Shown: positions 1 to 64,000 of the stretch, piece by piece
Layout of the letters: each line of letters begins with the position of its first letter
Position numbering within the stretch: position 1 is the stretch's first letter
Source: Desulfovibrio sp. JY
GTDB lineage: Bacteria; Desulfobacterota; Desulfovibrionia; Desulfovibrionales; Desulfovibrionaceae
DNA: 64,000 bases
Assembly: GCA_021730285.1 (NCBI GenBank)
Contig: CP082962.1
Coordinates: 1,860,001 to 1,924,000, forward strand
Direction of reading: 5' to 3'
The notes under the pieces: model-generated
Told to the model about the DNA's origin: nothing
What the model saw: the letters and a program-made list of their open reading frames with translations, nothing else
Database searches by the model: none
Translations under genes and position numbers: made by a program

Positions 1-402
1 AGCGAGCAGGCGGCACAGCAGAAAGGGATCGACGGTGACCGTGGCGGCCTCGCCGGGCAGGGCCGAGAGTTCCACCTTGCCCATGCCGGCCTGCCGGCAG
101 GCCAGCGCCACGGCCAGGTTGGCGGCCTCGGGCAGGGAGACGGCGCGCTCGGCCGCGTCCGGGGTATGGGCGAAGCGGTTGAAATGGGTGAGCAGCGCAT
201 CGCCCCGGCGCACTTGCCGCAGCAGGCAGGCGGCCGTCGCGGCCAACCGCTCGGGGTCGAGGGGCATGCCTTTCCCGGCCATGCAGGCCAGGTCCTCGAG
301 CAGACCGGCCTGCTCGTTCATCACGGCCAGGACGTTTTTGAGTTCGTGGGAAAGCGAGGCGCTGATGCGGCCGAAAAAGAGCAGGTCGTCGCGTTGCGGC
401 AT
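1..402 (-). CDS. Histidine kinase, N-terminal part (cut by window edge)
   Basis: The first 134 codons are visible; the stop lies beyond position 1. The start is the ATG at 402, preceded by AGGAGG eight bases upstream. An H-box with the sequence SLSHELKN at about residues 16-23 gives a phospho-acceptor His. There is no transmembrane or sensor region before it, so this is a soluble kinase. The last visible residues (VDPFLLCRLLA) match the start of a HATPase N-box. It lies 43 bp after the CheY-like gene at 446-808 on the same strand and probably shares its operon. What it senses cannot be told from this part. Confidence 0.8.
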   Translation of the reverse strand, partial: MPQRDDLLFFGRISASLSHELKNVLAVMNEQAGLLEDLACMAGKGMPLDPERLAATAACLLRQVRRGDALLTHFNRFAHTPDAAERAVSLPEAANLAVALACRQAGMGKVELSALPGEAATVTVDPFLLCRLLA

Positions 403-445
403 GGGCGTATCCTCCTCATGCGTCCTTGCGATCGGGGAAGTCTCG

Positions 446-785
446 TTAACCCTGGCCGCCGGCCAGGGCCGTGCCCACGGCGGCGATGAGGTCGTCGATG
501 CGCACGGGCTTGACCAGATAGCCGGCGGCTTCGGCCGAACCGGCCCGGAAATCTTCCTCCGAGCCGTGGCCGGTCATGAAAATGAACCGCATGCCGGGGC
601 GCAGGCGCTGGAGCTTTTTTTTGAGGTCCAGGCCGCTTAAGCCCGGCATCTTCATGTCCAGCACGGCCAGGTCGTAGGCCCCGGCCCGGACCTTGTCCGA
701 GGCTTCGTCGCCGTCCGTGGCGTATTCGGCCTCGATGCCCCGCAGATTGAGTCGCTCGGCCAGGGCCGAGACGAGTTCCTTTTCG

Positions 786-808
<23 letters not shown>
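446..808 (-). CDS. CheY-like response regulator (single receiver domain)
   Basis: This 120-residue protein is a receiver domain only. It has the acidic pair DD near residues 7-8, the phospho-acceptor Asp in LAVLDMKMPG at about residue 51, the switch Thr in FMTGHG, and the Lys in YLVKPV. There is no output domain, so it probably acts by protein contact or phosphorelay. It overlaps the end of the Cache kinase gene by 23 bp and is followed by a second, soluble kinase gene. The order kinase-receiver-kinase fits a phosphorelay, which is inference. Confidence 0.9.
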
Positions 809-2531
<1,723 letters not shown>

Positions 2532-2570
2532 GGCGGCCCATCCTTGTTTGCCAGGTCCTTGGGCGGCGCC

Positions 2571-2601
2571 CCGGGAAGGCCGCCCACGACGGCCTTCCCG
2601 G
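2571..2601 (-). terminator. Intercistronic 12-bp stem hairpin without T-tract
   Basis: A perfect inverted repeat has arms CCGGGAAGGCCG and CGGCCTTCCCGG around a 7-nt loop. It lies between the end of the kinase-receiver fusion gene and the start of the Cache kinase gene. No run of T follows on the minus strand, so it may be a processing or partial attenuation site rather than a full terminator. Confidence 0.45.
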
Positions 2602-2660
2602 AAAGGAATTCCAACGCCTTATGTAATAGTGAATATTCTCCGCGTCATTTTCAAGGGGGG

Positions 2661-3887
2661 CTAGCCGGCGGCTTTTTTCGAACGCACCTTTTCGTTGGCC
2701 TTCTTGAGGGTATCGCTTAACAGCTCGATATCCACGGGCTTTTGCAGGTAGGCGAACGCGCCCAGGCGCATGCATTCCTCGCGGTCGGCTTCGGAACCGT
2801 GGCCGGTCAGGATGATGACCTCGACGTCGGGACGCTCGGCCTTGGTGCGTTTGAGAACCTCCAGGCCGTCGATGCCCGGCATCTTGAGGTCGAGGACCAT
2901 CACTTCCGGCTCGTCGTCGGCGATCATCTCCAGGGCGGATTCGCCGTCGAAGACCACGTGGGAGCCGACCTCGCGCATGGACAGGCGCTCGGAGAGCGTT
3001 TGCACGAATTCCCGCTCGTCGTCGACGAGCAGGACCTTGGTCGGCATCTCGAAGTCGGCCCGGCGGTAGATGTCGGTCTGGTAATAGCCCTTGCCCACCT
3101 TGGTCACCACGTCGGTGACGCCTTCGATCTTGCCGGCGATGCCGCGCAGTTCGTTTTCCAGGCGGTCGAGGAGCAGGACCTTCTTGTTGATGATCAGCGA
3201 CACCACGCCGTCGCGGGCGGTAACGCCCACGTCGTGGCCCTTGCCGGTGATGGCCGTCTCGACCTTGGCCGCCAGCAGGAAATCCTTGGCACAGCGGCGG
3301 GAGGCGTCGCTGACGGCAACGGCCGGGTCGGCCAGGTGTTTGACGATGAGCATGGCGGCCTCGTCCACGGTGGTCTTGTCCATGGGAACGACCATGTCGT
3401 AGAGGGCCGGGGACCAGGGGTCCTTGGCATCGGCCACGAGCCCGGACCACATGGCCCGGTCTTCGTCGCCGCGTTCGAGGGCCCGCTTGGCGTCGCGGTC
3501 GGACAACCCCGCCTCCTCGGCGGCGGCGGCCCGGCGGAAGGTGGCGTCGGCGATCAGGCACACCCGCAGGACGTGGGTGATGTCGCGGGGCGGCAGCAGC
3601 GCGCAAAAGCCGTCGATGACGAGCTTGTCCTCCTCGACGAGGCGGCTGGCAAGGGCCAGGCGCAACCAGGCGGCGGCACGCTGTTTTTCATGGGTGAACT
3701 TGTTGAAAACCGAGGTCTTGGCCGAGAAGGCCTTTTCGATTTTGTCCAGACCGAGGCCGGAGAGCTTGGCGGCGAGAAGGGTCATGTCCTCGTCGCGCAC
3801 GACCGGCAGGCCCGTTTTCTCGGCCAGGGCCGCGACCACCGACTGTTCCTTGCAGTATACGCCGCTGAAAAGGGAGATGACGGACAT
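2661..3887 (-). CDS. Cytidylate kinase-like / BON-like / receiver fusion protein
   Basis: The chosen start at 3887 has AAGGAG eight bases upstream; the open frame extends 27 codons further without support. The 408-residue protein has three parts. Residues 1-185 resemble the cytidylate-kinase-like (Cmk2) family, but the P-loop region reads SGVYCKEQS and lacks a normal GxxGxGK(S/T). Residues about 205-270 look like a BON domain. Residues 283-403 are a receiver with Asp289-Asp290, phospho-Asp333 and Lys383. The gene follows the SulP permease gene by 25 bp and precedes a histidine kinase gene, which could phosphorylate its receiver. It may link phosphorelay signalling to transporter activity (inference). 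The degenerate P-loop makes catalysis doubtful. Confidence 0.8.
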   Translation of the reverse strand: MSVISLFSGVYCKEQSVVAALAEKTGLPVVRDEDMTLLAAKLSGLGLDKIEKAFSAKTSVFNKFTHEKQRAAAWLRLALASRLVEEDKLVIDGFCALLPPRDITHVLRVCLIADATFRRAAAAEEAGLSDRDAKRALERGDEDRAMWSGLVADAKDPWSPALYDMVVPMDKTTVDEAAMLIVKHLADPAVAVSDASRRCAKDFLLAAKVETAITGKGHDVGVTARDGVVSLIINKKVLLLDRLENELRGIAGKIEGVTDVVTKVGKGYYQTDIYRRADFEMPTKVLLVDDEREFVQTLSERLSMREVGSHVVFDGESALEMIADDEPEVMVLDLKMPGIDGLEVLKRTKAERPDVEVIILTGHGSEADREECMRLGAFAYLQKPVDIELLSDTLKKANEKVRSKKAAG

Positions 3888-3912
3888 TGTGGCGACTCCT
3901 TGGTATTCGTGC

Positions 3913-6042
3913 TTAGGCGCCGGGCAGACGGCAAACGCTGGTAAGCGGGCAACTCTCGCCGGGAGCATGCCAGGAGTCCTTGTGCACGGAGCACAGGGCC
4001 TGATTCAGGTCCGGATAGAGATGATCCTCGCCGATATGTTCCAGGAGGTGGGTCCGTTTCATGACGTCCATAACGGATTCCTTCACGCCGCAAAGCGAGA
4101 TGTCAAGGCCGGCGCTGCGGACCCGGTCCACAAGCAGGGACAATGCTTCCTCGCCCGAGGCGTCCATGTCGTTGACGCCGTCCGCGGCCAGGATAATGTG
4201 CTTGAGGTTTTTATTGGATTGCATGCGGTCGGTGATCTGGTCTTCCAGAAAGCTCGCATTGGCGAAGAAAAGCGTGCCGTCGAAGCGCACCACGGCCACG
4301 TACGGGCATTCGGCCAGCTTGAACACCGAGGCGTCGCGGTAGGCGCTGTCCTCGGTCAGGGACAGGGAGGCCACGCGCGGGCGCATGCTCTTGTAGAGGA
4401 AGACCAAAAGCGACAGCACCACGCCGATCATGATGCCCTTGTCCAGGTGCGGGGCGAAAACCAGGGTGGCGATGAAGGTGATGATGGAGATGGCGCCGTC
4501 GTACCACTGGGCCTTCCAGGCGTGGATGAAGCCCGTGGCGTTTAAGAGCCCGATGACGGCCATCATGATGACGGCGGCCAGCACGCTCTGGGGCAGGTTA
4601 TAGAGCAAGGGCGTGAAGAAAAAGAGCGTGATGACCACGGTGGCGCTGGTAAAGACCGAGGAGAACCCGGTCATGGCGCCGGCCTGCAGGTTGACGGCCG
4701 AGCGGGAGAACGAACCCGAGGCCGGGTAGCTCTGGGCCGCCGAGCCGAGCATGTTGGCCAGGCCCTGGCCGATGAGTTCCTGGTTGGGATCGAGCCGCTG
4801 GCCGGTCTTGGCGGCCATGGCCTTGGCGATGGAGATGGCTTCCATGAAGCCGAGCAGGGCGATGATGGCGGCGTAGGGGAAGAGCTTCAGCATGACCTTG
4901 AGGTCGAGCTTCGGGAAGCTGATGCCGGGCAGGCCCGAGGGCACCACGCCGACCACCTGGCCGCCGCCGATCAAGAGCAGCTTGTCGGCCTTAAGCGGGC
5001 TGTTGCCCACGCGCATGATCCAGGTCCGGCCGTCGGTCTTGGCTCCGGCCGGCGCCTCGCCCTGGAGGTAGAAGGAAAGGTTTCCGCCCTCGCCGGGCAC
5101 GGCGGCGAGCAGGTACTGGCGCAGCTTGGTGCGGTAGAGGCTGCTCTCTTCCTTGGCCACGGTCTTTTGCAGGTCGAGCAGGGCCAGGTCGTGGGTGATG
5201 TTGAGGACCTCGGTCGCGTCGCCGGAGGCCTTGGCCGCATCCTCGCGCGGGGTCATGGCGGCGCGCTTGGCGGCGATGGCCGGCAGCTCGGCCGCGGCCT
5301 TGTTGAAGGCCTCGATGTCGGCCACGACCTGGGGCGACTTGATGGCGCTTATGTCCACGGCGGCGTTGTGTTCGAACCCGATGGACCAGGAGACCAGCGT
5401 GGTGATGACCACGGCCACCAGCACGTTGGGGATGCGGGGGTTGAGCTTTTTGAGCCCGAACATGATGGCGAAGGCGGCCGCGCCCATGATCAGCGTCGGC
5501 CAGTGGGTGTGATGCACGGCCGCGGCCACGACCCGCATGATGGTCTCATAGTAGTGGTCGGCCGCGTCCACGGACACGCCGAACATCTTGGACAGCTGGG
5601 AGGTGGCGATGATGAGCGCGCCGGCGTTGGTGAAGCCGTTGACCACGGGGTGGGACAGGAAGTTGACCACCAGCCCCAGGCGCAGGACGCCGAGCGAAAA
5701 CTGGAAGATGCCGACGAGCAGGGCCAGCAGGATGGCGTAGGCGATGTAGCCTTCCGATCCGGCCGTGGCCAGGGGCGCCAGCGAAGCCGAGGTCATCAGC
5801 GAAACAACGGCCACGGGGCCGGTGGCGAGCTGGCGGCTGGAGCCGAAAAGCGCGGCCACCAGCGGCGGCAGAAACGAGGCGTACAGGCCGTAGTAGGGCG
5901 GCATGCCGGCCAGCTGGGCATAGGCCATGGATTGGGGGATGAGCACGAGGGCTACGGTGAGGCCGGCAATGGCGTCGGCCCGAAACGCCGCCATGTCGTA
6001 GCCCTTAAACCAGCCGAGGAAGGGAAAGATTCTAAGCAGCAT
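3913..6042 (-). CDS. SulP-family anion (sulfate) permease with STAS domain and a large insert
   Basis: The product is an inner-membrane transporter of about 709 residues. The N-terminal signature region (LIPQSMAYAQLAGMPPYYGL) and a C-terminal STAS domain (about residues 570-690) define SulP. The start ATG at 6042 has GGGAG six bases upstream; the longer TTG start at 6048 is less likely. Unlike standard SulP proteins, it carries a hydrophilic, helix-rich insert of about 125 residues (roughly 238-365) before the conserved VPSGLPGISFP segment. The TetR stop and this start overlap as TGATG, so the two are translationally coupled. Sulfate is the natural guess in a sulfate reducer, but bicarbonate or other anions cannot be excluded. 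Confidence 0.9.
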   Translation of the reverse strand: MLLRIFPFLGWFKGYDMAAFRADAIAGLTVALVLIPQSMAYAQLAGMPPYYGLYASFLPPLVAALFGSSRQLATGPVAVVSLMTSASLAPLATAGSEGYIAYAILLALLVGIFQFSLGVLRLGLVVNFLSHPVVNGFTNAGALIIATSQLSKMFGVSVDAADHYYETIMRVVAAAVHHTHWPTLIMGAAAFAIMFGLKKLNPRIPNVLVAVVITTLVSWSIGFEHNAAVDISAIKSPQVVADIEAFNKAAAELPAIAAKRAAMTPREDAAKASGDATEVLNITHDLALLDLQKTVAKEESSLYRTKLRQYLLAAVPGEGGNLSFYLQGEAPAGAKTDGRTWIMRVGNSPLKADKLLLIGGGQVVGVVPSGLPGISFPKLDLKVMLKLFPYAAIIALLGFMEAISIAKAMAAKTGQRLDPNQELIGQGLANMLGSAAQSYPASGSFSRSAVNLQAGAMTGFSSVFTSATVVITLFFFTPLLYNLPQSVLAAVIMMAVIGLLNATGFIHAWKAQWYDGAISIITFIATLVFAPHLDKGIMIGVVLSLLVFLYKSMRPRVASLSLTEDSAYRDASVFKLAECPYVAVVRFDGTLFFANASFLEDQITDRMQSNKNLKHIILAADGVNDMDASGEEALSLLVDRVRSAGLDISLCGVKESVMDVMKRTHLLEHIGEDHLYPDLNQALCSVHKDSWHAPGESCPLTSVCRLPGA

Positions 6043-6638
6043 CAGCAACTCCCGTCACGTGGTTTGGCCAGCATCCTGCGGCAGGATGCGATCAGCTCGT
6101 CGAAAAGCGCCCCGGCGTCGTAGAGGTTGCAGGTCTTGAGCCGCAACAGCCCGTCGACCATGGCGAAAAGGATCATGGCGGTTTCCCGGGGCGGAAAGTC
6201 TCCCATGGATCCGTCGCGCTGGCCGGCGCGCACCACACGTTCGAAGATGTCGGTCAGACAGTTGTAGATGGCCGCCAGATGGGCCCGGCATTCGTTGTTG
6301 TCTTCGGCCAGCTGGTGGGGAAACTGCCGTTGGAGCAGGGTGAATTCGTGCTCCATCAGCCCCGAGAGATGGAAATAAAACGTCACGGCTTCTTCCATCA
6401 TTTCCAGTCCCGAGGCGAACTCCCGGCCGGTGAAGGCGGCTTCGTACTCTTCCAGGATGCGGGTCTTGGCCTGCTCCAAAATGGCGATGAGAAGCCCTTC
6501 CTTGCTCTTGAAATGATAAAAGATCGTGCCCTCGGCGGTCCCGGTCACCTTGCAGATGTCCTGCATGGTGGTATCCTGGAACCCCTTGTGGGCGAACAGC
6601 ACGGTGGCTGCGTAGCGGATGGCTTCTTTTTTCGTCAT
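6042..6638 (-). CDS. TetR/AcrR-family regulator, first gene of the SulP operon
   Basis: The start at 6638 gives a 198-residue protein that begins directly with the helix-turn-helix region (TKKEAIRYAATVLFAHKGF, then TVTGTAEGTIFYHFKSKEGL-type recognition helix). The upstream 28 codons of the open frame run through the promoter and operator and are not used. The C-terminal ligand domain has no recognised ligand signature. A palindrome 19 bp upstream of the start, at the predicted transcription start, suggests autoregulation of the whole tetR-sulP operon. Ribosome binding upstream of the ATG is weak. Confidence 0.9.
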   Translation of the reverse strand: MTKKEAIRYAATVLFAHKGFQDTTMQDICKVTGTAEGTIFYHFKSKEGLLIAILEQAKTRILEEYEAAFTGREFASGLEMMEEAVTFYFHLSGLMEHEFTLLQRQFPHQLAEDNNECRAHLAAIYNCLTDIFERVVRAGQRDGSMGDFPPRETAMILFAMVDGLLRLKTCNLYDAGALFDELIASCRRMLAKPRDGSC

Positions 6639-6656
6639 GTGAAGTCCGGCACAATT

Positions 6657-6674
6657 CGACTGAGTGCTCAGTCG
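6657..6674. promoter_or_regulatory. Palindromic operator, probably for the TetR regulator
   Basis: Two perfect 8-bp arms (CGACTGAG and CTCAGTCG) flank a 2-bp centre. The site sits just downstream of a predicted -10 box and upstream of the tetR start, the usual position for a self-repressing TetR operator. The length and symmetry fit TetR-family sites; binding itself is inferred. Confidence 0.7.
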
Positions 6675-6681
6675 GTTTTTT

Positions 6682-6709
6682 CTTATGCTCGGCCCCCCAT
6701 GCGTGTCAA
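6682..6709 (-). promoter_or_regulatory. Predicted sigma-70-type promoter of the tetR-sulP operon
   Basis: On the minus strand there is a consensus -35 TTGACA (6704-6709) and a -10 CATAAG (6682-6687) with a 16-bp spacer. The predicted start falls around 6675, at the edge of the palindromic operator. Confidence 0.6.
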
Positions 6710-6939
6710 GAAAATAGGGCATTTTTGTTTCGATTTGAAACGCTTAAATTATACAAAATAATCGACTGGTTACAGACATGATTGCCGAATTGTCCTGAAT
6801 ATGGCCGCTTGTGTTTCATTGGTGTTGCAAAGTGGAGAAGTGCGCAGTCATATACTTATTCTAAATAAATACAGTATGTTGTCACTAAAATTCGCGCCAA
6901 GGGACATCCCCTTGGGAAGTTTTGGGGGAGGGAGGGGGG

Positions 6940-6984
6940 CCGGGGGAGGGAACCCCTTTTTCAAAAAGGGGTTCCCTCCCCCGG
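6940..6984. repeat. Palindromic repeat, copy 1 (between divergent genes)
   Basis: A perfect 22-bp inverted repeat with arms of the type CCGGGGGAGGG-AACCCC-TTTTT. It lies between divergent tetR and rrf2-type genes, about 105 bp upstream of the latter, so it is not at a gene end. The left flank (AGTTTTGGGGGAGGG) is shared with other copies at 23.4 and 56.5 kb. The rest of the 368-bp intergenic stretch (6723-7090) is AT-rich in its first half; I see no gene in it. Confidence 0.8.
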
Positions 6985-7090
6985 GATAACCCCGCGTTGA
7001 CGCTCCCGATAAGTTTGTCTACCTTCTTCGTATGGATGGCAGCCCCGGAGGCGGCCTCCCCCGCCCAATCCCCGCCAGGAGGCCGCGGCC

Positions 7091-7540
7091 ATGAAGCTCA
7101 CCACCCGAAGCCGTTACGGAACCCGCATGATCCTGGACATGGCCCTCCACGCCGCCGACGGCCCGGTACGCATCAAGGATGTGGCCGCCCGCCAGGGGGT
7201 TTCCGTCAAGTATCTGGAAAAGCTCGTGCGCGAGCTCAAAGGGGCGGGATTCGTGCGCAGTCGTCGCGGGCCGCGCGGCGGGCACGAACTGGCGAAGCCC
7301 CTGTCCGAGATCACCGTGGGGGCCATCGTGCGGGCCCTCGAAGGGGACATGTCCCTGGTCGAATGCGACGGGGAGGGCGGCGGGCAGGCCTGTCCGCGCC
7401 TGGCCGACTGCCTGACCCGCGAGGTATGGGCCGAGGCCGCCCGGGCCATGCACGAGCGCCTCGACGCCATCACCCTGGCCGATCTGGTGGCCAAGGCCGA
7501 TGCAGCCGCCGTCGCGCGCCGCGATGCCGCCTGCCGGTGA
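7091..7540 (+). CDS. Rrf2-family transcriptional regulator, IscR-like
   Basis: The 149-residue protein has the Rrf2 winged helix (TTRSRYGTRMILDMA at the N-terminus, then VSVKYLEKLVRELKGAGFV and RGPRGGHELA). Three cysteines at 92, 101 and 107 match the cluster-binding pattern of IscR/NsrR/RsrR-type regulators, so an Fe-S cofactor is likely. The neighbouring gene is a hybrid sensor kinase, which gives no clear target. No iscS or iscU gene is adjacent. The family is clear; the signal (iron-sulfur status, NO or redox) is not. Confidence 0.9.
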   Translation: MKLTTRSRYGTRMILDMALHAADGPVRIKDVAARQGVSVKYLEKLVRELKGAGFVRSRRGPRGGHELAKPLSEITVGAIVRALEGDMSLVECDGEGGGQACPRLADCLTREVWAEAARAMHERLDAITLADLVAKADAAAVARRDAACR

Positions 7541-7621
7541 ATTCTACTTGAACGCACGCGCCCTTTTGCCCTACTGTGGGGCAGTTGCCAGGAGAAACAG
7601 GCCTGGCGGGGTGGGTGCGGC

Positions 7622-10021
7622 ATGGTTGATGGGGAGAAAAGCGAAGGGCGTAAAAGCGTCCTGATCGTCGAGAACGACCTTGCCTCGGCCGATGAGTTGC
7701 GCGCGCAACTCATGCGTCTGGGCTATCAGGCCCTGGGGCCGGCTACGGATGTGATGTCGGCCATGGACATGGTCGCCAGGCTCGGCCCGGACATCGCCAT
7801 TATCGACCTGTCGCCGCCCGATGCCGCCATCGGCCTGGACCTGGGGCGCACCGTGGCCGCCAGGAATATTTCCGTCATCTTCACCACGAACAAGCGGGAT
7901 CTCGGCATCATGTTCCGGGCGGCCCAGGCCAAGCCCAGCGGGCTGCTGGTCAAGCCCCTGGAACAGCATATGCTGGCCGTGGCCCTGGAGACGGCCCTGC
8001 GGCTTCGGGCCGAGGATATGCTCGCCCGGCGCTGCCAGGATCTTTCCGAAAGCGAACGGCGTTTCCGGGCCGTTTTCGAGCAGGCCGGCGTGGGGGTCAA
8101 TCGCCAGACGCCCGAGGGGCGCTTCATCGAGGTCAACGAGCGTTTCGCCCGTCTGCTCGGCCGGCCGGCCATGGAATTGATCGGCCGTTCCTACCGTGAA
8201 TTCACCTATCCCGACGATCTGGAGGGGCAGGAGGCCGCGTTTCAGGACCTGTTGACCGGTCGGCAGGATTCCGTGGTCCGGGAAAAGCGGTATCTGCGCC
8301 CGGACGGCTCTCTGGTCTGGTGTCGCATCAACCTCACGGCCGTGCGCGACGAAAACGGCCGCTCCGAATGCCTGCTGGCCGTCACCGAAGACATCACCGC
8401 CCGTAAGCGGGCCGAAACCGAACTCGTCAACCAGCTCGCCTTTCAGCGCAGCCTCATGGCCGCGGCCGTCAATCCCATCTTCGTCCAGGATCCCGCAGGC
8501 TATTACGTCAGCATCAACAAGGCCTGCGCAACCCTTTTGGGCATGACCATCGAAAGCGCCCAGGGGCTGACCGCCCGGGAGATTTTTTCCGACGATCTCT
8601 GGGAGGAACTGGCCGAACGCGACCGGGAAATCCTGGCCCGGGGCGGCGTGCAGGAATTCGAGGTGGCGCTGGAGGATGCCTCGGGCCGGCTGCGTCACCT
8701 GGTGCTCAACCGCGCCCGGTTCGACGATGCCGAGGGCCATCCCCAGGGTATTGTCGGCGTGGCCACCGACGTCACCGACAGCAAGCGGGTGGAAAAGGAC
8801 CTGCGCGACGAGCAGGAGGTACTGCGGCGCATCCTGGCCGGCATCCGGGCCGGGATTTTCATCATCGACCCCCGGACCAAGCGCATCGAGGACGTCAACC
8901 CCGTGGCCGAGGAACTGTGCGGCCGGCCCCGCGAAGAGCTCGTGGGCGAGCCTTGCCGGGCGATCTGCTGGCGGGGCATGGACGGGCGCGACGTGACGGC
9001 CTGTCCCCTCGTGGAACGCAACATCCTCAATGAGGAAATGCGGCTGGTGCGGCCCGACGGGCGCACCGTGCCGGTCATAAAGACCGTGGTTTCGGCCAAG
9101 CGTCGGGGCGAGGTGCGGCTTTTCGAGATCGTCTTCGACGTCAGCGAGCGCAAGGCTCTGGAGCGCCAGCTGGCCGTGGCCCAGAAACTCGAATCCATCG
9201 GCGAGCTGGCCGCCGGCATCGCCCACGAAATCAATACGCCGACCCAGTACATCGGTGACAACCTGCATTTTTTGTCCACGGCCTTTACCGGGCTCGGCAC
9301 GGCGCTTTCCCGGGTGCAGGCCGAGGCCGAGCGACTGGCCGACGCGGCCGGTGATGCTGCGGCGCGCGAAGCCATTGCGGCGGCGAGAAGCGAGGCGGAC
9401 GTGGAGTTCCTGCTGGAGGAGGCTCCGCGCGCCCTGGAGCAGTCGGTGGAGGGCGTGGGCCGGGTCACGGCCATCGTTTCGGCCATGAAGAAGTTTTCCC
9501 ATCCCGGTGGCGAGGAAAAAACCGCCGTGGACATCAACGCGGCCGTGGAGAATACCGTCACCGTGGCCAAAAACGAGTGGAAGTACGTGGCCGACGTGGT
9601 CCTCGAACTGGACCGCAACCTGCCGCCGGTCTTCTGCCTGCCCGGGGACTTCAATCAGGTCATCCTCAATATCCTCGTCAACGCCGCCCATGCCGTGGCC
9701 GAGAGGGTCAAGGGCACGGCCGAAAAAGGGGTTATCACCATCCGCACCGCGGCCGATGGCGACAACCTCGTTCTGTCCGTGACCGACACGGGCATGGGCA
9801 TTGCCGAGGAAAATCGCGGCAAGATTTTCGATCCTTTTTTTACCACCAAGGAAGTGGGCAAGGGCACGGGCCAGGGGCTCGCCATCACCCACAACATCGT
9901 GGTGAGCAAGCATGGCGGCGCCATCGATTTCGAGTCCGAACCCGGCCGGGGCACCACGTTTTTCGTGCGCGTGCCTTTTGGCGGGAAGCGGGCCGACGCG
10001 CCGTCCGGAGCCAGCGTGTGA
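7622..10021 (+). CDS. Hybrid sensor kinase: receiver, PAS repeats, histidine kinase
   Basis: The 799-residue soluble protein starts with a receiver domain (about 12-130, LIVEN and IIDLSPPD). Three PAS-type sensor segments follow (about 145-260, 275-390 and 400-515; the first opens with ERRFRAVFEQAGVGV). The HisKA H-box reads GIAHEINTPTQY. The ATPase domain has an N-box (NILVNAAHAV), G1 (DTGMGI) and G2 (GTGQGLAI). There is no membrane segment, so it senses a cytoplasmic signal. Its stop overlaps the GTG start of the REC-HDOD gene, its probable target. Confidence 0.9.
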   Translation: MVDGEKSEGRKSVLIVENDLASADELRAQLMRLGYQALGPATDVMSAMDMVARLGPDIAIIDLSPPDAAIGLDLGRTVAARNISVIFTTNKRDLGIMFRAAQAKPSGLLVKPLEQHMLAVALETALRLRAEDMLARRCQDLSESERRFRAVFEQAGVGVNRQTPEGRFIEVNERFARLLGRPAMELIGRSYREFTYPDDLEGQEAAFQDLLTGRQDSVVREKRYLRPDGSLVWCRINLTAVRDENGRSECLLAVTEDITARKRAETELVNQLAFQRSLMAAAVNPIFVQDPAGYYVSINKACATLLGMTIESAQGLTAREIFSDDLWEELAERDREILARGGVQEFEVALEDASGRLRHLVLNRARFDDAEGHPQGIVGVATDVTDSKRVEKDLRDEQEVLRRILAGIRAGIFIIDPRTKRIEDVNPVAEELCGRPREELVGEPCRAICWRGMDGRDVTACPLVERNILNEEMRLVRPDGRTVPVIKTVVSAKRRGEVRLFEIVFDVSERKALERQLAVAQKLESIGELAAGIAHEINTPTQYIGDNLHFLSTAFTGLGTALSRVQAEAERLADAAGDAAAREAIAAARSEADVEFLLEEAPRALEQSVEGVGRVTAIVSAMKKFSHPGGEEKTAVDINAAVENTVTVAKNEWKYVADVVLELDRNLPPVFCLPGDFNQVILNILVNAAHAVAERVKGTAEKGVITIRTAADGDNLVLSVTDTGMGIAEENRGKIFDPFFTTKEVGKGTGQGLAITHNIVVSKHGGAIDFESEPGRGTTFFVRVPFGGKRADAPSGASV

Positions 10022-11241
10022 AAACCCGTATTCTTTTCGTCGACGACGAATCCAACGTTCTTTCCGCCCTGCGCCGCATGTTCCACGACATGCGGGGCGA
10101 ATGGGACATGGCCTTTGCCGGCGACGGCCCGACGGGGTTGGCCATGATCGCCGAGCAGCCCTTCGACGTGGTGGTGGCCGACATGCGCATGCCGGGCATG
10201 GACGGGGCCATGTTTTTGCGCGAGGTCCAAATTCACAACCCCGGCGCCATCCGCATCGTGCTTTCCGGCCATTCCGACCGCAACATGGTGCTCGAGACCG
10301 TGCGTCCGGCCCACCAGTTTCTGCCCAAGCCCTGCCAGCCGGCCGAACTCAAGGCCGTCATCGACAGGAGCCTGGCCCTGCGCGAGGTTTTTCTCGACGA
10401 GCGGGTCAAGGACGTGGTGGCCCGCATCGACCGCCTGCCCACCGTGCCCAGGCTCTACGTGGACCTGCTCGATCTGCTGTCCAAAGAGGAGCCGTCCATG
10501 CGCGAGGTGGCCGGGCTCATCGCCCAGGACGTGGGCATGTCCGCCGGCATTTTAAAGCTCGTCAACTCCGCCTTCTTCGGCCTGCGCACCCGCGTCTCCA
10601 GTCCGGCCCACGCCGTCAACCTGCTGGGGCTCGACGTGGTCAAGGCGCTGGTCCTCGGGGTGGGGCTTTTCGACCGCTTCGACAAGGACGCCTTTCGCGA
10701 TTTCGACCTGGAAAAGCTGTGGGGGCATAGCTTCGGCACCGGCCGGCTGGCCCGGGAGATCGCCGAACAGGAAGGGGCCACGGTGGCCGTTCGGGAGTAC
10801 GCCTATATCGCCGGACTGCTCCACGACGTGGGCAAGCTGGTCATGGCCACCAATTTCCCTGACGCCTACCGGGACGTCATCGCCGCCTGCCGCGAGGGGC
10901 AAGGCACCATCCTCGACATGGAGCGGATGCATTTCGGCGCGTCCCATGCCGAGGTCGGGGCGTACCTGCTCGGCCTTTGGGGAGTGGAGGACCCGGTGGT
11001 GCGGGCGGTGTACCTGCACCATGAGCCCGGCCGCGACCACCGGGCCGGATTCTCGCCGCTTCTGGCGGTGCATGTGGCCAACCGCCTGGAGCACGAGCTG
11101 GTGGTGATCCACCAGGGCTACGCCTTAAATCCCCTGGACGACCTGTATCTGGCCGCATCCGGGCTGTCGGACCGCCTGCCCGCCTGGCGCGATGCCTGCG
11201 CGGCGGTGGTGGCCCGGGGGCCGATTCCCGAGGATATCTGA
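10018..11241 (+). CDS. Response regulator with HDOD output domain
   Basis: The start is the GTG at 10018, overlapping the previous stop (GTGA); the open frame further upstream is a shadow of the kinase gene. The 407-residue protein has an N-terminal receiver (ILFVDDE, VVVADMRMPGMDG) and then an HDOD domain from about 140 to 335 (LPTVPRLYVDLLDLL, then AHAVNLLGLDVVKALVLGV). The HD pair is seen in GLLHDVGKLV. HDOD proteins are regulatory rather than proven hydrolases. Tight coupling to the hybrid kinase gene makes a cognate pair. Confidence 0.9.
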   Translation: MKTRILFVDDESNVLSALRRMFHDMRGEWDMAFAGDGPTGLAMIAEQPFDVVVADMRMPGMDGAMFLREVQIHNPGAIRIVLSGHSDRNMVLETVRPAHQFLPKPCQPAELKAVIDRSLALREVFLDERVKDVVARIDRLPTVPRLYVDLLDLLSKEEPSMREVAGLIAQDVGMSAGILKLVNSAFFGLRTRVSSPAHAVNLLGLDVVKALVLGVGLFDRFDKDAFRDFDLEKLWGHSFGTGRLAREIAEQEGATVAVREYAYIAGLLHDVGKLVMATNFPDAYRDVIAACREGQGTILDMERMHFGASHAEVGAYLLGLWGVEDPVVRAVYLHHEPGRDHRAGFSPLLAVHVANRLEHELVVIHQGYALNPLDDLYLAASGLSDRLPAWRDACAAVVARGPIPEDI

Positions 11242-11297
11242 CGCCACATGACACTGACGCCGCCTGGACTTGCGGGGCGCGGGCCGGGAGGGACGCT

Positions 11298-11642
11298 ATG
11301 GACCTGACGACGACGCTGCACGGAACCTGTCTGGTGGTGGAAGTGCATGTGCCGGAAGTGGACCACACGATCAGCGGGGACTTCAAGGAGGCGGTGCTTG
11401 CGCGCTACGAGACGTCCGGCGCCCGCGAACTGCTGCTCGACCTTGCCCGGGTGACGTTTCTGGACAGCAAGGCCATCGGGGCCATGGTGTCGATCCGCAA
11501 GGTCGTGACCGCCAGGGGGGGCAAGCTCGGGCTTTTCGGACTCCAGCCCAATGTGGCGAAAATCATCCGCGTGGTGACCCTCGGCACACTGTTCGATATC
11601 CATCCGGACCTGCAAACGGCCCTGGGCCGGGCCTGCCCGTAG
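11298..11642 (+). CDS. STAS-domain anti-sigma-factor antagonist
   Basis: This 114-residue single-domain protein has the anti-anti-sigma core: LLLDLARVTFLDSKAIGAMV contains the conserved Ser that is phosphorylated in SpoIIAA/RsbV-type proteins. GGGAGG precedes the ATG. It lies 57 bp after the REC-HDOD gene and faces a receiver-RsbU phosphatase gene across a 55-bp gap. That pairing fits a partner-switching module, but no anti-sigma kinase gene is present in the window. Confidence 0.85.
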   Translation: MDLTTTLHGTCLVVEVHVPEVDHTISGDFKEAVLARYETSGARELLLDLARVTFLDSKAIGAMVSIRKVVTARGGKLGLFGLQPNVAKIIRVVTLGTLFDIHPDLQTALGRACP

Positions 11643-11697
11643 GCGCGCCTCGGGCGGGGGCGCGTGCGCCCGGGGGGCTTCCCGTCTTTCGAGGCCC

Positions 11698-12816
11698 CTA
11701 GAGCCGGCGCAGCGCGGCCATGGCCAGGTCGTCCTGGAGCACGCCCTTGCAAAAGGGCAGGACCGCCTCGATGATCTCGCCGATGAGGTCCTTGGGCGCA
11801 ATGTCCGGGCCTAAAAGCTCCCGCAACCGCTCTTCGCCGAAAAACTCCCGCTTGGGCGAGCGCAATTCCGTAAGCCCGTCGGTATAGCAGAACAGGGTGT
11901 CCCCACGGCCGAAAGGCGCGGCCTGCTCCGCGAAGGCGTGGTCCTCGATGATGCCGAGGGCCGGGCCGTGGGAGTCGATTTGCAAAATTCCCTGCGACGA
12001 CAGGACGAAGGTCGGCACATGGCCGGCCGAGACCACGGTCAGGACCGGGCTCGCCCGGTCGATGCGGCAAAGGACCATGGTCACGAACATGTCCAGGTCG
12101 CCGCCGTCGAGCAGGTCGCACAGAAGCTTGTTGCACCGGCCGACGATCACGGCCGGGGCGAGCCGTTCGGCGCGCAGTGAGACTAGCAGCCCCTTGCACA
12201 CGGCCATGAGCATGGCCGCCGAGGCGCCGTGGCCGGAGATGTCGGCCATCAGCAGGTAGACGGCCTCGCCGTCGTCCCAGGCCTCGTAGAAATCGCCGCC
12301 CACCTGTTCCTGGGCCTGGTATACGGCCGCTGAATCGAATCCCGGAAAGTTGAGGTCCTTGGGGAGAAGCTGGCGCTGCACGCAGCCGGCCAGGTAGCGT
12401 TCGCGGGAAAAAAGGGCGTTTTGGGCCCGCAGCTCCTGTCCCATGCGCGAAAGCTTGAGATGCAGCGACAACCGGGCCGCCAGTTCCTGCCGGTGGTACG
12501 GCTTGGAAATGAAGTCGTTGGCCCCGGCCGAGAGGGCTTCGGCCCAGATGCGGCGGTCGGTTTCGGCGGAGAGAAAGACGATGGGGACTTCGTCCAGCCC
12601 GGGCAGAGCCCGGATGCGGCGGATGGCCTCGATGCCGTCCATGCCCGGCATGACGAGGTCGAGCAGGATCATGTCCGGCCGGGCGCGACCGGCCAGTTCC
12701 ACGGCTTCGGCCCCGTCGCGGGCCTCGACGACGTCGAAGTCGAAAAGCCCGGTCACGTGGCGCTTGAGAACTTCCCGGAAGATCGGATTGTCGTCGGCGA
12801 TAAGCACCCGCGTCAT
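11698..12816 (-). CDS. Receiver plus PP2C-type (RsbU/SpoIIE) phosphatase
   Basis: The 372-residue protein starts with a receiver (VLIADDN, MILLDLVMPGMDG with phospho-Asp near 54). After a linker it carries a PP2C/SpoIIE phosphatase domain with the metal-binding motifs GGDFYEAW, LLMADISGHG, and a final CYTDGLTE. Such proteins dephosphorylate STAS antagonists on command of a histidine kinase. The convergent STAS gene at 11298-11642 is the obvious substrate candidate (inference). The last residues (LQDDLAMAALRRL) match the usual DD..l..l ending of this family. Confidence 0.9.
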   Translation of the reverse strand: MTRVLIADDNPIFREVLKRHVTGLFDFDVVEARDGAEAVELAGRARPDMILLDLVMPGMDGIEAIRRIRALPGLDEVPIVFLSAETDRRIWAEALSAGANDFISKPYHRQELAARLSLHLKLSRMGQELRAQNALFSRERYLAGCVQRQLLPKDLNFPGFDSAAVYQAQEQVGGDFYEAWDDGEAVYLLMADISGHGASAAMLMAVCKGLLVSLRAERLAPAVIVGRCNKLLCDLLDGGDLDMFVTMVLCRIDRASPVLTVVSAGHVPTFVLSSQGILQIDSHGPALGIIEDHAFAEQAAPFGRGDTLFCYTDGLTELRSPKREFFGEERLRELLGPDIAPKDLIGEIIEAVLPFCKGVLQDDLAMAALRRL

Positions 12817-12840
12817 AAAACCCGCCCGGCCTGTGTCGCG

Positions 12841-13974
12841 TCAGCGCGGCACGAGGAGATACGCTTGTCCCGTGCCCTTCATGAGCCCCGCCTGGTGGGC
12901 GGCCTTTTCGCCGGGGCCGAGGTAGAGGTCGAAATGGTTGCCGCGCATGCAGCCCGTGTCCTGGGCCATGACGAATCCCGTGAACCGCTCCGGGGCCGGG
13001 CCGGGATAGCCGGGCAGATCGGCGTCCAGGGCCATGAGCGTGCCGTAGGGGACGAATCCGGGGTCCACGGCCACGCTGCCGTGGGGCGTCACGGGCACGC
13101 CCATGGCCCCGACCGGCGGCGTCTGGGACGGCTTGAAATAGATGTAGCTCGGGTTGGCCGTCAGGTACTGCTTGATCTGGCTCGGGTGCTCTTCCAGATA
13201 GCGGCGGATGGCCTGCATGCTCATTTCCTCGTTGGTGAAGCAGCCGGCGTTGACCATGACCCGGCCCACACCCACGTAGCGGCGGCCGTTGCTGCCGGCG
13301 TAGAGCACGTAGCTGGTGGAACCGTCCTCCACGAAACGCAGCCGGCCCGAGCCCTGGACGTGCAGGAAAAAGACGGCGATGGGGTCCTTGGCCCAGCCGA
13401 TCTCCAAGCCCTTGCCGCGAAGCGCCCCGTAGAAGTCGATGGCCTCACGGTTGTATTTCTTGGCCATTGCCCGGCCGGGGTTGCGGTAGATGGGCCAGGC
13501 GTAGGGGCCGTGCTCGGTGCGCGAAACCTCGATGGTGGGCGCGTAGTAGCCGGTGACGAGGGTGTTGGCGGGCAGCGGCGCCCAGGTGAAGTATTTGGCC
13601 AGCACGGCCGGGTTGCGGTCGAGTTCCGGCAGGATGCGGCGGAAGGTGATCAGTCCCTGGTGCAGGCGGCCCCAGGTGAGCGTTACGCCGGGGACGTCCA
13701 CGGCCACGGTCGAGGCCGATTTCCTGGCGGTGTAGGCGATGGAGCGGTCCACGGCCGGGGCCAGGGAGGCGAAGCTCGGGATCTGCTGGCTGGCCGGGGA
13801 GATGCGGGCCTCCCAGGGGCCGAGGGGCCTGGACGCGGTCGGGATTTTCTTGGCGGTCGCCGGCCTGCTCGCAGCCGGTTGCTGCACCCCGGCGCAACCG
13901 GCCAGGGCGAGTACGGCGGCCAGTATGCAGCACGCCGACAGGAGACGCGGAAAATTGGATATGTGCCGTCGCAT
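12841..13974 (-). CDS. mltA: Membrane-bound lytic murein transglycosylase A (lipoprotein)
   Basis: The 377-residue protein has a lipoprotein signal with lipobox LAGC at about residues 24-27. The middle carries the MltA-specific domain (GYYAPTIEVSRTEHGPYAWP). The C-terminal 3D domain shows its three Asp signature in FVMAQDTGCMRGNHFDLYLG. It cleaves peptidoglycan glycan strands with formation of anhydro-muropeptides at the outer membrane. Length is normal. A promoter-like sequence ends right at the ATG, and no good Shine-Dalgarno is present, so the mRNA might be leaderless. Confidence 0.9.
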   Translation of the reverse strand: MRRHISNFPRLLSACCILAAVLALAGCAGVQQPAASRPATAKKIPTASRPLGPWEARISPASQQIPSFASLAPAVDRSIAYTARKSASTVAVDVPGVTLTWGRLHQGLITFRRILPELDRNPAVLAKYFTWAPLPANTLVTGYYAPTIEVSRTEHGPYAWPIYRNPGRAMAKKYNREAIDFYGALRGKGLEIGWAKDPIAVFFLHVQGSGRLRFVEDGSTSYVLYAGSNGRRYVGVGRVMVNAGCFTNEEMSMQAIRRYLEEHPSQIKQYLTANPSYIYFKPSQTPPVGAMGVPVTPHGSVAVDPGFVPYGTLMALDADLPGYPGPAPERFTGFVMAQDTGCMRGNHFDLYLGPGEKAAHQAGLMKGTGQAYLLVPR

Positions 13975-13980
13975 TTCCGG

Positions 13981-14009
13981 GCTATAGCGCGGCGCTTGGG
14001 CGTTGGCAA
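13981..14009 (-). promoter_or_regulatory. Predicted promoter of mltA, placing the start at the ATG
   Basis: On the minus strand TTGCCA (14004-14009) and TATAGC (13981-13986) are 17 bp apart. The predicted transcription start is within one or two bases of the mltA ATG at 13974. Confidence 0.4.
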
Positions 14010-14221
14010 CGCGGTCGGTGGAAATGCCCGGACAAGGGAGCGGGCCGACGCGTTGTCAGCGCTCGACCAGCGTATGCACTATGCGGCAGGCATATTGAAA
14101 AGTCAATGTATTGCGTTGCCGTGAAAAAGCGCGGATAGCGTTCACAATCCCCAAGGAGCGCATTGCCGCCGTTGGTGGCGTGTCCGGGGAAAATGATAAC
14201 AGACAAGGGGAACGTAACGCC

Positions 14222-15070
14222 ATGCCTGACCGTATTCTTGTTCTTGGAGCGTCTGGTCTTGTCGGCGGAGAGGTCTTGCAACTGCTTTTGCGCCACGGCC
14301 ACGATGCGGTTGGGGCGTCGCGTCGGCCATGCGGCGGGGCCTGGGTGCGGTTCGACCTGCTCGACCCGGCCAGCCATGCCCCGGCCCTGGCCGGAGTCGG
14401 GGCGGTGATGCTCCTGTCGCGGCCGGGCGATACCCAGGCCCATGTCCATGCCGCGCCTTTCATCGAGGCGATGGTCGCCGCCGGCGTGCGGCGCGTGGTC
14501 GACCTTTCGGCCTTGGGCGCGGAACTTCACCCGGATTTTTCGACCCGCCGGGTCGAACGGCTTGTGGAGGATTCGGGCCTTGCCTGGACGCATGTACGGC
14601 CGAATTTCTTCGCCCAGATGCTGGCGCGGCCGCCCCTGTCCACGGAAATCGCCCGGGAGCGCACGCTGCGTCTGCCCCTGGCGGCGGCCAAGGTGGCCTA
14701 TGTCGACGCATCCGATGTCGCCGCCGTGATCTTTCGGGCCCTGACCGACCCGGAGCTTGCCGGCCGGGCGATCCCGATAAGCGGCCCCGAAGCGCTTGAC
14801 CACGAGGAGATTGCCCGGCGCCTGTCCGCGGCCCTGGGCGAGACGGTCCGCTATGTCGCCATTTCCGAGGCGGCGGCCCGCGACCTGCTTGCGTCGCGCG
14901 GCTTTCCCGCGCCCCAGATCGAGCGGGTGCTGGAGTTTTATGCGCGTTGCCGGCAGGGATTTTGCGCGACGCCCGACACCTGGACGGCGCGGCTTCTGGG
15001 CCGGCCCCTGGGCACGCTCGATGCGGTCATTGCCGCCAACCTGCCGGCCTGGCAGGAGACGGCGGCGTAA
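14222..15070 (+). CDS. NmrA/SDR-type NAD(P)-binding protein
   Basis: The start at 14222 has AAGGGG upstream; the open frame extends 37 codons further upstream through the intergenic region. The 282-residue protein opens with a Rossmann motif (ILVLGASGLVGGEV), followed by a short nucleotide-diphosphate-sugar epimerase-like fold with FIEAMVAAGVRRVVDLSALG and THVRPNFFAQML, typical of NmrA/YtfG-type proteins. The catalytic Tyr-x-x-x-Lys of true SDRs is not seen, so it may be a quinone-oxidoreductase-like enzyme or a redox-sensing protein. It stands alone; the substrate is unknown. Confidence 0.8.
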   Translation: MPDRILVLGASGLVGGEVLQLLLRHGHDAVGASRRPCGGAWVRFDLLDPASHAPALAGVGAVMLLSRPGDTQAHVHAAPFIEAMVAAGVRRVVDLSALGAELHPDFSTRRVERLVEDSGLAWTHVRPNFFAQMLARPPLSTEIARERTLRLPLAAAKVAYVDASDVAAVIFRALTDPELAGRAIPISGPEALDHEEIARRLSAALGETVRYVAISEAAARDLLASRGFPAPQIERVLEFYARCRQGFCATPDTWTARLLGRPLGTLDAVIAANLPAWQETAA

Positions 15071-15127
15071 GGAAAGGACTTTGGCCGTCGGGGCTGCCTG
15101 CCGGCGGACCCGACGGCCCGTGCCGCG

Positions 15128-15499
15128 TCAGGGCAGCGGATGGGTGCGGGCGTAGGCGAGCAGGTCCTCGTAGATCTCCTGGCAGGTGGCCACGGGCACG
15201 TCCGGAGCGAAAAGAACCGTGGGGCTGGTCGTGGCGAACAGCTTGGCCCAGGGCTTTTTCTGCAACTCGTCCCAGGCGCCCCAGCGTCCGTAGCTGATGA
15301 CGCCCTGCACGGTCTGCAGGCGCAGCTCGAAGGATTCATAGCCCATGGGGCCTTGCAGGGTCTGGGGGCGGCTTTCGTGAAACGGCCCGGCCTGGGCGGA
15401 AAAATAGAACCAGCCGCCGATCTGGATGTCCCCGAACCAGCGGTCGTCGTCGACCAGGCGGTCCGTTTCCATAAGCAGCGTCCTGAAATCTTCGGCCAT
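15128..15499 (-). CDS. Small protein of unknown function
   Basis: A 123-residue soluble protein with a strong AAGGAGG ribosome-binding site. It has no signal peptide, membrane segment or motif that I recognise. It is rich in aromatic residues (GWFYF, GRWGAWDEL, KKPWAKLF) and has a single Cys. It is the last gene of a minus-strand run that begins with a PhnD-like lipoprotein and ends with a phosphatase-YkgJ fusion 60 bp upstream, so it may share that transcript. Confidence 0.7.
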   Translation of the reverse strand: MAEDFRTLLMETDRLVDDDRWFGDIQIGGWFYFSAQAGPFHESRPQTLQGPMGYESFELRLQTVQGVISYGRWGAWDELQKKPWAKLFATTSPTVLFAPDVPVATCQEIYEDLLAYARTHPLP

Positions 15500-15559
15500 G
15501 ATGCCCGACCTCCTTGGCGTATCGTAGCGGGTGGTTGTAGCCCGGGGAGCGGCTTCGGG

Positions 15560-16624
15560 TCAACGCCCGTCCGTTTTGGACAAGGCGAGCAGATGCTTGA
15601 ACACCGCCGACACGTAGCGCCCCGACACCACGTCGGGTAGGGGAAAGCGCGGCAGGTTCGCGCCGCCAAGCCCGCCGGCCAGGGCCAGAAACACTTGGCG
15701 CGACAAGGCGAGCAGCCCCGGCTCCAGTGTCTTCTCCCACAGCCCGGACGCGGCTTCGGCCTCGATGCCGTTCGTCAGGCAGGCCAGGGGGCGGCCCGCG
15801 AAAATGAGGCATTTGCCTTGCCGTGACAGCGGACACAGCCCGGCCCAGGCCGAGAGGCAGTGGGCGTTGCCCGCGCCGTAGCGGGCGATGAGCTTTTCGA
15901 TTTCCCGGGAGGCCGCGGCCGCGTCTTCGATGACGGCCAGACGCGTTTCGCTGTCCAGGTCCACGTTGATGCGGTGGCTGACGTGCACCGCCTCGATGAG
16001 CGACAGGGACAGCGGCGTGCGGCAGCAGCGGTCGTGGTCGCGCCCGCACCGGGGAAGCCCCTTGGCGGCAATGCGCGCGGCCGCGACCAGCCCGGCGTAA
16101 TCGTTTAGAAACGGGGCCAGATCGACCAGATGGCCGCTTTCCAGGCGCGGTTCGCGGATGGTGAGCCGGCCGGCCGCCCGGCCGTAGCGCCGGATGGTCC
16201 ACCACTGGTCGAAGTTGGCGGGCTTGGCGCGAAGGGGCCGCAGCATCCGGGCGGCGAGCTTGTGGCCGAGCCCCCGGCGCAGCAGGTAGGCGTTTAAGAC
16301 CGTGCCGGTGCGGCCGATGCCGTGGCGGCAGTGGATGAGCACCTTCTTGCCCAGGTAGATGGCCTCGTCGAGCCAGGCCAGCGCCTTTTCCAGGGCGGGC
16401 AGGTCCGGGGCCTGCTCGTCGGGCACGGGCATGTAATAGACCTCGAAGCCGGCGGCTGCCTCGAGGTCGTGCAGGTCGCAGAATTCCGCGCACAGGTTGA
16501 GGATGGCCCCGATGCCCTGGGCCTTCAGGGAATCGAGCTGCTCGTGGGACATGGGCGCGCCGCCGACGGCCAGGTGGTCCGTGACCCAGGTCAGGGGGTA
16601 GGCGTGCTCGTCGGTCCCGTTCAT
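15560..16624 (-). CDS. Dual-specificity phosphatase fused to a YkgJ-type Cys cluster domain
   Basis: The 354-residue protein has an N-terminal phosphatase with the CX5R signature HCRHGIGRTG (Cys99, Arg105) and a likely general acid Asp69 in PVPDEQAP. The C-terminal half has CGRDHDRCC (193-201) and CPLSRQGKCLIFAGRPLAC (264-282), which match the YkgJ/UPF0153 metal- or Fe-S-binding pattern. It would be cytoplasmic. The gene starts 22 bp after the PEP-synthase-like gene. A phosphatase joined to a Cys cluster could give redox control of dephosphorylation (inference). The start codon is supported only by position, as the Shine-Dalgarno is weak. Confidence 0.8.
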   Translation of the reverse strand: MNGTDEHAYPLTWVTDHLAVGGAPMSHEQLDSLKAQGIGAILNLCAEFCDLHDLEAAAGFEVYYMPVPDEQAPDLPALEKALAWLDEAIYLGKKVLIHCRHGIGRTGTVLNAYLLRRGLGHKLAARMLRPLRAKPANFDQWWTIRRYGRAAGRLTIREPRLESGHLVDLAPFLNDYAGLVAAARIAAKGLPRCGRDHDRCCRTPLSLSLIEAVHVSHRINVDLDSETRLAVIEDAAAASREIEKLIARYGAGNAHCLSAWAGLCPLSRQGKCLIFAGRPLACLTNGIEAEAASGLWEKTLEPGLLALSRQVFLALAGGLGGANLPRFPLPDVVSGRYVSAVFKHLLALSKTDGR

Positions 16625-16646
16625 GGCTGGGCGTTCCCGGCTGGCG

Positions 16647-19109
16647 TCAGCGGTCGGTGCGGGCCAAAAACGCCTCCACCCAGGCGTCGGCCTCGGCCTG
16701 TCCGGCCAGACGCATGTCGAGGAGCCGGGTCGCGGCGAGCAGACAGCCGAGCATGGCCAGGCGTTTTTGCGCGATATGCTCGGGCACGCGGGCGAGCGTC
16801 GCGTCGAGCAGGTCGCCGGAGGACCGCACGGTGAAGCCGAAATGGGTCAGGATGCGGCGCACGCAGGCCAGGCGCAGGGCCCGGCTGGCGAAATCGGCTC
16901 CGCCGCCCTTGAAGCGGAAATTGACGAAGTTTTGCCCCTCCTTGGGGCCGCACAGGGCGTCCACCACGGTGAAGTGGTAGCCGAAGCGCAGCATGACGTG
17001 GGCGTAGAGGTCGGAGATGACGGCATAGCTGGCCAGATGGCGGGCCTCGCCGGTAAAAAGGCCGGCGCTCGTGCGGTCGAGCGCCGCATCGTCGGTGATG
17101 GGCGGCCCCTCGGGCCAGGGCGCGTTCTCGGCGGCCAGCCCCGACCACAAGGCCCACATGGGCGCGCTTTTGATCTGGTCGGGGCGCAGCTCCTTGTCCG
17201 TGGCCGCGGACTCGAACACGCCACCGCCAAGGTCGAGCACGTACATGGTCATGGGCAGGGTGCTTTTGACCTTGCGGGCCGAGGCCAGCCCCCGGCCGTC
17301 GTCGCCGACCAGGGAAAACATCTCGGTGACGGCCTTCTCGTGGGCGAAGCGCACGATGTCGTGGAACGACCGGACCTTGGACGGCGTGAAATCCGCCGAC
17401 GCCGGGTCGGTCAGGGTGAGCCGGGCCAGAAGCGGCACCAGCCGCTCGAGCCGCTCGGCCACGGGAGAGGCGGTTGTCGGACGCGTGGGCGCAAGCCGGT
17501 CGAGCAGTTCGGCCACCCGGCCGGGGTAGACCGTTCCGGCGTCGGCGTCGACGGTCACTTCCGCCCCCTGGGGCAGGAGCGCGAAGGCGTCCGGAAGCCC
17601 GGTCAGGACGGGCAGGCCGAACTCCCGGGCCACCGAGGCGAAGTGGCCGGCCCGGCTGCCGGAAATGGCGACCACGGCCGCGAGCCTGTCCACGGCCCGG
17701 GCCAGGGTGGTCGGCAGGGTGGGGGTGACGAGCACCGTGCCCGGGACGAGGGCCTCGATGTCGAGGATGGTGGGGGCATGGGCCACCACGCCGGCGGCAG
17801 CGCCGCCCGAGGCCCGCATGCCGCCGGTGACGAGGGGCCGGGCGGCCACGGCGACGGACGGGGGCGAAGGCGCGTTTCGGGCCTCGTCCTCCACGGCCAT
17901 GGGCCGGGACTGGAGCACGGCAAACGCGCCGTCGGCGGTCGCCGCCCATTCCACGTCCTGGGGCGCGCCAAAGGCCTTTTCCAAGGCCAGGCCCATGGCG
18001 GCGAGCTTGGCGGCGTCGGCGTCGGAAAGAACCTCGGTTTCGCTGGACCGGCGTTCGAGCAAGACATGCGGCGGCTCGTGGGACAGGGCCAGGCGTTCGG
18101 GGCTGACGGAGCCCTCGACGAGATCGGCCCCGAGGCCAGGCACGGCATAGACGGCCATGGGCGCGCCAGGATCGGCGCTGTCCCTGGTGTAGAGCACGCC
18201 CGAGGACGCGGCCGGCAGCATGGGGAGAAACAGCACGGCCATGGGCGTTTCGGCGTCGGCGAAGCCGGTCAGCGCCCGGTAGGTGATGGCCTTGGCCGTG
18301 TACTTGCCGGCGACCACCTTGCGGTAGGCGGCCACGGCGTCGGCGGCGTCGATGCCGAGCAGGCTTTCGTACTGGCCGGCAAAGGAGGCGCGTCCGTCCT
18401 CGGCCACGGCCGAACTGCGGGCGGCGAGCGTAACCGTCGTCCCGTCCGGATTTCGGGCCAGGGCCAGGGCGGCCTCGGCCAGGGGACCGGCCACTTCGTC
18501 CGGCACCGTGGCCGCCAGGATGAGCCGGCGGATTTCGGCCGCCGCATCGGCCACGTCGCCCGGGCGGGACAGGTCCACCCGGCGCAGGCAGCGGTCGATT
18601 TTCGGGCGCAGTTCGCAGGCTTCCAGGAAATAGCGGAACGCGCCGGTGGTGGCCACGAACCCGGGCGGCACGGGCACGCCGGCTTCGGCCGCGGCCCGGG
18701 CCAGATTGGCGGCCTTGCCCCCCGCCCTTTGGGCATCGCCGGCCACGTCCGTAAGGGGCACGACAAAGGGCTGGGTCATCTCCCCCGCCGGCACGTCCAA
18801 GGCCATCTGGACGTAGAAATCGATCTTCTTGGCGTATTCCGGCAGATCGAGATAGCGGGTGGGGGACAGGCGCGACAGCCGCGTCACCATCTCCTCGACG
18901 GCGGCGCGAAGCCGTTTGGTCAGGTGCACCACCCGGGCCCAGTCGGCCACGGTCGTGCCGTAGTGGATGTCCTCCACGGCGGCGATGAGCTCCAGGCAGA
19001 CGTCGTCGAAGCGCAAGAGTTCCCGGAAGGCATTGTACTTCTCGCGCAGCAGCACGCCCGGGGCAAAGACCTGATAGGTCCAGCGCCTGAAAAGTTCCTT
19101 GGAAAACAC
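16647..19109 (-). CDS. PEP/pyruvate-binding domain protein (PEP-synthase-like)
   Basis: The start is the GTG at 19109 preceded by GGAGG; the open frame upstream is a shadow of the receiver and kinase genes. The 820-residue protein has an all-helical N-terminus (about 1-120) and then an ATP-grasp PPDK N-terminal domain (GGKAANLARAAAEAGVPVPPGF; RSSAVAEDGRASFAGQYES; QSRPM). The mobile phosphohistidine domain follows (GSRAGHFASVAREFGLPVL with its His). A C-terminal region of about 220 residues replaces the PEP/pyruvate TIM barrel. It can probably carry a phospho-His, but the acceptor is unknown. The gene follows a receiver gene by 14 bp in an operon with a sensor kinase and a PhnD-like lipoprotein. 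Confidence 0.85.
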   Translation of the reverse strand: MFSKELFRRWTYQVFAPGVLLREKYNAFRELLRFDDVCLELIAAVEDIHYGTTVADWARVVHLTKRLRAAVEEMVTRLSRLSPTRYLDLPEYAKKIDFYVQMALDVPAGEMTQPFVVPLTDVAGDAQRAGGKAANLARAAAEAGVPVPPGFVATTGAFRYFLEACELRPKIDRCLRRVDLSRPGDVADAAAEIRRLILAATVPDEVAGPLAEAALALARNPDGTTVTLAARSSAVAEDGRASFAGQYESLLGIDAADAVAAYRKVVAGKYTAKAITYRALTGFADAETPMAVLFLPMLPAASSGVLYTRDSADPGAPMAVYAVPGLGADLVEGSVSPERLALSHEPPHVLLERRSSETEVLSDADAAKLAAMGLALEKAFGAPQDVEWAATADGAFAVLQSRPMAVEDEARNAPSPPSVAVAARPLVTGGMRASGGAAAGVVAHAPTILDIEALVPGTVLVTPTLPTTLARAVDRLAAVVAISGSRAGHFASVAREFGLPVLTGLPDAFALLPQGAEVTVDADAGTVYPGRVAELLDRLAPTRPTTASPVAERLERLVPLLARLTLTDPASADFTPSKVRSFHDIVRFAHEKAVTEMFSLVGDDGRGLASARKVKSTLPMTMYVLDLGGGVFESAATDKELRPDQIKSAPMWALWSGLAAENAPWPEGPPITDDAALDRTSAGLFTGEARHLASYAVISDLYAHVMLRFGYHFTVVDALCGPKEGQNFVNFRFKGGGADFASRALRLACVRRILTHFGFTVRSSGDLLDATLARVPEHIAQKRLAMLGCLLAATRLLDMRLAGQAEADAWVEAFLARTDR

Positions 19110-19123
19110 GTCCCCTCCGGCCC

Positions 19124-19495
19124 TTAACCCGCGTCCAGGCCGGCCAGGGCCTCTTCGACCTTGCGCTCCAGCTCTTCCTTGTCGATGGGTTTGACGCAGT
19201 ATTCGCAGGCTCCCAGGCGCACGGACTCCCGGGCGGTCTCCAGGGTGGGATAGCCGGTCAGCATGATGACGCGGGTTTCCGGGGAGAGCTTCTTGATCTC
19301 TTCGAGGACTTCCACGCCGCTCAATTTCTTGAGTTTCATGTCGAGGATGGCCAACTGGGGCTTTTTTTTCGCCACATGGGCCAGGGCCTCCTCCTCCTCG
19401 GTGAAGACGCCGACGGTATGCCCTTTGCGTTCGAGAATGCGCTTGATGACGACGCCGGCGTCGATGACGTCGTCGAGAACGATGATTGCGGCCAT
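19124..19495 (-). CDS. CheY-like response regulator
   Basis: A 123-residue receiver-only protein. It has DD at residues 8-9, phospho-Asp in LAILDMKLKKLSGVE, Thr in MLTGYP, and Lys in CVKPIDK. It lies 5 bp downstream of the PAS kinase gene and 14 bp upstream of the PEP-synthase-like gene. It probably passes phosphoryl groups from that kinase to a partner or binds the downstream enzyme. No DNA-binding domain is present. Confidence 0.9.
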   Translation of the reverse strand: MAAIIVLDDVIDAGVVIKRILERKGHTVGVFTEEEEALAHVAKKKPQLAILDMKLKKLSGVEVLEEIKKLSPETRVIMLTGYPTLETARESVRLGACEYCVKPIDKEELERKVEEALAGLDAG

Positions 19496-19500
19496 GGGCG

Positions 19501-21555
19501 TTATCCCTCCATGGGTCCGGCGGGCAGGGCCCCGCCGATGGTTTCCTCATGATCGAGCGGCAGGTCCACGATGAAGACGGCTCCCGGGCCGGGCGCGTCC
19601 CCGGTGTCCACGCTGTCGAAAAATCCATGGGGCACGGGGCTTTCCACACTGATGGAACCGCCGTGGTCCTGGATGATGCCGAAGGAGACGGAAAGCCCCA
19701 GGCCCGTGCCCTGGCCCACGGGCTTGGTGGTGAAAAAAGGATCGAAAATGCGCGAGCAGTTCTCGGCCGGGATGCCGGGGCCGGTATCGGCGAACCAGGC
19801 CGTGACCTTCTGCTCGGCGGCGTAAAGGCGCGAACGCACGAGCAGCGTTCCCCCGCCGCCCATGGCGTCCCTGGCGTTGGCCAGCAGGTTGATCCAGACC
19901 TGCTTGAGCTTTTCGGGGTCGCCGTAAATGATCGGCATGCGCTCGTCGAGGTCCGTGACGATGGCCGTGTGCTCGAGGGAAAAGGCGTGGCGCACGAGGG
20001 TGATGGCTTCCATGAGCGAGTTGTTGAAGCACATTTCGATCTTGGCGCTTTCGGCCTGTCGGGAAAAACCGAGCAGGTCGGCCACGATTTTGCGGCAGAC
20101 CTTGGCCTGTTTCTCGATGGTTTGCAAATCGGCATGGATCTGGCTGCCGGTCGGCACGTCGTCCTGGAGGAGTTGGGCGTAGCCGAGAATGACGCCAAGC
20201 GGGGTGTTGATCTCGTGGGCCACACCGCCGGCCAGCTTGCCCAGCGACTCCATCTTCTGGGACTGGATAAGCTGTTCCTGGAACTGCTTCAGCTGGGTGA
20301 CGTCGCGGGCGGTGCGCAGGATGCCGATGGCCTTGCCCCGGCTGTCGGTGATGGGCACGCGCACCACGTGCAGCCAGACCGTGGCCCCGTCGCGGCGAAG
20401 CGACACTTCCCGGTCGCTCGGGCGCGAGCGTGTCAGCACCAGGGCGTTTTCATCGTGCATGGCCGTACCTTCGTCGGCCGGGAAGATGTCGCGGTCCGTG
20501 GTCCCGACGATGTCCTGGGGATCGAGGGCGACAAAGGCGGCAAAGGCGCGGTTGACGGCCAGATAGGCCAGGTTTTCGTCGAGCAGGCAGACCAGGTCCG
20601 GGGTGGCGTCGAGGATGGTGCGCAGCAGTCGCTCCTGGCGCTTGAGCACCCGCTCGGTGCGGCGCAGCTCATCGAGGTGGGTCTTCAAGGAAACGGCCAT
20701 GACGTCGAAGGTCTCGGCCAGATCCTGGATCTCGTCGCCCTTCTGGGCGGCGTAGACCGGGCAGCCCCGGCACGATTCCGGCCCCTCGCCGCGCTGGTCG
20801 GGCGAGGCGGTCAGCCAGCAGCGGCGGTCGCGGTCGCCGTAGGCCGGACAGGCGGTCTTGTCGCAGGCGAGCATGGACGAGCAGGAGAAAAGGGCACGCG
20901 GCCCGGCCCGCTGGTCCAGGTTGCCCTTGACCACTTCCTCGGCATGGGACTTGAGGCGGTTGATGCGCTCGGTCACGCGCCGGGCGAAAAGCGTCGAGGG
21001 GGCCAGGGCCGCGATCATGGCCGTGGCCGAGTAGAAAACGATCATGAGCGCCAGCCTGTCGGCCCCGGCCTCGGCCTTGGTGCGCGAAAGCCCGATGCGG
21101 GTGGTGCCGAACGGCGTGCCGACAATGACCACCGGGGCGGCGAAGTCGTCGATGTATTCCCGGCCGTCGTCGAGGAGCTGGATATGGGGCGCGCCTTTTT
21201 GGGGTGCGTTGACCGTGCGCAGTTCCACCGGAAAGCCGCCCTTGAAGGTGTGGACCAGCACGTTGCCGTCGCGGTCGAGGATGAAGGCGTAGACGATGTC
21301 GTCGACCTTTTTGAGCTCGTCGACCATGTTCTTGAGCCGCAAAAGGTCCATGGACAGCATGGCGTCGGAGACCCGCATGGCCAGGTTCTCGGAGAGCACC
21401 ATGCCGCGTTTTCTGGTCTCGGCCCTCAGCGATTCCGCCGCCGCCCGCCAGGTCAGGTAGGCCAGCGGAATGGTGATGAGCCCGACGATGAGCACGATGC
21501 CGCAGTTGATCTTGGTGCGGAAACTCAGGCGCGAGAGCTTGGGCCAGGCGATCAT
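19501..21555 (-). CDS. Membrane PAS histidine kinase with Cys-rich HAMP insert
   Basis: The 684-residue protein has membrane segments at about 17-35 and 173-193 around a small periplasmic domain. A HAMP-like region is interrupted by six cysteines (CSSMLACDKTACPAYG, RRCW, ESCRGCPVY), close to the two-CW type segment seen in sensors of this bacterial group. A PAS domain follows (LLRTILDATPDLVCLLDENL), then HisKA with GVAHEINTPLG and a HATPase with DTGPGIP and GTGLGLSVSFG. Its ATG overlaps the stop of the PhnD-like gene (ATGA), so the lipoprotein is the probable input. The Cys cluster may bind metal or sense redox (inference). Confidence 0.9.
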   Translation of the reverse strand: MIAWPKLSRLSFRTKINCGIVLIVGLITIPLAYLTWRAAAESLRAETRKRGMVLSENLAMRVSDAMLSMDLLRLKNMVDELKKVDDIVYAFILDRDGNVLVHTFKGGFPVELRTVNAPQKGAPHIQLLDDGREYIDDFAAPVVIVGTPFGTTRIGLSRTKAEAGADRLALMIVFYSATAMIAALAPSTLFARRVTERINRLKSHAEEVVKGNLDQRAGPRALFSCSSMLACDKTACPAYGDRDRRCWLTASPDQRGEGPESCRGCPVYAAQKGDEIQDLAETFDVMAVSLKTHLDELRRTERVLKRQERLLRTILDATPDLVCLLDENLAYLAVNRAFAAFVALDPQDIVGTTDRDIFPADEGTAMHDENALVLTRSRPSDREVSLRRDGATVWLHVVRVPITDSRGKAIGILRTARDVTQLKQFQEQLIQSQKMESLGKLAGGVAHEINTPLGVILGYAQLLQDDVPTGSQIHADLQTIEKQAKVCRKIVADLLGFSRQAESAKIEMCFNNSLMEAITLVRHAFSLEHTAIVTDLDERMPIIYGDPEKLKQVWINLLANARDAMGGGGTLLVRSRLYAAEQKVTAWFADTGPGIPAENCSRIFDPFFTTKPVGQGTGLGLSVSFGIIQDHGGSISVESPVPHGFFDSVDTGDAPGPGAVFIVDLPLDHEETIGGALPAGPMEG

Positions 21556-22490
21556 GTGTTGTCCTCGAGGGCGTCGAGGCCCAGCTTCTCGGCCAGCTGG
21601 CGCACGGAGCCGTAGTCGGCGTCCGTGGCCGGGATGATGCCGCGCATGCCGGCGGTGGTGAGGATCACGGCGTCGTCGGGGCGGGACATGGACAGGTGGA
21701 ACATGGCCTTGGCGATGCGGTCCACGATCTGCGGCGCAAGGCCGGCCCGGGCGGCGTAGACCCAGCCGGGATAGGCCTTGCTCTCGGCCAGGACGCGGAT
21801 CTGTCCGATGTCGATCTTGCCGCGCAGGATTTCGAGGGTGCCGTCGCGGATGGAGCCGATGTCGTAGGTGCCGGCATAGACGGCCAGCACCACCTTCTCC
21901 TGTTTGCCGCCCGGGCCCGGGGCGAAGCTTATCTCGGCGAAGTCCCGGCGTCGTATGCCGTTTTCCAGAAATTCGCCCAGGGCGTAGAGGTAGCCGCCGG
22001 CCGAGGACGGGTCCACGGCCATCCAGCGCTTTCCCCGGCAGTCCTCCAGGGTCTTTAAGGCCCCGTTGTCGCGGCGGCAGATGATCTGGCTCTTGAAATC
22101 CGGCTTGCCCGAGGGCTCGATGATGCGGGCAAAGGCCCGGGCCCCGGAGCGGGCCATGCGGATGTAGGCAAAGGGATTGGAAAAGGAAATGTCGATTTCG
22201 CCGCGCTCCACCATGCGCACGTGTTCCTCGAAGGTGTCGGGGAAGATCTGGCGCAGGTTCAGGCCCGTGGCCCGGCCGAGGTATTCGAGCAGCAGCCGGT
22301 GGCGTTCGTAGGACACGGTGTGGGCGTACTGGGGCAGGTAGGCGTAGGTGATGGCCTTGGGCGGCAGGCGCAAGGTGGGTTCCTCGCGTTTGGACAGGTC
22401 CACGCGCACGGCGTCATCGTCGTTGCCGCAGCCCCAAAGCAGGGCGGCGGGCAAGGTGAAAAGGGCGAAAAGCGCCTCACGTCGCCGCAT
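21552..22490 (-). CDS. PhnD-like periplasmic substrate-binding lipoprotein
   Basis: The start at 22490 has GGGAGG nine bases upstream; the 76 upstream codons of the frame are not used. The 312-residue protein has a signal with lipobox LLWGC. The fold is a PhnD/TauA-type binding protein (YAYLPQYAHTVSYERHRLLLEYL; SNPFAYIRMARSG; VDPSSAGGYLY). No ABC ATPase or permease genes are adjacent. Instead it overlaps a sensor kinase gene by ATGA, so it probably acts as a sensory binding protein. The ligand may be an oxyanion or phosphonate; sequence does not decide. Confidence 0.85.
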   Translation of the reverse strand: MRRREALFALFTLPAALLWGCGNDDDAVRVDLSKREEPTLRLPPKAITYAYLPQYAHTVSYERHRLLLEYLGRATGLNLRQIFPDTFEEHVRMVERGEIDISFSNPFAYIRMARSGARAFARIIEPSGKPDFKSQIICRRDNGALKTLEDCRGKRWMAVDPSSAGGYLYALGEFLENGIRRRDFAEISFAPGPGGKQEKVVLAVYAGTYDIGSIRDGTLEILRGKIDIGQIRVLAESKAYPGWVYAARAGLAPQIVDRIAKAMFHLSMSRPDDAVILTTAGMRGIIPATDADYGSVRQLAEKLGLDALEDNT

Positions 22491-22573
22491 GGTACGACCT
22501 CCCGGATGTTCTCCAGGATACGTGACTTTTCGTCGGCTGGAAAGGGCGGGGCGGTATTTCGTTCGTTGGGGGG

Positions 22574-23164
22574 CTAGGGGTGATCCGAACCCGAATCGGC
22601 TGGGTCGCGGGGGTTGCCAAGCTCGGTCCAGGGACGCAGGCGCGCGCGCTTGGCGGCCATTTCGCGGCGCAGGCGCTCCACGCGGCCGAAAAGGGGCAAA
22701 TAGCGCCAGAAAGACCACATGCCCAGGCGGAAAACGAGGTAGAGCCCGAGGAGGACGGCGTTGTAGCGCACGGTGAAGCCGGGGAAAAGCGGGATATCCA
22801 CGCCCGTAAACCGTATGGACATCCAGGCCAGAAGGAAGGGCAGCGGCCAGATGGATACGGAAAAAAGGGCGGCGCCGGCGAAAAAGGATTTCCCGAAGGC
22901 CTCGTTGGCTTCCTTGTTGGCGGCTTTGTAGGCGACCTTGTTCTGGGCCTCGATGGCCGCCACGGACAGGTTGTGCATACGCACCATCTCGCCTTCTTCC
23001 TTGGCGTAATGGTTGCGGTTGAAAAGCCAGACAAGGTCGTAGGTCATGCGGCCCACGAGCAGGCAGAGCAGGGCCAGGACGGCGGTGCCCAGGTAGAAGG
23101 CAGCCGTGGCATTGGGCAGGAGCCGGTAGGGGGCGATGAGTATGGCGTCGAGGATGTTGAACAC
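22574..23164 (-). CDS. Integral membrane protein of unknown function
   Basis: The gene is clear from its membrane profile but the start is uncertain. I chose the GTG at 23164 (FNILDAILIAPYRLLPNAT follows) because the frame upstream runs into a repeat-like non-coding element; the Shine-Dalgarno is poor. The 196-residue product has about four membrane segments, with a charged helical stretch of about 50 residues between the first and second (HYAKEEGEMVRMHNLSVAA...). The layout loosely recalls EMC3/Oxa1-type proteins, which is weak. It lies downstream of the TauE-type exporter gene on the same strand. Confidence 0.6.
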   Translation of the reverse strand: MFNILDAILIAPYRLLPNATAAFYLGTAVLALLCLLVGRMTYDLVWLFNRNHYAKEEGEMVRMHNLSVAAIEAQNKVAYKAANKEANEAFGKSFFAGAALFSVSIWPLPFLLAWMSIRFTGVDIPLFPGFTVRYNAVLLGLYLVFRLGMWSFWRYLPLFGRVERLRREMAAKRARLRPWTELGNPRDPADSGSDHP

Positions 23165-23195
23165 TAGAGGTAAGGTTTTGCCTTTAATTACTTGG

Positions 23196-23340
23196 TTGGT
23201 TGGCTGGTCGGCCTGGGGCTGGGGCGGCCACGGGCGGCGCATATTTGAAGAATACGCCTTCGTGCCCGCCCCAGCCCCAGGCCGACCCTGGTCACGCGAA
23301 CCATCGTCGGGGGTAATCTCCCATGATCCGCCGCTTGATT
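23196..23340 (+). ncRNA. Structured intergenic element A with conserved apical hairpin
   Basis: A long hairpin is formed by 23206-23227 pairing perfectly with 23266-23287 (22 bp, arms start GGTCGGCCTGG). Inside are a 4-bp stem CACG/CGTG (23229-23232 / 23261-23264), a GGCG/CGCC stem, and an inner TATT/AATA stem closed by TGAAG. The 29 bases 23234-23262 are identical to element B (28564-28592, opposite strand), and the 3' flank CCTGGTCACGCG and a later TGATCCGCC are also shared. A palindromic terminator-like repeat follows 160 bp downstream. The strand is chosen for consistency with that repeat; the opposite strand would place it in the leader of the gene at 22574-23164. The rest of 23165-23514 shows no gene. 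Confidence 0.6.
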
Positions 23341-23449
23341 CCAGCCCATGCCTGCAAAAAACACAAGGCATTCCCGCTGGCTTTCAGGCGTTTTCCCGGA
23401 GACCGATTTTATTGAGGATATCTTTTTGAAAGTTTTTGGGGGAGGGGGG

Positions 23450-23490
23450 CCGGGGGAGGAGACCTTTTTTCAAAAAGGTCCCTCCCCCGG
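23450..23490. repeat. Palindromic repeat, copy 2 (terminator-like)
   Basis: Arms CCGGGGGAGG and CCTCCCCCGG enclose GACC-TTTTT / AAAAA-GGTC with one bulged A. The left flank AGTTTTTGGGGGAGGG matches copies 1 and 7. It lies 25 bp after the stop of the TauE-type gene (minus) and downstream of element A (plus), so it could terminate both. Confidence 0.8.
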
Positions 23491-23514
23491 CAGCTCTCTA
23501 TCAATTCTCAACGA

Positions 23515-24660
23515 CTAGATGCTGATGCCGAAGAAGCCACGCAGGACGTAGCGGCTGCCGACGTAGAGGGCGAGGACGATGAAAAGGCGCTTGAGCCAGA
23601 TGTCGGGGATGTACTTGGAGGTGCGGGGACCGATGACGGAGCCGAGCACGATGCCGAGCAGTTCGATGCCGATCAGGTGCCAGTGAATGGCCACGCCGCC
23701 GGACATGAAGGTGGTGATGGAGGTGATCATGCCGACCAGCACGGCCAGGGCAGAGGTGCCGGCGGCCAGGTACATGGGCAGCTGGGCCACGTTGGTCAGG
23801 AAGGGCACGAGCAGGAAGCCGCCGCCAACGCCGAGGAAGGCGGCCACGGCGGCGATGACGATGCCGCCGACGAAGGGGATCAGCGGGTTGAAGGAGAATT
23901 CCACGCCGTAGAAGGTGAAGGACACGCGGGTGAGGGCGATGCCGGTGACATGGACGCCGAGGGCCTTGGTGTCGATCTGCTCACCGCTCTTCTGGCGTTT
24001 GACGGTTTCCTCGAAGGCTTTGGCGGCTTCCTTGGCCTTTTTCTTGCTGGCCTGGGCGGCGGCGGTGGTGCCCCAGAAGAGGTAGACGCCGAGCAGCAGG
24101 ACGAACAGGCCGAAGTAGCCCTGGTAGGCGGAGAAGGACACCTTGCCCTGGGACAGGGTGACCGACAGCCAGCTGCCGGCGATGGAGCCGGCGCCGAGGG
24201 AGATGGCCAGGGGCAGCACGAGGCGGCCCATCTTCCAGTAGTTGAAGGAGGAGATCAGCGCCGACAGGCCGACCAGGCACTGGTTGGACACGCGGATGGA
24301 GTCGGTGATGAACTTGTTGAGCGAGGGCGCGGTGTTTTTAAACGACTTGGCGTAGTTGCCGAGGCCGTACACCGTGATGTGGCCGACGCCGGCCATAACG
24401 CCGCCGAACGCGCCGACGGTGGAGAAGATCCAGCCGACCCACACGGCCCAGCAGAAGGCCACGATGAGGTTGACCTGGGGGGCGCCGGGGATGCCGAGGA
24501 AGCCCTTGGGCGCGGCCGGATCGATATGTCCGGGGCCGGTGCCGGTGGGGGCTGAGGCGATGGCGTCGGCCAGCTTGTCGGCCAGGGCCGGGTGGGCCCA
24601 CATGGTCAGGACCGCCAGGGCGACGAGCCCCAGGGGCAGGGTCATTTTCCAGTTTTTCAC
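23515..24660 (-). CDS. TauE/SafE-family sulfite/sulfonate exporter-type membrane protein
   Basis: The start GTG at 24660 has AAGGAGA seven bases upstream; a longer frame upstream belongs to the leader. The 381-residue protein has about ten hydrophobic segments and the two TauE half-repeats with the glycine-rich motif FLGVGGGFLLVP. The N-terminal hydrophobic stretch ending ALA may be a signal or first membrane segment. A charged loop (KKKAKEAAKAFEETVKRQK) lies in the middle. The family moves sulfite, sulfoacetate or related anions; in this organism sulfite or sulfate is likely but unproven. The 260-bp leader, a sigma-70-type promoter and a Crp/Fnr-type palindrome upstream suggest tight control. 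Confidence 0.9.
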   Translation of the reverse strand: MKNWKMTLPLGLVALAVLTMWAHPALADKLADAIASAPTGTGPGHIDPAAPKGFLGIPGAPQVNLIVAFCWAVWVGWIFSTVGAFGGVMAGVGHITVYGLGNYAKSFKNTAPSLNKFITDSIRVSNQCLVGLSALISSFNYWKMGRLVLPLAISLGAGSIAGSWLSVTLSQGKVSFSAYQGYFGLFVLLLGVYLFWGTTAAAQASKKKAKEAAKAFEETVKRQKSGEQIDTKALGVHVTGIALTRVSFTFYGVEFSFNPLIPFVGGIVIAAVAAFLGVGGGFLLVPFLTNVAQLPMYLAAGTSALAVLVGMITSITTFMSGGVAIHWHLIGIELLGIVLGSVIGPRTSKYIPDIWLKRLFIVLALYVGSRYVLRGFFGISI

Positions 24661-24928
24661 GATGCATTCTCCTTGCCTTGGCGGCATCAGTAGAACCGTT
24701 GCGCAATGGGCGCGCGACCCGGTCGTGACCGTGGCCGCTCCTTGAGCCGGAAGCGGGGCGACACTATGCCTACCGCCGCAATTTACAACCTTGTCTTGTG
24801 CAATCGTTGTTTCATACGGGAAGCTTCGTGGCATTAGCCTGCTTCATGATCCCGTAAAAACCGTCTTGCAGCAGTTTTTTCAAGGCCGTTCGGCCGTCCG
24901 TGACGGGCCGTAAAAGATTTTGTTGCAG

Positions 24929-24957
24929 TTTAGAGCAGTATCGCCCTTTCCTGTCAA
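24929..24957 (-). promoter_or_regulatory. Predicted promoter of the TauE-type exporter gene
   Basis: On the minus strand a consensus TTGACA (24952-24957) and TCTAAA (24929-24934) are 17 bp apart. Transcription would start near 24922, giving a leader of about 260 nt before the GTG at 24660. That leader contains a small GGCC-GTTC-GGCC hairpin but no riboswitch that I recognise. Confidence 0.55.
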
Positions 24958-24971
24958 GACGACATTGCAAT

Positions 24972-24999
24972 CGTTCCGTTTTTCGCAATGAAACGGACG
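24972..24999. promoter_or_regulatory. Inverted repeat upstream of the exporter promoter
   Basis: CGTTCCGTTT and AAACGGACG face each other across nine bases, with one bulged base. The repeat lies 15 bp upstream of the predicted -35 box, a usual activator position. The binding factor is unknown. Confidence 0.35.
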
Positions 25000-25033
25000 G
25001 GAGGGCGGAAAATGGGGGGAAAATCGCGCCTTG

Positions 25034-25055
25034 ATTTGTGATCTATTTCACAAAT
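25034..25055. promoter_or_regulatory. Crp/Fnr-family (HcpR-like) binding palindrome
   Basis: ATTTGTGA and TCACAAAT are perfect 8-bp arms around a 6-bp spacer. The core TTGTGA-N6-TCACAA matches the consensus described for HcpR in sulfate reducers and also the E. coli CRP half-sites. It lies in the non-coding 24661-25200 stretch, between the chemoreceptor terminator and the promoter of the TauE-type exporter, about 120 bp upstream of the predicted start. The regulator gene is not in this window. Confidence 0.6.
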
Positions 25056-25069
25056 AGACTCCCCAAAAA

Positions 25070-25112
25070 AGGCGCTCCCCGACCCCTGCCTCGGCGGGAT
25101 CGGGAAACGCCT
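25070..25112 (-). terminator. Intrinsic terminator of the chemoreceptor gene
   Basis: On the minus strand an imperfect hairpin (AGGCG..CCCGA.CCC with GGG.TCGGG..CGCCT) is followed by six T. It lies about 90 bp after the stop at 25201. Confidence 0.7.
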
Positions 25113-25200
25113 TTCTTCAGGTCCTTCCCGCAAGCTCCCGCCCTGGCGGCGGGAAAGGGAAGAACGCCCGGTTGCCCGGGCAAGCGGCTACAACGCCAGC

Positions 25201-27258
25201 CTATTTATAGTGCTCGAACTGCTCGCCGTTTTTATCCGTTTCATCCTCTATGGCGATGAAGGCTCCGTGTCGCGCCGGGGCGGGGCGGCCGGAGAGCCGC
25301 GCGCGCGTCGGCGCTTTTGGCATGGGAGTCCGCGTGGGCATCATGGGGGCCTGTTGGGGCTGATGGGAGGCCTCCGACACCGGCAGCTGGAAAAAGGAAC
25401 TGGTCTGTTGCAACTGCGAAGCCTGGGCGGAGAGCTCTTCGGACGTCGAGGCGATCTCCTCGGCCGCGGCGGCATTTTGCTGGATCACGTGGTCCAGCTG
25501 CTGCAAGGCCTGGTTGACCTGGCTCGCGCCCTGGTTCTGTTCCTGGCTGGCCGCGTTTATTTCCTGGACAAGGTCGGCCGTGCGCTGGATGTCGGGAACC
25601 AGTTGTTCCAGCAGCTTTCCGGCTTTTTCGGCAATATCCGTGGAGGTGGCGGCAAGGCCCGTGATTTCCGAGGCGGCTGCCTGGCTGCGCTCGGCCAGTT
25701 TGCGCACCTCCGAGGCGACCACGGCGAATCCCCGGCCGTGCTCGCCGGCCCGGGCGGCTTCCACGGCGGCGTTTAGGGCCAGCAGGTCCGTTTGCCGGGC
25801 GATTTCCTCGATGATGGAAATCTTGCCGGTGATGGCCTTCATGGCGGTGACGGTCTGGGACACGGCCTCGCCCGAGGATTGGGCATCCTTGGCGGCCTTG
25901 GCGGCGATGGATTCGGTTTGCTTGGCGTTGTCCGCGGTCTGGCCGATGCTCGCGGCCATCTCCTCCATGGCGGAAGAGGATTCCTCGATGGCGGCGGCCT
26001 GTTCGGTGGAGCCCTGGGACAGGGACGCGGCCGAGGCGCTTAACTGTTCGCTGCCCGAAGCCACGTACACGGAGCCGTCCTGGACGTCGCGGATGATGGA
26101 GCCGACCTTGGCGACCATCTTGCCGAGGGATTCCATCAACTTGTCGGCGGCGTCGCGCTGCTTCACGTCAAAGGTCAGATCGCCCTGGCCAAGGCGGGCC
26201 ATTATCGCGGCGATATCCTTCTCCGCCGTGACGAGGTGTTCGATGGCGATCAGCAGGCTGTCTTTTTCCGAGCGCCGGACCACCGCCACGTCCAGGTCGC
26301 CGATGGCCAGCTTCTGGGTCAGCTCGGTGACGTTTTTTTCGGCCTGGACCAGCACGGCCAGGGAATGCATCAGCTCGTCGCCCTGGGATCGTTTCTCCAC
26401 CTGCACGTCGAGGTCGCCCTGGGCCAGCTTGGAGACCGCCCGGGACACCTGGGCCGTGGAGGCGACCATGTCGCGCATGGCTTGGTAGACGCTCTCCGGA
26501 TAGGGGCTGTCATGGAAGGTCAGGGACAGGTCCCCCACCGCCACCTGTCTGGCGATGGCCGCGATCTCGTCGGGTTCGCCGCCGAGCTTGCGCAGAATGC
26601 CGCGCACGATGAAGTACCCGGTCAGCAGGGCGAACAGGGCCATGGCCCCGGTCAGGATGGCGATGATCAGGACGGATTTTTCGTACAGCGCGGCGGATTC
26701 CTTGTTCTTCGCTTCGGAATAGCCCAGCTGGATTTCCGTGAGCTTGTTGATGAATTCGCGCATGTATTCGAATTTGTCATTGGCCTCGCCCTTGGAGAGG
26801 GCGATGGCTTCGGCGGTCGACGCGTCCGTATTGCGCAGGCGCTCCTTGACCACCTTGGCCGAGACCCCTTCCCACTGGCGCATGGCCGCATCGAACTGGC
26901 CGGCAAGCTGCTTTTCCTCGGGCGTCGTGGCCAGGGCCTTGAACGATTTGAAGCGGTCCTTAGCCTGCTTGAGGTTCAGGTCGTAGGTTTCCTGAAGCTT
27001 CTTGAAGGATTCGGAATCGACATCCGTAAACAGCATTGTCCGTTCGGCAACCAGCAACTGGTGCAGATCGCGGTCGGCCTCGATAAGCAGATCCACGCTG
27101 GGCAGGAATCGGGAGAACAGCAAGTCCAGGTTGCCGCTGATGGTCTTGGCGGCATGGTAGCCGGTATAACCGACCACTGCGATGGCGACGAGAAGAATGG
27201 CGTAGCTTAAGGCAAGCTTGAAACTCAATTTTCCGAACAGATTTCTGCTTTGGCTCAT
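25201..27258 (-). CDS. Methyl-accepting chemotaxis protein
   Basis: The 685-residue receptor has a membrane segment at about 13-35, a four-helix-bundle type periplasmic domain of about 155 residues, a second membrane segment at about 195-218, a HAMP region with extra HAMP-like repeats (GDLDV and GDLTF motifs recur), and the conserved signalling hairpin ([20 protein letters not shown], then [18 protein letters not shown]). The extra poly-HAMP stretch is longer than in E. coli receptors. GTGAGGAGAA precedes the ATG. No CheB/CheR pentapeptide is evident at the C-terminus (QFEHYK). No chemotaxis operon is adjacent. Confidence 0.95.
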
Positions 27259-27679
27259 GGGTTCTCCTCACTTGCATCATGGGGATGAATGCGCTGCCGT
27301 CCCTTCTCATCTGTCGGGAGGGAACGGGTACTCCAGGCCACCGTCTTCCGAAGCGGAGTCGTACAAGGTTGCTTCCACGCAATAGACACGAATCATACAA
27401 TTTGCTTGGTGCTTATTGTATGGCAGATGCAGGAAGATGGGAAGAAATAAAACCAATCAACTGTTTTCTCGGGGAAAAGCCGTGGTGCAACCGGGCGTTC
27501 GAGGCGGCTTGCGGTTTTTGCCGTCGCGATTGCGGTAAACCCGGGGCGGTCCTGGGGGCATGCCCCATGACCGGACAGGAACCCGGCGGTTTTCCTTTGA
27601 CCGTGCGTGGGCCACGGGATATACCCCGTTTGCCCCGGCCCCGGACCGCGGGTAGCCACTCCCGTGGAGGCCCCTGCCG
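27259..27679. other. Intergenic stretch of 421 bp without a supported gene
   Basis: This region separates the divergent chemoreceptor and the unknown gene at 27680. Several small open frames cross it but none has codon use, a ribosome site or a recognisable product. The chemoreceptor Shine-Dalgarno (GTGAGGAGAA) is at 27262-27273. I see no strong promoter for the plus-strand gene. Confidence 0.5.
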
Positions 27680-28252
27680 ATGCTCCCGTTTTTCGGATCC
27701 AAAAGCGAAAAGGATATTGGCGACCGGTTGCTTGGCAAGCCGCGTCGCTTCCGTCTGCCCCGCCATGGCGCGGCCGTGACCGTCTACGGCCGGCTGGTCG
27801 CGTTTTTCCGTCGTGAACATGAGCCCGATGGGCTCATGCCGCCGGCGCCCGGCCGGGTGGAACTCATCGCCCTTTTCGTCACCCGCGCCGGCCGCTACCT
27901 CGTCTACTACGTCGTGGCCTACCCCGAGTCCGAAGATATCGCCGGCCGCCACGAATACATTCATGTTCTGGAAAACCTGACTTCCGTGCGGACCTTCCTG
28001 GCCGCCATGCACTATCCCAATCGGTCCGATTTCGCCGACAGGCTGGTGGAGCAGGCCCTGGCCACCCTGGAAGGCGGTCAGGCCAAGGGGAAAAAGGTCG
28101 TCCAGGCCGACACCGGCATCGAGACCCTGGCTCCCGCTCCCACCCCGGCTCCCGCGCCGGACGAGACGACCGCTGTCGCCGATGCCCCCGCCGCGCTTGT
28201 CGCGGGAGGAGGGGCAAAGGACGCCTCCGGCGGCCAGGGGAAAACTTTTTGA
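27680..28252 (+). CDS. Protein of unknown function with Pro/Ala-rich tail
   Basis: The 190-residue soluble protein has GGAGG nine bases before the ATG. Residues 1-135 look like a compact alpha/beta domain (RVELIALFVTRAGRYLVYYV) without a motif that I recognise. The tail (about 145-190) is low-complexity Pro-Ala-Thr-Gly. The stop codon lies in the loop of a terminator hairpin, so the last residues GGQGKTF are encoded by the repeat itself. It is monocistronic by context. Confidence 0.75.
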   Translation: MLPFFGSKSEKDIGDRLLGKPRRFRLPRHGAAVTVYGRLVAFFRREHEPDGLMPPAPGRVELIALFVTRAGRYLVYYVVAYPESEDIAGRHEYIHVLENLTSVRTFLAAMHYPNRSDFADRLVEQALATLEGGQAKGKKVVQADTGIETLAPAPTPAPAPDETTAVADAPAALVAGGGAKDASGGQGKTF

Positions 28253-28269
28253 AAAAAGTTTTCCCCTGG
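28234..28269 (+). repeat. Palindromic repeat, copy 3 (terminator overlapping a stop codon)
   Basis: Arms CCAGGGGAAAACTTTT and AAAAGTTTTCCCCTGG flank TGAA, which contains the stop TGA of the gene at 27680. The right flank ACCCCTTTCAAAAACTTGTAACGG-type sequence is shared with the copies at 49.7 and 56.4 kb. Confidence 0.8.
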
Positions 28270-28479
28270 ACCCCTTTCAAAAACTTGTAACGGTTATGTC
28301 AGGAGAAACCCTCTTTCGCTTTTCGGGGAGAGAGGGAGGCGTTTCCGTTATGGGAGAGGGGGCTCCATTGCTCCCTGTAAATGATCGTCAGCCGGCAGAT
28401 CGAGACAGCCTGATCCCAATTTTCCGGTATCGAGCAACGTTTTGAGGGGCGGGATAGTGCCGTTCTGAGAGACGGCATG

Positions 28480-28636
28480 CGGGCGGATCAAGATTTCCGG
28501 GGACGACAGCGTTTCCAAGTAAGAAGCGCGTGTCCAGGTCCGTCGGGGTGGGCGGAGCGGACGCGAAGGCGTATTCTTCAAATATGCGCCGCGCGCGGCC
28601 GCACCGCCCACCCCGACGGGCAGGCAGGCAGCCAAC
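28480..28636 (-). ncRNA. Structured intergenic element B, partner of element A
   Basis: On the minus strand 28604-28619 pairs perfectly with 28540-28555 (16 bp, arm CCGTCGGGGTGGGCGG). Inside are a GCGG/CCGC step, a CGCG/CGCG stem (28594-28597 / 28562-28565), GGCG/CGCC, and the TATT/AATA stem with TGAAG loop. The outer stem differs from element A but pairs perfectly, and the inner stem shows an A-T to G-C compensatory change. Flanks GGTTGGCTG (5') and CCTGGACACGCG (3') also match element A. It lies downstream of the ferredoxin operon, read in the same direction; repeat copy 3 follows about 210 bp further on. The rest of 28253-28786 shows no gene. Confidence 0.6.
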
Positions 28637-28737
28637 CCGCCGGACAGACAGTCGATACCTTTCCATTCCATGAAAGCAGTGACGGGCGAACGCCCGCACA
28701 CCCGGGATACGGCGAACGCCGTTCTTGCAAAGGGCGT

Positions 28738-28772
28738 GCGGGGAAAACGCTTGTGAAAAGCGCTCCCCCCGC
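28738..28772 (-). terminator. Hairpin after the ferredoxin operon
   Basis: GCGGGG and CCCCGC enclose CGCTT/AAGCG with a short loop, 15 bp after the stop at 28787. No clear T-tract follows on the minus strand, so termination may be partial and allow read-through into element B. Confidence 0.45.
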
Positions 28773-28786
28773 AGGCATGCTTTTCC

Positions 28787-29293
28787 CTACGACTGCCGCA
28801 GCAGGATGCGTTTGCCGTAGGCCTCGCGTTCGTCCGGCGCGGGCTTTTCCGGTCGCACGAAGCGCAGGGCGTGGGCGGTGCAGCCGGTGACGCAGGCCGG
28901 ATCCAGCCCCGCGTCGATGCGGTCGCGGCAGTAGTCGCACTTGACCACCTTGCCCGTGGCCTCGTTCCACTGGGGAATGCGCCAGGGGCAGGCCTGGATG
29001 CAGGCCTTGCAGCCCACGCACAAGTCCTCCCGCACGTAGACCACGCCGTCCTCCTCGCGCCGGGTCATGGCCCCGGTGGGGCAGGCCGGCACACACCATG
29101 GCTTCTCGCAATGGTAGCAGGACATATAGAGGTTCAAAAGGCGCGGCTTGCCCTTGGCCATGTCCGGGCCGACGGACACCAGCTTGCCCGGCTTGGCCGA
29201 AGCCGGCACGCCGTTTTTGACCTGGCAGTGCACTTCGCAGGCGTGGCAGGCGATGCAGCGCTTCTTGTCGAGTTGGATCATGTACTTGCTCAT
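28787..29293 (-). CDS. Four-cluster ferredoxin-type electron-transfer subunit
   Basis: The ATG at 29293 overlaps the stop of the upstream ferredoxin gene (ATGA); the longer frame is a shadow. The 168-residue protein has four Cys groups: CIACHACEVHC, CYHCEKPWCVPACP, CVGCKACIQACP and CDYCRDRIDAGLDPACVTGC. This is the NrfC/PhsB/DmsB type that binds four [4Fe-4S] clusters and passes electrons to a molybdopterin catalytic subunit. It has no signal sequence, so it is cytoplasmic. The divergent oxidoreductase gene at 30120 is the likely partner. Confidence 0.9.
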   Translation of the reverse strand: MSKYMIQLDKKRCIACHACEVHCQVKNGVPASAKPGKLVSVGPDMAKGKPRLLNLYMSCYHCEKPWCVPACPTGAMTRREEDGVVYVREDLCVGCKACIQACPWRIPQWNEATGKVVKCDYCRDRIDAGLDPACVTGCTAHALRFVRPEKPAPDEREAYGKRILLRQS

Positions 29294-29859
29294 GCGGGCT
29301 CCTTGACGGCGGCGGGCTCGGGCAACGTTTCGAGGGATTGCCTTCGCAGGCGGGTCAGCAGGTCGAGGCGGAAGTCCTCGCGCCGCGTGCCGATGAAATA
29401 GGCGTGGCGGGAAAAGCGCAGCGACGCGACGGGGCAGGTCCTCACGCACTGGCCGCACAGGCTGCACAGGGAATAGTCGTAGGTGAAAATGCCCGGGAAC
29501 TTGCAGCCCTTTTGCGGGGCCGGGGCCATCATCTCGACGCGGGGGATGAGCTCCCCGACCATCTCCTCGGCCTCGCGTCCCTTGGGGCCGGCGCCGCCCA
29601 CGGGGCAGGCGACCGACAGGCAGTTCGACGGACAGGCCCGCACGCAGGCCCCGCAGGCCACGCAGCGCGGGCTTCCCGGATCGTCGTCCTTGCCCACAAG
29701 CTCCACGTGCCCCCGGTAGCTGTCGAGGTTCGTCACCTCGCCCATGGGGTACAGCACGGTGATGTTCGGCTTGGCCAGGGCCTTGCCGGTGATGCGAAGC
29801 CCCACAAACAGACTCTTGAGTCCCGTGGCCGCTTCGGCCAGGAGTTCGGTCAGGGTCAC
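29290..29859 (-). CDS. NuoI-like 2[4Fe-4S] ferredoxin
   Basis: I chose the GTG at 29859 because GGGAGG lies six bases upstream; the GTG at 29889 has no ribosome site. The 189-residue protein has two classical cluster motifs, CVACGACVRACP and CSLCGQCVRTCP, with extra Cys between them, as in NuoI and HycF. An N-terminal amphipathic helix (ATGLKSLFVGLRITGKAL) resembles the NuoI membrane-contact helix. No other complex I subunit is nearby. It probably accepts or delivers electrons for the divergent Mo/W enzyme. Confidence 0.85.
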   Translation of the reverse strand: MTLTELLAEAATGLKSLFVGLRITGKALAKPNITVLYPMGEVTNLDSYRGHVELVGKDDDPGSPRCVACGACVRACPSNCLSVACPVGGAGPKGREAEEMVGELIPRVEMMAPAPQKGCKFPGIFTYDYSLCSLCGQCVRTCPVASLRFSRHAYFIGTRREDFRLDLLTRLRRQSLETLPEPAAVKEPA

Positions 29860-29910
29860 GCCCAACCTCCCGTGGCGTTCATCGCTCACGTCGAAAATAG
29901 TATTTTTCCC

Positions 29911-29941
29911 AGTATAAACGGTTTTTTCCGCCTCATGTCAA
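29911..29941 (-). promoter_or_regulatory. Predicted promoter of the ferredoxin pair
   Basis: On the minus strand TTGACA (29936-29941) and TATACT (29911-29916) are 19 bp apart, slightly long. Both boxes are close to consensus. Confidence 0.5.
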
Positions 29942-29974
29942 CGATTGGGACACAAGTTCCCACCTTCACAAACA

Positions 29975-30004
29975 TTGCCTGCGACAGGCGTGATTCAGTA
30001 TAGT
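29975..30004 (+). promoter_or_regulatory. Predicted promoter of the Mo/W oxidoreductase gene
   Basis: TTGCCT (29975-29980) and TATAGT (29999-30004) are 18 bp apart. The start would be near 30011, about 110 bp before the ATG at 30120. The spacer holds a small GCCTG-CGA-CAGGC inverted repeat. Confidence 0.5.
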
Positions 30005-30119
30005 ACACGTTCCCCATTTCACAACGCTTTTTTCTTGCCACGGGTCACGAATTTCAGGTAATGCGTGAAAGAATCAAACATTTCCGGCAAACGCAACGCC
30101 GCCTGGATTGGAGCGAATC

Positions 30120-32213
30120 ATGGAACAAAAACAAGTCTACAGCGTCTGCGGCATGTGCACGGTGCGCTGCCCGATGATGGCAACGGTTGCGGACAACACC
30201 GTGGTGCAGCTGCAAGGCAATCCCCATGCCGCCGGCATCAAGGGGGCGCTTTGCGCTCGCGGGGCGGCCGGGGCGGCGCTTATCGCCGACGACGAACGTC
30301 CCCAGTTTCCCATGATCCGGGCCGGCGAACGCGGCGAGGGCAAATGGCGCAAGGTGTCCTGGGACGAGGCGTTGGCCTACGTGGCCGGGAAGCTTTCCGG
30401 CATCAAGGACGCCCACGGCGGCCGCTCCATCCTGCTGTCCGATCGCGGCGGACCGTTTCGCGACATGCACCGGGCTTTTTTGAAGGCGCTCGGCTCCCCC
30501 AACTACTGCAACCACGACGCGGCCTGCGCCAGGAACGTGCAGCACGCGGCCCTGTCCCTTTTCGGCTTCGGCCGCAAGGACGTGGCCTACGACTACAAGA
30601 GCAGCAAGCATGTGGTGCTCCAGACCCGCAACATCTTCGAGGCCATAAACGTCAAGGAGGTCAACGACCTGCTCGACGCCAAGGAGGCCGGGGCCAAGAT
30701 CACCTGCATCGACGTGCGCAGCACGGTCACGGCGGCCAAGGCCGACAACTTCTTCATGGTCCGGCCGGGCACGGACTATGTCTTCAATCTGGCCGTCATC
30801 CATGTGCTTTTGGCCAAGGGGCTTTACGACCGGGAGTTCGCTTCGGCCTGGATCAAGGAGCACGACCTGGAGGCGCTGAGGGCCTTTGTCGAGCCCTACG
30901 GCCCCGAATTCGCGGCCGCCGAAACGGGCATCCCGGCCAGGCGCATCGAGGCCCTGGCCGCCCAGCTCGCCGCCGCCGCCCCGGCCGTCATCTGGCACCC
31001 CGGCTGGATGACCGCCCGCTACGGCGACTCCTTCAACGTCTGCCGCTCGGCCTACATCATCAACGTCCTGCTCGGGGCCATCGGGGCCAAGGGCGGGCTG
31101 CCGCTCACCAACAAGCCGGCCCACGTGGGCAAGAAGGGCCTCAAGACCCTGGTGGGGCTTTTCCAAAAGCCCGAGGACAAGCGCGTGGACGGCGTGGGCT
31201 GGATGGAGGGCCGCACCCATTTCGACACCGGCCCGGGACTGGTCAACCTGGCCTACGAGGCCATCGAGACGGGCGAGCCCTATCCGATCAAGGCCTACAT
31301 CGCCCATCGCCACGATCCGCTCATGGCCTTTCCGGATTCGGCCGACGTCAAGCGGCGCTGGAAGAACCTGGAGCTGCTCGTCGCCGTGACCTTTTCCTGG
31401 TCGGACACGGCCTGGTTTTCCGACGTGGTCCTGCCCATGTCGCCGTACCTGGAGCGCGAGTCCATGATCGCGACCAAAAGCGGCGTGTCGCCGTCGTTGT
31501 TCGTGCGCCGCCGGGCCCTCGAGCCCCGGTTCGACACCCGGGCCGACTGGGAGATCTACCGCGATCTGGCCCGGGTCATGGGCATAAAGGAGCTGGATTT
31601 CGCCTCCATCGAGGACATCTGGGCCTTCCAGCTGGCCGACACCGGCTACGCCATCGACGATTTCGAGGCCACGGGCATGGTCAAGCTCGGCGGGCCGCTC
31701 TACCGCCCGGTGGACGAGAAGACCTTCAAGACGGGTTCGGGCAAGATCGAGTTTATTAATCCCAAGCTCGAGGCCGACGGGCTCACGTCCCTGGCCCCCT
31801 ACGTCTCGCCGGCCAGCCCGCCGGAAGGGCGTTACCGGGTCAGCTTCGGCCGGGTGGGGCTGCACACCCAGGGCCATACCGTCAACAACCCGCTGCTTTT
31901 CGCCCAGATGCCGGAGAACGTGCTGTGGATAAACAGCGACGAGGCGCAAAAGCGCGGCATCGCCGACGGGGCCGTGGTCGAGGTGCGAAACGGTTCGTAC
32001 GCCGGGCGGCTTAAGGCCAAGGTGACGGAGGGCATCCATCCCGAAACCGTCTTCATGGTGCATGGCTTCGGCCATACCCTGCCCGTGGAGAGCCGGGCCA
32101 GGGGCCGGGGCGTGGCCGACAACGAGCTTATGCCCCTGGGCATCGCCAACTGGGACAAGGGCGGCGGCGGCGTGTCCATGCAGGAGCACTTCGTCTCTGT
32201 GACACCCGTTTGA
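30120..32213 (+). CDS. Cytoplasmic bis-MGD molybdo/tungsto-oxidoreductase catalytic subunit
   Basis: The start ATG at 30120 has TGGAG upstream; the TTG at 30108 is less likely. The 697-residue protein belongs to the DMSO reductase superfamily. It has a [4Fe-4S] site CGMCTVRCPMM with a further Cys in GALCARG. A candidate Mo/W-ligating Cys is in NHDAACARNVQHA. Molybdopterin motifs follow (WHPGWMTARYG, FSWSDTAWFSDVVLPM) and the C-terminal domain has GRVGLHTQGHTVNNP. There is no Tat signal, so it is cytoplasmic. Sequence features resemble thiosulfate/polysulfide reductases (PhsA/PsrA) more than formate dehydrogenases, but the absence of a membrane subunit leaves the substrate open. Confidence 0.85.
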   Translation: MEQKQVYSVCGMCTVRCPMMATVADNTVVQLQGNPHAAGIKGALCARGAAGAALIADDERPQFPMIRAGERGEGKWRKVSWDEALAYVAGKLSGIKDAHGGRSILLSDRGGPFRDMHRAFLKALGSPNYCNHDAACARNVQHAALSLFGFGRKDVAYDYKSSKHVVLQTRNIFEAINVKEVNDLLDAKEAGAKITCIDVRSTVTAAKADNFFMVRPGTDYVFNLAVIHVLLAKGLYDREFASAWIKEHDLEALRAFVEPYGPEFAAAETGIPARRIEALAAQLAAAAPAVIWHPGWMTARYGDSFNVCRSAYIINVLLGAIGAKGGLPLTNKPAHVGKKGLKTLVGLFQKPEDKRVDGVGWMEGRTHFDTGPGLVNLAYEAIETGEPYPIKAYIAHRHDPLMAFPDSADVKRRWKNLELLVAVTFSWSDTAWFSDVVLPMSPYLERESMIATKSGVSPSLFVRRRALEPRFDTRADWEIYRDLARVMGIKELDFASIEDIWAFQLADTGYAIDDFEATGMVKLGGPLYRPVDEKTFKTGSGKIEFINPKLEADGLTSLAPYVSPASPPEGRYRVSFGRVGLHTQGHTVNNPLLFAQMPENVLWINSDEAQKRGIADGAVVEVRNGSYAGRLKAKVTEGIHPETVFMVHGFGHTLPVESRARGRGVADNELMPLGIANWDKGGGGVSMQEHFVSVTPV

Positions 32214-32228
32214 AATTGTAAAAGGTTT

Positions 32229-32268
32229 GGCACGGCGAGGGGTTGTGGCTCTTGCCCTCCGCCGTGCC
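32229..32268 (+). terminator. Hairpin after the oxidoreductase gene
   Basis: GGCACGGCG-AGGG and CCCT-CCGCCGTGCC form a stem with one bulge, 15 bp after the stop. There is no T-tract, so the efficiency is uncertain. Confidence 0.5.
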
Positions 32269-32303
32269 GGGACGAGGGCAGTCACGAAAATTCAAAAAAC
32301 CCG

Positions 32304-32332
32304 TTGACCGGATATCGTTGTGTTGGTACAAA
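32304..32332 (+). promoter_or_regulatory. Predicted promoter of the MarR gene, with possible operator
   Basis: TTGACC (32304-32309) and TACAAA (32327-32332) are 17 bp apart. Transcription would start near 32339, four bases before the ATG at 32343. An inverted repeat TTGT-N6-ACAA (32318-32331) overlaps the -10 box and could be an autoregulatory site. Confidence 0.5.
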
Positions 32333-32342
32333 TTAAACATAT

Positions 32343-32807
32343 ATGGACGCCAAACCGCCAACCCGGGACGAACTGTGTCCCTTCCCCCTGCGCCAATCCA
32401 TCGGGTTTCTCCTGGTGCGAACGGCTCTTAAGCTGCGCCTGCTCGGCAACACCATCCTGCAGGAGGCCGGGGAGGAACTTACGGTGGACCAATGGGGCAT
32501 CCTGAATCTGCTGTGGGAATCCGATGGCCAGACCCCGGTGGAACTGGCCCGTCGCGCCGACAAGGACAAACCCAACGTCACCCGCTTGCTGCAAATCCTG
32601 GAAGACAGGGGATACGTCGTGCGCCAGCCCGACCCCAAGGATCGACGCAGCCACAGAATCCTTTTGACCGAGGCCGGCCGGGCCATCAAGGACCGGCTGC
32701 TCGAACTGGGCTCCACCTGCCACGAGCGCGCCTGCCAGGGGCTCTCCGCCCAGGAAGTCGCCACGCTCAAGGATCTGCTCAACCGCGTCTACCACAACGT
32801 TTCCTGA
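32343..32807 (+). CDS. MarR-family transcriptional regulator
   Basis: The 154-residue protein has the winged helix-turn-helix of MarR: WGILNLLWESDGQTPVELA, then DKPNVTRLLQILEDRGYV and the wing DPKDRRSHRILLT. It is flanked by the Mo/W oxidoreductase and the FmdE-MoeA fusion and probably controls one or both. No Shine-Dalgarno precedes the ATG and a promoter-like sequence ends four bases upstream, so the transcript may be leaderless. The effector is unknown. Confidence 0.9.
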   Translation: MDAKPPTRDELCPFPLRQSIGFLLVRTALKLRLLGNTILQEAGEELTVDQWGILNLLWESDGQTPVELARRADKDKPNVTRLLQILEDRGYVVRQPDPKDRRSHRILLTEAGRAIKDRLLELGSTCHERACQGLSAQEVATLKDLLNRVYHNVS

Positions 32808-32846
32808 GTCTCCCCTTCCATTGCCGCTTCGCGGCACGAGGTCGCC

Positions 32847-34490
32847 ATGACACAGCTGCATGAAAAAGCGGTCGAGGACAGCTCGATCGGTCCGTATACT
32901 TTTGAGCAATTTCTGGAAGTCGCTGCCGCGTTTCACGGCAACCCGGCGCCGGGACTCATTATCGGCGGTTTCATGGTGGATGCGGCCAGGGCCTTTCTGC
33001 CCGAGGGCATCCTGTTCGACGCCGTGGTCGAGACGAAGAAATGCCTGCCCGACGCGGTCCAGATCCTCACCCCGCCAAGCTACGGCAACGGCTGGATGCG
33101 GGTGCTCAACCTCGGCCGTTACGCCTTGTCCCTTTACGACAAGACCACGGGCGAAGGCTACCGCGTCTGGCTCGATCCCGAACATCTGAAGGCCTGGCCG
33201 GAAATCCACGCCTGGTACCTCAAGACCAAGCCGAAAAAGGAACAGAACCGGGAGCGGCTCTTCGCCGAGATCAAGGCCGGGGCCCGCGCGCTTTGCCGGG
33301 TGGCCAGGGTGCGGGCGCGTCCGGACTTCGTGGCCAAGCCCCACATGGGGGCCATCGGCGTGTGCCCGGTGTGCGGCGAGGGCTACCCCACCGCCGACGG
33401 GGCCATCTGCCGGGGCTGCGCCGGCGAGGCGCCCTATGTCCGGGAACACGAGTCGCCGCGGCTTCGGGCCGTGCCGGTCGGGGAAGCGGCCGGCCGCCGG
33501 GTGCTGCATGACATGACCCGCATCGTGCCCGGCAGTTCCAAGGGCGTTGAATTTTCCGCCGGGGCCGCCATCAGCGCCGGCGACGTCTGCCGGCTGCAGA
33601 CCATGGGCAAGAACCAGGTCTACGTGGAGGACCTTTCCGAGCCGGACGGTGCCTTCGTCCATGAAAACGAGGCCGGTCTGGCCTTTGCCGAGGCCATGGC
33701 CGGTCCGGGCATCGTGACCTCCGGACCGCCGCGCGAGGGCAAGGTGGAGCTGCTGGCCGCGACAGACGGCCTGCTCACGATTGATAAGGAGCGTCTGGTC
33801 GCCTTCAACCTCGTCGAAGGCGTCATGTGCGCCAGCCGACAGGCCAACCTGGTGGTGGAGGCGGGCAAGGCCGTGGCCGGCTGCCGGGCCATTCCGCTCT
33901 ACCTGCCGCGCCGGGTCTTTGCCGCCGCCATGCATGTGCTCGAGGCCGGGCCGCTTTTCGTGGTGCGGCCGATCCGCAAGGCCAGGGCGGGCGTTTTGGT
34001 CACGGGCACGGAAGTCTTTTCCGGGCTTATCGAGGACAAGTTCGAGCCCGTGGTGCGGGCCAAGGTCGAGGCGCTTAAAGGCACGGTCGTGGCCGCCGAG
34101 AAGGTCCCGGACGACCGCGCCGCCGTGGCCGCCGGCGTGAAAAAGCTGCTCGCCGCCGGGGCCGACCTCATCATCACCACGGCCGGGCTGTCCGTGGACC
34201 CGGACGACGTCACGCGTCTCGGCCTCGACGACGCCGGACTGGCCGACGCCGTGCACGGCATGCCGGTTTTGCCCGGGGCCATGGCGCTGGTCGGGCGCAT
34301 CGGCGACGCCGACGTCATCGGCGTGCCGGCCTGCGCGCTTTTTCACCGCACCACCAGCTTCGATCTGCTTTTGCCCCGGGTGCTGGCCGGGCTGCGGCCA
34401 ACCCGCCGCGATCTGGCCGCCATGGCCGAAGGGGCCATGTGCCTGTCCTGCCGGGCCTGCACCTACCCCAAATGTCCCTTCGGCAAATAG
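32847..34490 (+). CDS. FmdE / zinc-ribbon / MoeA-type molybdopterin-binding fusion
   Basis: The 547-residue protein joins three parts. Residues about 15-160 are FmdE-like with the signature FHGNPAPGLIIGG. A Cys4 ribbon follows (VCPVCGEG and ICRGC, about 172-192). The rest is MoeA/MoaB-like, with LVTGTEVFSG and DLIITTAGLSVDPDDV. The C-terminus adds CLSCRACTYPKC, a possible extra metal site. FmdE domains occur with tungsten and molybdenum formyl-MFR dehydrogenases, and MoeA inserts the metal into the pterin. The protein may act in metal insertion for the oxidoreductase encoded upstream (inference). Confidence 0.85.
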   Translation: MTQLHEKAVEDSSIGPYTFEQFLEVAAAFHGNPAPGLIIGGFMVDAARAFLPEGILFDAVVETKKCLPDAVQILTPPSYGNGWMRVLNLGRYALSLYDKTTGEGYRVWLDPEHLKAWPEIHAWYLKTKPKKEQNRERLFAEIKAGARALCRVARVRARPDFVAKPHMGAIGVCPVCGEGYPTADGAICRGCAGEAPYVREHESPRLRAVPVGEAAGRRVLHDMTRIVPGSSKGVEFSAGAAISAGDVCRLQTMGKNQVYVEDLSEPDGAFVHENEAGLAFAEAMAGPGIVTSGPPREGKVELLAATDGLLTIDKERLVAFNLVEGVMCASRQANLVVEAGKAVAGCRAIPLYLPRRVFAAAMHVLEAGPLFVVRPIRKARAGVLVTGTEVFSGLIEDKFEPVVRAKVEALKGTVVAAEKVPDDRAAVAAGVKKLLAAGADLIITTAGLSVDPDDVTRLGLDDAGLADAVHGMPVLPGAMALVGRIGDADVIGVPACALFHRTTSFDLLLPRVLAGLRPTRRDLAAMAEGAMCLSCRACTYPKCPFGK

Positions 34491-34552
34491 CCGCCCCTTG
34501 ACCGTGTGGATTCGCCGTCCTATGGGAGGATGGCGAATCCGCCGGAGGCGCG

Positions 34553-35329
34553 ATGTTACGATTCCTGCCGGCCTCCCTCTTCTGGGGGGCCCTGCTTTTC
34601 CTGCCGCTTCGATCCTACGCCTATACGCTGTACGGCTACGAGGACGAGTACGGCATCGTGCATTTGAGCGAGGAAAAGCAGGACGACCATGCCGTGTTGC
34701 TCTACCAGGGGCCGACCGATCCCAAAATGGGCTTTCCGGCCATAAAAAAACGCATCCATGCCCTGGGCGCCGTGGCGCAAACCCGCAACGAGGCCTGGAT
34801 ACGCGACGCCACCCGGGCCTATGTGCGCATGGGCTCCGCGCCGCTCGGGCCTTCCGGCTACCCGCCGGTCATCGAATCCGGGCCGCTTATCGACCTTGTG
34901 CGGGCCAAAAGCCGGGCCTACGGCCTGGCTCCGGAACTGCTTTACGCCGTCATCGAGCAGGAATCGCGGTTTACGGCCCATGCCGTCTCGCCAAAGGGCG
35001 CGGCCGGGCTCATGCAGCTCATGCCCGAGACCCAGACCACCTTCGGCGTGGCCGATCCTTTCGATCCGGAGCGCAACGTGGCCACGGGCGCGAAGTTTCT
35101 GCGCGCGCTCATTGCCCGCTTCGGCACCCTGCCACTGGCGCTGGCCGCCTACAATGCCGGGCCGGAGACCGTGGCCCGCTCGGGCGGCATCCCCAACATT
35201 CCGGAGACGCAGAACTACGTGGCCCGGATTATGACCCGCTACGCCATGCTTCAGGAAAGCCATCCCGGGCTGGCCCCGAAAAAGTCCGTCCATACGGCCG
35301 TCCGGGGCAAGGCGAAGAAGAAACGGTAG
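34553..35329 (+). CDS. Secreted soluble lytic transglycosylase (SLT family)
   Basis: The 258-residue protein has a signal peptide (about 1-23) and a short N-terminal segment with YGYEDEYGIVHLSEE, similar to DUF4124-type leaders. The SLT domain follows at about 115-225 with the catalytic Glu in YAVIEQESRF and the motifs PKGAAGLMQLMPET and ALAAYNAGP. It cleaves peptidoglycan in the periplasm. The C-terminus is basic. GGAGG precedes the ATG. It has no operon partner. Confidence 0.9.
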   Translation: MLRFLPASLFWGALLFLPLRSYAYTLYGYEDEYGIVHLSEEKQDDHAVLLYQGPTDPKMGFPAIKKRIHALGAVAQTRNEAWIRDATRAYVRMGSAPLGPSGYPPVIESGPLIDLVRAKSRAYGLAPELLYAVIEQESRFTAHAVSPKGAAGLMQLMPETQTTFGVADPFDPERNVATGAKFLRALIARFGTLPLALAAYNAGPETVARSGGIPNIPETQNYVARIMTRYAMLQESHPGLAPKKSVHTAVRGKAKKKR

Positions 35330-35529
35330 TGTCGACTGCTATATTTTCTCTGCGAAGACGGTGTGTTGAGTGCGATACGCACACGTAAGGAACAGTGTTT
35401 GCCGGCAGAAGGGCGGCCTGGCTGGCCGTTCGTCGTGGCTTGGTCCCGCGTGGCCTTTGTGACGGGGGAATGTCTTGCATCCGTCGCCGGGATCGGCATC
35501 GGTCCCTGGAGGCGTCCTTGGGAGGTCCC

Positions 35530-35937
35530 ATGCGTTTTTTCGTTGTTGCGTTCCTGTTTGCCGGGTTGGCATTCTCCGCCGCCGGCGTGCGCGCCCAGAC
35601 CCAGATGGAGATGAACGCCACCGCCTGCGACGCGGCCAAAAAAGCCGATGCCGCGCTCAATGCCGCCTATGCCGCCATCCTGCAAAAGAACAAGGATGAT
35701 CCGGTCTTCATCAGGAAATTGAAGATCGCCCAGCGGGCCTGGATAGCGTTTCGGGATGCCGAACTCGCCGCCCGCTACCCGGCCGAGGATAAGGCCATGG
35801 CCTATGGTTCGATGTATAATCTTTGTTATTGCAATGCGCTGGCCGAACTGACCCGCAGGCGCACGGCCGAACTTGCGCCCTGGCGCGACGGCGTGCCCGA
35901 AGGGGACGGCTGCGTGGGAAGCTACCCGGTCAGATAA
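35530..35937 (+). CDS. LprI-like (DUF1311) secreted protein
   Basis: The start at 35530 is chosen for the GGAGG just upstream and for the signal peptide that follows (RFFVVAFLFAGLAFSAAGVRA). The 135-residue product has the LprI/DUF1311 pattern: CDAAKKADAALNAAYAAIL, then KLKIAQRAWIAFRDAEL and CYCNALAELTRRRTAEL with paired Cys. Family members include lysozyme inhibitors. It follows a lytic transglycosylase gene, so a role in protection of the cell wall fits, but is not proven. Confidence 0.8.
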   Translation: MRFFVVAFLFAGLAFSAAGVRAQTQMEMNATACDAAKKADAALNAAYAAILQKNKDDPVFIRKLKIAQRAWIAFRDAELAARYPAEDKAMAYGSMYNLCYCNALAELTRRRTAELAPWRDGVPEGDGCVGSYPVR

Positions 35938-35966
35938 GTCCGGGCGCACGGGAACGAGACAGGATC

Positions 35967-35999
35967 GCCGGGGGGCCTTGGCCCCCCGGCGTTTTTTTT
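35967..35999 (+). terminator. Intrinsic terminator after the LprI-like gene
   Basis: GCCGGGGGGCC and GGCCCCCCGGC form an 11-bp stem followed by G and a run of eight T on the plus strand. It also lies at the very end of the convergent rubrerythrin gene. Confidence 0.85.
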
Positions 36000-36573
36000 A
36001 CCAGTTCTCGGGAGCGATCTCGAAGTAGGCTTGCGGGTGTTCGCAGGCCGGGCACTTGTCCGGAGCGTGGTCGGACTCGATGGAAAAGCCGCAGTTGCGG
36101 CAGCGCCACACGACCTTTCCCTCGCGTTTGAACACCTTGCCGGCCTCGATGTTGTCGGCGAGCGCGCCGTAGCGGCGCTTGTGGAAGCCTTCGGCCTTGG
36201 CGATATTGTCGAAGGTGACGGCCACTTCGGGATAGCCTTCCTCGCGGGCGATGGCGGCGAAGGAGGGGTACATCTCGTTTTCCTCGTAGGATTCGCCGCC
36301 CTCGGCCTCGCGCAGGTTGGCCATGGTGTCGCCGATGACCCCGGCCGGGAAGGTGCCCGTGATCTCGACCTCGCCGCCCTCCAGGTACTTGAACAGGCGC
36401 TTGGCGTGTTCCTTCTCCTGGTCGGCGGTTTCGGTGAAGATGGCGGCGATCTGCTCGTAGCCTTCCTTTTTCGCCTTCGAGGCAAAGTAGGTGTAGCGAT
36501 TTCTGGCCTGGGACTCGCCGGAAAAGGCGGTCAGGATGTTTTTTTCGGTCTTGGAACCCCTAAGCGATTTCAT
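35998..36573 (-). CDS. rbr: Rubrerythrin
   Basis: The start at 36573 has GGAGG four bases upstream; the longer frame is not used. The 191-residue protein has the diiron ferritin-like domain with repeated E..H/E motifs (FSGESQARNRYTYFA; FTETADQEKEHAKRLF) and a C-terminal rubredoxin centre (CRNCG and CPAC). Rubrerythrin reduces hydrogen peroxide in anaerobes. It is the last gene of an operon with a TlpA-like protein, a peroxiredoxin and an AhpD-like protein. Confidence 0.95.
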   Translation of the reverse strand: MKSLRGSKTEKNILTAFSGESQARNRYTYFASKAKKEGYEQIAAIFTETADQEKEHAKRLFKYLEGGEVEITGTFPAGVIGDTMANLREAEGGESYEENEMYPSFAAIAREEGYPEVAVTFDNIAKAEGFHKRRYGALADNIEAGKVFKREGKVVWRCRNCGFSIESDHAPDKCPACEHPQAYFEIAPENW

Positions 36574-36595
36574 GGAACCTCCACACTGTGGTTTG

Positions 36596-36913
36596 TCATT
36601 CGTCCAGGTATTTTTCCGCCCACTTGATCGCGGTGGCGGTGGCGGGAAAGCCGATGGTCGTGGCCAGGACCAGCAGGGCCTGGCAGATCTCCTCGTTGGT
36701 CGCGCCGGCCCGGAGGGCGCGGCGGGCGTGGCTGGATACGGAGGTTTCCGTGCCCAGGGCCGCCGCGGCGGCCATCTGCACGAGCTGGATCGTTTTTTCG
36801 TCCAGGGGGCCGCACTGGCGCGCCGCCTTGGACAGGCCGTCAAGGGCCGACATGAATGCGGGATAGTTGCGCGCAAGCATCTGGTAATGCCTGGGCAGCG
36901 AGGCTTCCGCCAT
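36596..36913 (-). CDS. AhpD-like / carboxymuconolactone decarboxylase-family protein without CXXC
   Basis: The ATG at 36913 has AAGGAG seven bases upstream; a GTG start seven codons earlier is less likely. The 105-residue protein has the CMD fold signature (AAAALGTETSVSSHARRALRAGATNEEICQ). Where AhpD enzymes carry CXXC, this protein has ETSVSSH, so it lacks the redox cysteines and is unlikely to be a thiol peroxidase partner by itself. It sits between the peroxiredoxin and rubrerythrin genes. Confidence 0.85.
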   Translation of the reverse strand: MAEASLPRHYQMLARNYPAFMSALDGLSKAARQCGPLDEKTIQLVQMAAAAALGTETSVSSHARRALRAGATNEEICQALLVLATTIGFPATATAIKWAEKYLDE

Positions 36914-36960
36914 GACCTTGCTCCTTTCCGGCACGGCTTCGGGCGTGGCCTGTTGTGCGG

Positions 36961-37566
36961 TCAGTTGCCCGCCTGCACGCGCTTCATGGCGCTAAGCAGC
37001 ACGCCGAGGTCGGGACGGGTATTGATATCGTGGACATCAATGAAGCGGATGATGCCGTTTTTGTCCACCAGAAAAAGAGCCCGTTCGGCCACGCCGTCGG
37101 AGCGCAGGATGCCGAGCTTTTTCGCCAGGCCGCCATGGGGCCAGAAGTCCGAGGCCACGGGGAACCACAAGCCGCCCATCTCGCGGGTCCAGGCGAAAAG
37201 GGTGGGGATGTTGTCGACGCTTATGCCCACAAGGGCCGTGTCATTGGCCTCGAAGGCCTCCTTGGCGATGTTGTAGCCCGGCCACTGGCCCGAGCATACC
37301 GGCGTCCAGGCGGCGGGCACGAAGGAGATGACCAGGTTCTTTTTGCCCTTGTAATCGGCAAGCCGCACCCGCGAGCCGTCGATGCCCGGCAGGTCGAAGT
37401 CGGGCATGGGCTGGCCCACGGCCACGGCGAGTCGGCTGTCCGTGGGGGCGAGATGCCCCACCGGGTAGATGTGGTCGGCCGGCACGCCCGCGGCGCCGGT
37501 TGCGGCCATGGCGGGGAACGCGGCGAGCAGGAGAGCCAGGACAAGCGGCAGTGATGCGATGCGCAT
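36961..37566 (-). CDS. Periplasmic peroxiredoxin (AhpC/TSA-like)
   Basis: The 201-residue protein has a signal peptide (about 1-21) and a thioredoxin-fold peroxiredoxin domain. The peroxidatic Cys is in PAAWTPVCSGQW, matching the PxxxTxxC motif. It probably removes peroxides in the periplasm. It lies 30 bp after the TlpA-like gene, which may supply reducing power. No second conserved Cys is evident, so it may be of the 1-Cys type. Confidence 0.85.
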   Translation of the reverse strand: MRIASLPLVLALLLAAFPAMAATGAAGVPADHIYPVGHLAPTDSRLAVAVGQPMPDFDLPGIDGSRVRLADYKGKKNLVISFVPAAWTPVCSGQWPGYNIAKEAFEANDTALVGISVDNIPTLFAWTREMGGLWFPVASDFWPHGGLAKKLGILRSDGVAERALFLVDKNGIIRFIDVHDINTRPDLGVLLSAMKRVQAGN

Positions 37567-37596
37567 GGATGGGTTTTCCTTTGGGTTTGCTCTGGC

Positions 37597-38187
37597 TTAC
37601 AGGCCGGCCGCCCGGGTGATCGCCGCGAGGTAGTCGGCCGGGGCGCCGAATGCGCCGAGGCTTGCCTGGAGCACGACGTACCCGCCGTGGGGCTTCTTTT
37701 TCAGGATGTAGAAAAAGGGCGTTCCCACCTGCCCGACCTGGTTGTGCACGTCGAAGGCCGCGTCGGAAAAAAGCGGGAAGGGCACGGCGTATTTCTGGCG
37801 GAAGATGTCCACTTCCACATCGGAGTTGCCGGCCCCGATGCCGACGATCTTGATGCGGTTGCCAAGGCCCCGCTTGTCGATGAGGCTGTAGAGTTCGTTG
37901 ACGTTGGGCGCTTCGCGTTGGCAAAACGGGCAGTACATGCTGAAAATTTCGACCACCAGCACTTCGGCCGCCACGGCGTTGACGGGTGTTGCGTTTTTCC
38001 CCGCCTTGATGCCGAGGTAGGCGGCCGTTTGCGGGCTGACGTCGCCGATAAGCGACACGTCGGGAAAGGGCGTTCCCGGGGCCAGGGGGTGGGCACCCGG
38101 AGCCTCGGAAGCTTCCACGGCCAGGGCCGGGGCGGCGGCCAGCGCCAGGATCAGGAAGGCGGCCGGCAGGGCGAACAGACGTTTCAT
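37597..38187 (-). CDS. TlpA/ResA-like periplasmic thioredoxin
   Basis: The ATG at 38187 has GGAGG upstream; the 25 codons before it are not used. The 196-residue protein has a signal peptide ending ALAVEA and a thioredoxin fold with the active site FSMYCPFCQRE. It is the first gene of the oxidative-stress operon (TlpA-like, peroxiredoxin, AhpD-like, rubrerythrin) and has its own predicted promoter. It most likely keeps the periplasmic peroxiredoxin reduced. Confidence 0.85.
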   Translation of the reverse strand: MKRLFALPAAFLILALAAAPALAVEASEAPGAHPLAPGTPFPDVSLIGDVSPQTAAYLGIKAGKNATPVNAVAAEVLVVEIFSMYCPFCQREAPNVNELYSLIDKRGLGNRIKIVGIGAGNSDVEVDIFRQKYAVPFPLFSDAAFDVHNQVGQVGTPFFYILKKKPHGGYVVLQASLGAFGAPADYLAAITRAAGL

Positions 38188-38234
38188 GCATCCTCCAGGC
38201 GGGTGTCGGGGCGGTCTTTCACAGTCAATTCCGA

Positions 38235-38262
38235 TTATTAACCACGGACGGCCGTCAGTCAA
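38235..38262 (-). promoter_or_regulatory. Predicted promoter of the oxidative-stress operon
   Basis: On the minus strand TTGACT (38257-38262) and TAATAA (38235-38240) are 16 bp apart, giving a leader of about 40 nt. I see no clear PerR box. Confidence 0.5.
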
Positions 38263-38307
38263 AGCCCGTGTCGGAAAAAACTGGTCGCCGCGCGGCTCGG
38301 GGCGTCA

Positions 38308-39249
38308 TCAATCGGCGGTCTGGGGCGTCAGTATGTCTTGAAGGGCGGCGAAATCGGCTTCGTCCCGGCTTGTGGAGGGGCGCTTGCGCACGGCGGCGCA
38401 TTCCCGTTCCCACAAGGCCTCGCAGGCGGCCTGGTCCGCAGCGGGACGTTTTTCCATGCGCAGGGCGACAGTCGTTGGCGCATTGTCGGCCAGACCGCTG
38501 TCGGTCACGCCGTTGCCCGAAAGCCAGAAGGGGGCGCGCCGGGCGATCAGGTTGTGGCGCAGGGGGTCGGGCAGGATGATGTGCCCGAATTCCTTGTGGT
38601 TGTCGCAGAGGTAGTGGGTGTGGAGGTTGTTGTGCCAGCGGTAGGTGATGCTGGTGAAGCGGTTCTCCAGGCCGAAGATGACGAAAAATCCCCGGCCCAG
38701 GATGCGGTGCTCCTCCTGGGTGTGGAGCCAGAAGGCGCAGTTGTGGATGTGCCCGGAATGGGACAGGCCGTAGTGGACGCGGTAGACGCCGCCGATCAGC
38801 GCGAAAAGCCTGTCGATGTAATGCGGCGCATTGTAGGCGCGGTACTCGTCCTGGAACACGGCTCCGAAATCCGGCGTCGGGGCATGGTCCCAGGCGGCCC
38901 GGGTCTGCCCGGACAGCGCCAGCAGGGCGCGGATGTCGGTTTGCGGTGACCCGAAATGCCGTTGGGGCAGCCCGAGGCATTGGGCATAGGCAGCCAGGCG
39001 CTCCAGCGGAACACCCAGCCGGATGTCGGCGTCGATGGTGGTGGCGCTTCGAGGCAGGCCAAGCGTGGTCCACGCCTTCCAGTTGAGGACGTGGTCGGGG
39101 TCCTTGGTATTTTTACGCCAGGTCTTGCCCAGTATCCGCAAGGCGAGGCGCAAGTGTTCCCCGGCGGCACGATTGCGCGCTTTGGCCGGTCGGCCTGTCG
39201 TGATGGCATTGCCCATGACAGCGGCACCCGATGGTCTGATATTTTTCAT
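38308..39249 (-). CDS. Protein of unknown function with HTH-like segment
   Basis: The start is uncertain: 39249 (MKNIRPSG) or 39216 (MGNAITTG); neither has a good ribosome site. The product is about 313 residues and soluble. A segment at about residues 60-100 (DADIRLGVPLERLAAYAQCLGL) recalls the helix-turn-helix of XRE-type repressors. The remainder is rich in His, Trp and Tyr (HYGLSHSGHIHNCAFWLHTQEEH; RWHNNLHTHYLCDNHKEFGH), a feature of metal-binding proteins. I do not recognise the family. It stands alone. Confidence 0.65.
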   Translation of the reverse strand: MKNIRPSGAAVMGNAITTGRPAKARNRAAGEHLRLALRILGKTWRKNTKDPDHVLNWKAWTTLGLPRSATTIDADIRLGVPLERLAAYAQCLGLPQRHFGSPQTDIRALLALSGQTRAAWDHAPTPDFGAVFQDEYRAYNAPHYIDRLFALIGGVYRVHYGLSHSGHIHNCAFWLHTQEEHRILGRGFFVIFGLENRFTSITYRWHNNLHTHYLCDNHKEFGHIILPDPLRHNLIARRAPFWLSGNGVTDSGLADNAPTTVALRMEKRPAADQAACEALWERECAAVRKRPSTSRDEADFAALQDILTPQTAD

Positions 39250-39771
39250 TTGTCTGACAGAATCACGATGTCCTGTCCAGGGCGATTTCCTTATATTTTC
39301 AGTCGGATGTATGCATGATTTCGAGCAAGACCCGGAAGCTTCGGTTTTCTGGTGCTTTCTGTGTCCAAAAACCCAGGAAAAGGCTCTTGTTATGGAGCCG
39401 TCCGCAGCGCATAAGAAGTACACATGGCGTTCCCGCCGCCGGGACTGTTGCAGACCTGGGAGGGGTTCCTTCTTTTACGATACATTATTGCGCATTGAAA
39501 GTGTTGATATTGAAATTGTTGGAATATTTTAAAACAAATAGTCTAGTGTTTTGTATTAAAAGAGAGATATGTCATATTTGCAGTGCGTTAGTTTGTTAAA
39601 TAACACACAATGACGTATTTGCATGGTCCATGTCGACTGTTGGACGCTTTGTGCATGCAACATGAAAGATGTTGCCGGGGATTTTTTCTGGAAGAGGGTT
39701 TGCTGGAGAAGGGACGGGGCGACAGGGAGCCGCCCCGGGAGGCCGTTCATTTCCGGAAGGGGGAGGAGACG
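39250..39771. other. AT-rich intergenic stretch of about 520 bp
   Basis: This region is clearly lower in GC than its surroundings. It holds a small palindrome TGTTA-AA-TAACA at 39594-39605 and probably the promoters of the unknown gene (minus) and the small membrane protein gene (plus). I see no gene in it. Confidence 0.5.
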
Positions 39772-39939
39772 ATGCTTACGCCAACGGTGAAGTGGATCAT
39801 CGCGGTCACCCTGGTGGTGGATGTGGCGCTTTTGTGCTCCTTCATCCATTTCAGGATCAAGCGCAACCGTTCCTCCGCCTTTTTCGATTTCGATCGCTAC
39901 AAGGAACGCGAACTGTTGCGACGCCACCTCTTGGACTAG
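39772..39939 (+). CDS. Small single-span membrane protein
   Basis: A 55-residue product with an excellent GGGAGGAGA ribosome site. Residues 7-27 form one membrane segment (KWIIAVTLVVDVALLCSFIHF) and the tail is highly charged (RIKRNR, then DRYKERELLRRH), so the C-terminus is probably cytoplasmic. The function is unknown. The upstream 54 codons of the frame are in non-coding sequence. Confidence 0.65.
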   Translation: MLTPTVKWIIAVTLVVDVALLCSFIHFRIKRNRSSAFFDFDRYKERELLRRHLLD

Positions 39940-40053
39940 TTGCGCGCGTCTTCACGCCGTACACAGACTCCTGCGTTCTTCGAAAAAAGTCGCCTCCTGG
40001 TGGCTCTGGCCGACTTGTCGCGCCTTTCTCCACCCACGGTCCGACAGCCGGGA

Positions 40054-41220
40054 TCAGGCGATGCCGGCCGCGTCCAGGGCCTGGCCCAGGTCGGCGATGA
40101 TGTCCGCCGCGTCCTCGCAGCCCGCCGAAAACCGCACCAGTGTGTCCGAAACGCCCATGGCGAGCCTGGCCTCCCGCGACATCTTGGCGTGGGAGGTCAC
40201 GGCCGGAAAGCAGGCCAACGTCTCCACCCCGCCGAGGCTCACCGCTTCCAGGGCCAGTTCGAGCCGGTCCATGAAGGTCCGGGCGGCCTGGGGAGAACAG
40301 TCGAGTTCGAAGGACAGCATGCCGCCGAAGCCACGCATCTGCCGCCTGGCCACCTCGTGCCCGGGATGCGTGGGCAGCCCCGGGTAATGCACCACGGCGA
40401 CGCCCTTTCTCCCGGCCAGAAACCGGGCCACGGCCAGGGCGTTTTCGTTGTGCTTGGCCATGCGCAGGGCCAGCGTCTTCATGCCGCGTTCCAGCAGATA
40501 GCAGTCGTAGGTGTTGAGGGTCTGGCCGAAATTGACGGCCCGCTCGCGCACGGCCGCCATGAGGGCGCGCGAGGTGGCCACGGCCCCGCAGTTGAGGTCG
40601 CTGTGGCCGTTTAGGTATTTCGTGCCGCTGTGCAGGACGATGTCGAAGCCGAAATCCAGCGGTCGCTGGTTGATGGGCGAGGCAAAGGTGTTGTCGATGA
40701 TGGAGACGAGCCCCCGTCGCCGGGCCATGGCGGCGACGGCTTCGAGGTCCACGATGCGCAACAGCGGATTGCTCGGCGTTTCGATGTAGACGGCCCGGGT
40801 CTTTTCCGTCACGGCCGCCTCCAGGCTGGCCGCGTCGGCGTCCGGGACGCAGGTGTAGCCGATGCCAAGGCGCGTCAACTCGGCCAGAAGAAAGCGGTGG
40901 GTGCCGCCGTACAGGTCGGCCTGGAGCACGAGATGGTCGCCGGTGGCCAGCACGGCCAGCAGGGACGCGGAAATGGCGGCCATGCCCGAGGCCAGGACGA
41001 TGGCCGTTTCGGCCCCTTCCAGGGCGGCCAGCTTCTCGGCCGGCGCGAGCTGGGTCGGGATGTTGTTGTAGCGCGGGTACCGGTAGGCCCCTTCCACATC
41101 CGGCGCGGCCATGTAGGCGGCGGCCGTATGGATGGGCGTGGTCACTCCCCCGACGGTTCTGTCCAGACGTTCGCCGGCCCGCACGCAACGCGTATGCTCA
41201 CCCAGTCGCGCGTACTCCAT
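40054..41220 (-). CDS. Cys/Met-metabolism PLP enzyme (cystathionine gamma-synthase/lyase-like)
   Basis: The 388-residue protein belongs to the fold-type I Cys/Met metabolism family. The PLP Lys is in LHSGTKYLNGHSD, and YRYPRYNNIPTQLAPAEKLAALEGAE matches the conserved N-terminal region. ETPSNPLLRIVDLEAV and IIDNTFASP carry the cofactor-binding residues. It makes or breaks cystathionine, homocysteine or methionine; sequence alone does not separate the synthase, lyase and methionine gamma-lyase. AAAAGGAGC precedes the ATG and a good promoter lies upstream. Confidence 0.9.
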   Translation of the reverse strand: MEYARLGEHTRCVRAGERLDRTVGGVTTPIHTAAAYMAAPDVEGAYRYPRYNNIPTQLAPAEKLAALEGAETAIVLASGMAAISASLLAVLATGDHLVLQADLYGGTHRFLLAELTRLGIGYTCVPDADAASLEAAVTEKTRAVYIETPSNPLLRIVDLEAVAAMARRRGLVSIIDNTFASPINQRPLDFGFDIVLHSGTKYLNGHSDLNCGAVATSRALMAAVRERAVNFGQTLNTYDCYLLERGMKTLALRMAKHNENALAVARFLAGRKGVAVVHYPGLPTHPGHEVARRQMRGFGGMLSFELDCSPQAARTFMDRLELALEAVSLGGVETLACFPAVTSHAKMSREARLAMGVSDTLVRFSAGCEDAADIIADLGQALDAAGIA

Positions 41221-41248
41221 GATGCCGCTCCTTTTCTTTTTCCGATAG

Positions 41249-41276
41249 TCTATATTGTAACGTTCCTTTTGGTCAA
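41249..41276 (-). promoter_or_regulatory. Predicted promoter of the PLP enzyme gene
   Basis: On the minus strand TTGACC (41271-41276) and TATAGA (41249-41254) are 16 bp apart, with a leader of about 20 nt. Confidence 0.6.
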
Positions 41277-41403
41277 CTATTCCGGATCGTTGCTCAGCGC
41301 ATGCAAAACCGTTCTCTGCCGCAATCGCAACCGGGCCGGCACGCTGCCGTCACAAAATTCAGGGTATGCCCCACTGGTCATTACTTAACGGAGGGTAACC
41401 GAG

Positions 41404-42978
41404 ATGCGCCGCTATGTCCTGCCGCCGTTCGCTGCGGCTTCCATCAATCGCGTGGCCTGGATCTTCCTGGCCCTGCTTTTCCTGTCCGCTGTCGCGGTGC
41501 GGGCCGATTCCGGCGTCGCGCCGAAGTATGTCTTCTATTTCATCGGCGACGGCATGGCCATGCCCCAGCGCAGCGCCGCCGAGTACTACCTGGCCGCCAA
41601 GGACGGCGACGGCAAGCCCGGCGTCGTCAAGCTGGCCATGGACAAGATGCCGGTCCAGGGCCTGACCAGCACCTATTCGCTCAATTCCATCATCACCGAC
41701 TCCGGCGCGGCCGGCACGGCCCTGGCCACCGGTTTCAAGACCACCAATGGGGCCATCAGCGTCGACAAGGACAAAAAGCCCGTGGCCACCATGGCCGAAA
41801 TGGCCCGGGACAAGGGCATGAGGGTCGGCGTCGTCTCCAGCGTCTCCCTGGACCACGCCACCCCGGCCTGCTTCTACTCCCACCAGCCCAGCCGCAACAA
41901 TTACTACGAGATCGCCCTGGACGTGGCCAAAAGCGGCTTCGACTACTTCGGCGGCGGCGGCTTCAAGGACCCCACCGGCAAGAAGTCCAAAAAGGAAGGC
42001 GACAAGCCCGATGCCATGGAAGTCATGAAAAAGGCCGGCTACACCGTGGCCAATGACCGCAAGGACATCATGGACGCCAAGCCCGGCATCAAGCTCGTGG
42101 CGCTCAATCCCGAACTCGACCGCGACAAGGCGTTGCCCTACGCCCTGGACGGCGACAAGAAGGGCCTGTCCCTGGCCGAATTCACCGCCAAGGGCATCAG
42201 CCAGCTCGACAACCCCAAGGGCTTTTTCATGATGGTCGAGGGCGGCAAGATCGACTGGGCCTGCCACGCCAACGACGCGCTCGCCTCCATCGAGGACACC
42301 CTGGCCTTCGACGCCGCCGTGGCCGAGGCCGTCACGTTCGCCCAGAAGCATCCGAACGAGACCCTCATCATCGTCACCGGCGACCATGAGTGCGGCGGCC
42401 TGACCCTCGGTTTCGCCGGCACCCGCTACGGCAACTACTACCAGTACCTCAAGGACCAGAAGGTCTCCTTCGAAGACTTCTCCCAGAAGCTCGCCGCGTA
42501 CAAGAAGGCCCACAACGTCGCGGATGCCAAGTTCGAGGACGTGGTGCCCATGATCAAGGAGAGCTTCGGGCTCATCGTGCCCACCGCCGAAGAGCTGGAC
42601 ACCATGAAGAAAAATCCCGTCAAATACTCCTCGAGCCACACCTCTCCGGCCGACCCGCATGGCATGTACCTGCGCGATTACGAGCTCGACGCCGTCAAGG
42701 CCGCCTTTGTCCGCAGCATGAAGGGCGAAAAGGAAAAGTCCGAGGACGAGATGGATTACCGGGCCTACGGCGGTTACGAGCCCCTGGCCGTGACGCTCAC
42801 CCACATCCTGGACAACAAGGCCGGCATCGGCTGGACCAGCTACTCCCACACCGGCGTGCCCGTCGTGACCTCGGCCATGGGCCCCGGTTCCCAGGCCTTC
42901 TCCGGCTACTACGACAACACCGACGTGGCCAAAAAGATCATGGCCGCCATGGGCCAGAAGGCCGTGGCCAGCAACTAG
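41404..42978 (+). CDS. Alkaline phosphatase (secreted)
   Basis: The 524-residue protein has a signal peptide (about 1-34) and the alkaline phosphatase core. YVFYFIGDGMAMPQ gives the first metal ligand Asp, ITDSGAAGTALATG holds the nucleophilic Ser, and VEGGKIDWACHANDA, VTGDHECGGLT and a C-terminal SHTG complete the metal sites. It hydrolyses phosphomonoesters in the periplasm or outside the cell. I see no convincing Pho box upstream. GGAGG precedes the ATG by nine bases. Confidence 0.9.
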   Translation: MRRYVLPPFAAASINRVAWIFLALLFLSAVAVRADSGVAPKYVFYFIGDGMAMPQRSAAEYYLAAKDGDGKPGVVKLAMDKMPVQGLTSTYSLNSIITDSGAAGTALATGFKTTNGAISVDKDKKPVATMAEMARDKGMRVGVVSSVSLDHATPACFYSHQPSRNNYYEIALDVAKSGFDYFGGGGFKDPTGKKSKKEGDKPDAMEVMKKAGYTVANDRKDIMDAKPGIKLVALNPELDRDKALPYALDGDKKGLSLAEFTAKGISQLDNPKGFFMMVEGGKIDWACHANDALASIEDTLAFDAAVAEAVTFAQKHPNETLIIVTGDHECGGLTLGFAGTRYGNYYQYLKDQKVSFEDFSQKLAAYKKAHNVADAKFEDVVPMIKESFGLIVPTAEELDTMKKNPVKYSSSHTSPADPHGMYLRDYELDAVKAAFVRSMKGEKEKSEDEMDYRAYGGYEPLAVTLTHILDNKAGIGWTSYSHTGVPVVTSAMGPGSQAFSGYYDNTDVAKKIMAAMGQKAVASN

Positions 42979-43004
42979 CCCGTCGCCCCATACCCGCCCA
43001 TCGC

Positions 43005-43045
43005 AACCGTGGGGTGGCCTTCGGGTCGCCTCACGGTTCCTTTTT
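43005..43045 (+). terminator. Intrinsic terminator after alkaline phosphatase
   Basis: A 15-bp stem with three G-T pairs (AACCGTGGGGTGGCC with GGGTCGCCTCACGGTT) is followed by CC and five T. It lies 27 bp after the stop and just upstream of the YibE/F gene. Confidence 0.75.
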
Positions 43046-43061
43046 CAAGGAATCGCTCATC

Positions 43062-44258
43062 ATGGAACATCAGTCTCCCCGGCCGGAATCGCCAAAGGAA
43101 ACGGCCTCGCCGGCCGCCCCGGCCAATCTCCTCCGCCGCATGCTCGCCCGGATCGACCGGCGCGATGCGCTGCTGGTCGCGCTTTTCGCCGCCCTGACCG
43201 TGGTCCTGCTCTATTGGCCGACAGGCTTCGAAAACAGGCTCCCCACCGACGCCGTGCAGGTCAAGGCCCGCATCCTCGACGTGGACAACGCCCACGTGCA
43301 TCAGTACGGCATCGTGCGCGAAGGCGAACAGCGCGTCACCGCCGTGCCGCTGTCCGGCCCCTTTGCCGGGCAACACATCACCGCCGACAACATCCTGCTC
43401 GGCAAGCTCGAACTCGACAAGATTTTCGCCCCGGGAGAATCGGCCCTGCTCGTGCTGTCGCTGCGTGACGGCAAGATCGTCTCGGCCGTGGCCAAGGACC
43501 ACTGGCGGCTCGGGCTGCAAGGGCTGCTGCTCGGCATCTTTGCCCTGTTTCTGGCCCTGTACGCCGGCTGGACAGGCATCAAGGCCGTGCTCTCCTTCCT
43601 CTTCGCGGCGTTGCTCTTGTGGAAGGTGCTGGTACCGCTTTTCCTTCAGGGCTACGACCCGCTTATCGTCACCCTCTGCGTCCTGGCCGTGCTCATGGCC
43701 GCCATCATCTTTCTCGTCGGCGGCGTCGGCCGGCGATCGCTTGCCGCCTACCTCGGCGCGCTGGCCGGCATCGCCGTCACCTGCCTGCTCGCCCTGGCCA
43801 CCGCCCCCGGCTTCGCCCTGCCCGGCGCGGTCAAACCCTACGCCGAAACACTCCTCTACACCGGCTACGCCCACCTGAACCTCGGCCGCATGTTTCTGGC
43901 CACCATCTGCCTCGGGGCCAGCGGCGCCATCATGGATGTGGCCATGGACGTGGCCGCCAGCCAGGCCGAGGTCGTGGCCCATAACCCGGGCATCGGCCCC
44001 GGTCGCCTGTGCCTCTCGGGATTTCGCGTCGGCCGCGTCGTGGTCGGCACCATGGCCACCACCCTGCTTCTGGCCTACTGCGGCGGCAGCCTTGCCCTGC
44101 TCATGGTCTTCATGGCCCAGGGCGTGCCGCTCATAAACGTCGCCACCATGCCCCACGTCGCCGCCGAAATCGCCAACACCCTCGTCGGCAGCTTCGGCCT
44201 CGTCACCGCCGCGCCGCTGACCGCCATCGCCGGCGCGCTGCTGCTGCGGCGGCGGTAG
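43062..44258 (+). CDS. YibE/F-like integral membrane protein
   Basis: The ATG at 43062 has AAGGA ten bases upstream; the long frame upstream is a shadow of the phosphatase gene. The 398-residue protein has an N-terminal membrane segment, a small periplasmic domain (KARILDVDNAHVHQYGIVREGEQ), and seven further membrane segments, with the YibE/F motifs GMFLATICLGASGAIMDVAMDV-type. The role of the family is unknown; in some bacteria it lies near transport genes. A terminator separates it from the phosphatase gene. Confidence 0.85.
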   Translation: MEHQSPRPESPKETASPAAPANLLRRMLARIDRRDALLVALFAALTVVLLYWPTGFENRLPTDAVQVKARILDVDNAHVHQYGIVREGEQRVTAVPLSGPFAGQHITADNILLGKLELDKIFAPGESALLVLSLRDGKIVSAVAKDHWRLGLQGLLLGIFALFLALYAGWTGIKAVLSFLFAALLLWKVLVPLFLQGYDPLIVTLCVLAVLMAAIIFLVGGVGRRSLAAYLGALAGIAVTCLLALATAPGFALPGAVKPYAETLLYTGYAHLNLGRMFLATICLGASGAIMDVAMDVAASQAEVVAHNPGIGPGRLCLSGFRVGRVVVGTMATTLLLAYCGGSLALLMVFMAQGVPLINVATMPHVAAEIANTLVGSFGLVTAAPLTAIAGALLLRRR

Positions 44259-44398
44259 GGCGCAGGAGGCTGGGGAGGAACCGGGGCGCTGCCCCGGGCC
44301 CCGCCGGGAGGCCATGGGCCCCCCGGACCCCCCGTCCGGTGTGCTTTGGCTGGGCGGGGGAGGGGATGGCTGGCGGTAAGGCGGAGTGTGGAGAAGAT

Positions 44399-44466
44399 GG
44401 CGGCGGAATTTGTCGGGACGGTGCCGCCGCTTCGCGGCAGGCTCGTCCCAAACAAATTCCGCCGCC
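44399..44466. repeat. Three-tier inverted repeat 1
   Basis: Outer arms of 15 bp (GGCGGCGGAATTTGT / ACAAATTCCGCCGCC), a middle GGGACG/CGTCCC stem and an inner TGCCGC/GCGGCA stem nest in 68 bp. It lies in the GC-rich, gene-free stretch 44259-44716. A smaller perfect hairpin GTCGCCCC-TTT-GGGGCGAC follows at 44476-44494. Confidence 0.75.
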
Positions 44467-44543
44467 ACCACGCCAGTCGCCCCTTTGGGGCGACATTCGG
44501 GAAAAAGAGTTTCTTAAAATGCGGCGCTTCGCCGCTGGCGTGG

Positions 44544-44613
44544 TTGTCGCCGCAATCGTGTCCGGCGTCGAGGCGCGAAGCGCCTCGTGTCGCCGGGCCG
44601 ATTGCGGCGACAA
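44544..44613. repeat. Three-tier inverted repeat 2
   Basis: Outer arms TTGTCGCCGCAATCG / CGATTGCGGCGACAA (15 bp), a middle CCGGCG/CGCCGG stem and an inner CGAGGCGC-GAA-GCGCCTCG stem nest in 70 bp. The architecture matches repeat 1 although the sequences differ. A further CCGGGGGAC/GTCCCCCGG hairpin occurs near 44671-44694. Confidence 0.75.
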
Positions 44614-44716
44614 AGGCATCACCAACCGCTCCCCCACCCGCCATCCCAACCCGGTAAAAGGGGGTCCGGGGGACATCAAGTCCCCCGGCGGGGTCTGGGG
44701 CAGCGCCCCAGTTCAT

Positions 44717-45013
44717 TCACTCGTCCACCTCCGTCTTCTCCTCCCGCTGCTCCGCTTGCCAGGCCTGACGCCGGGCGGCGGCTTCCTGGCGCAGCCTGTC
44801 CAGAATCTCGTCGTAGCCTTCGGGGCGGTGGGGCCGCAGGCAGGGGGTGCAGTCCTTGATGCCCTGGAGTGTCTGGCAGTCGCCGCCGCAGTTTTCCAGG
44901 AAGTAGAGCGGGCAGAAGCACAGCAGGCAGTTGAAGCTTTCGGGGTCGGCTCCCGGGTGGCAGGGAAAGTACTTGCAGGCGGTATTCTGGAAGAAACGGT
45001 AGCTGTGTTGCAT
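44717..45013 (-). CDS. Cysteine-rich small-domain protein
   Basis: The 98-residue protein has nine Cys and matches the Cys-rich small domain pattern: FFQNTACKYFPCH, then FNCLLCFCPLYFLENCGGDC, CTPCLRPH and a closing YDEIL. The Cys and His spacing implies a metal site. In other bacteria the domain occurs with cobalamin or archaeal metal enzymes, but the function is not known. The tail is charged. It is divergent from the lysozyme-like gene. Confidence 0.8.
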   Translation of the reverse strand: MQHSYRFFQNTACKYFPCHPGADPESFNCLLCFCPLYFLENCGGDCQTLQGIKDCTPCLRPHRPEGYDEILDRLRQEAAARRQAWQAEQREEKTEVDE

Positions 45014-45038
45014 GGGGGCTCCGGTGGGGCTGCGGGGG

Positions 45039-45054
45039 AGGCACGGGGTTTGCA
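45039..45054 (+). promoter_or_regulatory. Sigma-54 (-24/-12) promoter
   Basis: AGGCACG-GGGT-TTGCA matches the TGGCACG-N4-TTGCA consensus at all but one position, with exact GG-N10-GC spacing. It lies 48 bp upstream of the ATG at 45102 on the same strand. Confidence 0.7.
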
Positions 45055-45101
45055 GCCTACTGGTTCACGTTTCACTGAATTGAGAAAAACGGGATATCCG
45101 C

Positions 45102-46367
45102 ATGGCCATAGAAACCACAAATTCCGCCGCAGGGGACATCTTCAAGAAGGCGGTATCCCGGGTACCGGGGACGGCCAAGATCGGCAAGGATCCCCGCGTG
45201 TTCGAGACCATGCTGCAAAGCGGCTACGGGATCAACGGTGCGGTTGGTAAATCGGACAAGCCTGCGATTTCCCGGGAAAACATGATTACCGGCCTGGAGA
45301 TGCTTACCGGCAAGGGTTCCTCCGATGAGGACGCGGCGTTGGCCATGTTGGGCTATGATAGCGGCGCCAAGGGATTGACGGGAGGAGAGGGCGGTCTGGA
45401 CAAGTTCCAGGGCAGCGCCCTGGCCACGTTGTCACGGCTGGCCATGCAGCAGGCGGCTACCGAGGCCAAGTCCGCCGCGCCGCCGGCCGCGCCCAAGGGC
45501 GGTTCCAGCGTGCGTCGGGTCGTTGACAAATCTTCGGTGCGCATGGCGGTCAATCCCAACTCCCGTCATCCCGACGATCTTGGCCATTTGGGCCGGACGG
45601 TGGCGCAATCCGAGGGCGGCGGGTTCACGCAGCGCGAGGAGCAGTTGCTTTTGGCCGCGGCCGGGGCGGAGAATATTTTGGCCGAAACGTCCCGGGTGGA
45701 GGCGGCCAAGGATGTGGCCAAGGCCACGCGCAAGGTACTGCCCTCGACGCTCCAATTCAAGGCCGGACGCTTGAGCGCCCAGTACGAGTCCAACAACGAG
45801 ATCGACTGCATCGGCTACGACCGGCGTGGCGGCACGTCCTACGGCCAGTATCAGATTGCCTCCAAGACCGGCACCATGGGGTATTTCATTAAATTTCTGG
45901 AAGACAAGGCGCCGGATCTGGCGACGCGCCTCAAGGCCGCCGGCTCGGCCGATACCGGGGGGAGGACCGGACGCATGCCGACCGTCTGGAAGCAGATCGC
46001 GGCGTCCGATCCCAAACGATTCGAGGCCTTGCAGCACGAATTCATCCGTTCGAGCAGCTACGCTCCGGCCGCCAAGAGCATTGTGCTGACCACGGGCGTG
46101 GATGTGACCAAGCGGTCCTATGCCTTGCGCGAGGTGCTGTGGAGCACGGCGGTGCAGCATGGGCCGGGCGGGGCGGAGCGGATTTTTTCCCAGGCCATCG
46201 ACAAGGCCGAGGGAACGGCCGGTCGTCAGGATTTTGACAAAGCTGTAATCGAAGAGGTCTACCGGATTCGGGGCCAGAAATTTTTCCGCCACAACAAGCG
46301 GGTGCGCGAGGCGGTCCAGTCCCGGTTCCGCGACGAAAGGACCACGGCCATCGCCCTCCTTGACTAA
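45102..46367 (+). CDS. Lysozyme-like/chitosanase-like protein of unknown role
   Basis: The 421-residue protein has no signal peptide. Residues 1-210 have no recognisable domain and contain Ala/Gly/Ser-rich linkers. The C-terminal half (about 220-400) shows a pattern of phage and secretion-linked muramidases: SAQYESNNEIDCIGYDRRGG followed by TSYGQYQIASKTGTM, with further FEALQHEFIRSSSY and EVLWSTAVQHGPGGA. The Glu in YESNNE is a candidate catalytic residue. No phage genes are near. A sigma-54 promoter precedes the gene. Confidence 0.65.
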   Translation: MAIETTNSAAGDIFKKAVSRVPGTAKIGKDPRVFETMLQSGYGINGAVGKSDKPAISRENMITGLEMLTGKGSSDEDAALAMLGYDSGAKGLTGGEGGLDKFQGSALATLSRLAMQQAATEAKSAAPPAAPKGGSSVRRVVDKSSVRMAVNPNSRHPDDLGHLGRTVAQSEGGGFTQREEQLLLAAAGAENILAETSRVEAAKDVAKATRKVLPSTLQFKAGRLSAQYESNNEIDCIGYDRRGGTSYGQYQIASKTGTMGYFIKFLEDKAPDLATRLKAAGSADTGGRTGRMPTVWKQIAASDPKRFEALQHEFIRSSSYAPAAKSIVLTTGVDVTKRSYALREVLWSTAVQHGPGGAERIFSQAIDKAEGTAGRQDFDKAVIEEVYRIRGQKFFRHNKRVREAVQSRFRDERTTAIALLD

Positions 46368-46468
46368 GGCGGGAATTCTGTCGCGCGCGGCTGAATTTCC
46401 GTTTTCCCCACTTTGCCCCGGCCTTGCTTTTCATGTAGAAGGGAAGCCATGCAGCCGAGGAATACAGC

Positions 46469-47818
46469 ATGACCGAAACGGCGTGCGAGAATGCCGGCCG
46501 GCTCTCCGACCGTCTGGCCGCGTTGACGCGGTGTTTCGCTTTGTCGCGCCTGGTCACGGAATCGCTGGATCTTTCCGAGGTGTTGGAACGCATCATGACC
46601 ACCTCGCGCCAGGCGCTTTCGGCCGAGGCGGCCAGCCTGCTGCTGGTGGACGAAACGCCCGGGCCCGGCCAGGGCGATCTCATCTTCACCGTGGCCCAGG
46701 GGCCGGCCTGCCAGGACCTGCGCGGGGGCTTTCGCCTGGGCCCGGGCGAGGGCGTGGCCGGCTGGGTGGCGGCGCGGGCCGAGCCGGTGCTTCTTGTCGA
46801 CGCCTATGACGATCCCCGTTTCAATCCCGATGTCGATCGCCTGACGGGCTACCGGACGCGGTCCATGGCCTGTGTGCCCCTTTTGTACCGGGGGCGGGTC
46901 ATCGGCGTGGCCCAGTGCATCAACAGGGCCGGAGGCGGGGCGTTCACCCGTGACGAGGTGGAGACCTTTTCGCTGTTGGCGGCCCAGGCGGCGGTGGCCA
47001 TCGTCAATGCCCGGCTGCATGGCGAGGCGCTGGCCAAGCAGCGCATGGAGTTCGACATGGAGGTGGCCGCGGGCGTGCAGCAAAGCCTGCTGCCTCAGGG
47101 GGTGCCGTTGGTGCCGGGCTTCGACCTGGCCGGCGCGAGCCTGTCCTGCGACGCCACCAGCGGCGATTACTATGATTTCATGCGGCGGCCGGCGGCGGCC
47201 GGCGGGCCGGAGCGCTTTTTCGTGGCCGTTGGCGACGTGACCGGGCACGGCATCCAGGCGGCGCTTTTGATGACCTCGGTGCGGGCCTTTTTGCGCGCCC
47301 GGCTGCTCGCTCCGGGCGGCCCGGCCGCCATCGTCGGTGACGTCAACCGGCTTTTGACCTGCGACATGGGCGATTCCGGTCGCTTCATGACGTTTTTCCT
47401 GCTGGAGATCGATCCGGCGGCGGGCGTTATGCGCTCGGTGCGGGCCGGGCACGATCCGGCCTTGCTCTACGATCCGGTCGGGGACACGTTTGCCGAGGTC
47501 GGCGGTCGCGGGATTCCGCTCGGCATCGACGCCGGCTGGACATATGAGGAAAATGTGCTGCGGCCCCTGCCCGAGGGGGCCGTGCTGGTTCTTGGCACCG
47601 ACGGCATCTGGGAAGCCAGGGCCGCTTCGGGCGAGATGTATGGCAAGGCGAGACTGCGTCAGGCGATCGCGCGCGGCGCGTCCGGGGATGCCCGGACGGT
47701 GGTCGACGCGGTGCTTGCGGACCTGGACGCATTTCTCGCAGGGATGCCGCGTCATGACGACGTGACCCTTGTCGTGGTCAAGACGGCGCCTGGCGCCGGC
47801 AAAAAGGAGGTGTCATGA
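46469..47818 (+). CDS. GAF-domain SpoIIE/RsbU-type phosphatase
   Basis: The 449-residue protein has an N-terminal GAF domain (about 20-185: SLLLVDETPG, FRLGPGEGVAGWVAA, RSMACVPLLYRG) and a C-terminal PP2C/SpoIIE phosphatase domain (EFDMEVAAGVQQSLLPQG, GDYYDFM, VGDVTGHGIQAALLM, LGTDGIWE, HDDVTLVVV). It would dephosphorylate a STAS-type antagonist in response to a small ligand bound by GAF. Its stop overlaps the start of the lipoprotein gene (ATGA). No STAS gene is adjacent; the nearest is at 11.3 kb. Confidence 0.9.
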   Translation: MTETACENAGRLSDRLAALTRCFALSRLVTESLDLSEVLERIMTTSRQALSAEAASLLLVDETPGPGQGDLIFTVAQGPACQDLRGGFRLGPGEGVAGWVAARAEPVLLVDAYDDPRFNPDVDRLTGYRTRSMACVPLLYRGRVIGVAQCINRAGGGAFTRDEVETFSLLAAQAAVAIVNARLHGEALAKQRMEFDMEVAAGVQQSLLPQGVPLVPGFDLAGASLSCDATSGDYYDFMRRPAAAGGPERFFVAVGDVTGHGIQAALLMTSVRAFLRARLLAPGGPAAIVGDVNRLLTCDMGDSGRFMTFFLLEIDPAAGVMRSVRAGHDPALLYDPVGDTFAEVGGRGIPLGIDAGWTYEENVLRPLPEGAVLVLGTDGIWEARAASGEMYGKARLRQAIARGASGDARTVVDAVLADLDAFLAGMPRHDDVTLVVVKTAPGAGKKEVS

Positions 47819-48945
47819 AATACGGTCGCGCGCTTACTGTGGCGATCCTTCTGGGACTCATCGCCAGCGGGTGCAGCAAGGAAGACCCGCAGGCGTTTTC
47901 CAAGGTCGATTACAACAAGGACGGCAAGATCATTTTCGAGGAACTCATTGTGGCGTTCCCGGACATGACCGTCGAGGAATTTTTGGCTGCCGACGCCGAC
48001 CGCAACGGCACACTGGATGAAAAGGAATACCAGCGGCTGCGCGAGGCCCGGGCTGCCGGCAAGAAGCTCGACGCCGCCCCCGCGCCGGCCAAACCGGCTG
48101 AGCAGCCAGCCAAGCCCGCCGGAGAGCAAAAGCCGGCCGAGCCTGCCAAACCGGCCGAAGCGGCCAAGCCTGCGGCTGTTTCTCCGGAACCGGCCAAGCC
48201 GGCCGAGCCGCAAAAGGCCGAAACGACGCCCGCTCCGGCCGCCCCGGCCACGCCTGCGCCTGCCTCTCCGGAACCGGCCAAGCCGGCCGGGCCGCAAAAG
48301 TCCGAAGCCGCCGCACCGGCCGCGCCCGCCCCGGCTCCGGCGAAACAACCCGCCGCTCCGGCCGCCGGGAACGTGACCGTGGAGGTGGAGTCGACCCCCG
48401 GCATGACCTATACCGTGGGGCGCGGCGACACGCTCACGCGTATCGCCAAGAAGTTCGACGTGTCGGTCAAGGCGCTTATGGAGGCCAACGACATGAAGAA
48501 CGCCGACCATCTGGAAGCCGGGGCCACCCTGACCATTCCTTCCGGCAGCGGCGGGCAGGCCGCGGCCCAGGCCGTGCCGCCGGCTGTGGCCGACATCGTG
48601 ACCGGCTACTTCACCAAGAGCGCTTCGGGCGACATCAACGGCCTGCTCGACTATTACGCCGACAAAGTGGACTATTATAAAAAGGGCAAGAGCGGAAAGG
48701 ATGTCGTGCGCCAGGACAAGGCGGGATACTTCGCCCGCTGGCCCGAGCGGCGCTATGAGCCGGGCAAGGCATCCGTGCAGAAGCTCAAGAATGGCGACCT
48801 GCGTGTGACCGTGCCTTCGGGCTTCGCGGTCAAAAAGGGCGACAAGGGCGTGCAGGGCAAGGCGGTCTTCACCTTCCTGCTGCATCCGTCCGGCGATACC
48901 TACAAGATCGTGGGCGAACAAAGCCGGGTGACGGAGAAAAAGTAG
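47815..48945 (+). CDS. EF-hand and LysM lipoprotein
   Basis: The 376-residue protein has a lipoprotein signal (LIASGC lipobox). Two EF-hand loops follow (DYNKDGKIIFEE and DADRNGTLDEKE), which should bind calcium. A long Pro-Ala-Lys-Glu linker with repeated PAKPA units spans about 85-190. A LysM domain (YTVGRGDTLTRIAKKFDVSVKAL) binds peptidoglycan, and an NTF2-like C-terminal domain ends the protein. The start overlaps the SpoIIE-type phosphatase stop, so the two are coupled. The combination suggests an envelope protein controlled by calcium (inference). Confidence 0.85.
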   Translation: MKYGRALTVAILLGLIASGCSKEDPQAFSKVDYNKDGKIIFEELIVAFPDMTVEEFLAADADRNGTLDEKEYQRLREARAAGKKLDAAPAPAKPAEQPAKPAGEQKPAEPAKPAEAAKPAAVSPEPAKPAEPQKAETTPAPAAPATPAPASPEPAKPAGPQKSEAAAPAAPAPAPAKQPAAPAAGNVTVEVESTPGMTYTVGRGDTLTRIAKKFDVSVKALMEANDMKNADHLEAGATLTIPSGSGGQAAAQAVPPAVADIVTGYFTKSASGDINGLLDYYADKVDYYKKGKSGKDVVRQDKAGYFARWPERRYEPGKASVQKLKNGDLRVTVPSGFAVKKGDKGVQGKAVFTFLLHPSGDTYKIVGEQSRVTEKK

Positions 48946-48972
48946 TCCGACGCCGCCGACGCGACGCTATGC

Positions 48973-49003
48973 AAGCCGGGAGGGGATTCCTTCCCGGCTT
49001 TTT
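48973..49003 (+). terminator. Intrinsic terminator after the lipoprotein gene
   Basis: AAGCCGGGA and TCCCGGCTT form a stem around a 9-base loop region, followed by a run of T (TTTTTGTTT overall). It lies 28 bp after the stop. Confidence 0.85.
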
Positions 49004-49030
49004 GTTTGGTGGCGGACGGCAATATTTTCC

Positions 49031-49046
49031 AGGCACCCCTTTTGCA
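49031..49046 (+). promoter_or_regulatory. Sigma-54 (-24/-12) promoter
   Basis: AGGCACC-CCTT-TTGCA has exact GG-N10-GC spacing and matches TGGCACG-N4-TTGCA at nearly all positions. It lies 28 bp upstream of the ATG at 49074, with AAGGAGG between. Confidence 0.7.
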
Positions 49047-49073
49047 TAATCCAGGGCGGCCAAGGAGGACGCC

Positions 49074-49658
49074 ATGGATATCAGCACCAGTTACGACAGC
49101 CTCACCAAGCTGTTACAGATCAATTCGAGCACGGGCAGCGGCGCGTCGGTCGCGTCCGGTTCCGCCTCCTCCACCACCACGACCTGCGACAGCGGCGCGT
49201 CGGATACCGACACCGCCACCTGGTCGGCCGTGGCCAAGGCGCTTTCCGGAAACAATTCCGAGTACATGAGCCCCATCCTCAAGCTCAAGTCGCAAAATAA
49301 GGCGCTCCAGCAGCAGCTCACCAACACCCTGGCCGCCAAGTTTTCGGACCTGGGCGTGGATACCAGCCAGACCATCACCCTGTCCCGAGACGCCGACGGC
49401 AAGGTGGTCGTCACCAACGACCACCCGGACAAGGAAGCCGTCGAGAAGCTTTTTGCCGATACCGACGTGCTGCGCGAGGCCTTCGACACCCTGGCCTCCA
49501 ACACCACCACGCTCAACTCCATGTCCGCGAGCCAAGCCAATTCGATGCTGCGCACCAACGGCTACGCCGCCTACCTGAACCAGCTGACCAGCAGCGACGA
49601 CTCATCAAACGTCTACATGAGCATGCTCGGCAACTACTCCACCATCTATTCCAAATAG
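49074..49658 (+). CDS. Ser/Thr-rich protein of unknown function
   Basis: The 194-residue product has no signal peptide. Residues 15-50 are almost pure Ser/Thr/Ala/Gly. The rest is helical with heptad-like polar residues (LKLKSQNKALQQQLTNTLAAKF) and ends NVYMSMLGNYSTIYSK. This resembles proteins exported by flagellar or type III-like systems without a cleaved signal, but I do not recognise the family. The sigma-54 promoter directly upstream supports a real gene with a surface or motility role (inference). Confidence 0.7.
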   Translation: MDISTSYDSLTKLLQINSSTGSGASVASGSASSTTTTCDSGASDTDTATWSAVAKALSGNNSEYMSPILKLKSQNKALQQQLTNTLAAKFSDLGVDTSQTITLSRDADGKVVVTNDHPDKEAVEKLFADTDVLREAFDTLASNTTTLNSMSASQANSMLRTNGYAAYLNQLTSSDDSSNVYMSMLGNYSTIYSK

Positions 49659-49677
49659 AATCATTTTGAAAAAGCGA

Positions 49678-49715
49678 CCGGGGGGAAACTTTTCTGTAGA
49701 AAAGTTTCCCCCCGG
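49678..49715 (+). repeat. Palindromic repeat, copy 4 (terminator-like)
   Basis: Arms CCGGGGGGAAACTTTTC and GAAAAGTTTCCCCCCGG form a perfect 17-bp stem with a TGTA loop, 20 bp after the stop of the Ser/Thr-rich gene. The flank CCCCCCTTTCCAAAGACTTT is shared with copy 6. Confidence 0.85.
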
Positions 49716-49788
49716 CCCCCCTTTCCAAAGACTTTAACGGGGCACTGTAGAGCATTTTCCCCGTTAGAAGGTTTAGGAAGGGGAGAGC

Positions 49789-49829
49789 GCGAGAGGGGAA
49801 ACCCTTTGCAAAAGGGTTTCCCCTCTCGC
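49789..49829 (-). repeat. Palindromic repeat, copy 5 (terminator-like)
   Basis: Arms GCGAGAGGGGAAACCCTTT and AAAGGGTTTCCCCTCTCGC surround a short loop. It ends 27 bp beyond the pgl stop and faces copy 4, so each convergent gene has its own copy. The left flank GGAAGGGGAGAGC matches copy 7. Confidence 0.85.
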
Positions 49830-49856
49830 ACGCTTCGTTTTCCTCTCCTACTTCTC

Positions 49857-50585
49857 CTACTTCCCTGCTTCGTCGATCATCCAGACCAGTTCCCCCTTCT
49901 GCGGGCGCACGAGGGACGCCGGCACGGCCGGGTCGGGCGTGTCGGCCAGGGCTTGCGTAAGCGCCTGTTCCTTGCCCTTGGCCGTGACCAGAAAGAGCAC
50001 GCGTCTGGCGGCGTTTATAAGGGGCAGGGTGAAGGTCAGCCGGGGCACCTGGGGCTTGCCCGTGGTCGGGGGCGGCGCGTCGGCGACCAGTTTGTCGCGA
50101 ACCGGGAGGATGGGGCCGCCCGGGAAGATGGAGGCCGTGTGTCCGTCCGGGCCCATGCCGAGCAGGATCAGGTCGAAACGCGGGATCGCTTCCGATTCGG
50201 CCCCGAGCGCCTGGCGCAGTTCCTCTTCGTAGGCCGCGGCCGCGGCTGCGGGGGGCGTGATTTCCACGGGCATGGGCCGGATGTTGTCGACCGGAATGGG
50301 GGCGGGGGTGAAGAGGATGGGCGAGATTGCCCCGAAGTTGCTGCGCGGATCGCCCACGGGGACGAAGCGCTCATCGCCGAAGAAAAAAAGCGTGTCCTTC
50401 CATGGCGCGCCGACGCCATGCCGGGCCATGGCGTCATAGAGCGGCAGCGGGGTCGAGCCGCCGGACAGGGCCAGGACGAACCGGCCCCGGGCGGCCGTCG
50501 ACTCCCGTGCCGCGTGCGTCAGATAGGCCAGGGCCGCCTCGGCCATGGCGGCCGGGCTTGGGAAGGTTTCCACCCGGGCGGTCAT
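49857..50585 (-). CDS. pgl: 6-phosphogluconolactonase
   Basis: The ATG at 50585 overlaps the zwf stop (ATGA). The 242-residue protein has the Pgl/SugI signature: LALSGGSTPLPLYDAM, then FFFGDERFVP and LILLGMGPDGHTASIFPG. It hydrolyses 6-phosphogluconolactone, the zwf product. The long frame that extends upstream is a shadow of zwf. It is the last gene of the phrB-TVP38-gnd-zwf-pgl run. Confidence 0.95.
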   Translation of the reverse strand: MTARVETFPSPAAMAEAALAYLTHAARESTAARGRFVLALSGGSTPLPLYDAMARHGVGAPWKDTLFFFGDERFVPVGDPRSNFGAISPILFTPAPIPVDNIRPMPVEITPPAAAAAAYEEELRQALGAESEAIPRFDLILLGMGPDGHTASIFPGGPILPVRDKLVADAPPPTTGKPQVPRLTFTLPLINAARRVLFLVTAKGKEQALTQALADTPDPAVPASLVRPQKGELVWMIDEAGK

Positions 50586-52129
50586 GATGCCGCCAGCCCG
50601 TGGGCCTTGAGGAACTTTCCGGCCTCCTGCGGTCCCCAGGAACCGGCCTTGTAGAGAAACAGCCGGTCGGGGTCGGCCTCGCCGAGCATGGGGGCCAGGA
50701 ATTTCCAGCACAGCTCCACCCCGTCCTGCCGCCAGAAAAGCGTCTGGTCGCCGAGCATGCAGTCGAGCAGCACCTTGGCGTAGGCGGACAGGGACGGGCC
50801 TTCGTAGCCCTGGTAATAGTTGAAGTTCATGGTCACCGAGCGCAGGCACATGGGGCCGGGGGCCTTGGCCTGGAAGGTCAGGCTCACCTGCTCGTCGGGC
50901 TGGATGCGCAGGGTCAGCCGGTTGGCCTTGATATGGTCGCCGAAGATTTCCCGGAACATGGAATAGGGTACGGGCTTGAACTGGACCGCGATTTCCGTAC
51001 GCTTGGCGGCGAGCCGCTTGCCCGAAACCATGTAGAACGGCACGCCCTGCCAGCGCCAGTTGTCCACGTAGACCTTCATGGCGGCGAAGGTGGGCGTTGT
51101 CGAATCCCCTGGCACGCCTTCCTCGTCGAGGTAGGCCGGGGCGCGTTCGCCGCCGGCCACGCCCGAGGCGTACTGGCCCAACACGAGGTTTTCGCGCAGG
51201 TCGTGCTCGTTGAAGGGGCGCAGCGCCCGGAAGACCTTGGTCTTCTCGTCGCGCACGAGCTCCGCCTCGAAAAGCGACGGCGGCTCGATGGCGCAAAGCG
51301 CGAGCAGCTGCATCATGTGGTTCTGGAACATGTCGCGCAACACGCCGAAATGGTCGTAGTACGACGCGCGGTGTTCGACGCCGATGGACTCGGCGGCCAT
51401 GATGCTGACGTAATCGACGTAGCGCCTGTTCCAAACCGGCTCGAAGATGGCGTTGGCAAAGCGCAGCATCAGGATGTTCTGCACCGTTTCCTTGGCCAGG
51501 TAGTGGTCGATGCGGAAAATCTGGTGCTCGGAGAACCGGGTGTGCAGCGCCTGCTCCAGCACCTGGGCCGTGGCCAGATCGTGGCCGAAGGGCTTTTCGA
51601 TGACCAGCCGGGAATAGCCCTTGGTCTCCTCGGCCAATCCGGCCTTGGCCAGGTTGACGGCGATGTCCTCGTAGGCCGTGGGCGGCACGGCCAGGTAGAA
51701 GACGCGGTTGCCGCCAAGGCCCGAGGCTTCGCACATCCCGTCGAGGTACTCGGCCAGCATGCTAAACGAGGCCGGGTCGTCGTAGTGCACCTGCCGGTAG
51801 GTCAGGCGCGGGGCCAGTTTTTCCCATTGGCCGGGGGGGATGGCGCCGTGGGTCTCGATGGACCGGCGCATGCGTTCGCGGAAGGAATCGTCGTTTAAGT
51901 CGGTGCGGCTTGCCCCGACCACGGCGAAGTTTTCCGGCAGGTTGCCGCCCTCGTAGAGGGCGGCCAGGGCCGGCATGAGCATGCGGCCGGCCAGATCGCC
52001 GGTGACCCCGAAGATGATGATGGTGACCGGGTCTTCCACCGCGTCGAAGCGGCAGGCCGCCTCGGGAAAGGGATTTTTGGGCCGGCCGAGGACGACCTCG
52101 GCCACGCCCGGCGTGGGAGCGTCGGCCAT
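50582..52129 (-). CDS. zwf: Glucose-6-phosphate 1-dehydrogenase
   Basis: The 515-residue protein has the NADP-binding motif IIIFGVTGDLAGRMLMPAL and the active-site segment FRIDHYLAKETVQNIL with the catalytic His-Tyr region. Length is normal. AGGAG precedes the ATG. It is in one transcript with gnd (3 bp before) and pgl (overlapping), which gives the complete oxidative branch of the pentose phosphate pathway from glucose 6-phosphate to ribulose 5-phosphate. Confidence 0.95.
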   Translation of the reverse strand: MADAPTPGVAEVVLGRPKNPFPEAACRFDAVEDPVTIIIFGVTGDLAGRMLMPALAALYEGGNLPENFAVVGASRTDLNDDSFRERMRRSIETHGAIPPGQWEKLAPRLTYRQVHYDDPASFSMLAEYLDGMCEASGLGGNRVFYLAVPPTAYEDIAVNLAKAGLAEETKGYSRLVIEKPFGHDLATAQVLEQALHTRFSEHQIFRIDHYLAKETVQNILMLRFANAIFEPVWNRRYVDYVSIMAAESIGVEHRASYYDHFGVLRDMFQNHMMQLLALCAIEPPSLFEAELVRDEKTKVFRALRPFNEHDLRENLVLGQYASGVAGGERAPAYLDEEGVPGDSTTPTFAAMKVYVDNWRWQGVPFYMVSGKRLAAKRTEIAVQFKPVPYSMFREIFGDHIKANRLTLRIQPDEQVSLTFQAKAPGPMCLRSVTMNFNYYQGYEGPSLSAYAKVLLDCMLGDQTLFWRQDGVELCWKFLAPMLGEADPDRLFLYKAGSWGPQEAGKFLKAHGLAAS

Positions 52130-52132
52130 GTA

Positions 52133-53050
52133 CTACTCCTCCCGTTTTTTGACGGCATGGCCGCCGAACTGGTTGCGCAGCGCCGCCAGGACCCGGTCCT
52201 GGAAGGAATTGTCCTGGCGCGAGCGGAACCGCTCGAAAAGCGCCATGGTGATGACCGGGGCGGACACGGCCGTTTCCACGGCGGCATTGACCGTCCAGCG
52301 ACCCTCGCCCGAGTCGTCCACATAGGGTTTCAGGGATTCCAGCCGGCGGTCTTCGGTAAAGGCGCGCTGGGCCAGTTCCAGAAGCCACGAGCGCACCACC
52401 GAGCCGTGGTTCCACAGGTCGCAGATGGCCGGGAAATCCAGGTCCTCGCCGAACTGCGAGGCGGCCAGGATCTCGAAGCCTTCGGCATAGGCCTGCATCA
52501 TGCCGTATTCGATGCCGTTGTGGACCATCTTGACGAAGTGTCCGGAGCCGATGGGGCCGGTGTGCAGGTTGCCGCCGGGACCGGTCAGCACGTCCAGGGC
52601 GGGCTTTATGGGGCCGACCACTTCGGGTTCGCCGCCGATCATGATGCAGTAGCCCTCGGCCAGGCCCCAGATGCCGCCGCTGACGCCGGCGTCGCAGTAG
52701 CGGATGCCCCTGTCTCCGGCGGCTTTGTGCCGGCGCAGGTCGTCGCGGTACATGGTGTTGCCGCCGTCGACGATGGTGTCGCCGGGGGAAAGCAGCGGCA
52801 GCAGTTCGTCCACGTGCTCGTCGGTGGGGCCGCCGGCCGGGAGCATGAGCCAGATCACACGCGGGGCGGGGAGCATTTTGACCAGTTCGGCCATGGTCTG
52901 GGCCGCCGCGGCGTTCTTGCCTTCCTCGGCCGCGAAATCCACGGCTTTTTGCACGGTGCGATTGTAGGCGACGATTTCGATGCCGCCGCGAACCAGCCGT
53001 CTGGCCATGTTGAGCCCCATGCGTCCAAGGCCGATCATGCCGATTTTCAT
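52133..53050 (-). CDS. gnd: 6-phosphogluconate dehydrogenase (short form)
   Basis: The ATG at 53050 overlaps the TVP38 stop (ATGA type). The 305-residue protein is of the short, YqeC/GndA class. It has MIGLGRMGLNMARRLV, VDGGNTMYRDDLRRH, and the catalytic segment GPIGSGHFVKMVHNGIEYGM with its Lys. It oxidises 6-phosphogluconate, probably with NAD, as other short forms do. Confidence 0.95.
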   Translation of the reverse strand: MKIGMIGLGRMGLNMARRLVRGGIEIVAYNRTVQKAVDFAAEEGKNAAAAQTMAELVKMLPAPRVIWLMLPAGGPTDEHVDELLPLLSPGDTIVDGGNTMYRDDLRRHKAAGDRGIRYCDAGVSGGIWGLAEGYCIMIGGEPEVVGPIKPALDVLTGPGGNLHTGPIGSGHFVKMVHNGIEYGMMQAYAEGFEILAASQFGEDLDFPAICDLWNHGSVVRSWLLELAQRAFTEDRRLESLKPYVDDSGEGRWTVNAAVETAVSAPVITMALFERFRSRQDNSFQDRVLAALRNQFGGHAVKKREE

Positions 53051-53778
53051 GGTGTTTCTCCGGGAGTGGTTGCGCCCTTGCGGGCCGTTTGCGCCCGCCG
53101 GGCGCGGGCGAAGGCGACGGCCTTTTTGGCCGCCAGGGGAAAGATGCCGAGCAGGGCAAAAGAGACCAGGAGCGTCGGCGAGAGAATGCCGGAAAGCGAC
53201 GTGAGCTTGCCGAGCTGGGTGCCGGCGTTGACGAAGACCGCCGTGCCCGGGAGCATGCCGAGCTGGGACACGACGTAGAAGGTACGTAGCGGCAGGGCGG
53301 TGAGCCCCATGGCCGCGTTGATGACGAAAAAGGGGAACAGGGGAATCAGGCGCAAGGTGAAAAGGTAAAATGCGCCTTCCTTGGCGATGCCGGCGTCGAT
53401 GGCGGCAACGCGGCCGCCGATGCGGCGCGTTATGGCCTCGCGGAAAAGAAAGCGGGCCAGGGCGCAGGCGACGGTCGCCCCGATGGTACTGGCGAAGGAA
53501 ACCACGATCAGGGTGGTCCAAAAGCCGAACAGCGCCCCGCCGGCCAGGGTCAGCACCGTGGCTCCGGGAAGGCTCAGGGCGGCGACCAGGACGTAGATCC
53601 CGAAATAGGCGGCCAGAAAGCGGGCCGGGGCGGCGGCGTAGGCCGTGCCCAGCGTTTCCCGCGAGGCCTTGAGGTTGTCGAGGGTCAGATGCCGCTCGAG
53701 CCCCAGGCCGAAAAAGACGGCGATGGCGGCCACGACCAGGACGACGAGGAAGAGCTTGCCAGCCGTTTTGGCGGTCAT
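53047..53778 (-). CDS. TVP38/TMEM64-family membrane protein
   Basis: The 243-residue protein has about five membrane segments and the SNARE-associated (VTT) domain with ALSLPGATVLTLAGGALFG and RLIPLFPFFVINAAMGL. The ATG overlaps the photolyase stop (ATGA). The family is linked to membrane lipid scrambling; the role here is unknown. Confidence 0.9.
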   Translation of the reverse strand: MTAKTAGKLFLVVLVVAAIAVFFGLGLERHLTLDNLKASRETLGTAYAAAPARFLAAYFGIYVLVAALSLPGATVLTLAGGALFGFWTTLIVVSFASTIGATVACALARFLFREAITRRIGGRVAAIDAGIAKEGAFYLFTLRLIPLFPFFVINAAMGLTALPLRTFYVVSQLGMLPGTAVFVNAGTQLGKLTSLSGILSPTLLVSFALLGIFPLAAKKAVAFARARRAQTARKGATTPGETP

Positions 53779-55136
53779 GCGGCGTTCTCCGGATAGCGGG
53801 CGATGTAGGCGTCCACATCGAATTTGCGACGGCAGCCGCGTTCGTTCATGTAGCGCACCTGGCCGTAGACCGGGCGGTTCGCCCAGGGGCGGTCGTGCAG
53901 CCCGCCAACGGACCAGAGCACCCCGACCACGCCATTGGGGTCGCGCCCGTCCAGAGCAAAGCGGTCGTTGAGATGCAGGGCCGTTTCCAGGGCCTCCCGG
54001 GGCGTTTGCGACCATTCCAGGATCTTTTTGGCCCAGTACATGCGCATATAGCCGTGGATGCGCCCCTCGCGCAAAAGCTGCCGCTCGGCCGCGTTCCAAA
54101 GCGCGCTGTGGGTGGCGGCGGCGGCAAAGGTCTCGCGGTCGTAGCAGTACGGCCGGGGATCGGCGGCATGGGCGGCCAGGGTCTTTTGGGCCCATTCGGG
54201 CAGGGCCTCGAAGCGGTCGTACTCGGGTTCGTAGAGGCAGAAGTTGTCGGCCAGTTCCCGGCGCACGACAAGTTCCTCCAAAAAGGCGTCCGCGCCGTCC
54301 TGGGCGCGCGAGCGGGCGTCAAGCGCGGCCAGGGCCGCCCGCTGGGGCGCGAGCTGGCCGAAGTGGAAATAGGGCGACAGGCCGGAAGTTGCCCCGGCGT
54401 TGGGATCGTTGCGGCGCGCGGCGTATATTTCCAGCCTGTCGTGGATGAAATCGTCCAGGACCTGTGTCGCGGCCGCGCTCCCGGGGATGATGGATGTAAC
54501 CGGCGGCACGGCCGGGTCGGCCTGGACAAAGGCGACGGCCGCCGCCCAGTCGACGGGCGCGAACCCGTCCAGGTTGCCGGCCGGAAATGTCGGCAGCTCG
54601 GGGAACGGTTCCAGGAAGTCGGGCAGCAGGCGATGGATTTTCGGGCGCAGGGTGGCGGCGGCGTATTCGCGCTTTTGCGAGGCGGCAAAGCAGGGCACCA
54701 CGTTGTGGGCGTCGACCTCGACCAGGGCGGCGGGTGAGGTCACGGCCACGGCCGCCCTCCAGACACGTTTGATGCGCAGCGGATCGAAATCCGTCACGCA
54801 GACGCCGACGTCCACGCTGTGCAAAAAAGCCGGCACCGTAAGGCCCGGTTCGCCCGTGAGCACGACGAGCGGTATGCCGTGGGCGCGCAGTGCCGCCTCT
54901 GTTTGGGCCAGCCCCGCCAGCATGAAGGCATAATGGCGGCTGGTCGCGCCGGGAAAGGCGGGGGCCAGGGCGAAGGCCACGACAAGCGGTGCGCCGGCCT
55001 CCCCGGCCAGGGACGCGGCGTGGAGCAGGGCCCAGTTGTCGACGGCGCGCTGATCGCGGCTCATCCAATAGACAACGGCCCCGGAACGTCCGGGCGGGCT
55101 TGCCAGGGAACGGATGCGGGCGGGATGGACCTGCAT
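53775..55136 (-). CDS. phrB: Class II CPD photolyase
   Basis: The ATG at 55136 is chosen (AAGGGG upstream) over a TTG ten codons earlier. The 453-residue protein matches class II DNA photolyases: YWMSRDQRAVDNWALLHA near the N-terminus, then GYMRMYWAKKILEW and LNDRFALDGRDPNGVVGVLW, with WANRPVYGQVRYMNERGC near the C-terminus. It repairs cyclobutane pyrimidine dimers using light and FAD. It is the first gene of the minus-strand run that continues into TVP38 and the pentose-phosphate genes. Confidence 0.9.
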   Translation of the reverse strand: MQVHPARIRSLASPPGRSGAVVYWMSRDQRAVDNWALLHAASLAGEAGAPLVVAFALAPAFPGATSRHYAFMLAGLAQTEAALRAHGIPLVVLTGEPGLTVPAFLHSVDVGVCVTDFDPLRIKRVWRAAVAVTSPAALVEVDAHNVVPCFAASQKREYAAATLRPKIHRLLPDFLEPFPELPTFPAGNLDGFAPVDWAAAVAFVQADPAVPPVTSIIPGSAAATQVLDDFIHDRLEIYAARRNDPNAGATSGLSPYFHFGQLAPQRAALAALDARSRAQDGADAFLEELVVRRELADNFCLYEPEYDRFEALPEWAQKTLAAHAADPRPYCYDRETFAAAATHSALWNAAERQLLREGRIHGYMRMYWAKKILEWSQTPREALETALHLNDRFALDGRDPNGVVGVLWSVGGLHDRPWANRPVYGQVRYMNERGCRRKFDVDAYIARYPENAA

Positions 55137-55296
55137 TTTCCCCTTGTAGGCCGTCGGGGGGATCAAGGCAAGCCGGCCGGCGAATGTCGATCAGCCTTGC
55201 TCCGTGATCGGTTTTTGCCGTAGGGTCACAAATGCACCCCCCGCCGCTCATGGAACGTCGACGGGCGGCATCACTGTAACCGGAGGGCATTTTTTT

Positions 55297-56361
55297 ATGG
55301 GTAACGGCATATCGTACCTGACGACCGTGGCCGTTTTGGCCGTGGCGCTGCTCCTTCTCGCTCCCCCCGGCGCGCGGGCCTGTTCCCGGGCAGTGTACCT
55401 CGGCAAGGACGGCATGGTCATCACCGGCCGGTCCATGGATTGGACGGAGGACATCAAATCCAATCTCTGGGCTTTTCCCCGAGGCATGGCCCGGGACGGC
55501 GCGGCCGGGCCGGACTCCGTGACCTGGACCTCGAAGTACGGCAGCGTCGTGGCGACGGGCTACGACGTCGGCACCGCCGACGGCATGAACGAAAAGGGGC
55601 TGGCGGCCAATGTGCTCTATCTGTCCGAGGCGGATTACGGCACGCCGGTCAAGGGGAAAAAGCGCCTCAACGTCATGGCCTGGGCCCAGTATGCGCTGGA
55701 CAATTTCGCCACCGTGGCCGAGGCGGTCAAGGCGCTGGCCCCGGAGCCCTTCGTCATCGTTGCCCCGGCGCTGCCCAACGGCGCTGCGTCGGCCCTGCAC
55801 CTGTCGCTGTCCGACGCCAGCGGTGATTCGGCCATCTTCGAATACGTGGGCGGCAAGCTGGTCATCCACCACGGCCGGCAGTACCAGGTGATGACCAACT
55901 CCCCGATCTTCAGCCAGCAACTGGCGCTCGATACCTACTGGAACACCGTGGGCGGCCAGGCTTTTCTGCCGGGCACGGCCCGGGCGTCGGACCGTTTCGT
56001 GCGCGCTTCCTACTTTCTGGGCCTGCTTCCCCAAACGGCCGACGCGCACGAGGCCCTGGCCGGCATTGTCGGCGTGATGCGCGCCGTGTCCGTGCCGCGC
56101 GGGGTTTCGAGCCCGGGACAGCCCAACATCGCCCCCACCCTGTGGCGCACCTTCAGCGACCAGAAGGACCTGACCTACTATTTCGACAGCGCCACCAGCC
56201 CCTCGATTTTCTGGGTCAAGCTGGGCGATCTGGATCTCACCAAGGGAGCGCCGGTCAGGAAGCTGACCCTGACGGGCGGGGAAATCTACTCCGGGAACAC
56301 GGCGGACAAGTTCGTTCCCGCCGCCCCTTTCGTCTTCCTGCCGTACACGCCCAAGCAATAG
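55297..56361 (+). CDS. Secreted choloylglycine-hydrolase-family (Ntn) amidase
   Basis: The ATG at 55297 has GGAGG ten bases upstream. The 354-residue protein has a signal peptide that ends ARA, and the mature form would start with CSRAVYLGKDGMVITGRSMDW. That places the Cys nucleophile at the new N-terminus, as Ntn hydrolases require. Further motifs are DGMNEKGLAANVLYL, YDVGTADG and TNSPIFSQQL. The family includes bile-salt hydrolase and penicillin V acylase; in an environmental anaerobe an acyl-homoserine-lactone or N-acyl amino acid substrate is equally possible. Confidence 0.85.
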   Translation: MGNGISYLTTVAVLAVALLLLAPPGARACSRAVYLGKDGMVITGRSMDWTEDIKSNLWAFPRGMARDGAAGPDSVTWTSKYGSVVATGYDVGTADGMNEKGLAANVLYLSEADYGTPVKGKKRLNVMAWAQYALDNFATVAEAVKALAPEPFVIVAPALPNGAASALHLSLSDASGDSAIFEYVGGKLVIHHGRQYQVMTNSPIFSQQLALDTYWNTVGGQAFLPGTARASDRFVRASYFLGLLPQTADAHEALAGIVGVMRAVSVPRGVSSPGQPNIAPTLWRTFSDQKDLTYYFDSATSPSIFWVKLGDLDLTKGAPVRKLTLTGGEIYSGNTADKFVPAAPFVFLPYTPKQ

Positions 56362-56379
56362 AAGGGGCTGAAAACGGAA

Positions 56380-56419
56380 CCGGGGGGAAACCTTTCTTGC
56401 AGAAAGGTTCTCCCCCCGG
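56380..56419 (+). repeat. Palindromic repeat, copy 6 (terminator-like)
   Basis: CCGGGGGGAAACCTTTC and GAAAGGTTCTCCCCCCGG form the stem, 18 bp after the amidase stop. The right flank ACCCCCTTTCCAAAGA is shared with copies 3 and 4. Confidence 0.85.
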
Positions 56420-56486
56420 ACCCCCTTTCCAAAGATCTTTCACGGTTACAACTGGTCACCGTTAAAAGTTTTGGGGAGGGGAGAGC

Positions 56487-56528
56487 GCGAGAGGGGAACC
56501 CTTTTTTCAAAAAGGGTTCCCCTCTCGC
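56487..56528 (-). repeat. Palindromic repeat, copy 7 (terminator-like)
   Basis: GCGAGAGGGGAACCCTTTTT and AAAAAGGGTTCCCCTCTCGC form a perfect 20-bp stem, 21 bp beyond the mazG stop. It faces copy 6 as copy 5 faces copy 4. Confidence 0.85.
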
Positions 56529-56549
56529 ACTTTCCTATCTCTTCCCTCT

Positions 56550-57335
56550 CTACCCTTTCTTCACTTCATCCCACAGGGCGTTTTTGGCGGGCATGTCCAG
56601 GCTGTCGAGGTCGAGGCCCCGCGCTTTGGCCAGGGCTTCCATGGCCTTGTAGCGTGTGAGGAACTTGTTGTTGGCCATGTCCAGGCAGCTGTTGGCCTTA
56701 AGGCCCAGCCGGCGGCCGTATTCGGCCAGGGAAAAGAGGTAATCGCCGAATTCCTCGGCCATGGCTTCGGCGTCGCCCGAGGCCACGGCGGCGTCGAATT
56801 CGGCTTTCTCCGCGTCGAGGCTTTGGCGCATGGCCGCGTCGGAGTCCCAGGTGAAGCCGGACCGGGCGGCCTTGGAGTGGATGCGGTAGGCCTTCAAAAG
56901 CGGCGGCAGGCCCTTGGGCAGGGTGGCGAAGACGCCCTGGTGGTCCTTGTCCTTTTCGGTGCGCTTGATGCGTTCCCAGTTTTTGAGCAGCTCTTCGCGG
57001 GTTTCCACCTTCACGTCGCCGAACACGTGGGGATGGCGGCGCACCATCTTGTCCGAGGCGACCGTCAAGGCGTCGGCCAGGGTGAAGTCGCCGCGCTTGG
57101 CGGACAGCGTGGCGATGAAAAGCAGCAGGAACAGGACGTCGCCGAGTTCCTCGGCCGTGCCGGCCGGGTCGTCCGCGCGGATGCAGTCCACCAGTTCGAA
57201 CGCTTCCTCGATGACGTAATCGCACAGGCTGCGGGGGGTCTGGGTCTTGTCCCAGGGGCAGCCGTCCGGGGCGAGCAGGGCGTCGAGCACGCCTTGCAAG
57301 CGGGCCAGGGCTTCGGCCGTGGTGTTTGCACTCAT
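56550..57335 (-). CDS. mazG: Nucleoside triphosphate pyrophosphohydrolase MazG
   Basis: The 261-residue protein has two MazG repeats. The first has CPWDKTQTPRSL, EEAFELVD and EELGDVLF; the second is near the C-terminus with AEEFGDYLFSLAEYGR. The glutamates of EExxE and ExxD bind magnesium. It hydrolyses (d)NTPs to monophosphates and can lower ppGpp. The ATG overlaps the CvpA-family stop (ATGA). Confidence 0.95.
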   Translation of the reverse strand: MSANTTAEALARLQGVLDALLAPDGCPWDKTQTPRSLCDYVIEEAFELVDCIRADDPAGTAEELGDVLFLLLFIATLSAKRGDFTLADALTVASDKMVRRHPHVFGDVKVETREELLKNWERIKRTEKDKDHQGVFATLPKGLPPLLKAYRIHSKAARSGFTWDSDAAMRQSLDAEKAEFDAAVASGDAEAMAEEFGDYLFSLAEYGRRLGLKANSCLDMANNKFLTRYKAMEALAKARGLDLDSLDMPAKNALWDEVKKG

Positions 57336-58129
57336 GGTTTCTTCTCTGTTGCTGCGGCGTGCTGGGCCGCTTTGGCATGGGATGTCGTCTTGGCCGCCGT
57401 TTCCTGGGCGGGCGTGGCGGTCTTTTTATGCCGCGACGTTTTCTTTTCCGTGTCGTCGGCTTTTTTCTCGGGCTGGGCCTTGGGCTTTTCCCCGTGTTTT
57501 TTTTCGGGGGCCTCTTTGGGCTTTTCGGCCGGCTTCTTTTCGGGTTCGGGCGGTTTTTTCGCGGTCGGCGCCTTGTCCGGTTCACTCTTTTTTTTCACGA
57601 CGGCGGGCGTCACTGTGGCGGCCGCGTCCTTTTTGCCGAGGTGGCGCAGCTTTTCGTTGAGGTCCGGCGGGATGTAGCGGGCGAGCTTGACGCTGACCTT
57701 TTCCAGCTGGGGCACCAGGAGCGACCCTTTGAGGAAATCCGGATGCGGCGCGGCCAGGTGGATGAGAAACAGCAGCACTGCGGTCAGCACCACGCCCTTG
57801 GCCAGGCCGAAGGCGCCGCCGAAAAGCCTGTCCGCCCACTGGGTCGTGGTCACCTTGACCATGCCGGAGATGCCGAGCGCCAGGAACCAGACCCCGAGCA
57901 GGGTGGCGGTGAAAAGGATGATGTAGGCGGCGGTGCCGGCGTAATTGCCGGAGATGAAACCGGTCAGGTGCGGGGCCAGGGCCTTGTGGTAGGCGCCGGC
58001 GCAGTAGAAGCCCAGCACGATGGCGGCCAGCGATCCGGCTTCCTTGACCAGACCGCGCATGTAGCCCCGGATGCTGAAGAAGAGCCAGATTATGGCGAGA
58101 AGCAGGTCGGCGATATTGAGCGTCGGCAT
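57332..58129 (-). CDS. CvpA-family membrane protein with long Lys/Pro-rich tail
   Basis: The ATG at 58129 gives a 265-residue protein. Residues 1-155 have four membrane segments and match CvpA (NIADLLLAIIWLFFSIRGYMRGLVKE). The last 110 residues are a highly charged tail of Lys, Glu, Pro and Ala (repeats such as KKPPEPEKKPAEK), far longer than in E. coli CvpA. The role of the family is unclear; it is linked to colicin V export and envelope stress. It is coupled to mazG. Confidence 0.85.
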   Translation of the reverse strand: MPTLNIADLLLAIIWLFFSIRGYMRGLVKEAGSLAAIVLGFYCAGAYHKALAPHLTGFISGNYAGTAAYIILFTATLLGVWFLALGISGMVKVTTTQWADRLFGGAFGLAKGVVLTAVLLFLIHLAAPHPDFLKGSLLVPQLEKVSVKLARYIPPDLNEKLRHLGKKDAAATVTPAVVKKKSEPDKAPTAKKPPEPEKKPAEKPKEAPEKKHGEKPKAQPEKKADDTEKKTSRHKKTATPAQETAAKTTSHAKAAQHAAATEKKP

Positions 58130-58286
58130 GAAATCCCGGGAGGTTAGCGGTTGCCGCGCCACCATGCGCACCCGCCTCTTAGCAAATGCCCCTTCAAAAA
58201 CCAAGCGCGCCGGCAGGGATCGTCCCACGAGCTTGTCCGGGCGCGCCGAAGCAGGTAGAGAAAGGCAACCCGGAAAGGATGCGTGT

Positions 58287-59405
58287 ATGGAAGAGTCCCT
58301 GCTCCCCCTTGGTATAGACGCTTTCCTGGCCAAGCGCGTGCTCGGCCAGAAAGACCTGCTTACGCGCATCAGCGTATCGCTTTACAAGCACATCCACGGC
58401 CTGCCCGCGCCGAACGTCCTGCTCGTCGGCAACTCCGGCACGGGCAAGACCACGCTGATGCAGGCCATCGCCGCTTTTTACGAGGCCCACGACTCGCTGG
58501 CCAAACTGCGGGTCATGATCGTGATAAACGCCAACACGCTCGCCGCCGAGGTGGTGGGCGAGGATCGCACGACACGGCTTTTCAACAAGCTGGAGGCGCG
58601 GGCCAGGGTGCTTTTCGGCGCGCATCTCACGGCGGCCGAACTGAAGGAATACCTGGAAAACGCCACGGTGTGCGTGGACGAGGTGGACAAGATTTCCGGG
58701 CGCATCTCGGGCAAGTCCAACGTTTCGGGCATCGCCACCCAGTATGCGCTTTTGACCATGCTCGAAGGCGAACAGTTCCTCTACCGGGCCAAGGTCATGG
58801 AGGACGGGCGCGAGACGGAGGTCGACCTGGCCCTGGATACGGGCCGGCTGCTTTTCATCTGCGGCGGGGCCTTTGAGGAGCTTTACGACCAGGTCTACGG
58901 CTGCCTGGTCAACCGGCGCGACGACAGGCGGCTCAAGGAGGTCTCCGAGGTGGAGCGCCGGGCCGACGGAACGGTTTCGGTGCGCACGGTGACCCGGTTC
59001 AAGTTGTGCGACTACCTGCGCCTGGCCGATCTTTTCACCTACGGCATGATGCCGCAGTTCATTTCCCGCTTCGGCTCCATCGCCGTGCTCGATGACCTGG
59101 GCAAGGAGGAGTTGCGCCGGATATTTCTCGAATCCGCCAATTCGCCGTTGCGCCTGACCATGGAGTACTTCCGGTACATGGGCATCCGGTTGGCTGTGAC
59201 GGAGGGGGCGGTGGACGCCATTGCCGAGGCGGCGGTCAAGAACAGCCGTATCGGCGCCCGGGCCCTGCGCGAGATATTCAACGGCCTGATCGCGCCCCAC
59301 GAGTTCGATCCGTTCCACTCGCCGCGTTTCGCCCAAACCGAGTCCGGACCGACCCTGACCATCGACCAGGAAACGGTCACGCAGTACCTGTGCCGGATGG
59401 ATTAG
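58287..59405 (+). CDS. ClpX-like AAA+ ATPase without zinc-binding domain
   Basis: The ATG at 58287 has GGAAAGGA upstream; the longer frame is a shadow. The 372-residue protein aligns with the ATPase core of ClpX: Walker A GNSGTGKTT, Walker B VCVDEVDK, sensor region RLLFICGGAF, and the C-terminal helical domain (IAEAAVKNSRIGARALREIF). The zinc finger of ClpX is missing and I do not see the IGF loop that docks ClpP, so it may act as a chaperone without protease. No clpP gene is adjacent. Confidence 0.85.
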   Translation: MEESLLPLGIDAFLAKRVLGQKDLLTRISVSLYKHIHGLPAPNVLLVGNSGTGKTTLMQAIAAFYEAHDSLAKLRVMIVINANTLAAEVVGEDRTTRLFNKLEARARVLFGAHLTAAELKEYLENATVCVDEVDKISGRISGKSNVSGIATQYALLTMLEGEQFLYRAKVMEDGRETEVDLALDTGRLLFICGGAFEELYDQVYGCLVNRRDDRRLKEVSEVERRADGTVSVRTVTRFKLCDYLRLADLFTYGMMPQFISRFGSIAVLDDLGKEELRRIFLESANSPLRLTMEYFRYMGIRLAVTEGAVDAIAEAAVKNSRIGARALREIFNGLIAPHEFDPFHSPRFAQTESGPTLTIDQETVTQYLCRMD

Positions 59406-59433
59406 GGCGCGGAACCGGGGATGCCCCGGGGCG

Positions 59434-60567
59434 CTAAGCCGGCGGGCGCAGCCGGACCATGACGTCCGTGCCCACGCGTTCCATACTGGTGAAGCGCAGC
59501 TGCGTCGCATCCGCCATGCGGGCAACGGTCAGCCCGGAAAATCCGGGCACGGCCGCCGCATCGCCAAGCACCTTGGGCGCGTAGAAAATCACCAGTTCGT
59601 CGGCCAGCCCCTGGCCCAGCAGGCTGGCGGCCAGTTCCCCGCCGCCTTCGCACAGCAGCGCGAAGACGCGAGCCTCCTGGCGCAACCTAGCCAGCCCCGC
59701 CGCCAGACCGAGCCCGCCGCCGTTCGTCGCCTTGGGCAGTCCCCACACCCGCACCCCGGCCTTTTCCAGTTGCGTGGCAACAGGCGACGCGGCCGCCTTG
59801 GCGTCGGTCAGGAAAACGAGCCGGGTCGGACGCTCCTTGAGCAACGCCAGCCGCGCGTCCGCCGCCGGCAACTGCCGCGTCACCACCACGCCGAGAGGCT
59901 GGGGATTGTGGGCCAGCGGGTGATTCTCCGCCAAGCGGTGGGTCAGCCGGGGATTGTCGGCGCGCAGCGTGCCGCCGCCGACCATCACGGCCGAGGACGC
60001 TGCGCGCATGACGTGGACGCGCTCCCGGGATGCTTCGCAGCTTACCCAGGCGGCGTCGCCGGTGCGGGTGGCGATGCGGCCGTCCAGGGTCATGGCCAGC
60101 TTCACCGTCACGTAGGGGCGCCCCAGGGTCTGCCAGGTGATGAAATCGGCCACGGCCTCGCGGCATTGGGATTCGAGCACGCCGACCGTGACTTCCACCC
60201 CTTCCTGGCGCAGCAGCGCTGTCCCGCCGCCGGCCACGGGATTGGGGTCCAGGCAGCCGACGACCACGCGGGCGACGCCCGCGTCCAAAAGCGTTCGCGA
60301 GCACGGCGGGGTCTTGCCGAAATGGTTGCATGGCTCGAGGGTCACGTACATGGTGCAGCCGGCCGGCGAGACGCCTTTTCTCTCGGCGTCGTGCAGGCAT
60401 TCCACTTCGGCATGGGGCCCGCCGAACACCTTGTGCCAGCCTTCGGCCACGATGGCCCCGTCTTTGACCAGCACCGCGCCGACCCGGGGATTGGGCATGA
60501 CGTATCCCCGGCCGCGCTCGGCCAGTTCCAGGGCCCGGGCCATGAAATCCGCATCAACAGGGGCCAT
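59434..60567 (-). CDS. ribD: Riboflavin biosynthesis deaminase/reductase
   Basis: The 377-residue protein has an N-terminal deaminase with zinc ligands GPHAEVECL and [13 protein letters not shown] and a C-terminal reductase ([26 protein letters not shown]). It carries out two successive steps of riboflavin synthesis. The ATG overlaps the end of the dCMP deaminase gene by 14 bp and has GGAGG upstream. Neighbouring rib genes are not in the window. Confidence 0.95.
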
Positions 60568-61018
60568 AATCGCCCTCCAGTACTTCGAAGCCGATGCCGG
60601 CCTCGGCGATCATCTTGGCCGAGAGCGGATCGGGATAACCCTGGCTGAAATAGATGTGGTTGATCTGGCAGTTGATCAGCATCTTGGTGCAGATCAGGCA
60701 CGGCTGGGTGGTGCAGTAGATGTCCGCGCCGGCGATGGGCACGCCGTGCAGGGCGCATTGGATGATGACGTTTTGCTCGGCGTGCAGGCCCCGGCACAGT
60801 TCGTGGCGTTCGCCCGAGGGGATGCCCATCTGTTCGCGCAGGCAGCCGATATCCAGGCAGTGGGCGGTGCCGGACGGCGAACCGTTGTAGCCCGTGGCCA
60901 GGATGCGACGGTCCCTGACGGCCACGGCGCCGACCTTGCGGCGCAGGCAGGTGCTGCGCTCGGCCACGAGATAGGCGATGCGCATGAAATATGCCGGCCA
61001 GGGCAGGCGATTATCCAT
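60554..61018 (-). CDS. dCMP deaminase-family protein
   Basis: The 154-residue protein has the zinc-dependent cytidine/deoxycytidylate deaminase motifs HAEQN and CTTQPCLIC, with the ComEB-like insert ([20 protein letters not shown]). It makes dUMP from dCMP for thymidylate synthesis. It overlaps ribD; both have the same deaminase fold, so the pair may be linked by expression rather than function. Confidence 0.9.
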
Positions 61019-61052
61019 GGTGGTGACTCCGTGGGGGGGCGGGGAAGCGGAA

Positions 61053-61098
61053 CCGGGGGAGGGAACCCCTTTTTGGAAAAAGGGGTTCCCTCCCCCGG
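61053..61098. repeat. Palindromic repeat, copy 8 (upstream of a gene)
   Basis: CCGGGGGAGGGAACCCCTTTTT and AAAAAGGGGTTCCCTCCCCCGG pair perfectly around GG. The stem is almost identical to copy 1. It lies 35 bp upstream of the dCMP deaminase start, where no terminator would be expected. The following 61099-61443 is AT-rich; besides promoter signals I see no gene. Confidence 0.85.
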
Positions 61099-61393
61099 AC
61101 CCCCACCCTCCCGAAAAACTTCAAAAGGGGATGACGGGTCAGAGTGGACCAAGGCGGGGGGAGGCGTCAAGACGGAGGCGTATGGGGAAGGTGTATTTCA
61201 TAGCGTATATGTATATTTTTGTGTGAACCGTTTTATTTCTGGAGAAATGACTGTTGCACATTGCCTGATGTATTGTCTCTTGAGCATTCATCCGCATAAA
61301 AAAGCGACAGGTGTGGTGACTTTGGTGTATAAATTTTAAGCATATTGTTTTGTCTAACCTTTTAAATTGGCGTATATACTGGATGATATTTTG

Positions 61394-61409
61394 TGGCATC
61401 GCTTTTGCT
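61394..61409 (+). promoter_or_regulatory. Sigma-54 (-24/-12) promoter
   Basis: TGGCATC-GCTT-TTGCT has exact GG-N10-GC spacing and matches TGGCACG-N4-TTGC(A/T) except for two bases. It lies 35 bp upstream of the ATG at 61444. A sigma-70-like pair TTGTCT/TATATA (61350-61378, 17-bp spacer) lies just before it as an alternative. Confidence 0.65.
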
Positions 61410-61443
61410 TTCCCATCATGCAAATCAGACAAAGGGGATTGGG

Positions 61444-61704
61444 ATGAAAAAGCTTCTGATGGGAACGGTGTTGGCTCTGACGGTGTTGGCAAGTGCCATG
61501 GCCTACGCGCAAAGCGGTATGGGGTTCGGCCCGTGGTGGATGGACGGCGATGATACGCCGCAGGGTTTTGCGGGATCGCTTGCGGGAACGTGCCTTGGTA
61601 CCGGCACCCCCACAACGGGTCTCGGTCTTGGGCTCGGCTACGGCGATGGCACCCAGCCGCAGCCTCTGGACGGCACCGGGTTCGGCAGCCCCTGGGCGCG
61701 TTAG
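61444..61704 (+). CDS. Small secreted Gly-rich protein
   Basis: The 86-residue product has a clear signal peptide (MKKLLMGTVLALTVLASAMAYA). The mature 64 residues are rich in Gly, Thr, Pro and aromatic residues (GMGFGPWWMDGDD, GLGLGLGYGDG) without Cys. I do not recognise a family. AAGGGG precedes the ATG and a sigma-54 promoter lies upstream. It may be an envelope or extracellular structural protein (inference). Confidence 0.75.
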   Translation: MKKLLMGTVLALTVLASAMAYAQSGMGFGPWWMDGDDTPQGFAGSLAGTCLGTGTPTTGLGLGLGYGDGTQPQPLDGTGFGSPWAR

Positions 61705-61747
61705 ACCCAACGCCCCGCTTCCCGATCCGGCCACAGGCCTGACGTAC

Positions 61748-61782
61748 AAAGCCCCCGGCGACAGTGTCCCCGGGGGCTTTTT
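61748..61782. terminator. Bidirectional intrinsic terminator
   Basis: AAAGCCCCCGG and CCGGGGGCTTT form an 11-bp stem with T-tracts on both strands. It serves the secreted Gly-rich protein gene (plus) and the diguanylate cyclase gene (minus). Confidence 0.9.
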
Positions 61783-61801
61783 CTGTGGGCACTCGCCATA
61801 T

Positions 61802-63289
61802 TCAGGACTGCCGTATGGTGTTGCGGCCGGCGTGCTTGGCCGCGTAGAGCGCCGCGTCCGCCCGGCTGATCAGGCTGTCGAGGGTGTCGTCCTTGCGCGC
61901 GCACACCACGCCGATGCTGACGGTCACCTGTTCCGCCGCGGGAAAGCGGCCGGCGGCCACGGCGGCGCGGAGTCGTTCGGCCAGGGCGCGTGCGTCGTTG
62001 GCGTCGCCTCCCTGGGACACGATCAAAAATTCCTCGCCGCCCCAGCGACTCACGGCGTCGCGCTGGCGGCAATTGGCCCGCAAAATATCGGCCACGGTCC
62101 GAAGCACCGTATCGCCGGCCTGATGTCCATGGGTGTCGTTGACGGCCTTGAACCGGTCGATGTCCAGCATCAGTACGGCAAAGGGCGTGTCGTCCTTTTC
62201 GAAATGCGCCATGGCGGCGTCCAGGGTTTCGTTGATGGCTTTGCGGTTGTTGAGGCCGGTCAGGGCGTCGGTGTTGGCCAGGATTTCGAGTTCGTCCGCG
62301 TAGCCTTCCATGCGGTCGAAATTGTGTTCGATGGTGACGATCATGTGCATGAGGGCGTCGACGATACGGTACAGTTCGTTTTCCCGGCGGGGAGAGAGCC
62401 GTTTCAGCCGTTCCCGCAACCGTTCCAGGGAGAGGGCGTTGCGGGAGTAGGCCAGGAGGTTTTCGACGACGGCCGTGTAGGGCCGCAGTTGCCGGCTCAA
62501 AATGAGGATGAGCGCCAGGATCGTGACCAGGGCCGTGACGCCGCCGCTGGCCAGCAGGCTTTTTTTCAGGCCCACCAGCTCGCGGTATTGGGGATCGGGC
62601 AGAAAGGCCACGGAAAAGGCTGTCGGGGCGGCGAAGCCGATGTTGGCAAGGTCCAGGGGCTGGGGCGGCTGCGTGTCGGGCGGAGTCGGGACGCTGGCGA
62701 TGATGCCGGCCGGCGTTTGGACGCGCAGGACCTGCCGGTCGTCGGTAAAGCTGGCCAGCCAGGCCGGGGTGATGGGCACGGCCACGCAAACCACGCCCAC
62801 GGGCATGTCGTCGTATTTGCGCACGGTGCGGGCGCCGACCAGGCTCGGCACGCCGTCGACCGTGGCAATGCCGTAAAAGCTTCCTTCGTGAAGGGCTCGT
62901 TTGAACCAGACGCTGTCGGCAACGGCATCGCCGAAATGGAACTCGTCGGGCGCCCGGGACAGGACCAGGCCTCGGACGTCGGCAAAGAGGATGACGCCGA
63001 CGTTCTTGGTGAAGGAATGGCTCCAGTCGAAGAGCACTTCGTTGTCCGCCGTCAGGACGGCGCGTACGATTTCTTTGGGATGGGAGAGGTTGACCGTGAT
63101 CCTGCCCAGGGCGTTGATGGCGTTTTCCAGGTTGTGGGCCACGGCTCTTGTCGCCTGATTTCTGTGGGCGAGCAGGGCCTGTTCGAAACCGGACGTGACC
63201 CGTTCCAATTCCAGCATGTGCACGCCGCACAAAACCACGATGGGCGTGACCATGAGCATGAGCAGTTTGTAGCGTAAGGACACGGTCAA
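61802..63289 (-). CDS. Membrane diguanylate cyclase (GGDEF) with periplasmic sensor
   Basis: The start is either TTG 63289 or GTG 63283; both are close to the previous stop. The 495-residue protein has membrane segments at about 8-25 and 252-270 around a Cache-like sensor region, then a HAMP-like linker and a GGDEF domain with the catalytic motif SRWGGEEFLIV. It makes cyclic di-GMP. The binding-protein gene immediately upstream (3 bp) is its probable input, as in other PhnD-GGDEF pairs. Confidence 0.9.
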   Translation of the reverse strand: MTVSLRYKLLMLMVTPIVVLCGVHMLELERVTSGFEQALLAHRNQATRAVAHNLENAINALGRITVNLSHPKEIVRAVLTADNEVLFDWSHSFTKNVGVILFADVRGLVLSRAPDEFHFGDAVADSVWFKRALHEGSFYGIATVDGVPSLVGARTVRKYDDMPVGVVCVAVPITPAWLASFTDDRQVLRVQTPAGIIASVPTPPDTQPPQPLDLANIGFAAPTAFSVAFLPDPQYRELVGLKKSLLASGGVTALVTILALILILSRQLRPYTAVVENLLAYSRNALSLERLRERLKRLSPRRENELYRIVDALMHMIVTIEHNFDRMEGYADELEILANTDALTGLNNRKAINETLDAAMAHFEKDDTPFAVLMLDIDRFKAVNDTHGHQAGDTVLRTVADILRANCRQRDAVSRWGGEEFLIVSQGGDANDARALAERLRAAVAAGRFPAAEQVTVSIGVVCARKDDTLDSLISRADAALYAAKHAGRNTIRQS

Positions 63290-63292
63290 GGC

Positions 63293-64000
63293 CTATTTCA
63301 AGTGCAGGGCTTCGCGGGTGGAATCGTAGAAGGCGTCTCCCCGGACCTCGAAACCGGCGGCGCTCCAGCCGAGAATCTGGCGCATTTTCCGGCAGAACAG
63401 GTGGTCCCGGGGCATGGCGGCCAAGGCGCTCCGGTAGCGCGCGACCACTGCGTCGGGCAGGTTTTCCCGGGCCACGATGGCGTCCAGGGGAATGGGGGCC
63501 GATGTGGCCAGGATGACAAATTGGTCTCCGTGGTTGCGCTTGGCCGTGAAGTAGGTGCCGTCGGACACCGCCCCGGCATCGACGGCTCCGGAAAGCAAGG
63601 CCTCGATGACCCGGTCGTGTTTTTTGAGAAAGAAGACGATCTTGAAATACGTGTCCGGGTCGATGCCGTTTTTGCGCAACAGCATGTTGGGATAGGCGTA
63701 GCCCGAGGTGGAGCCCACGTCGGTGAAGGCGAAACGTTTGCCTTTGAGGTCGTTGAGGCTGGTGTAGCCGCTTTTTTTGAGCGCCACGATGTAGGACTGG
63801 TAAAAGGGCGTGACATTGCCCGTGGCTTCATTTTCTTCCATGTAGGTGGCGATGTAGCGCACTGCGGGGAGTTCCGCCTTGAGTCTCACGTAGTTGAGGG
63901 TGTTGAGCCAGGCAATGTCAACGCTTTCCTCGCGCAGCCGCTCGGCCAGTTCAGCATAGTCGCGAGTGACCACGGCCTTGACGTCGTCTCCGGTTTTTTC
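63293..64000 (-). CDS. PhnD-like substrate-binding protein (5' end beyond window)
   Basis: The last 235 codons are visible; the start and signal peptide lie beyond 64000. The product has the PhnD/TauA-type fold (SVDIAWLNTLNYVRLKAEL; KRFAFTDVGSTSGYAYPNMLLRKNGIDP; AGAVSDGTYFTAKR). It ends three bases before the diguanylate cyclase gene. As with the PhnD-like lipoprotein at 21.5 kb, no transporter genes are adjacent, which suggests a sensory role. Confidence 0.8.
   Translation of the reverse strand, partial: EKTGDDVKAVVTRDYAELAERLREESVDIAWLNTLNYVRLKAELPAVRYIATYMEENEATGNVTPFYQSYIVALKKSGYTSLNDLKGKRFAFTDVGSTSGYAYPNMLLRKNGIDPDTYFKIVFFLKKHDRVIEALLSGAVDAGAVSDGTYFTAKRNHGDQFVILATSAPIPLDAIVARENLPDAVVARYRSALAAMPRDHLFCRKMRQILGWSAAGFEVRGDAFYDSTREALHLK

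What the first reader, a model, noticed from the sequence alone, without database searches (positions are those of the whole stretch)
28480..28636. Element B keeps the pairing while changing the stem sequence
Element B shares the tip of element A but has a different outer stem (CCGTCGGGGTGGGCGG instead of GTCGGCCTGGGGC...) that is still perfectly paired over 16 bp. The inner stem is CACG/CGTG in A and CGCG/CGCG in B, an A-T to G-C compensatory change. Preserved pairing with changed sequence is the classical sign of selection on structure. B lies downstream of a ferredoxin operon and A lies beside a TauE-type exporter gene, so a role in sulfur or redox physiology is possible.
Basis: partly seen in the sequence, partly recalled or inferred. 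Interest (0 to 1): 0.75.

Follow-up and report, generated by a model that had tools for sequence, protein, structure and literature searches.

The report
Dispersed hairpin repeat with fixed tip
The hairpin is one of about fifty scattered through this sulfate reducer's genome, with a nearly constant tip and stem arms that changed together; the matched arms may come partly from one DNA arm being copied from the other, not only from selection on an RNA.

Summary
Element B is real: hairpin 28540-28619, 16 perfect outer pairs, z -9.0 as DNA. It is one of 50 copies in the host genome (genus Solidesulfovibrio), sharing a 22-nt tip core: 39 exact, 11 with one change, none with two or three. Against orthologous copies in a sister species the tip differs at 5 of 483 sites where flank divergence predicts 67. 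Arms differ by 9-10%, with 25 two-sided against 12 one-sided pair changes. Equal length changes in both arms occur at 4 of 19 loci, unequal ones at 7. At 2 of 26 orthologous loci the tip is inverted. Mirrored blocks and tip inversion suggest replication template switching, so pairing alone does not prove selection on RNA. Orientation behind a co-directional gene (47 of 50) and a G-T excess in the inner stem keep an RNA role open. No sulfur or redox theme among neighbours. A new palindromic repeat family with a constrained tip; what reads the tip is unknown.

The parts
28540..28619 (+). Element B, whole hairpin (26-nt arms, 28-nt tip)
28540..28555 (+). B outer left arm, 16 nt, perfectly paired with 28604-28619
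28604..28619 (+). B outer right arm
28556..28565 (+). B inner left arm with the recurrent mismatch A28561 / G28598
28594..28603 (+). B inner right arm
28566..28593 (+). B constant tip (AA / 7-bp mini-hairpin with 9-nt loop / GCG)
28506..28539 (+). B 5' flank, degenerate copy of the flank motif seen before other copies (ends in CCAGG)
28620..28637 (+). B 3' flank, GCAG/GCAG-type tetramer tract
23207..23286 (-). Element A, second copy in the window; 22-nt tip core at 23239-23260

Best explanation
A dispersed, non-coding palindromic repeat, found only in part of the genus Solidesulfovibrio in the searches made. Shown: 50 copies with a common tip; arms that differ between copies and species but stay complementary; strong constraint on the tip; tip inversion at a few loci; loss of the hairpin at some. 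Inferred: the arms stay complementary mainly because DNA replication switches template inside the palindrome and copies one arm from the other, which also explains mirrored blocks and tip inversion. Inferred: the constant tip is a recognition site, most likely read by a protein on the folded hairpin, much as REP-type repeats are read. The protein and the benefit to the host are not identified.
For: 50 of 50 tip matches fit the hairpin model. Covariation 0.474 against 0.125 +/- 0.009 and at most 0.090 slid. Between orthologous copies 25 two-sided against 12 one-sided pair changes, 13 of the 25 including a transversion; mirrored positions at 3725553 and 3280804; equal length change in both arms at 4 of 19 loci. 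Tip inverted at 2 of 26 orthologous loci and in S. alcoholivorans. Outer-stem mismatches nearly strand-symmetric: G-T 21/A-C 15, GG 10/CC 9, GA 6/TC 5. Tip 5 of 483 differences, 67 expected. PMC8794818 names multiple compensatory changes and fully inverted loops as marks of template switching (passages).
Against: Unequal arm-length change at 7 of 19 loci, three of them weakly measured. Inner stem G-T 27 to A-C 12, p 0.02, which an RNA would give. The mismatch near the tip persists in 37 of 50 copies though arm copying should mend it. Orientation bias relative to transcription, 36 to 3. No outgroup orders the changes. No candidate protein; no Y1 transposase found. Two G058 copies keep the tip with a truncated right arm.
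Confidence: 0.45

Rival explanations
1. A multicopy structured RNA (small RNA or 3' element) transcribed from the tip strand, with classical selection for RNA pairing and a protein-bound tip; the compensatory changes are stepwise.
For: Covariation. 47 of 50 copies lie behind a gene of the same direction, none between divergent genes. Inner stem leans to G-T (27 to 12). Constant tip.
Against: Outer stem without significant wobble preference (21 to 15, p 0.41; 20 to 12, p 0.22). 13 of 25 two-sided changes include a transversion. Tip inverted at 2 of 26 orthologous loci. No Rfam family at gathering score in the window.
Confidence: 0.3
2. A spent mobile repeat (MITE-like) with no present function; arms held by template switching alone and the tip alike because the spread was recent.
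For: Patchy range within the genus; hairpin absent at some orthologous loci; two truncated copies.
Against: Most G058 copies are orthologous to G000 copies, so they predate the split, yet the tip shows 5 of 67 expected changes. No tip with 2 or 3 mismatches among 50. No target duplication was evident where the hairpin alone is missing (two loci, by eye).
Confidence: 0.15
3. A transcription terminator or end-protecting hairpin.
For: Position behind a co-directional gene.
Against: A strong short-loop inverted repeat already lies upstream at 45 of 50 loci. No T run follows the stem; a C-rich tetramer tract does in 24 of 50. A terminator needs no constant tip.
Confidence: 0.07

Closest known systems
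REP / REPIN palindromic repeats with RAYT (TnpA-REP)
   Same: Dispersed intergenic palindromes that persist in a genome; hairpin thought to be read by a protein (PMC8266576, PMC8049555, abstract starts in listing only).
   Different: 80-nt hairpin rather than 20-40 bp; no consistent GTAG, GGAG or CGTC tag; no Y1 transposase found; arms differ between copies.
ERIC / MITE-type intergenic palindromes
   Same: Intergenic, multicopy, long hairpin (recalled).
   Different: Tip is the constant part while arms vary; no shared terminal inverted repeat sequence. ERIC itself was not compared by sequence.
Hairpins maintained by replication template switching (PMC8794818, passages read)
   Same: Several compensatory changes at once and inverted loops.
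   Different: There: rRNA and microRNA histories, with loop inversions very rare. Here: a dispersed bacterial repeat with a long tip inverted at orthologous loci. That paper calls the role in maintaining stems less clear.
Second dispersed hairpin family of the same genome (window 44380-44490)
   Same: Long dispersed hairpin, at least 40 places.
   Different: Its sequence, arms included, is 84-96% identical to the other places; different tip.

Membership tests
REP/REPIN | RAYT / Y1 transposase in the genome | tested here: not met
   PF01797: 0 matches at E <= 0.001 in the own genome; control hit in 5 of 14 known genomes
REP/REPIN | GTAG, GGAG or CGTC tag at the hairpin foot | tested here: not met
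   each tag on either side in at most 6 of 50 copies
MITE | shared terminal inverted repeat sequence | tested here: not met
   arms are inverted repeats but differ between copies
MITE | target-site duplication | tested here: inconclusive
   two loci lacking only the hairpin seen by eye, no duplication evident; insertion or deletion not decided
ERIC | ERIC consensus sequence | not tested
   no ERIC sequence was compared
Known RNA families (Rfam 15) | match at gathering score | tested here: not met
   0 in the window; below threshold only hairpin-shaped microRNA matches
Intrinsic terminator | T run directly after the stem | tested here: not met
   printed flanks show none; C-rich tetramers in 24 of 50
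Template-switch-maintained hairpin | several mirrored changes at once, and loop inversion | tested here: met
   direction and timing of changes not ordered by an outgroup
Structured RNA | covariation of paired positions | tested here: met
   does not by itself tell RNA from DNA
Structured RNA | transcription | not testable with these tools
   no expression data

The most novel reading that the evidence does not exclude
A palindromic repeat whose tip is read as a folded hairpin by an unknown protein at dozens of loci, while its arms are rewritten in concert by template switching. The family would be a natural recorder of that mutational process and would show that strong covariation in a hairpin need not mean selection on RNA pairing.
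Probability: 0.35. Interest if true: 0.75.

Novelty: new variant of a known kind. Interest (0 to 1): 0.55.

Why it matters
Covariation is the usual proof of functional RNA structure. Here is a family with very strong covariation that also carries marks of DNA-level arm copying (mirrored blocks, tip inversion, little wobble bias in the outer stem). About 50 replicates and a close sister species make the origin of compensatory changes testable, and the constrained tip points to an unidentified recognition partner.

Tried and rejected
Sulfur/redox regulation: not supported; 10 upstream and 10 downstream genes of the 50 loci were scanned, families found for 7 and 6 of them, three being Fe-S or flavin proteins, without common theme. 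REP with RAYT. Rfam. Flank motif as a repeat of its own: 36 hits against 7 for the reversed control, several of the best being known copies. Gapped pairwise alignment of arms placed gaps unequally in the two arms and was replaced by pair-token alignment, whose 42 pair-indel tokens are partly due to different fold choices. Replication-strand bias is not claimed. A microRNA-like guide reading was not tested. Literature: searches listed no paper that I recognised as describing this repeat (listings only). PMC8794818 was read in passages. PMC3733652 was searched for four terms with no hit. Other papers were seen as listings.

Rows dropped: 6 of 50 copies were left out of A1 because their register needs a shift, which raises the paired percentage. 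One search used 62 copies and skipped 12. One search left out two G058 copies with a truncated right arm (L091, L099). Model R1 was built from 44 of the 50 copies it then found, and only 150 first-look candidates per genome were scored. Printed outputs were cut.

Full report
What is there. Window 28540-28619 holds a hairpin with 26-nt arms and a 28-nt tip. The outermost 16 pairs are perfect. As single-stranded DNA it folds to -41.3 kcal/mol against -20.5 +/- 2.3 for shuffles. The wider stretch 28480-28636 folded as RNA gives z -8.5. Element A, 23207-23286 on the minus strand, is a second copy.

The family. The host genome (G000, one contig of 4,686,982 bases) has 50 places within 3 mismatches of the 22-base tip core: 39 exact, 11 with one mismatch, none with two or three, and none for the reversed control. 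The covariance model R1, built from 44 of them, finds the same 50 places on their own strand (the weakest is 2059117). Anatomy: a degenerate flank motif often ending in CCAGG; a stem of about 26 pairs with a G-rich 5' arm; a mismatch, mostly A.G, at the fifth pair from the tip (unpaired in 37 of 50 in the fixed register); an internal loop; a constant 7-bp mini-hairpin GGCGTAT/ATGCGCC; then in 24 of 50 copies a C-rich tetramer tract.

Host and range. Of 199 genomes of the family searched by pattern, 14 had any match: G000 50, G058 27, G181 3 (one of them a 3-mismatch hit), G080 1, G174 1, all of one genus, and nine others with a single 3-mismatch hit each, which I take as chance. In the named genome collection the exact tip occurs only in records of Solidesulfovibrio and of 'Desulfovibrio sp.' UBA12339 (the window's own genome may be left out there). 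G181's contig of 503,844 bases has the length of NZ_JNJA01000003.1, S. alcoholivorans DSM 5433, hence the genus. With R1, 4 of 14 genomes of the genus match (150 candidates scored per genome). In G058 it adds two copies with one extra base in the tip (L122, L123).

Covariation. On 44 of 50 copies the structure gives 93.9% paired cells and a covariation score of 0.474 (shuffles 0.125 +/- 0.009; slid versions 0.060 to 0.090). All 26 outer pairs show two-sided changes; the tip helix hardly varies. Related copies can exceed shuffles without structure, but the slid control keeps relatedness and is far lower.

Orthologous loci. Of 28 G058 copies examined, 26 match a G000 locus by flanking sequence, one more only weakly (L122) and one not at all (L088). 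In 21 pairs the 23-base tip differs at 5 of 483 sites; the pooled flank rate predicts 67 (unaligned flank ends were not counted, and a few pairs have almost no aligned flank on one side). Arms differ by 9 to 10%, upstream flanks by 18%, downstream flanks by 10%. Four loci carry the same tip variant (CTTCGAAT) in both species, so the tip is inherited at its place and not simply overwritten from other copies. Counted without gaps from the tip, the differences at 3725553/L073 fall on the same eight positions in both arms, and at 3280804/L093 on nine; part of this reflects equal length change, since pair-token alignment reads the same loci as 1 and 5 two-sided changes plus pair indels. Over 21 pairs that alignment counts 497 unchanged, 25 two-sided and 12 one-sided pairs; 13 of the 25 include a transversion. 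Arm length changed equally on both sides at 4 of 19 loci, unequally at 7 (three weakly measured), and not at 8.

One old locus. Between a gene for an amylase-type enzyme (glgB by my reading of the translation) and pdxA, hairpins with the same tip and very different, still paired arms stand in G000, G080 and G174. S. alcoholivorans has the tip there inverted, with a truncated arm.

Inversion and loss. At 46613 and 4243818 the G058 tip points the other way relative to the genes and the flank motif, 2 of 26 orthologous loci. Of six loci compared where the same-strand search had found no G058 ortholog, 456831 and 3846055 keep their flanks but lack the hairpin, 275889, 974025 and 3282416 lack a longer stretch, and 46613 is the inverted one. 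A seventh, 3858709, ran off a G058 contig end. Two G058 copies have an intact tip but a truncated right arm (L091, L099).

DNA or RNA? If pairing were selected in RNA, G-T pairs should outnumber A-C mismatches on that strand. In outer pairs 10-25 of 62 copies there are 21 G-T and 15 A-C, with GG 10/CC 9 and GA 6/TC 5 (p 0.41). A second rule gave 20 and 12 (p 0.22). A small control on the upstream short-loop inverted repeats gave 5 and 1. The inner pairs lean to G-T, 27 to 12 (p 0.02), and all pairs without the constant mismatch give 48 to 27 (p 0.02). Copies share ancestry, so these p values are only a guide. Orientation argues for transcription or for oriented insertion: 36 copies stand between genes of their own direction, 11 between convergent genes, 3 against both neighbours and none between divergent genes. 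The gene finder is my own; 5 of the 36 were first called inside an overextended start; and two pairs of copies share one intergenic region each.

Interpretation. PMC8794818 (passages) names several simultaneous compensatory changes and fully inverted loops as marks of template switching, while calling its role in keeping stems less clear. Both marks are here. I read the arms as kept complementary mainly at the DNA level, and the tip as a selected recognition site; both steps are inferred. The lasting mismatch, the inner G-T excess, the unequal indels and the orientation bias are not explained by arm copying and leave an RNA role at about 0.3.

Neighbours. Twenty neighbouring proteins include TauE, a sigma-54 activator, a fumarate-reductase-type flavoprotein and its Fe-S partner, DUF1800 and DUF1501 proteins, a DEAD helicase, CobD, PrmC and a Fer4 protein, without common theme.

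Noticed in passing
window 44380-44490: A second dispersed long hairpin: at least 40 places in the own genome at 84-96% identity besides itself (40 of 100 candidates scored). Its sequence, arms included, is well conserved, unlike the finding's family.
   Followed up: partly
window 28234-28269; a similar inverted repeat at 23434-23506: Short-loop inverted repeat (CCAGGGGAAAACTTTTTGAAAAAAGTTTTCCCCTGG) that recurs after gene ends upstream of many copies; a strong inverted repeat lies upstream at 45 of 50 loci.
   Followed up: partly
L026, L036, L044, L007, L063, L017, L022, upstream of the hairpin: Tandem repeats of the 5' flank motif before the hairpin: 7 of 50 copies by my threshold, control 1. 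Perhaps slippage at the hairpin.
   Followed up: partly
L056 (2935242 and 2935428) and L025 (3030191 and 3030405): Two intergenic regions each hold two copies about 200 bases apart; G058 showed one match at the first of them (L085).
   Followed up: no
L102 and L119: Draft contigs end at or near hairpins of the family, so draft genomes may undercount copies.
   Followed up: no
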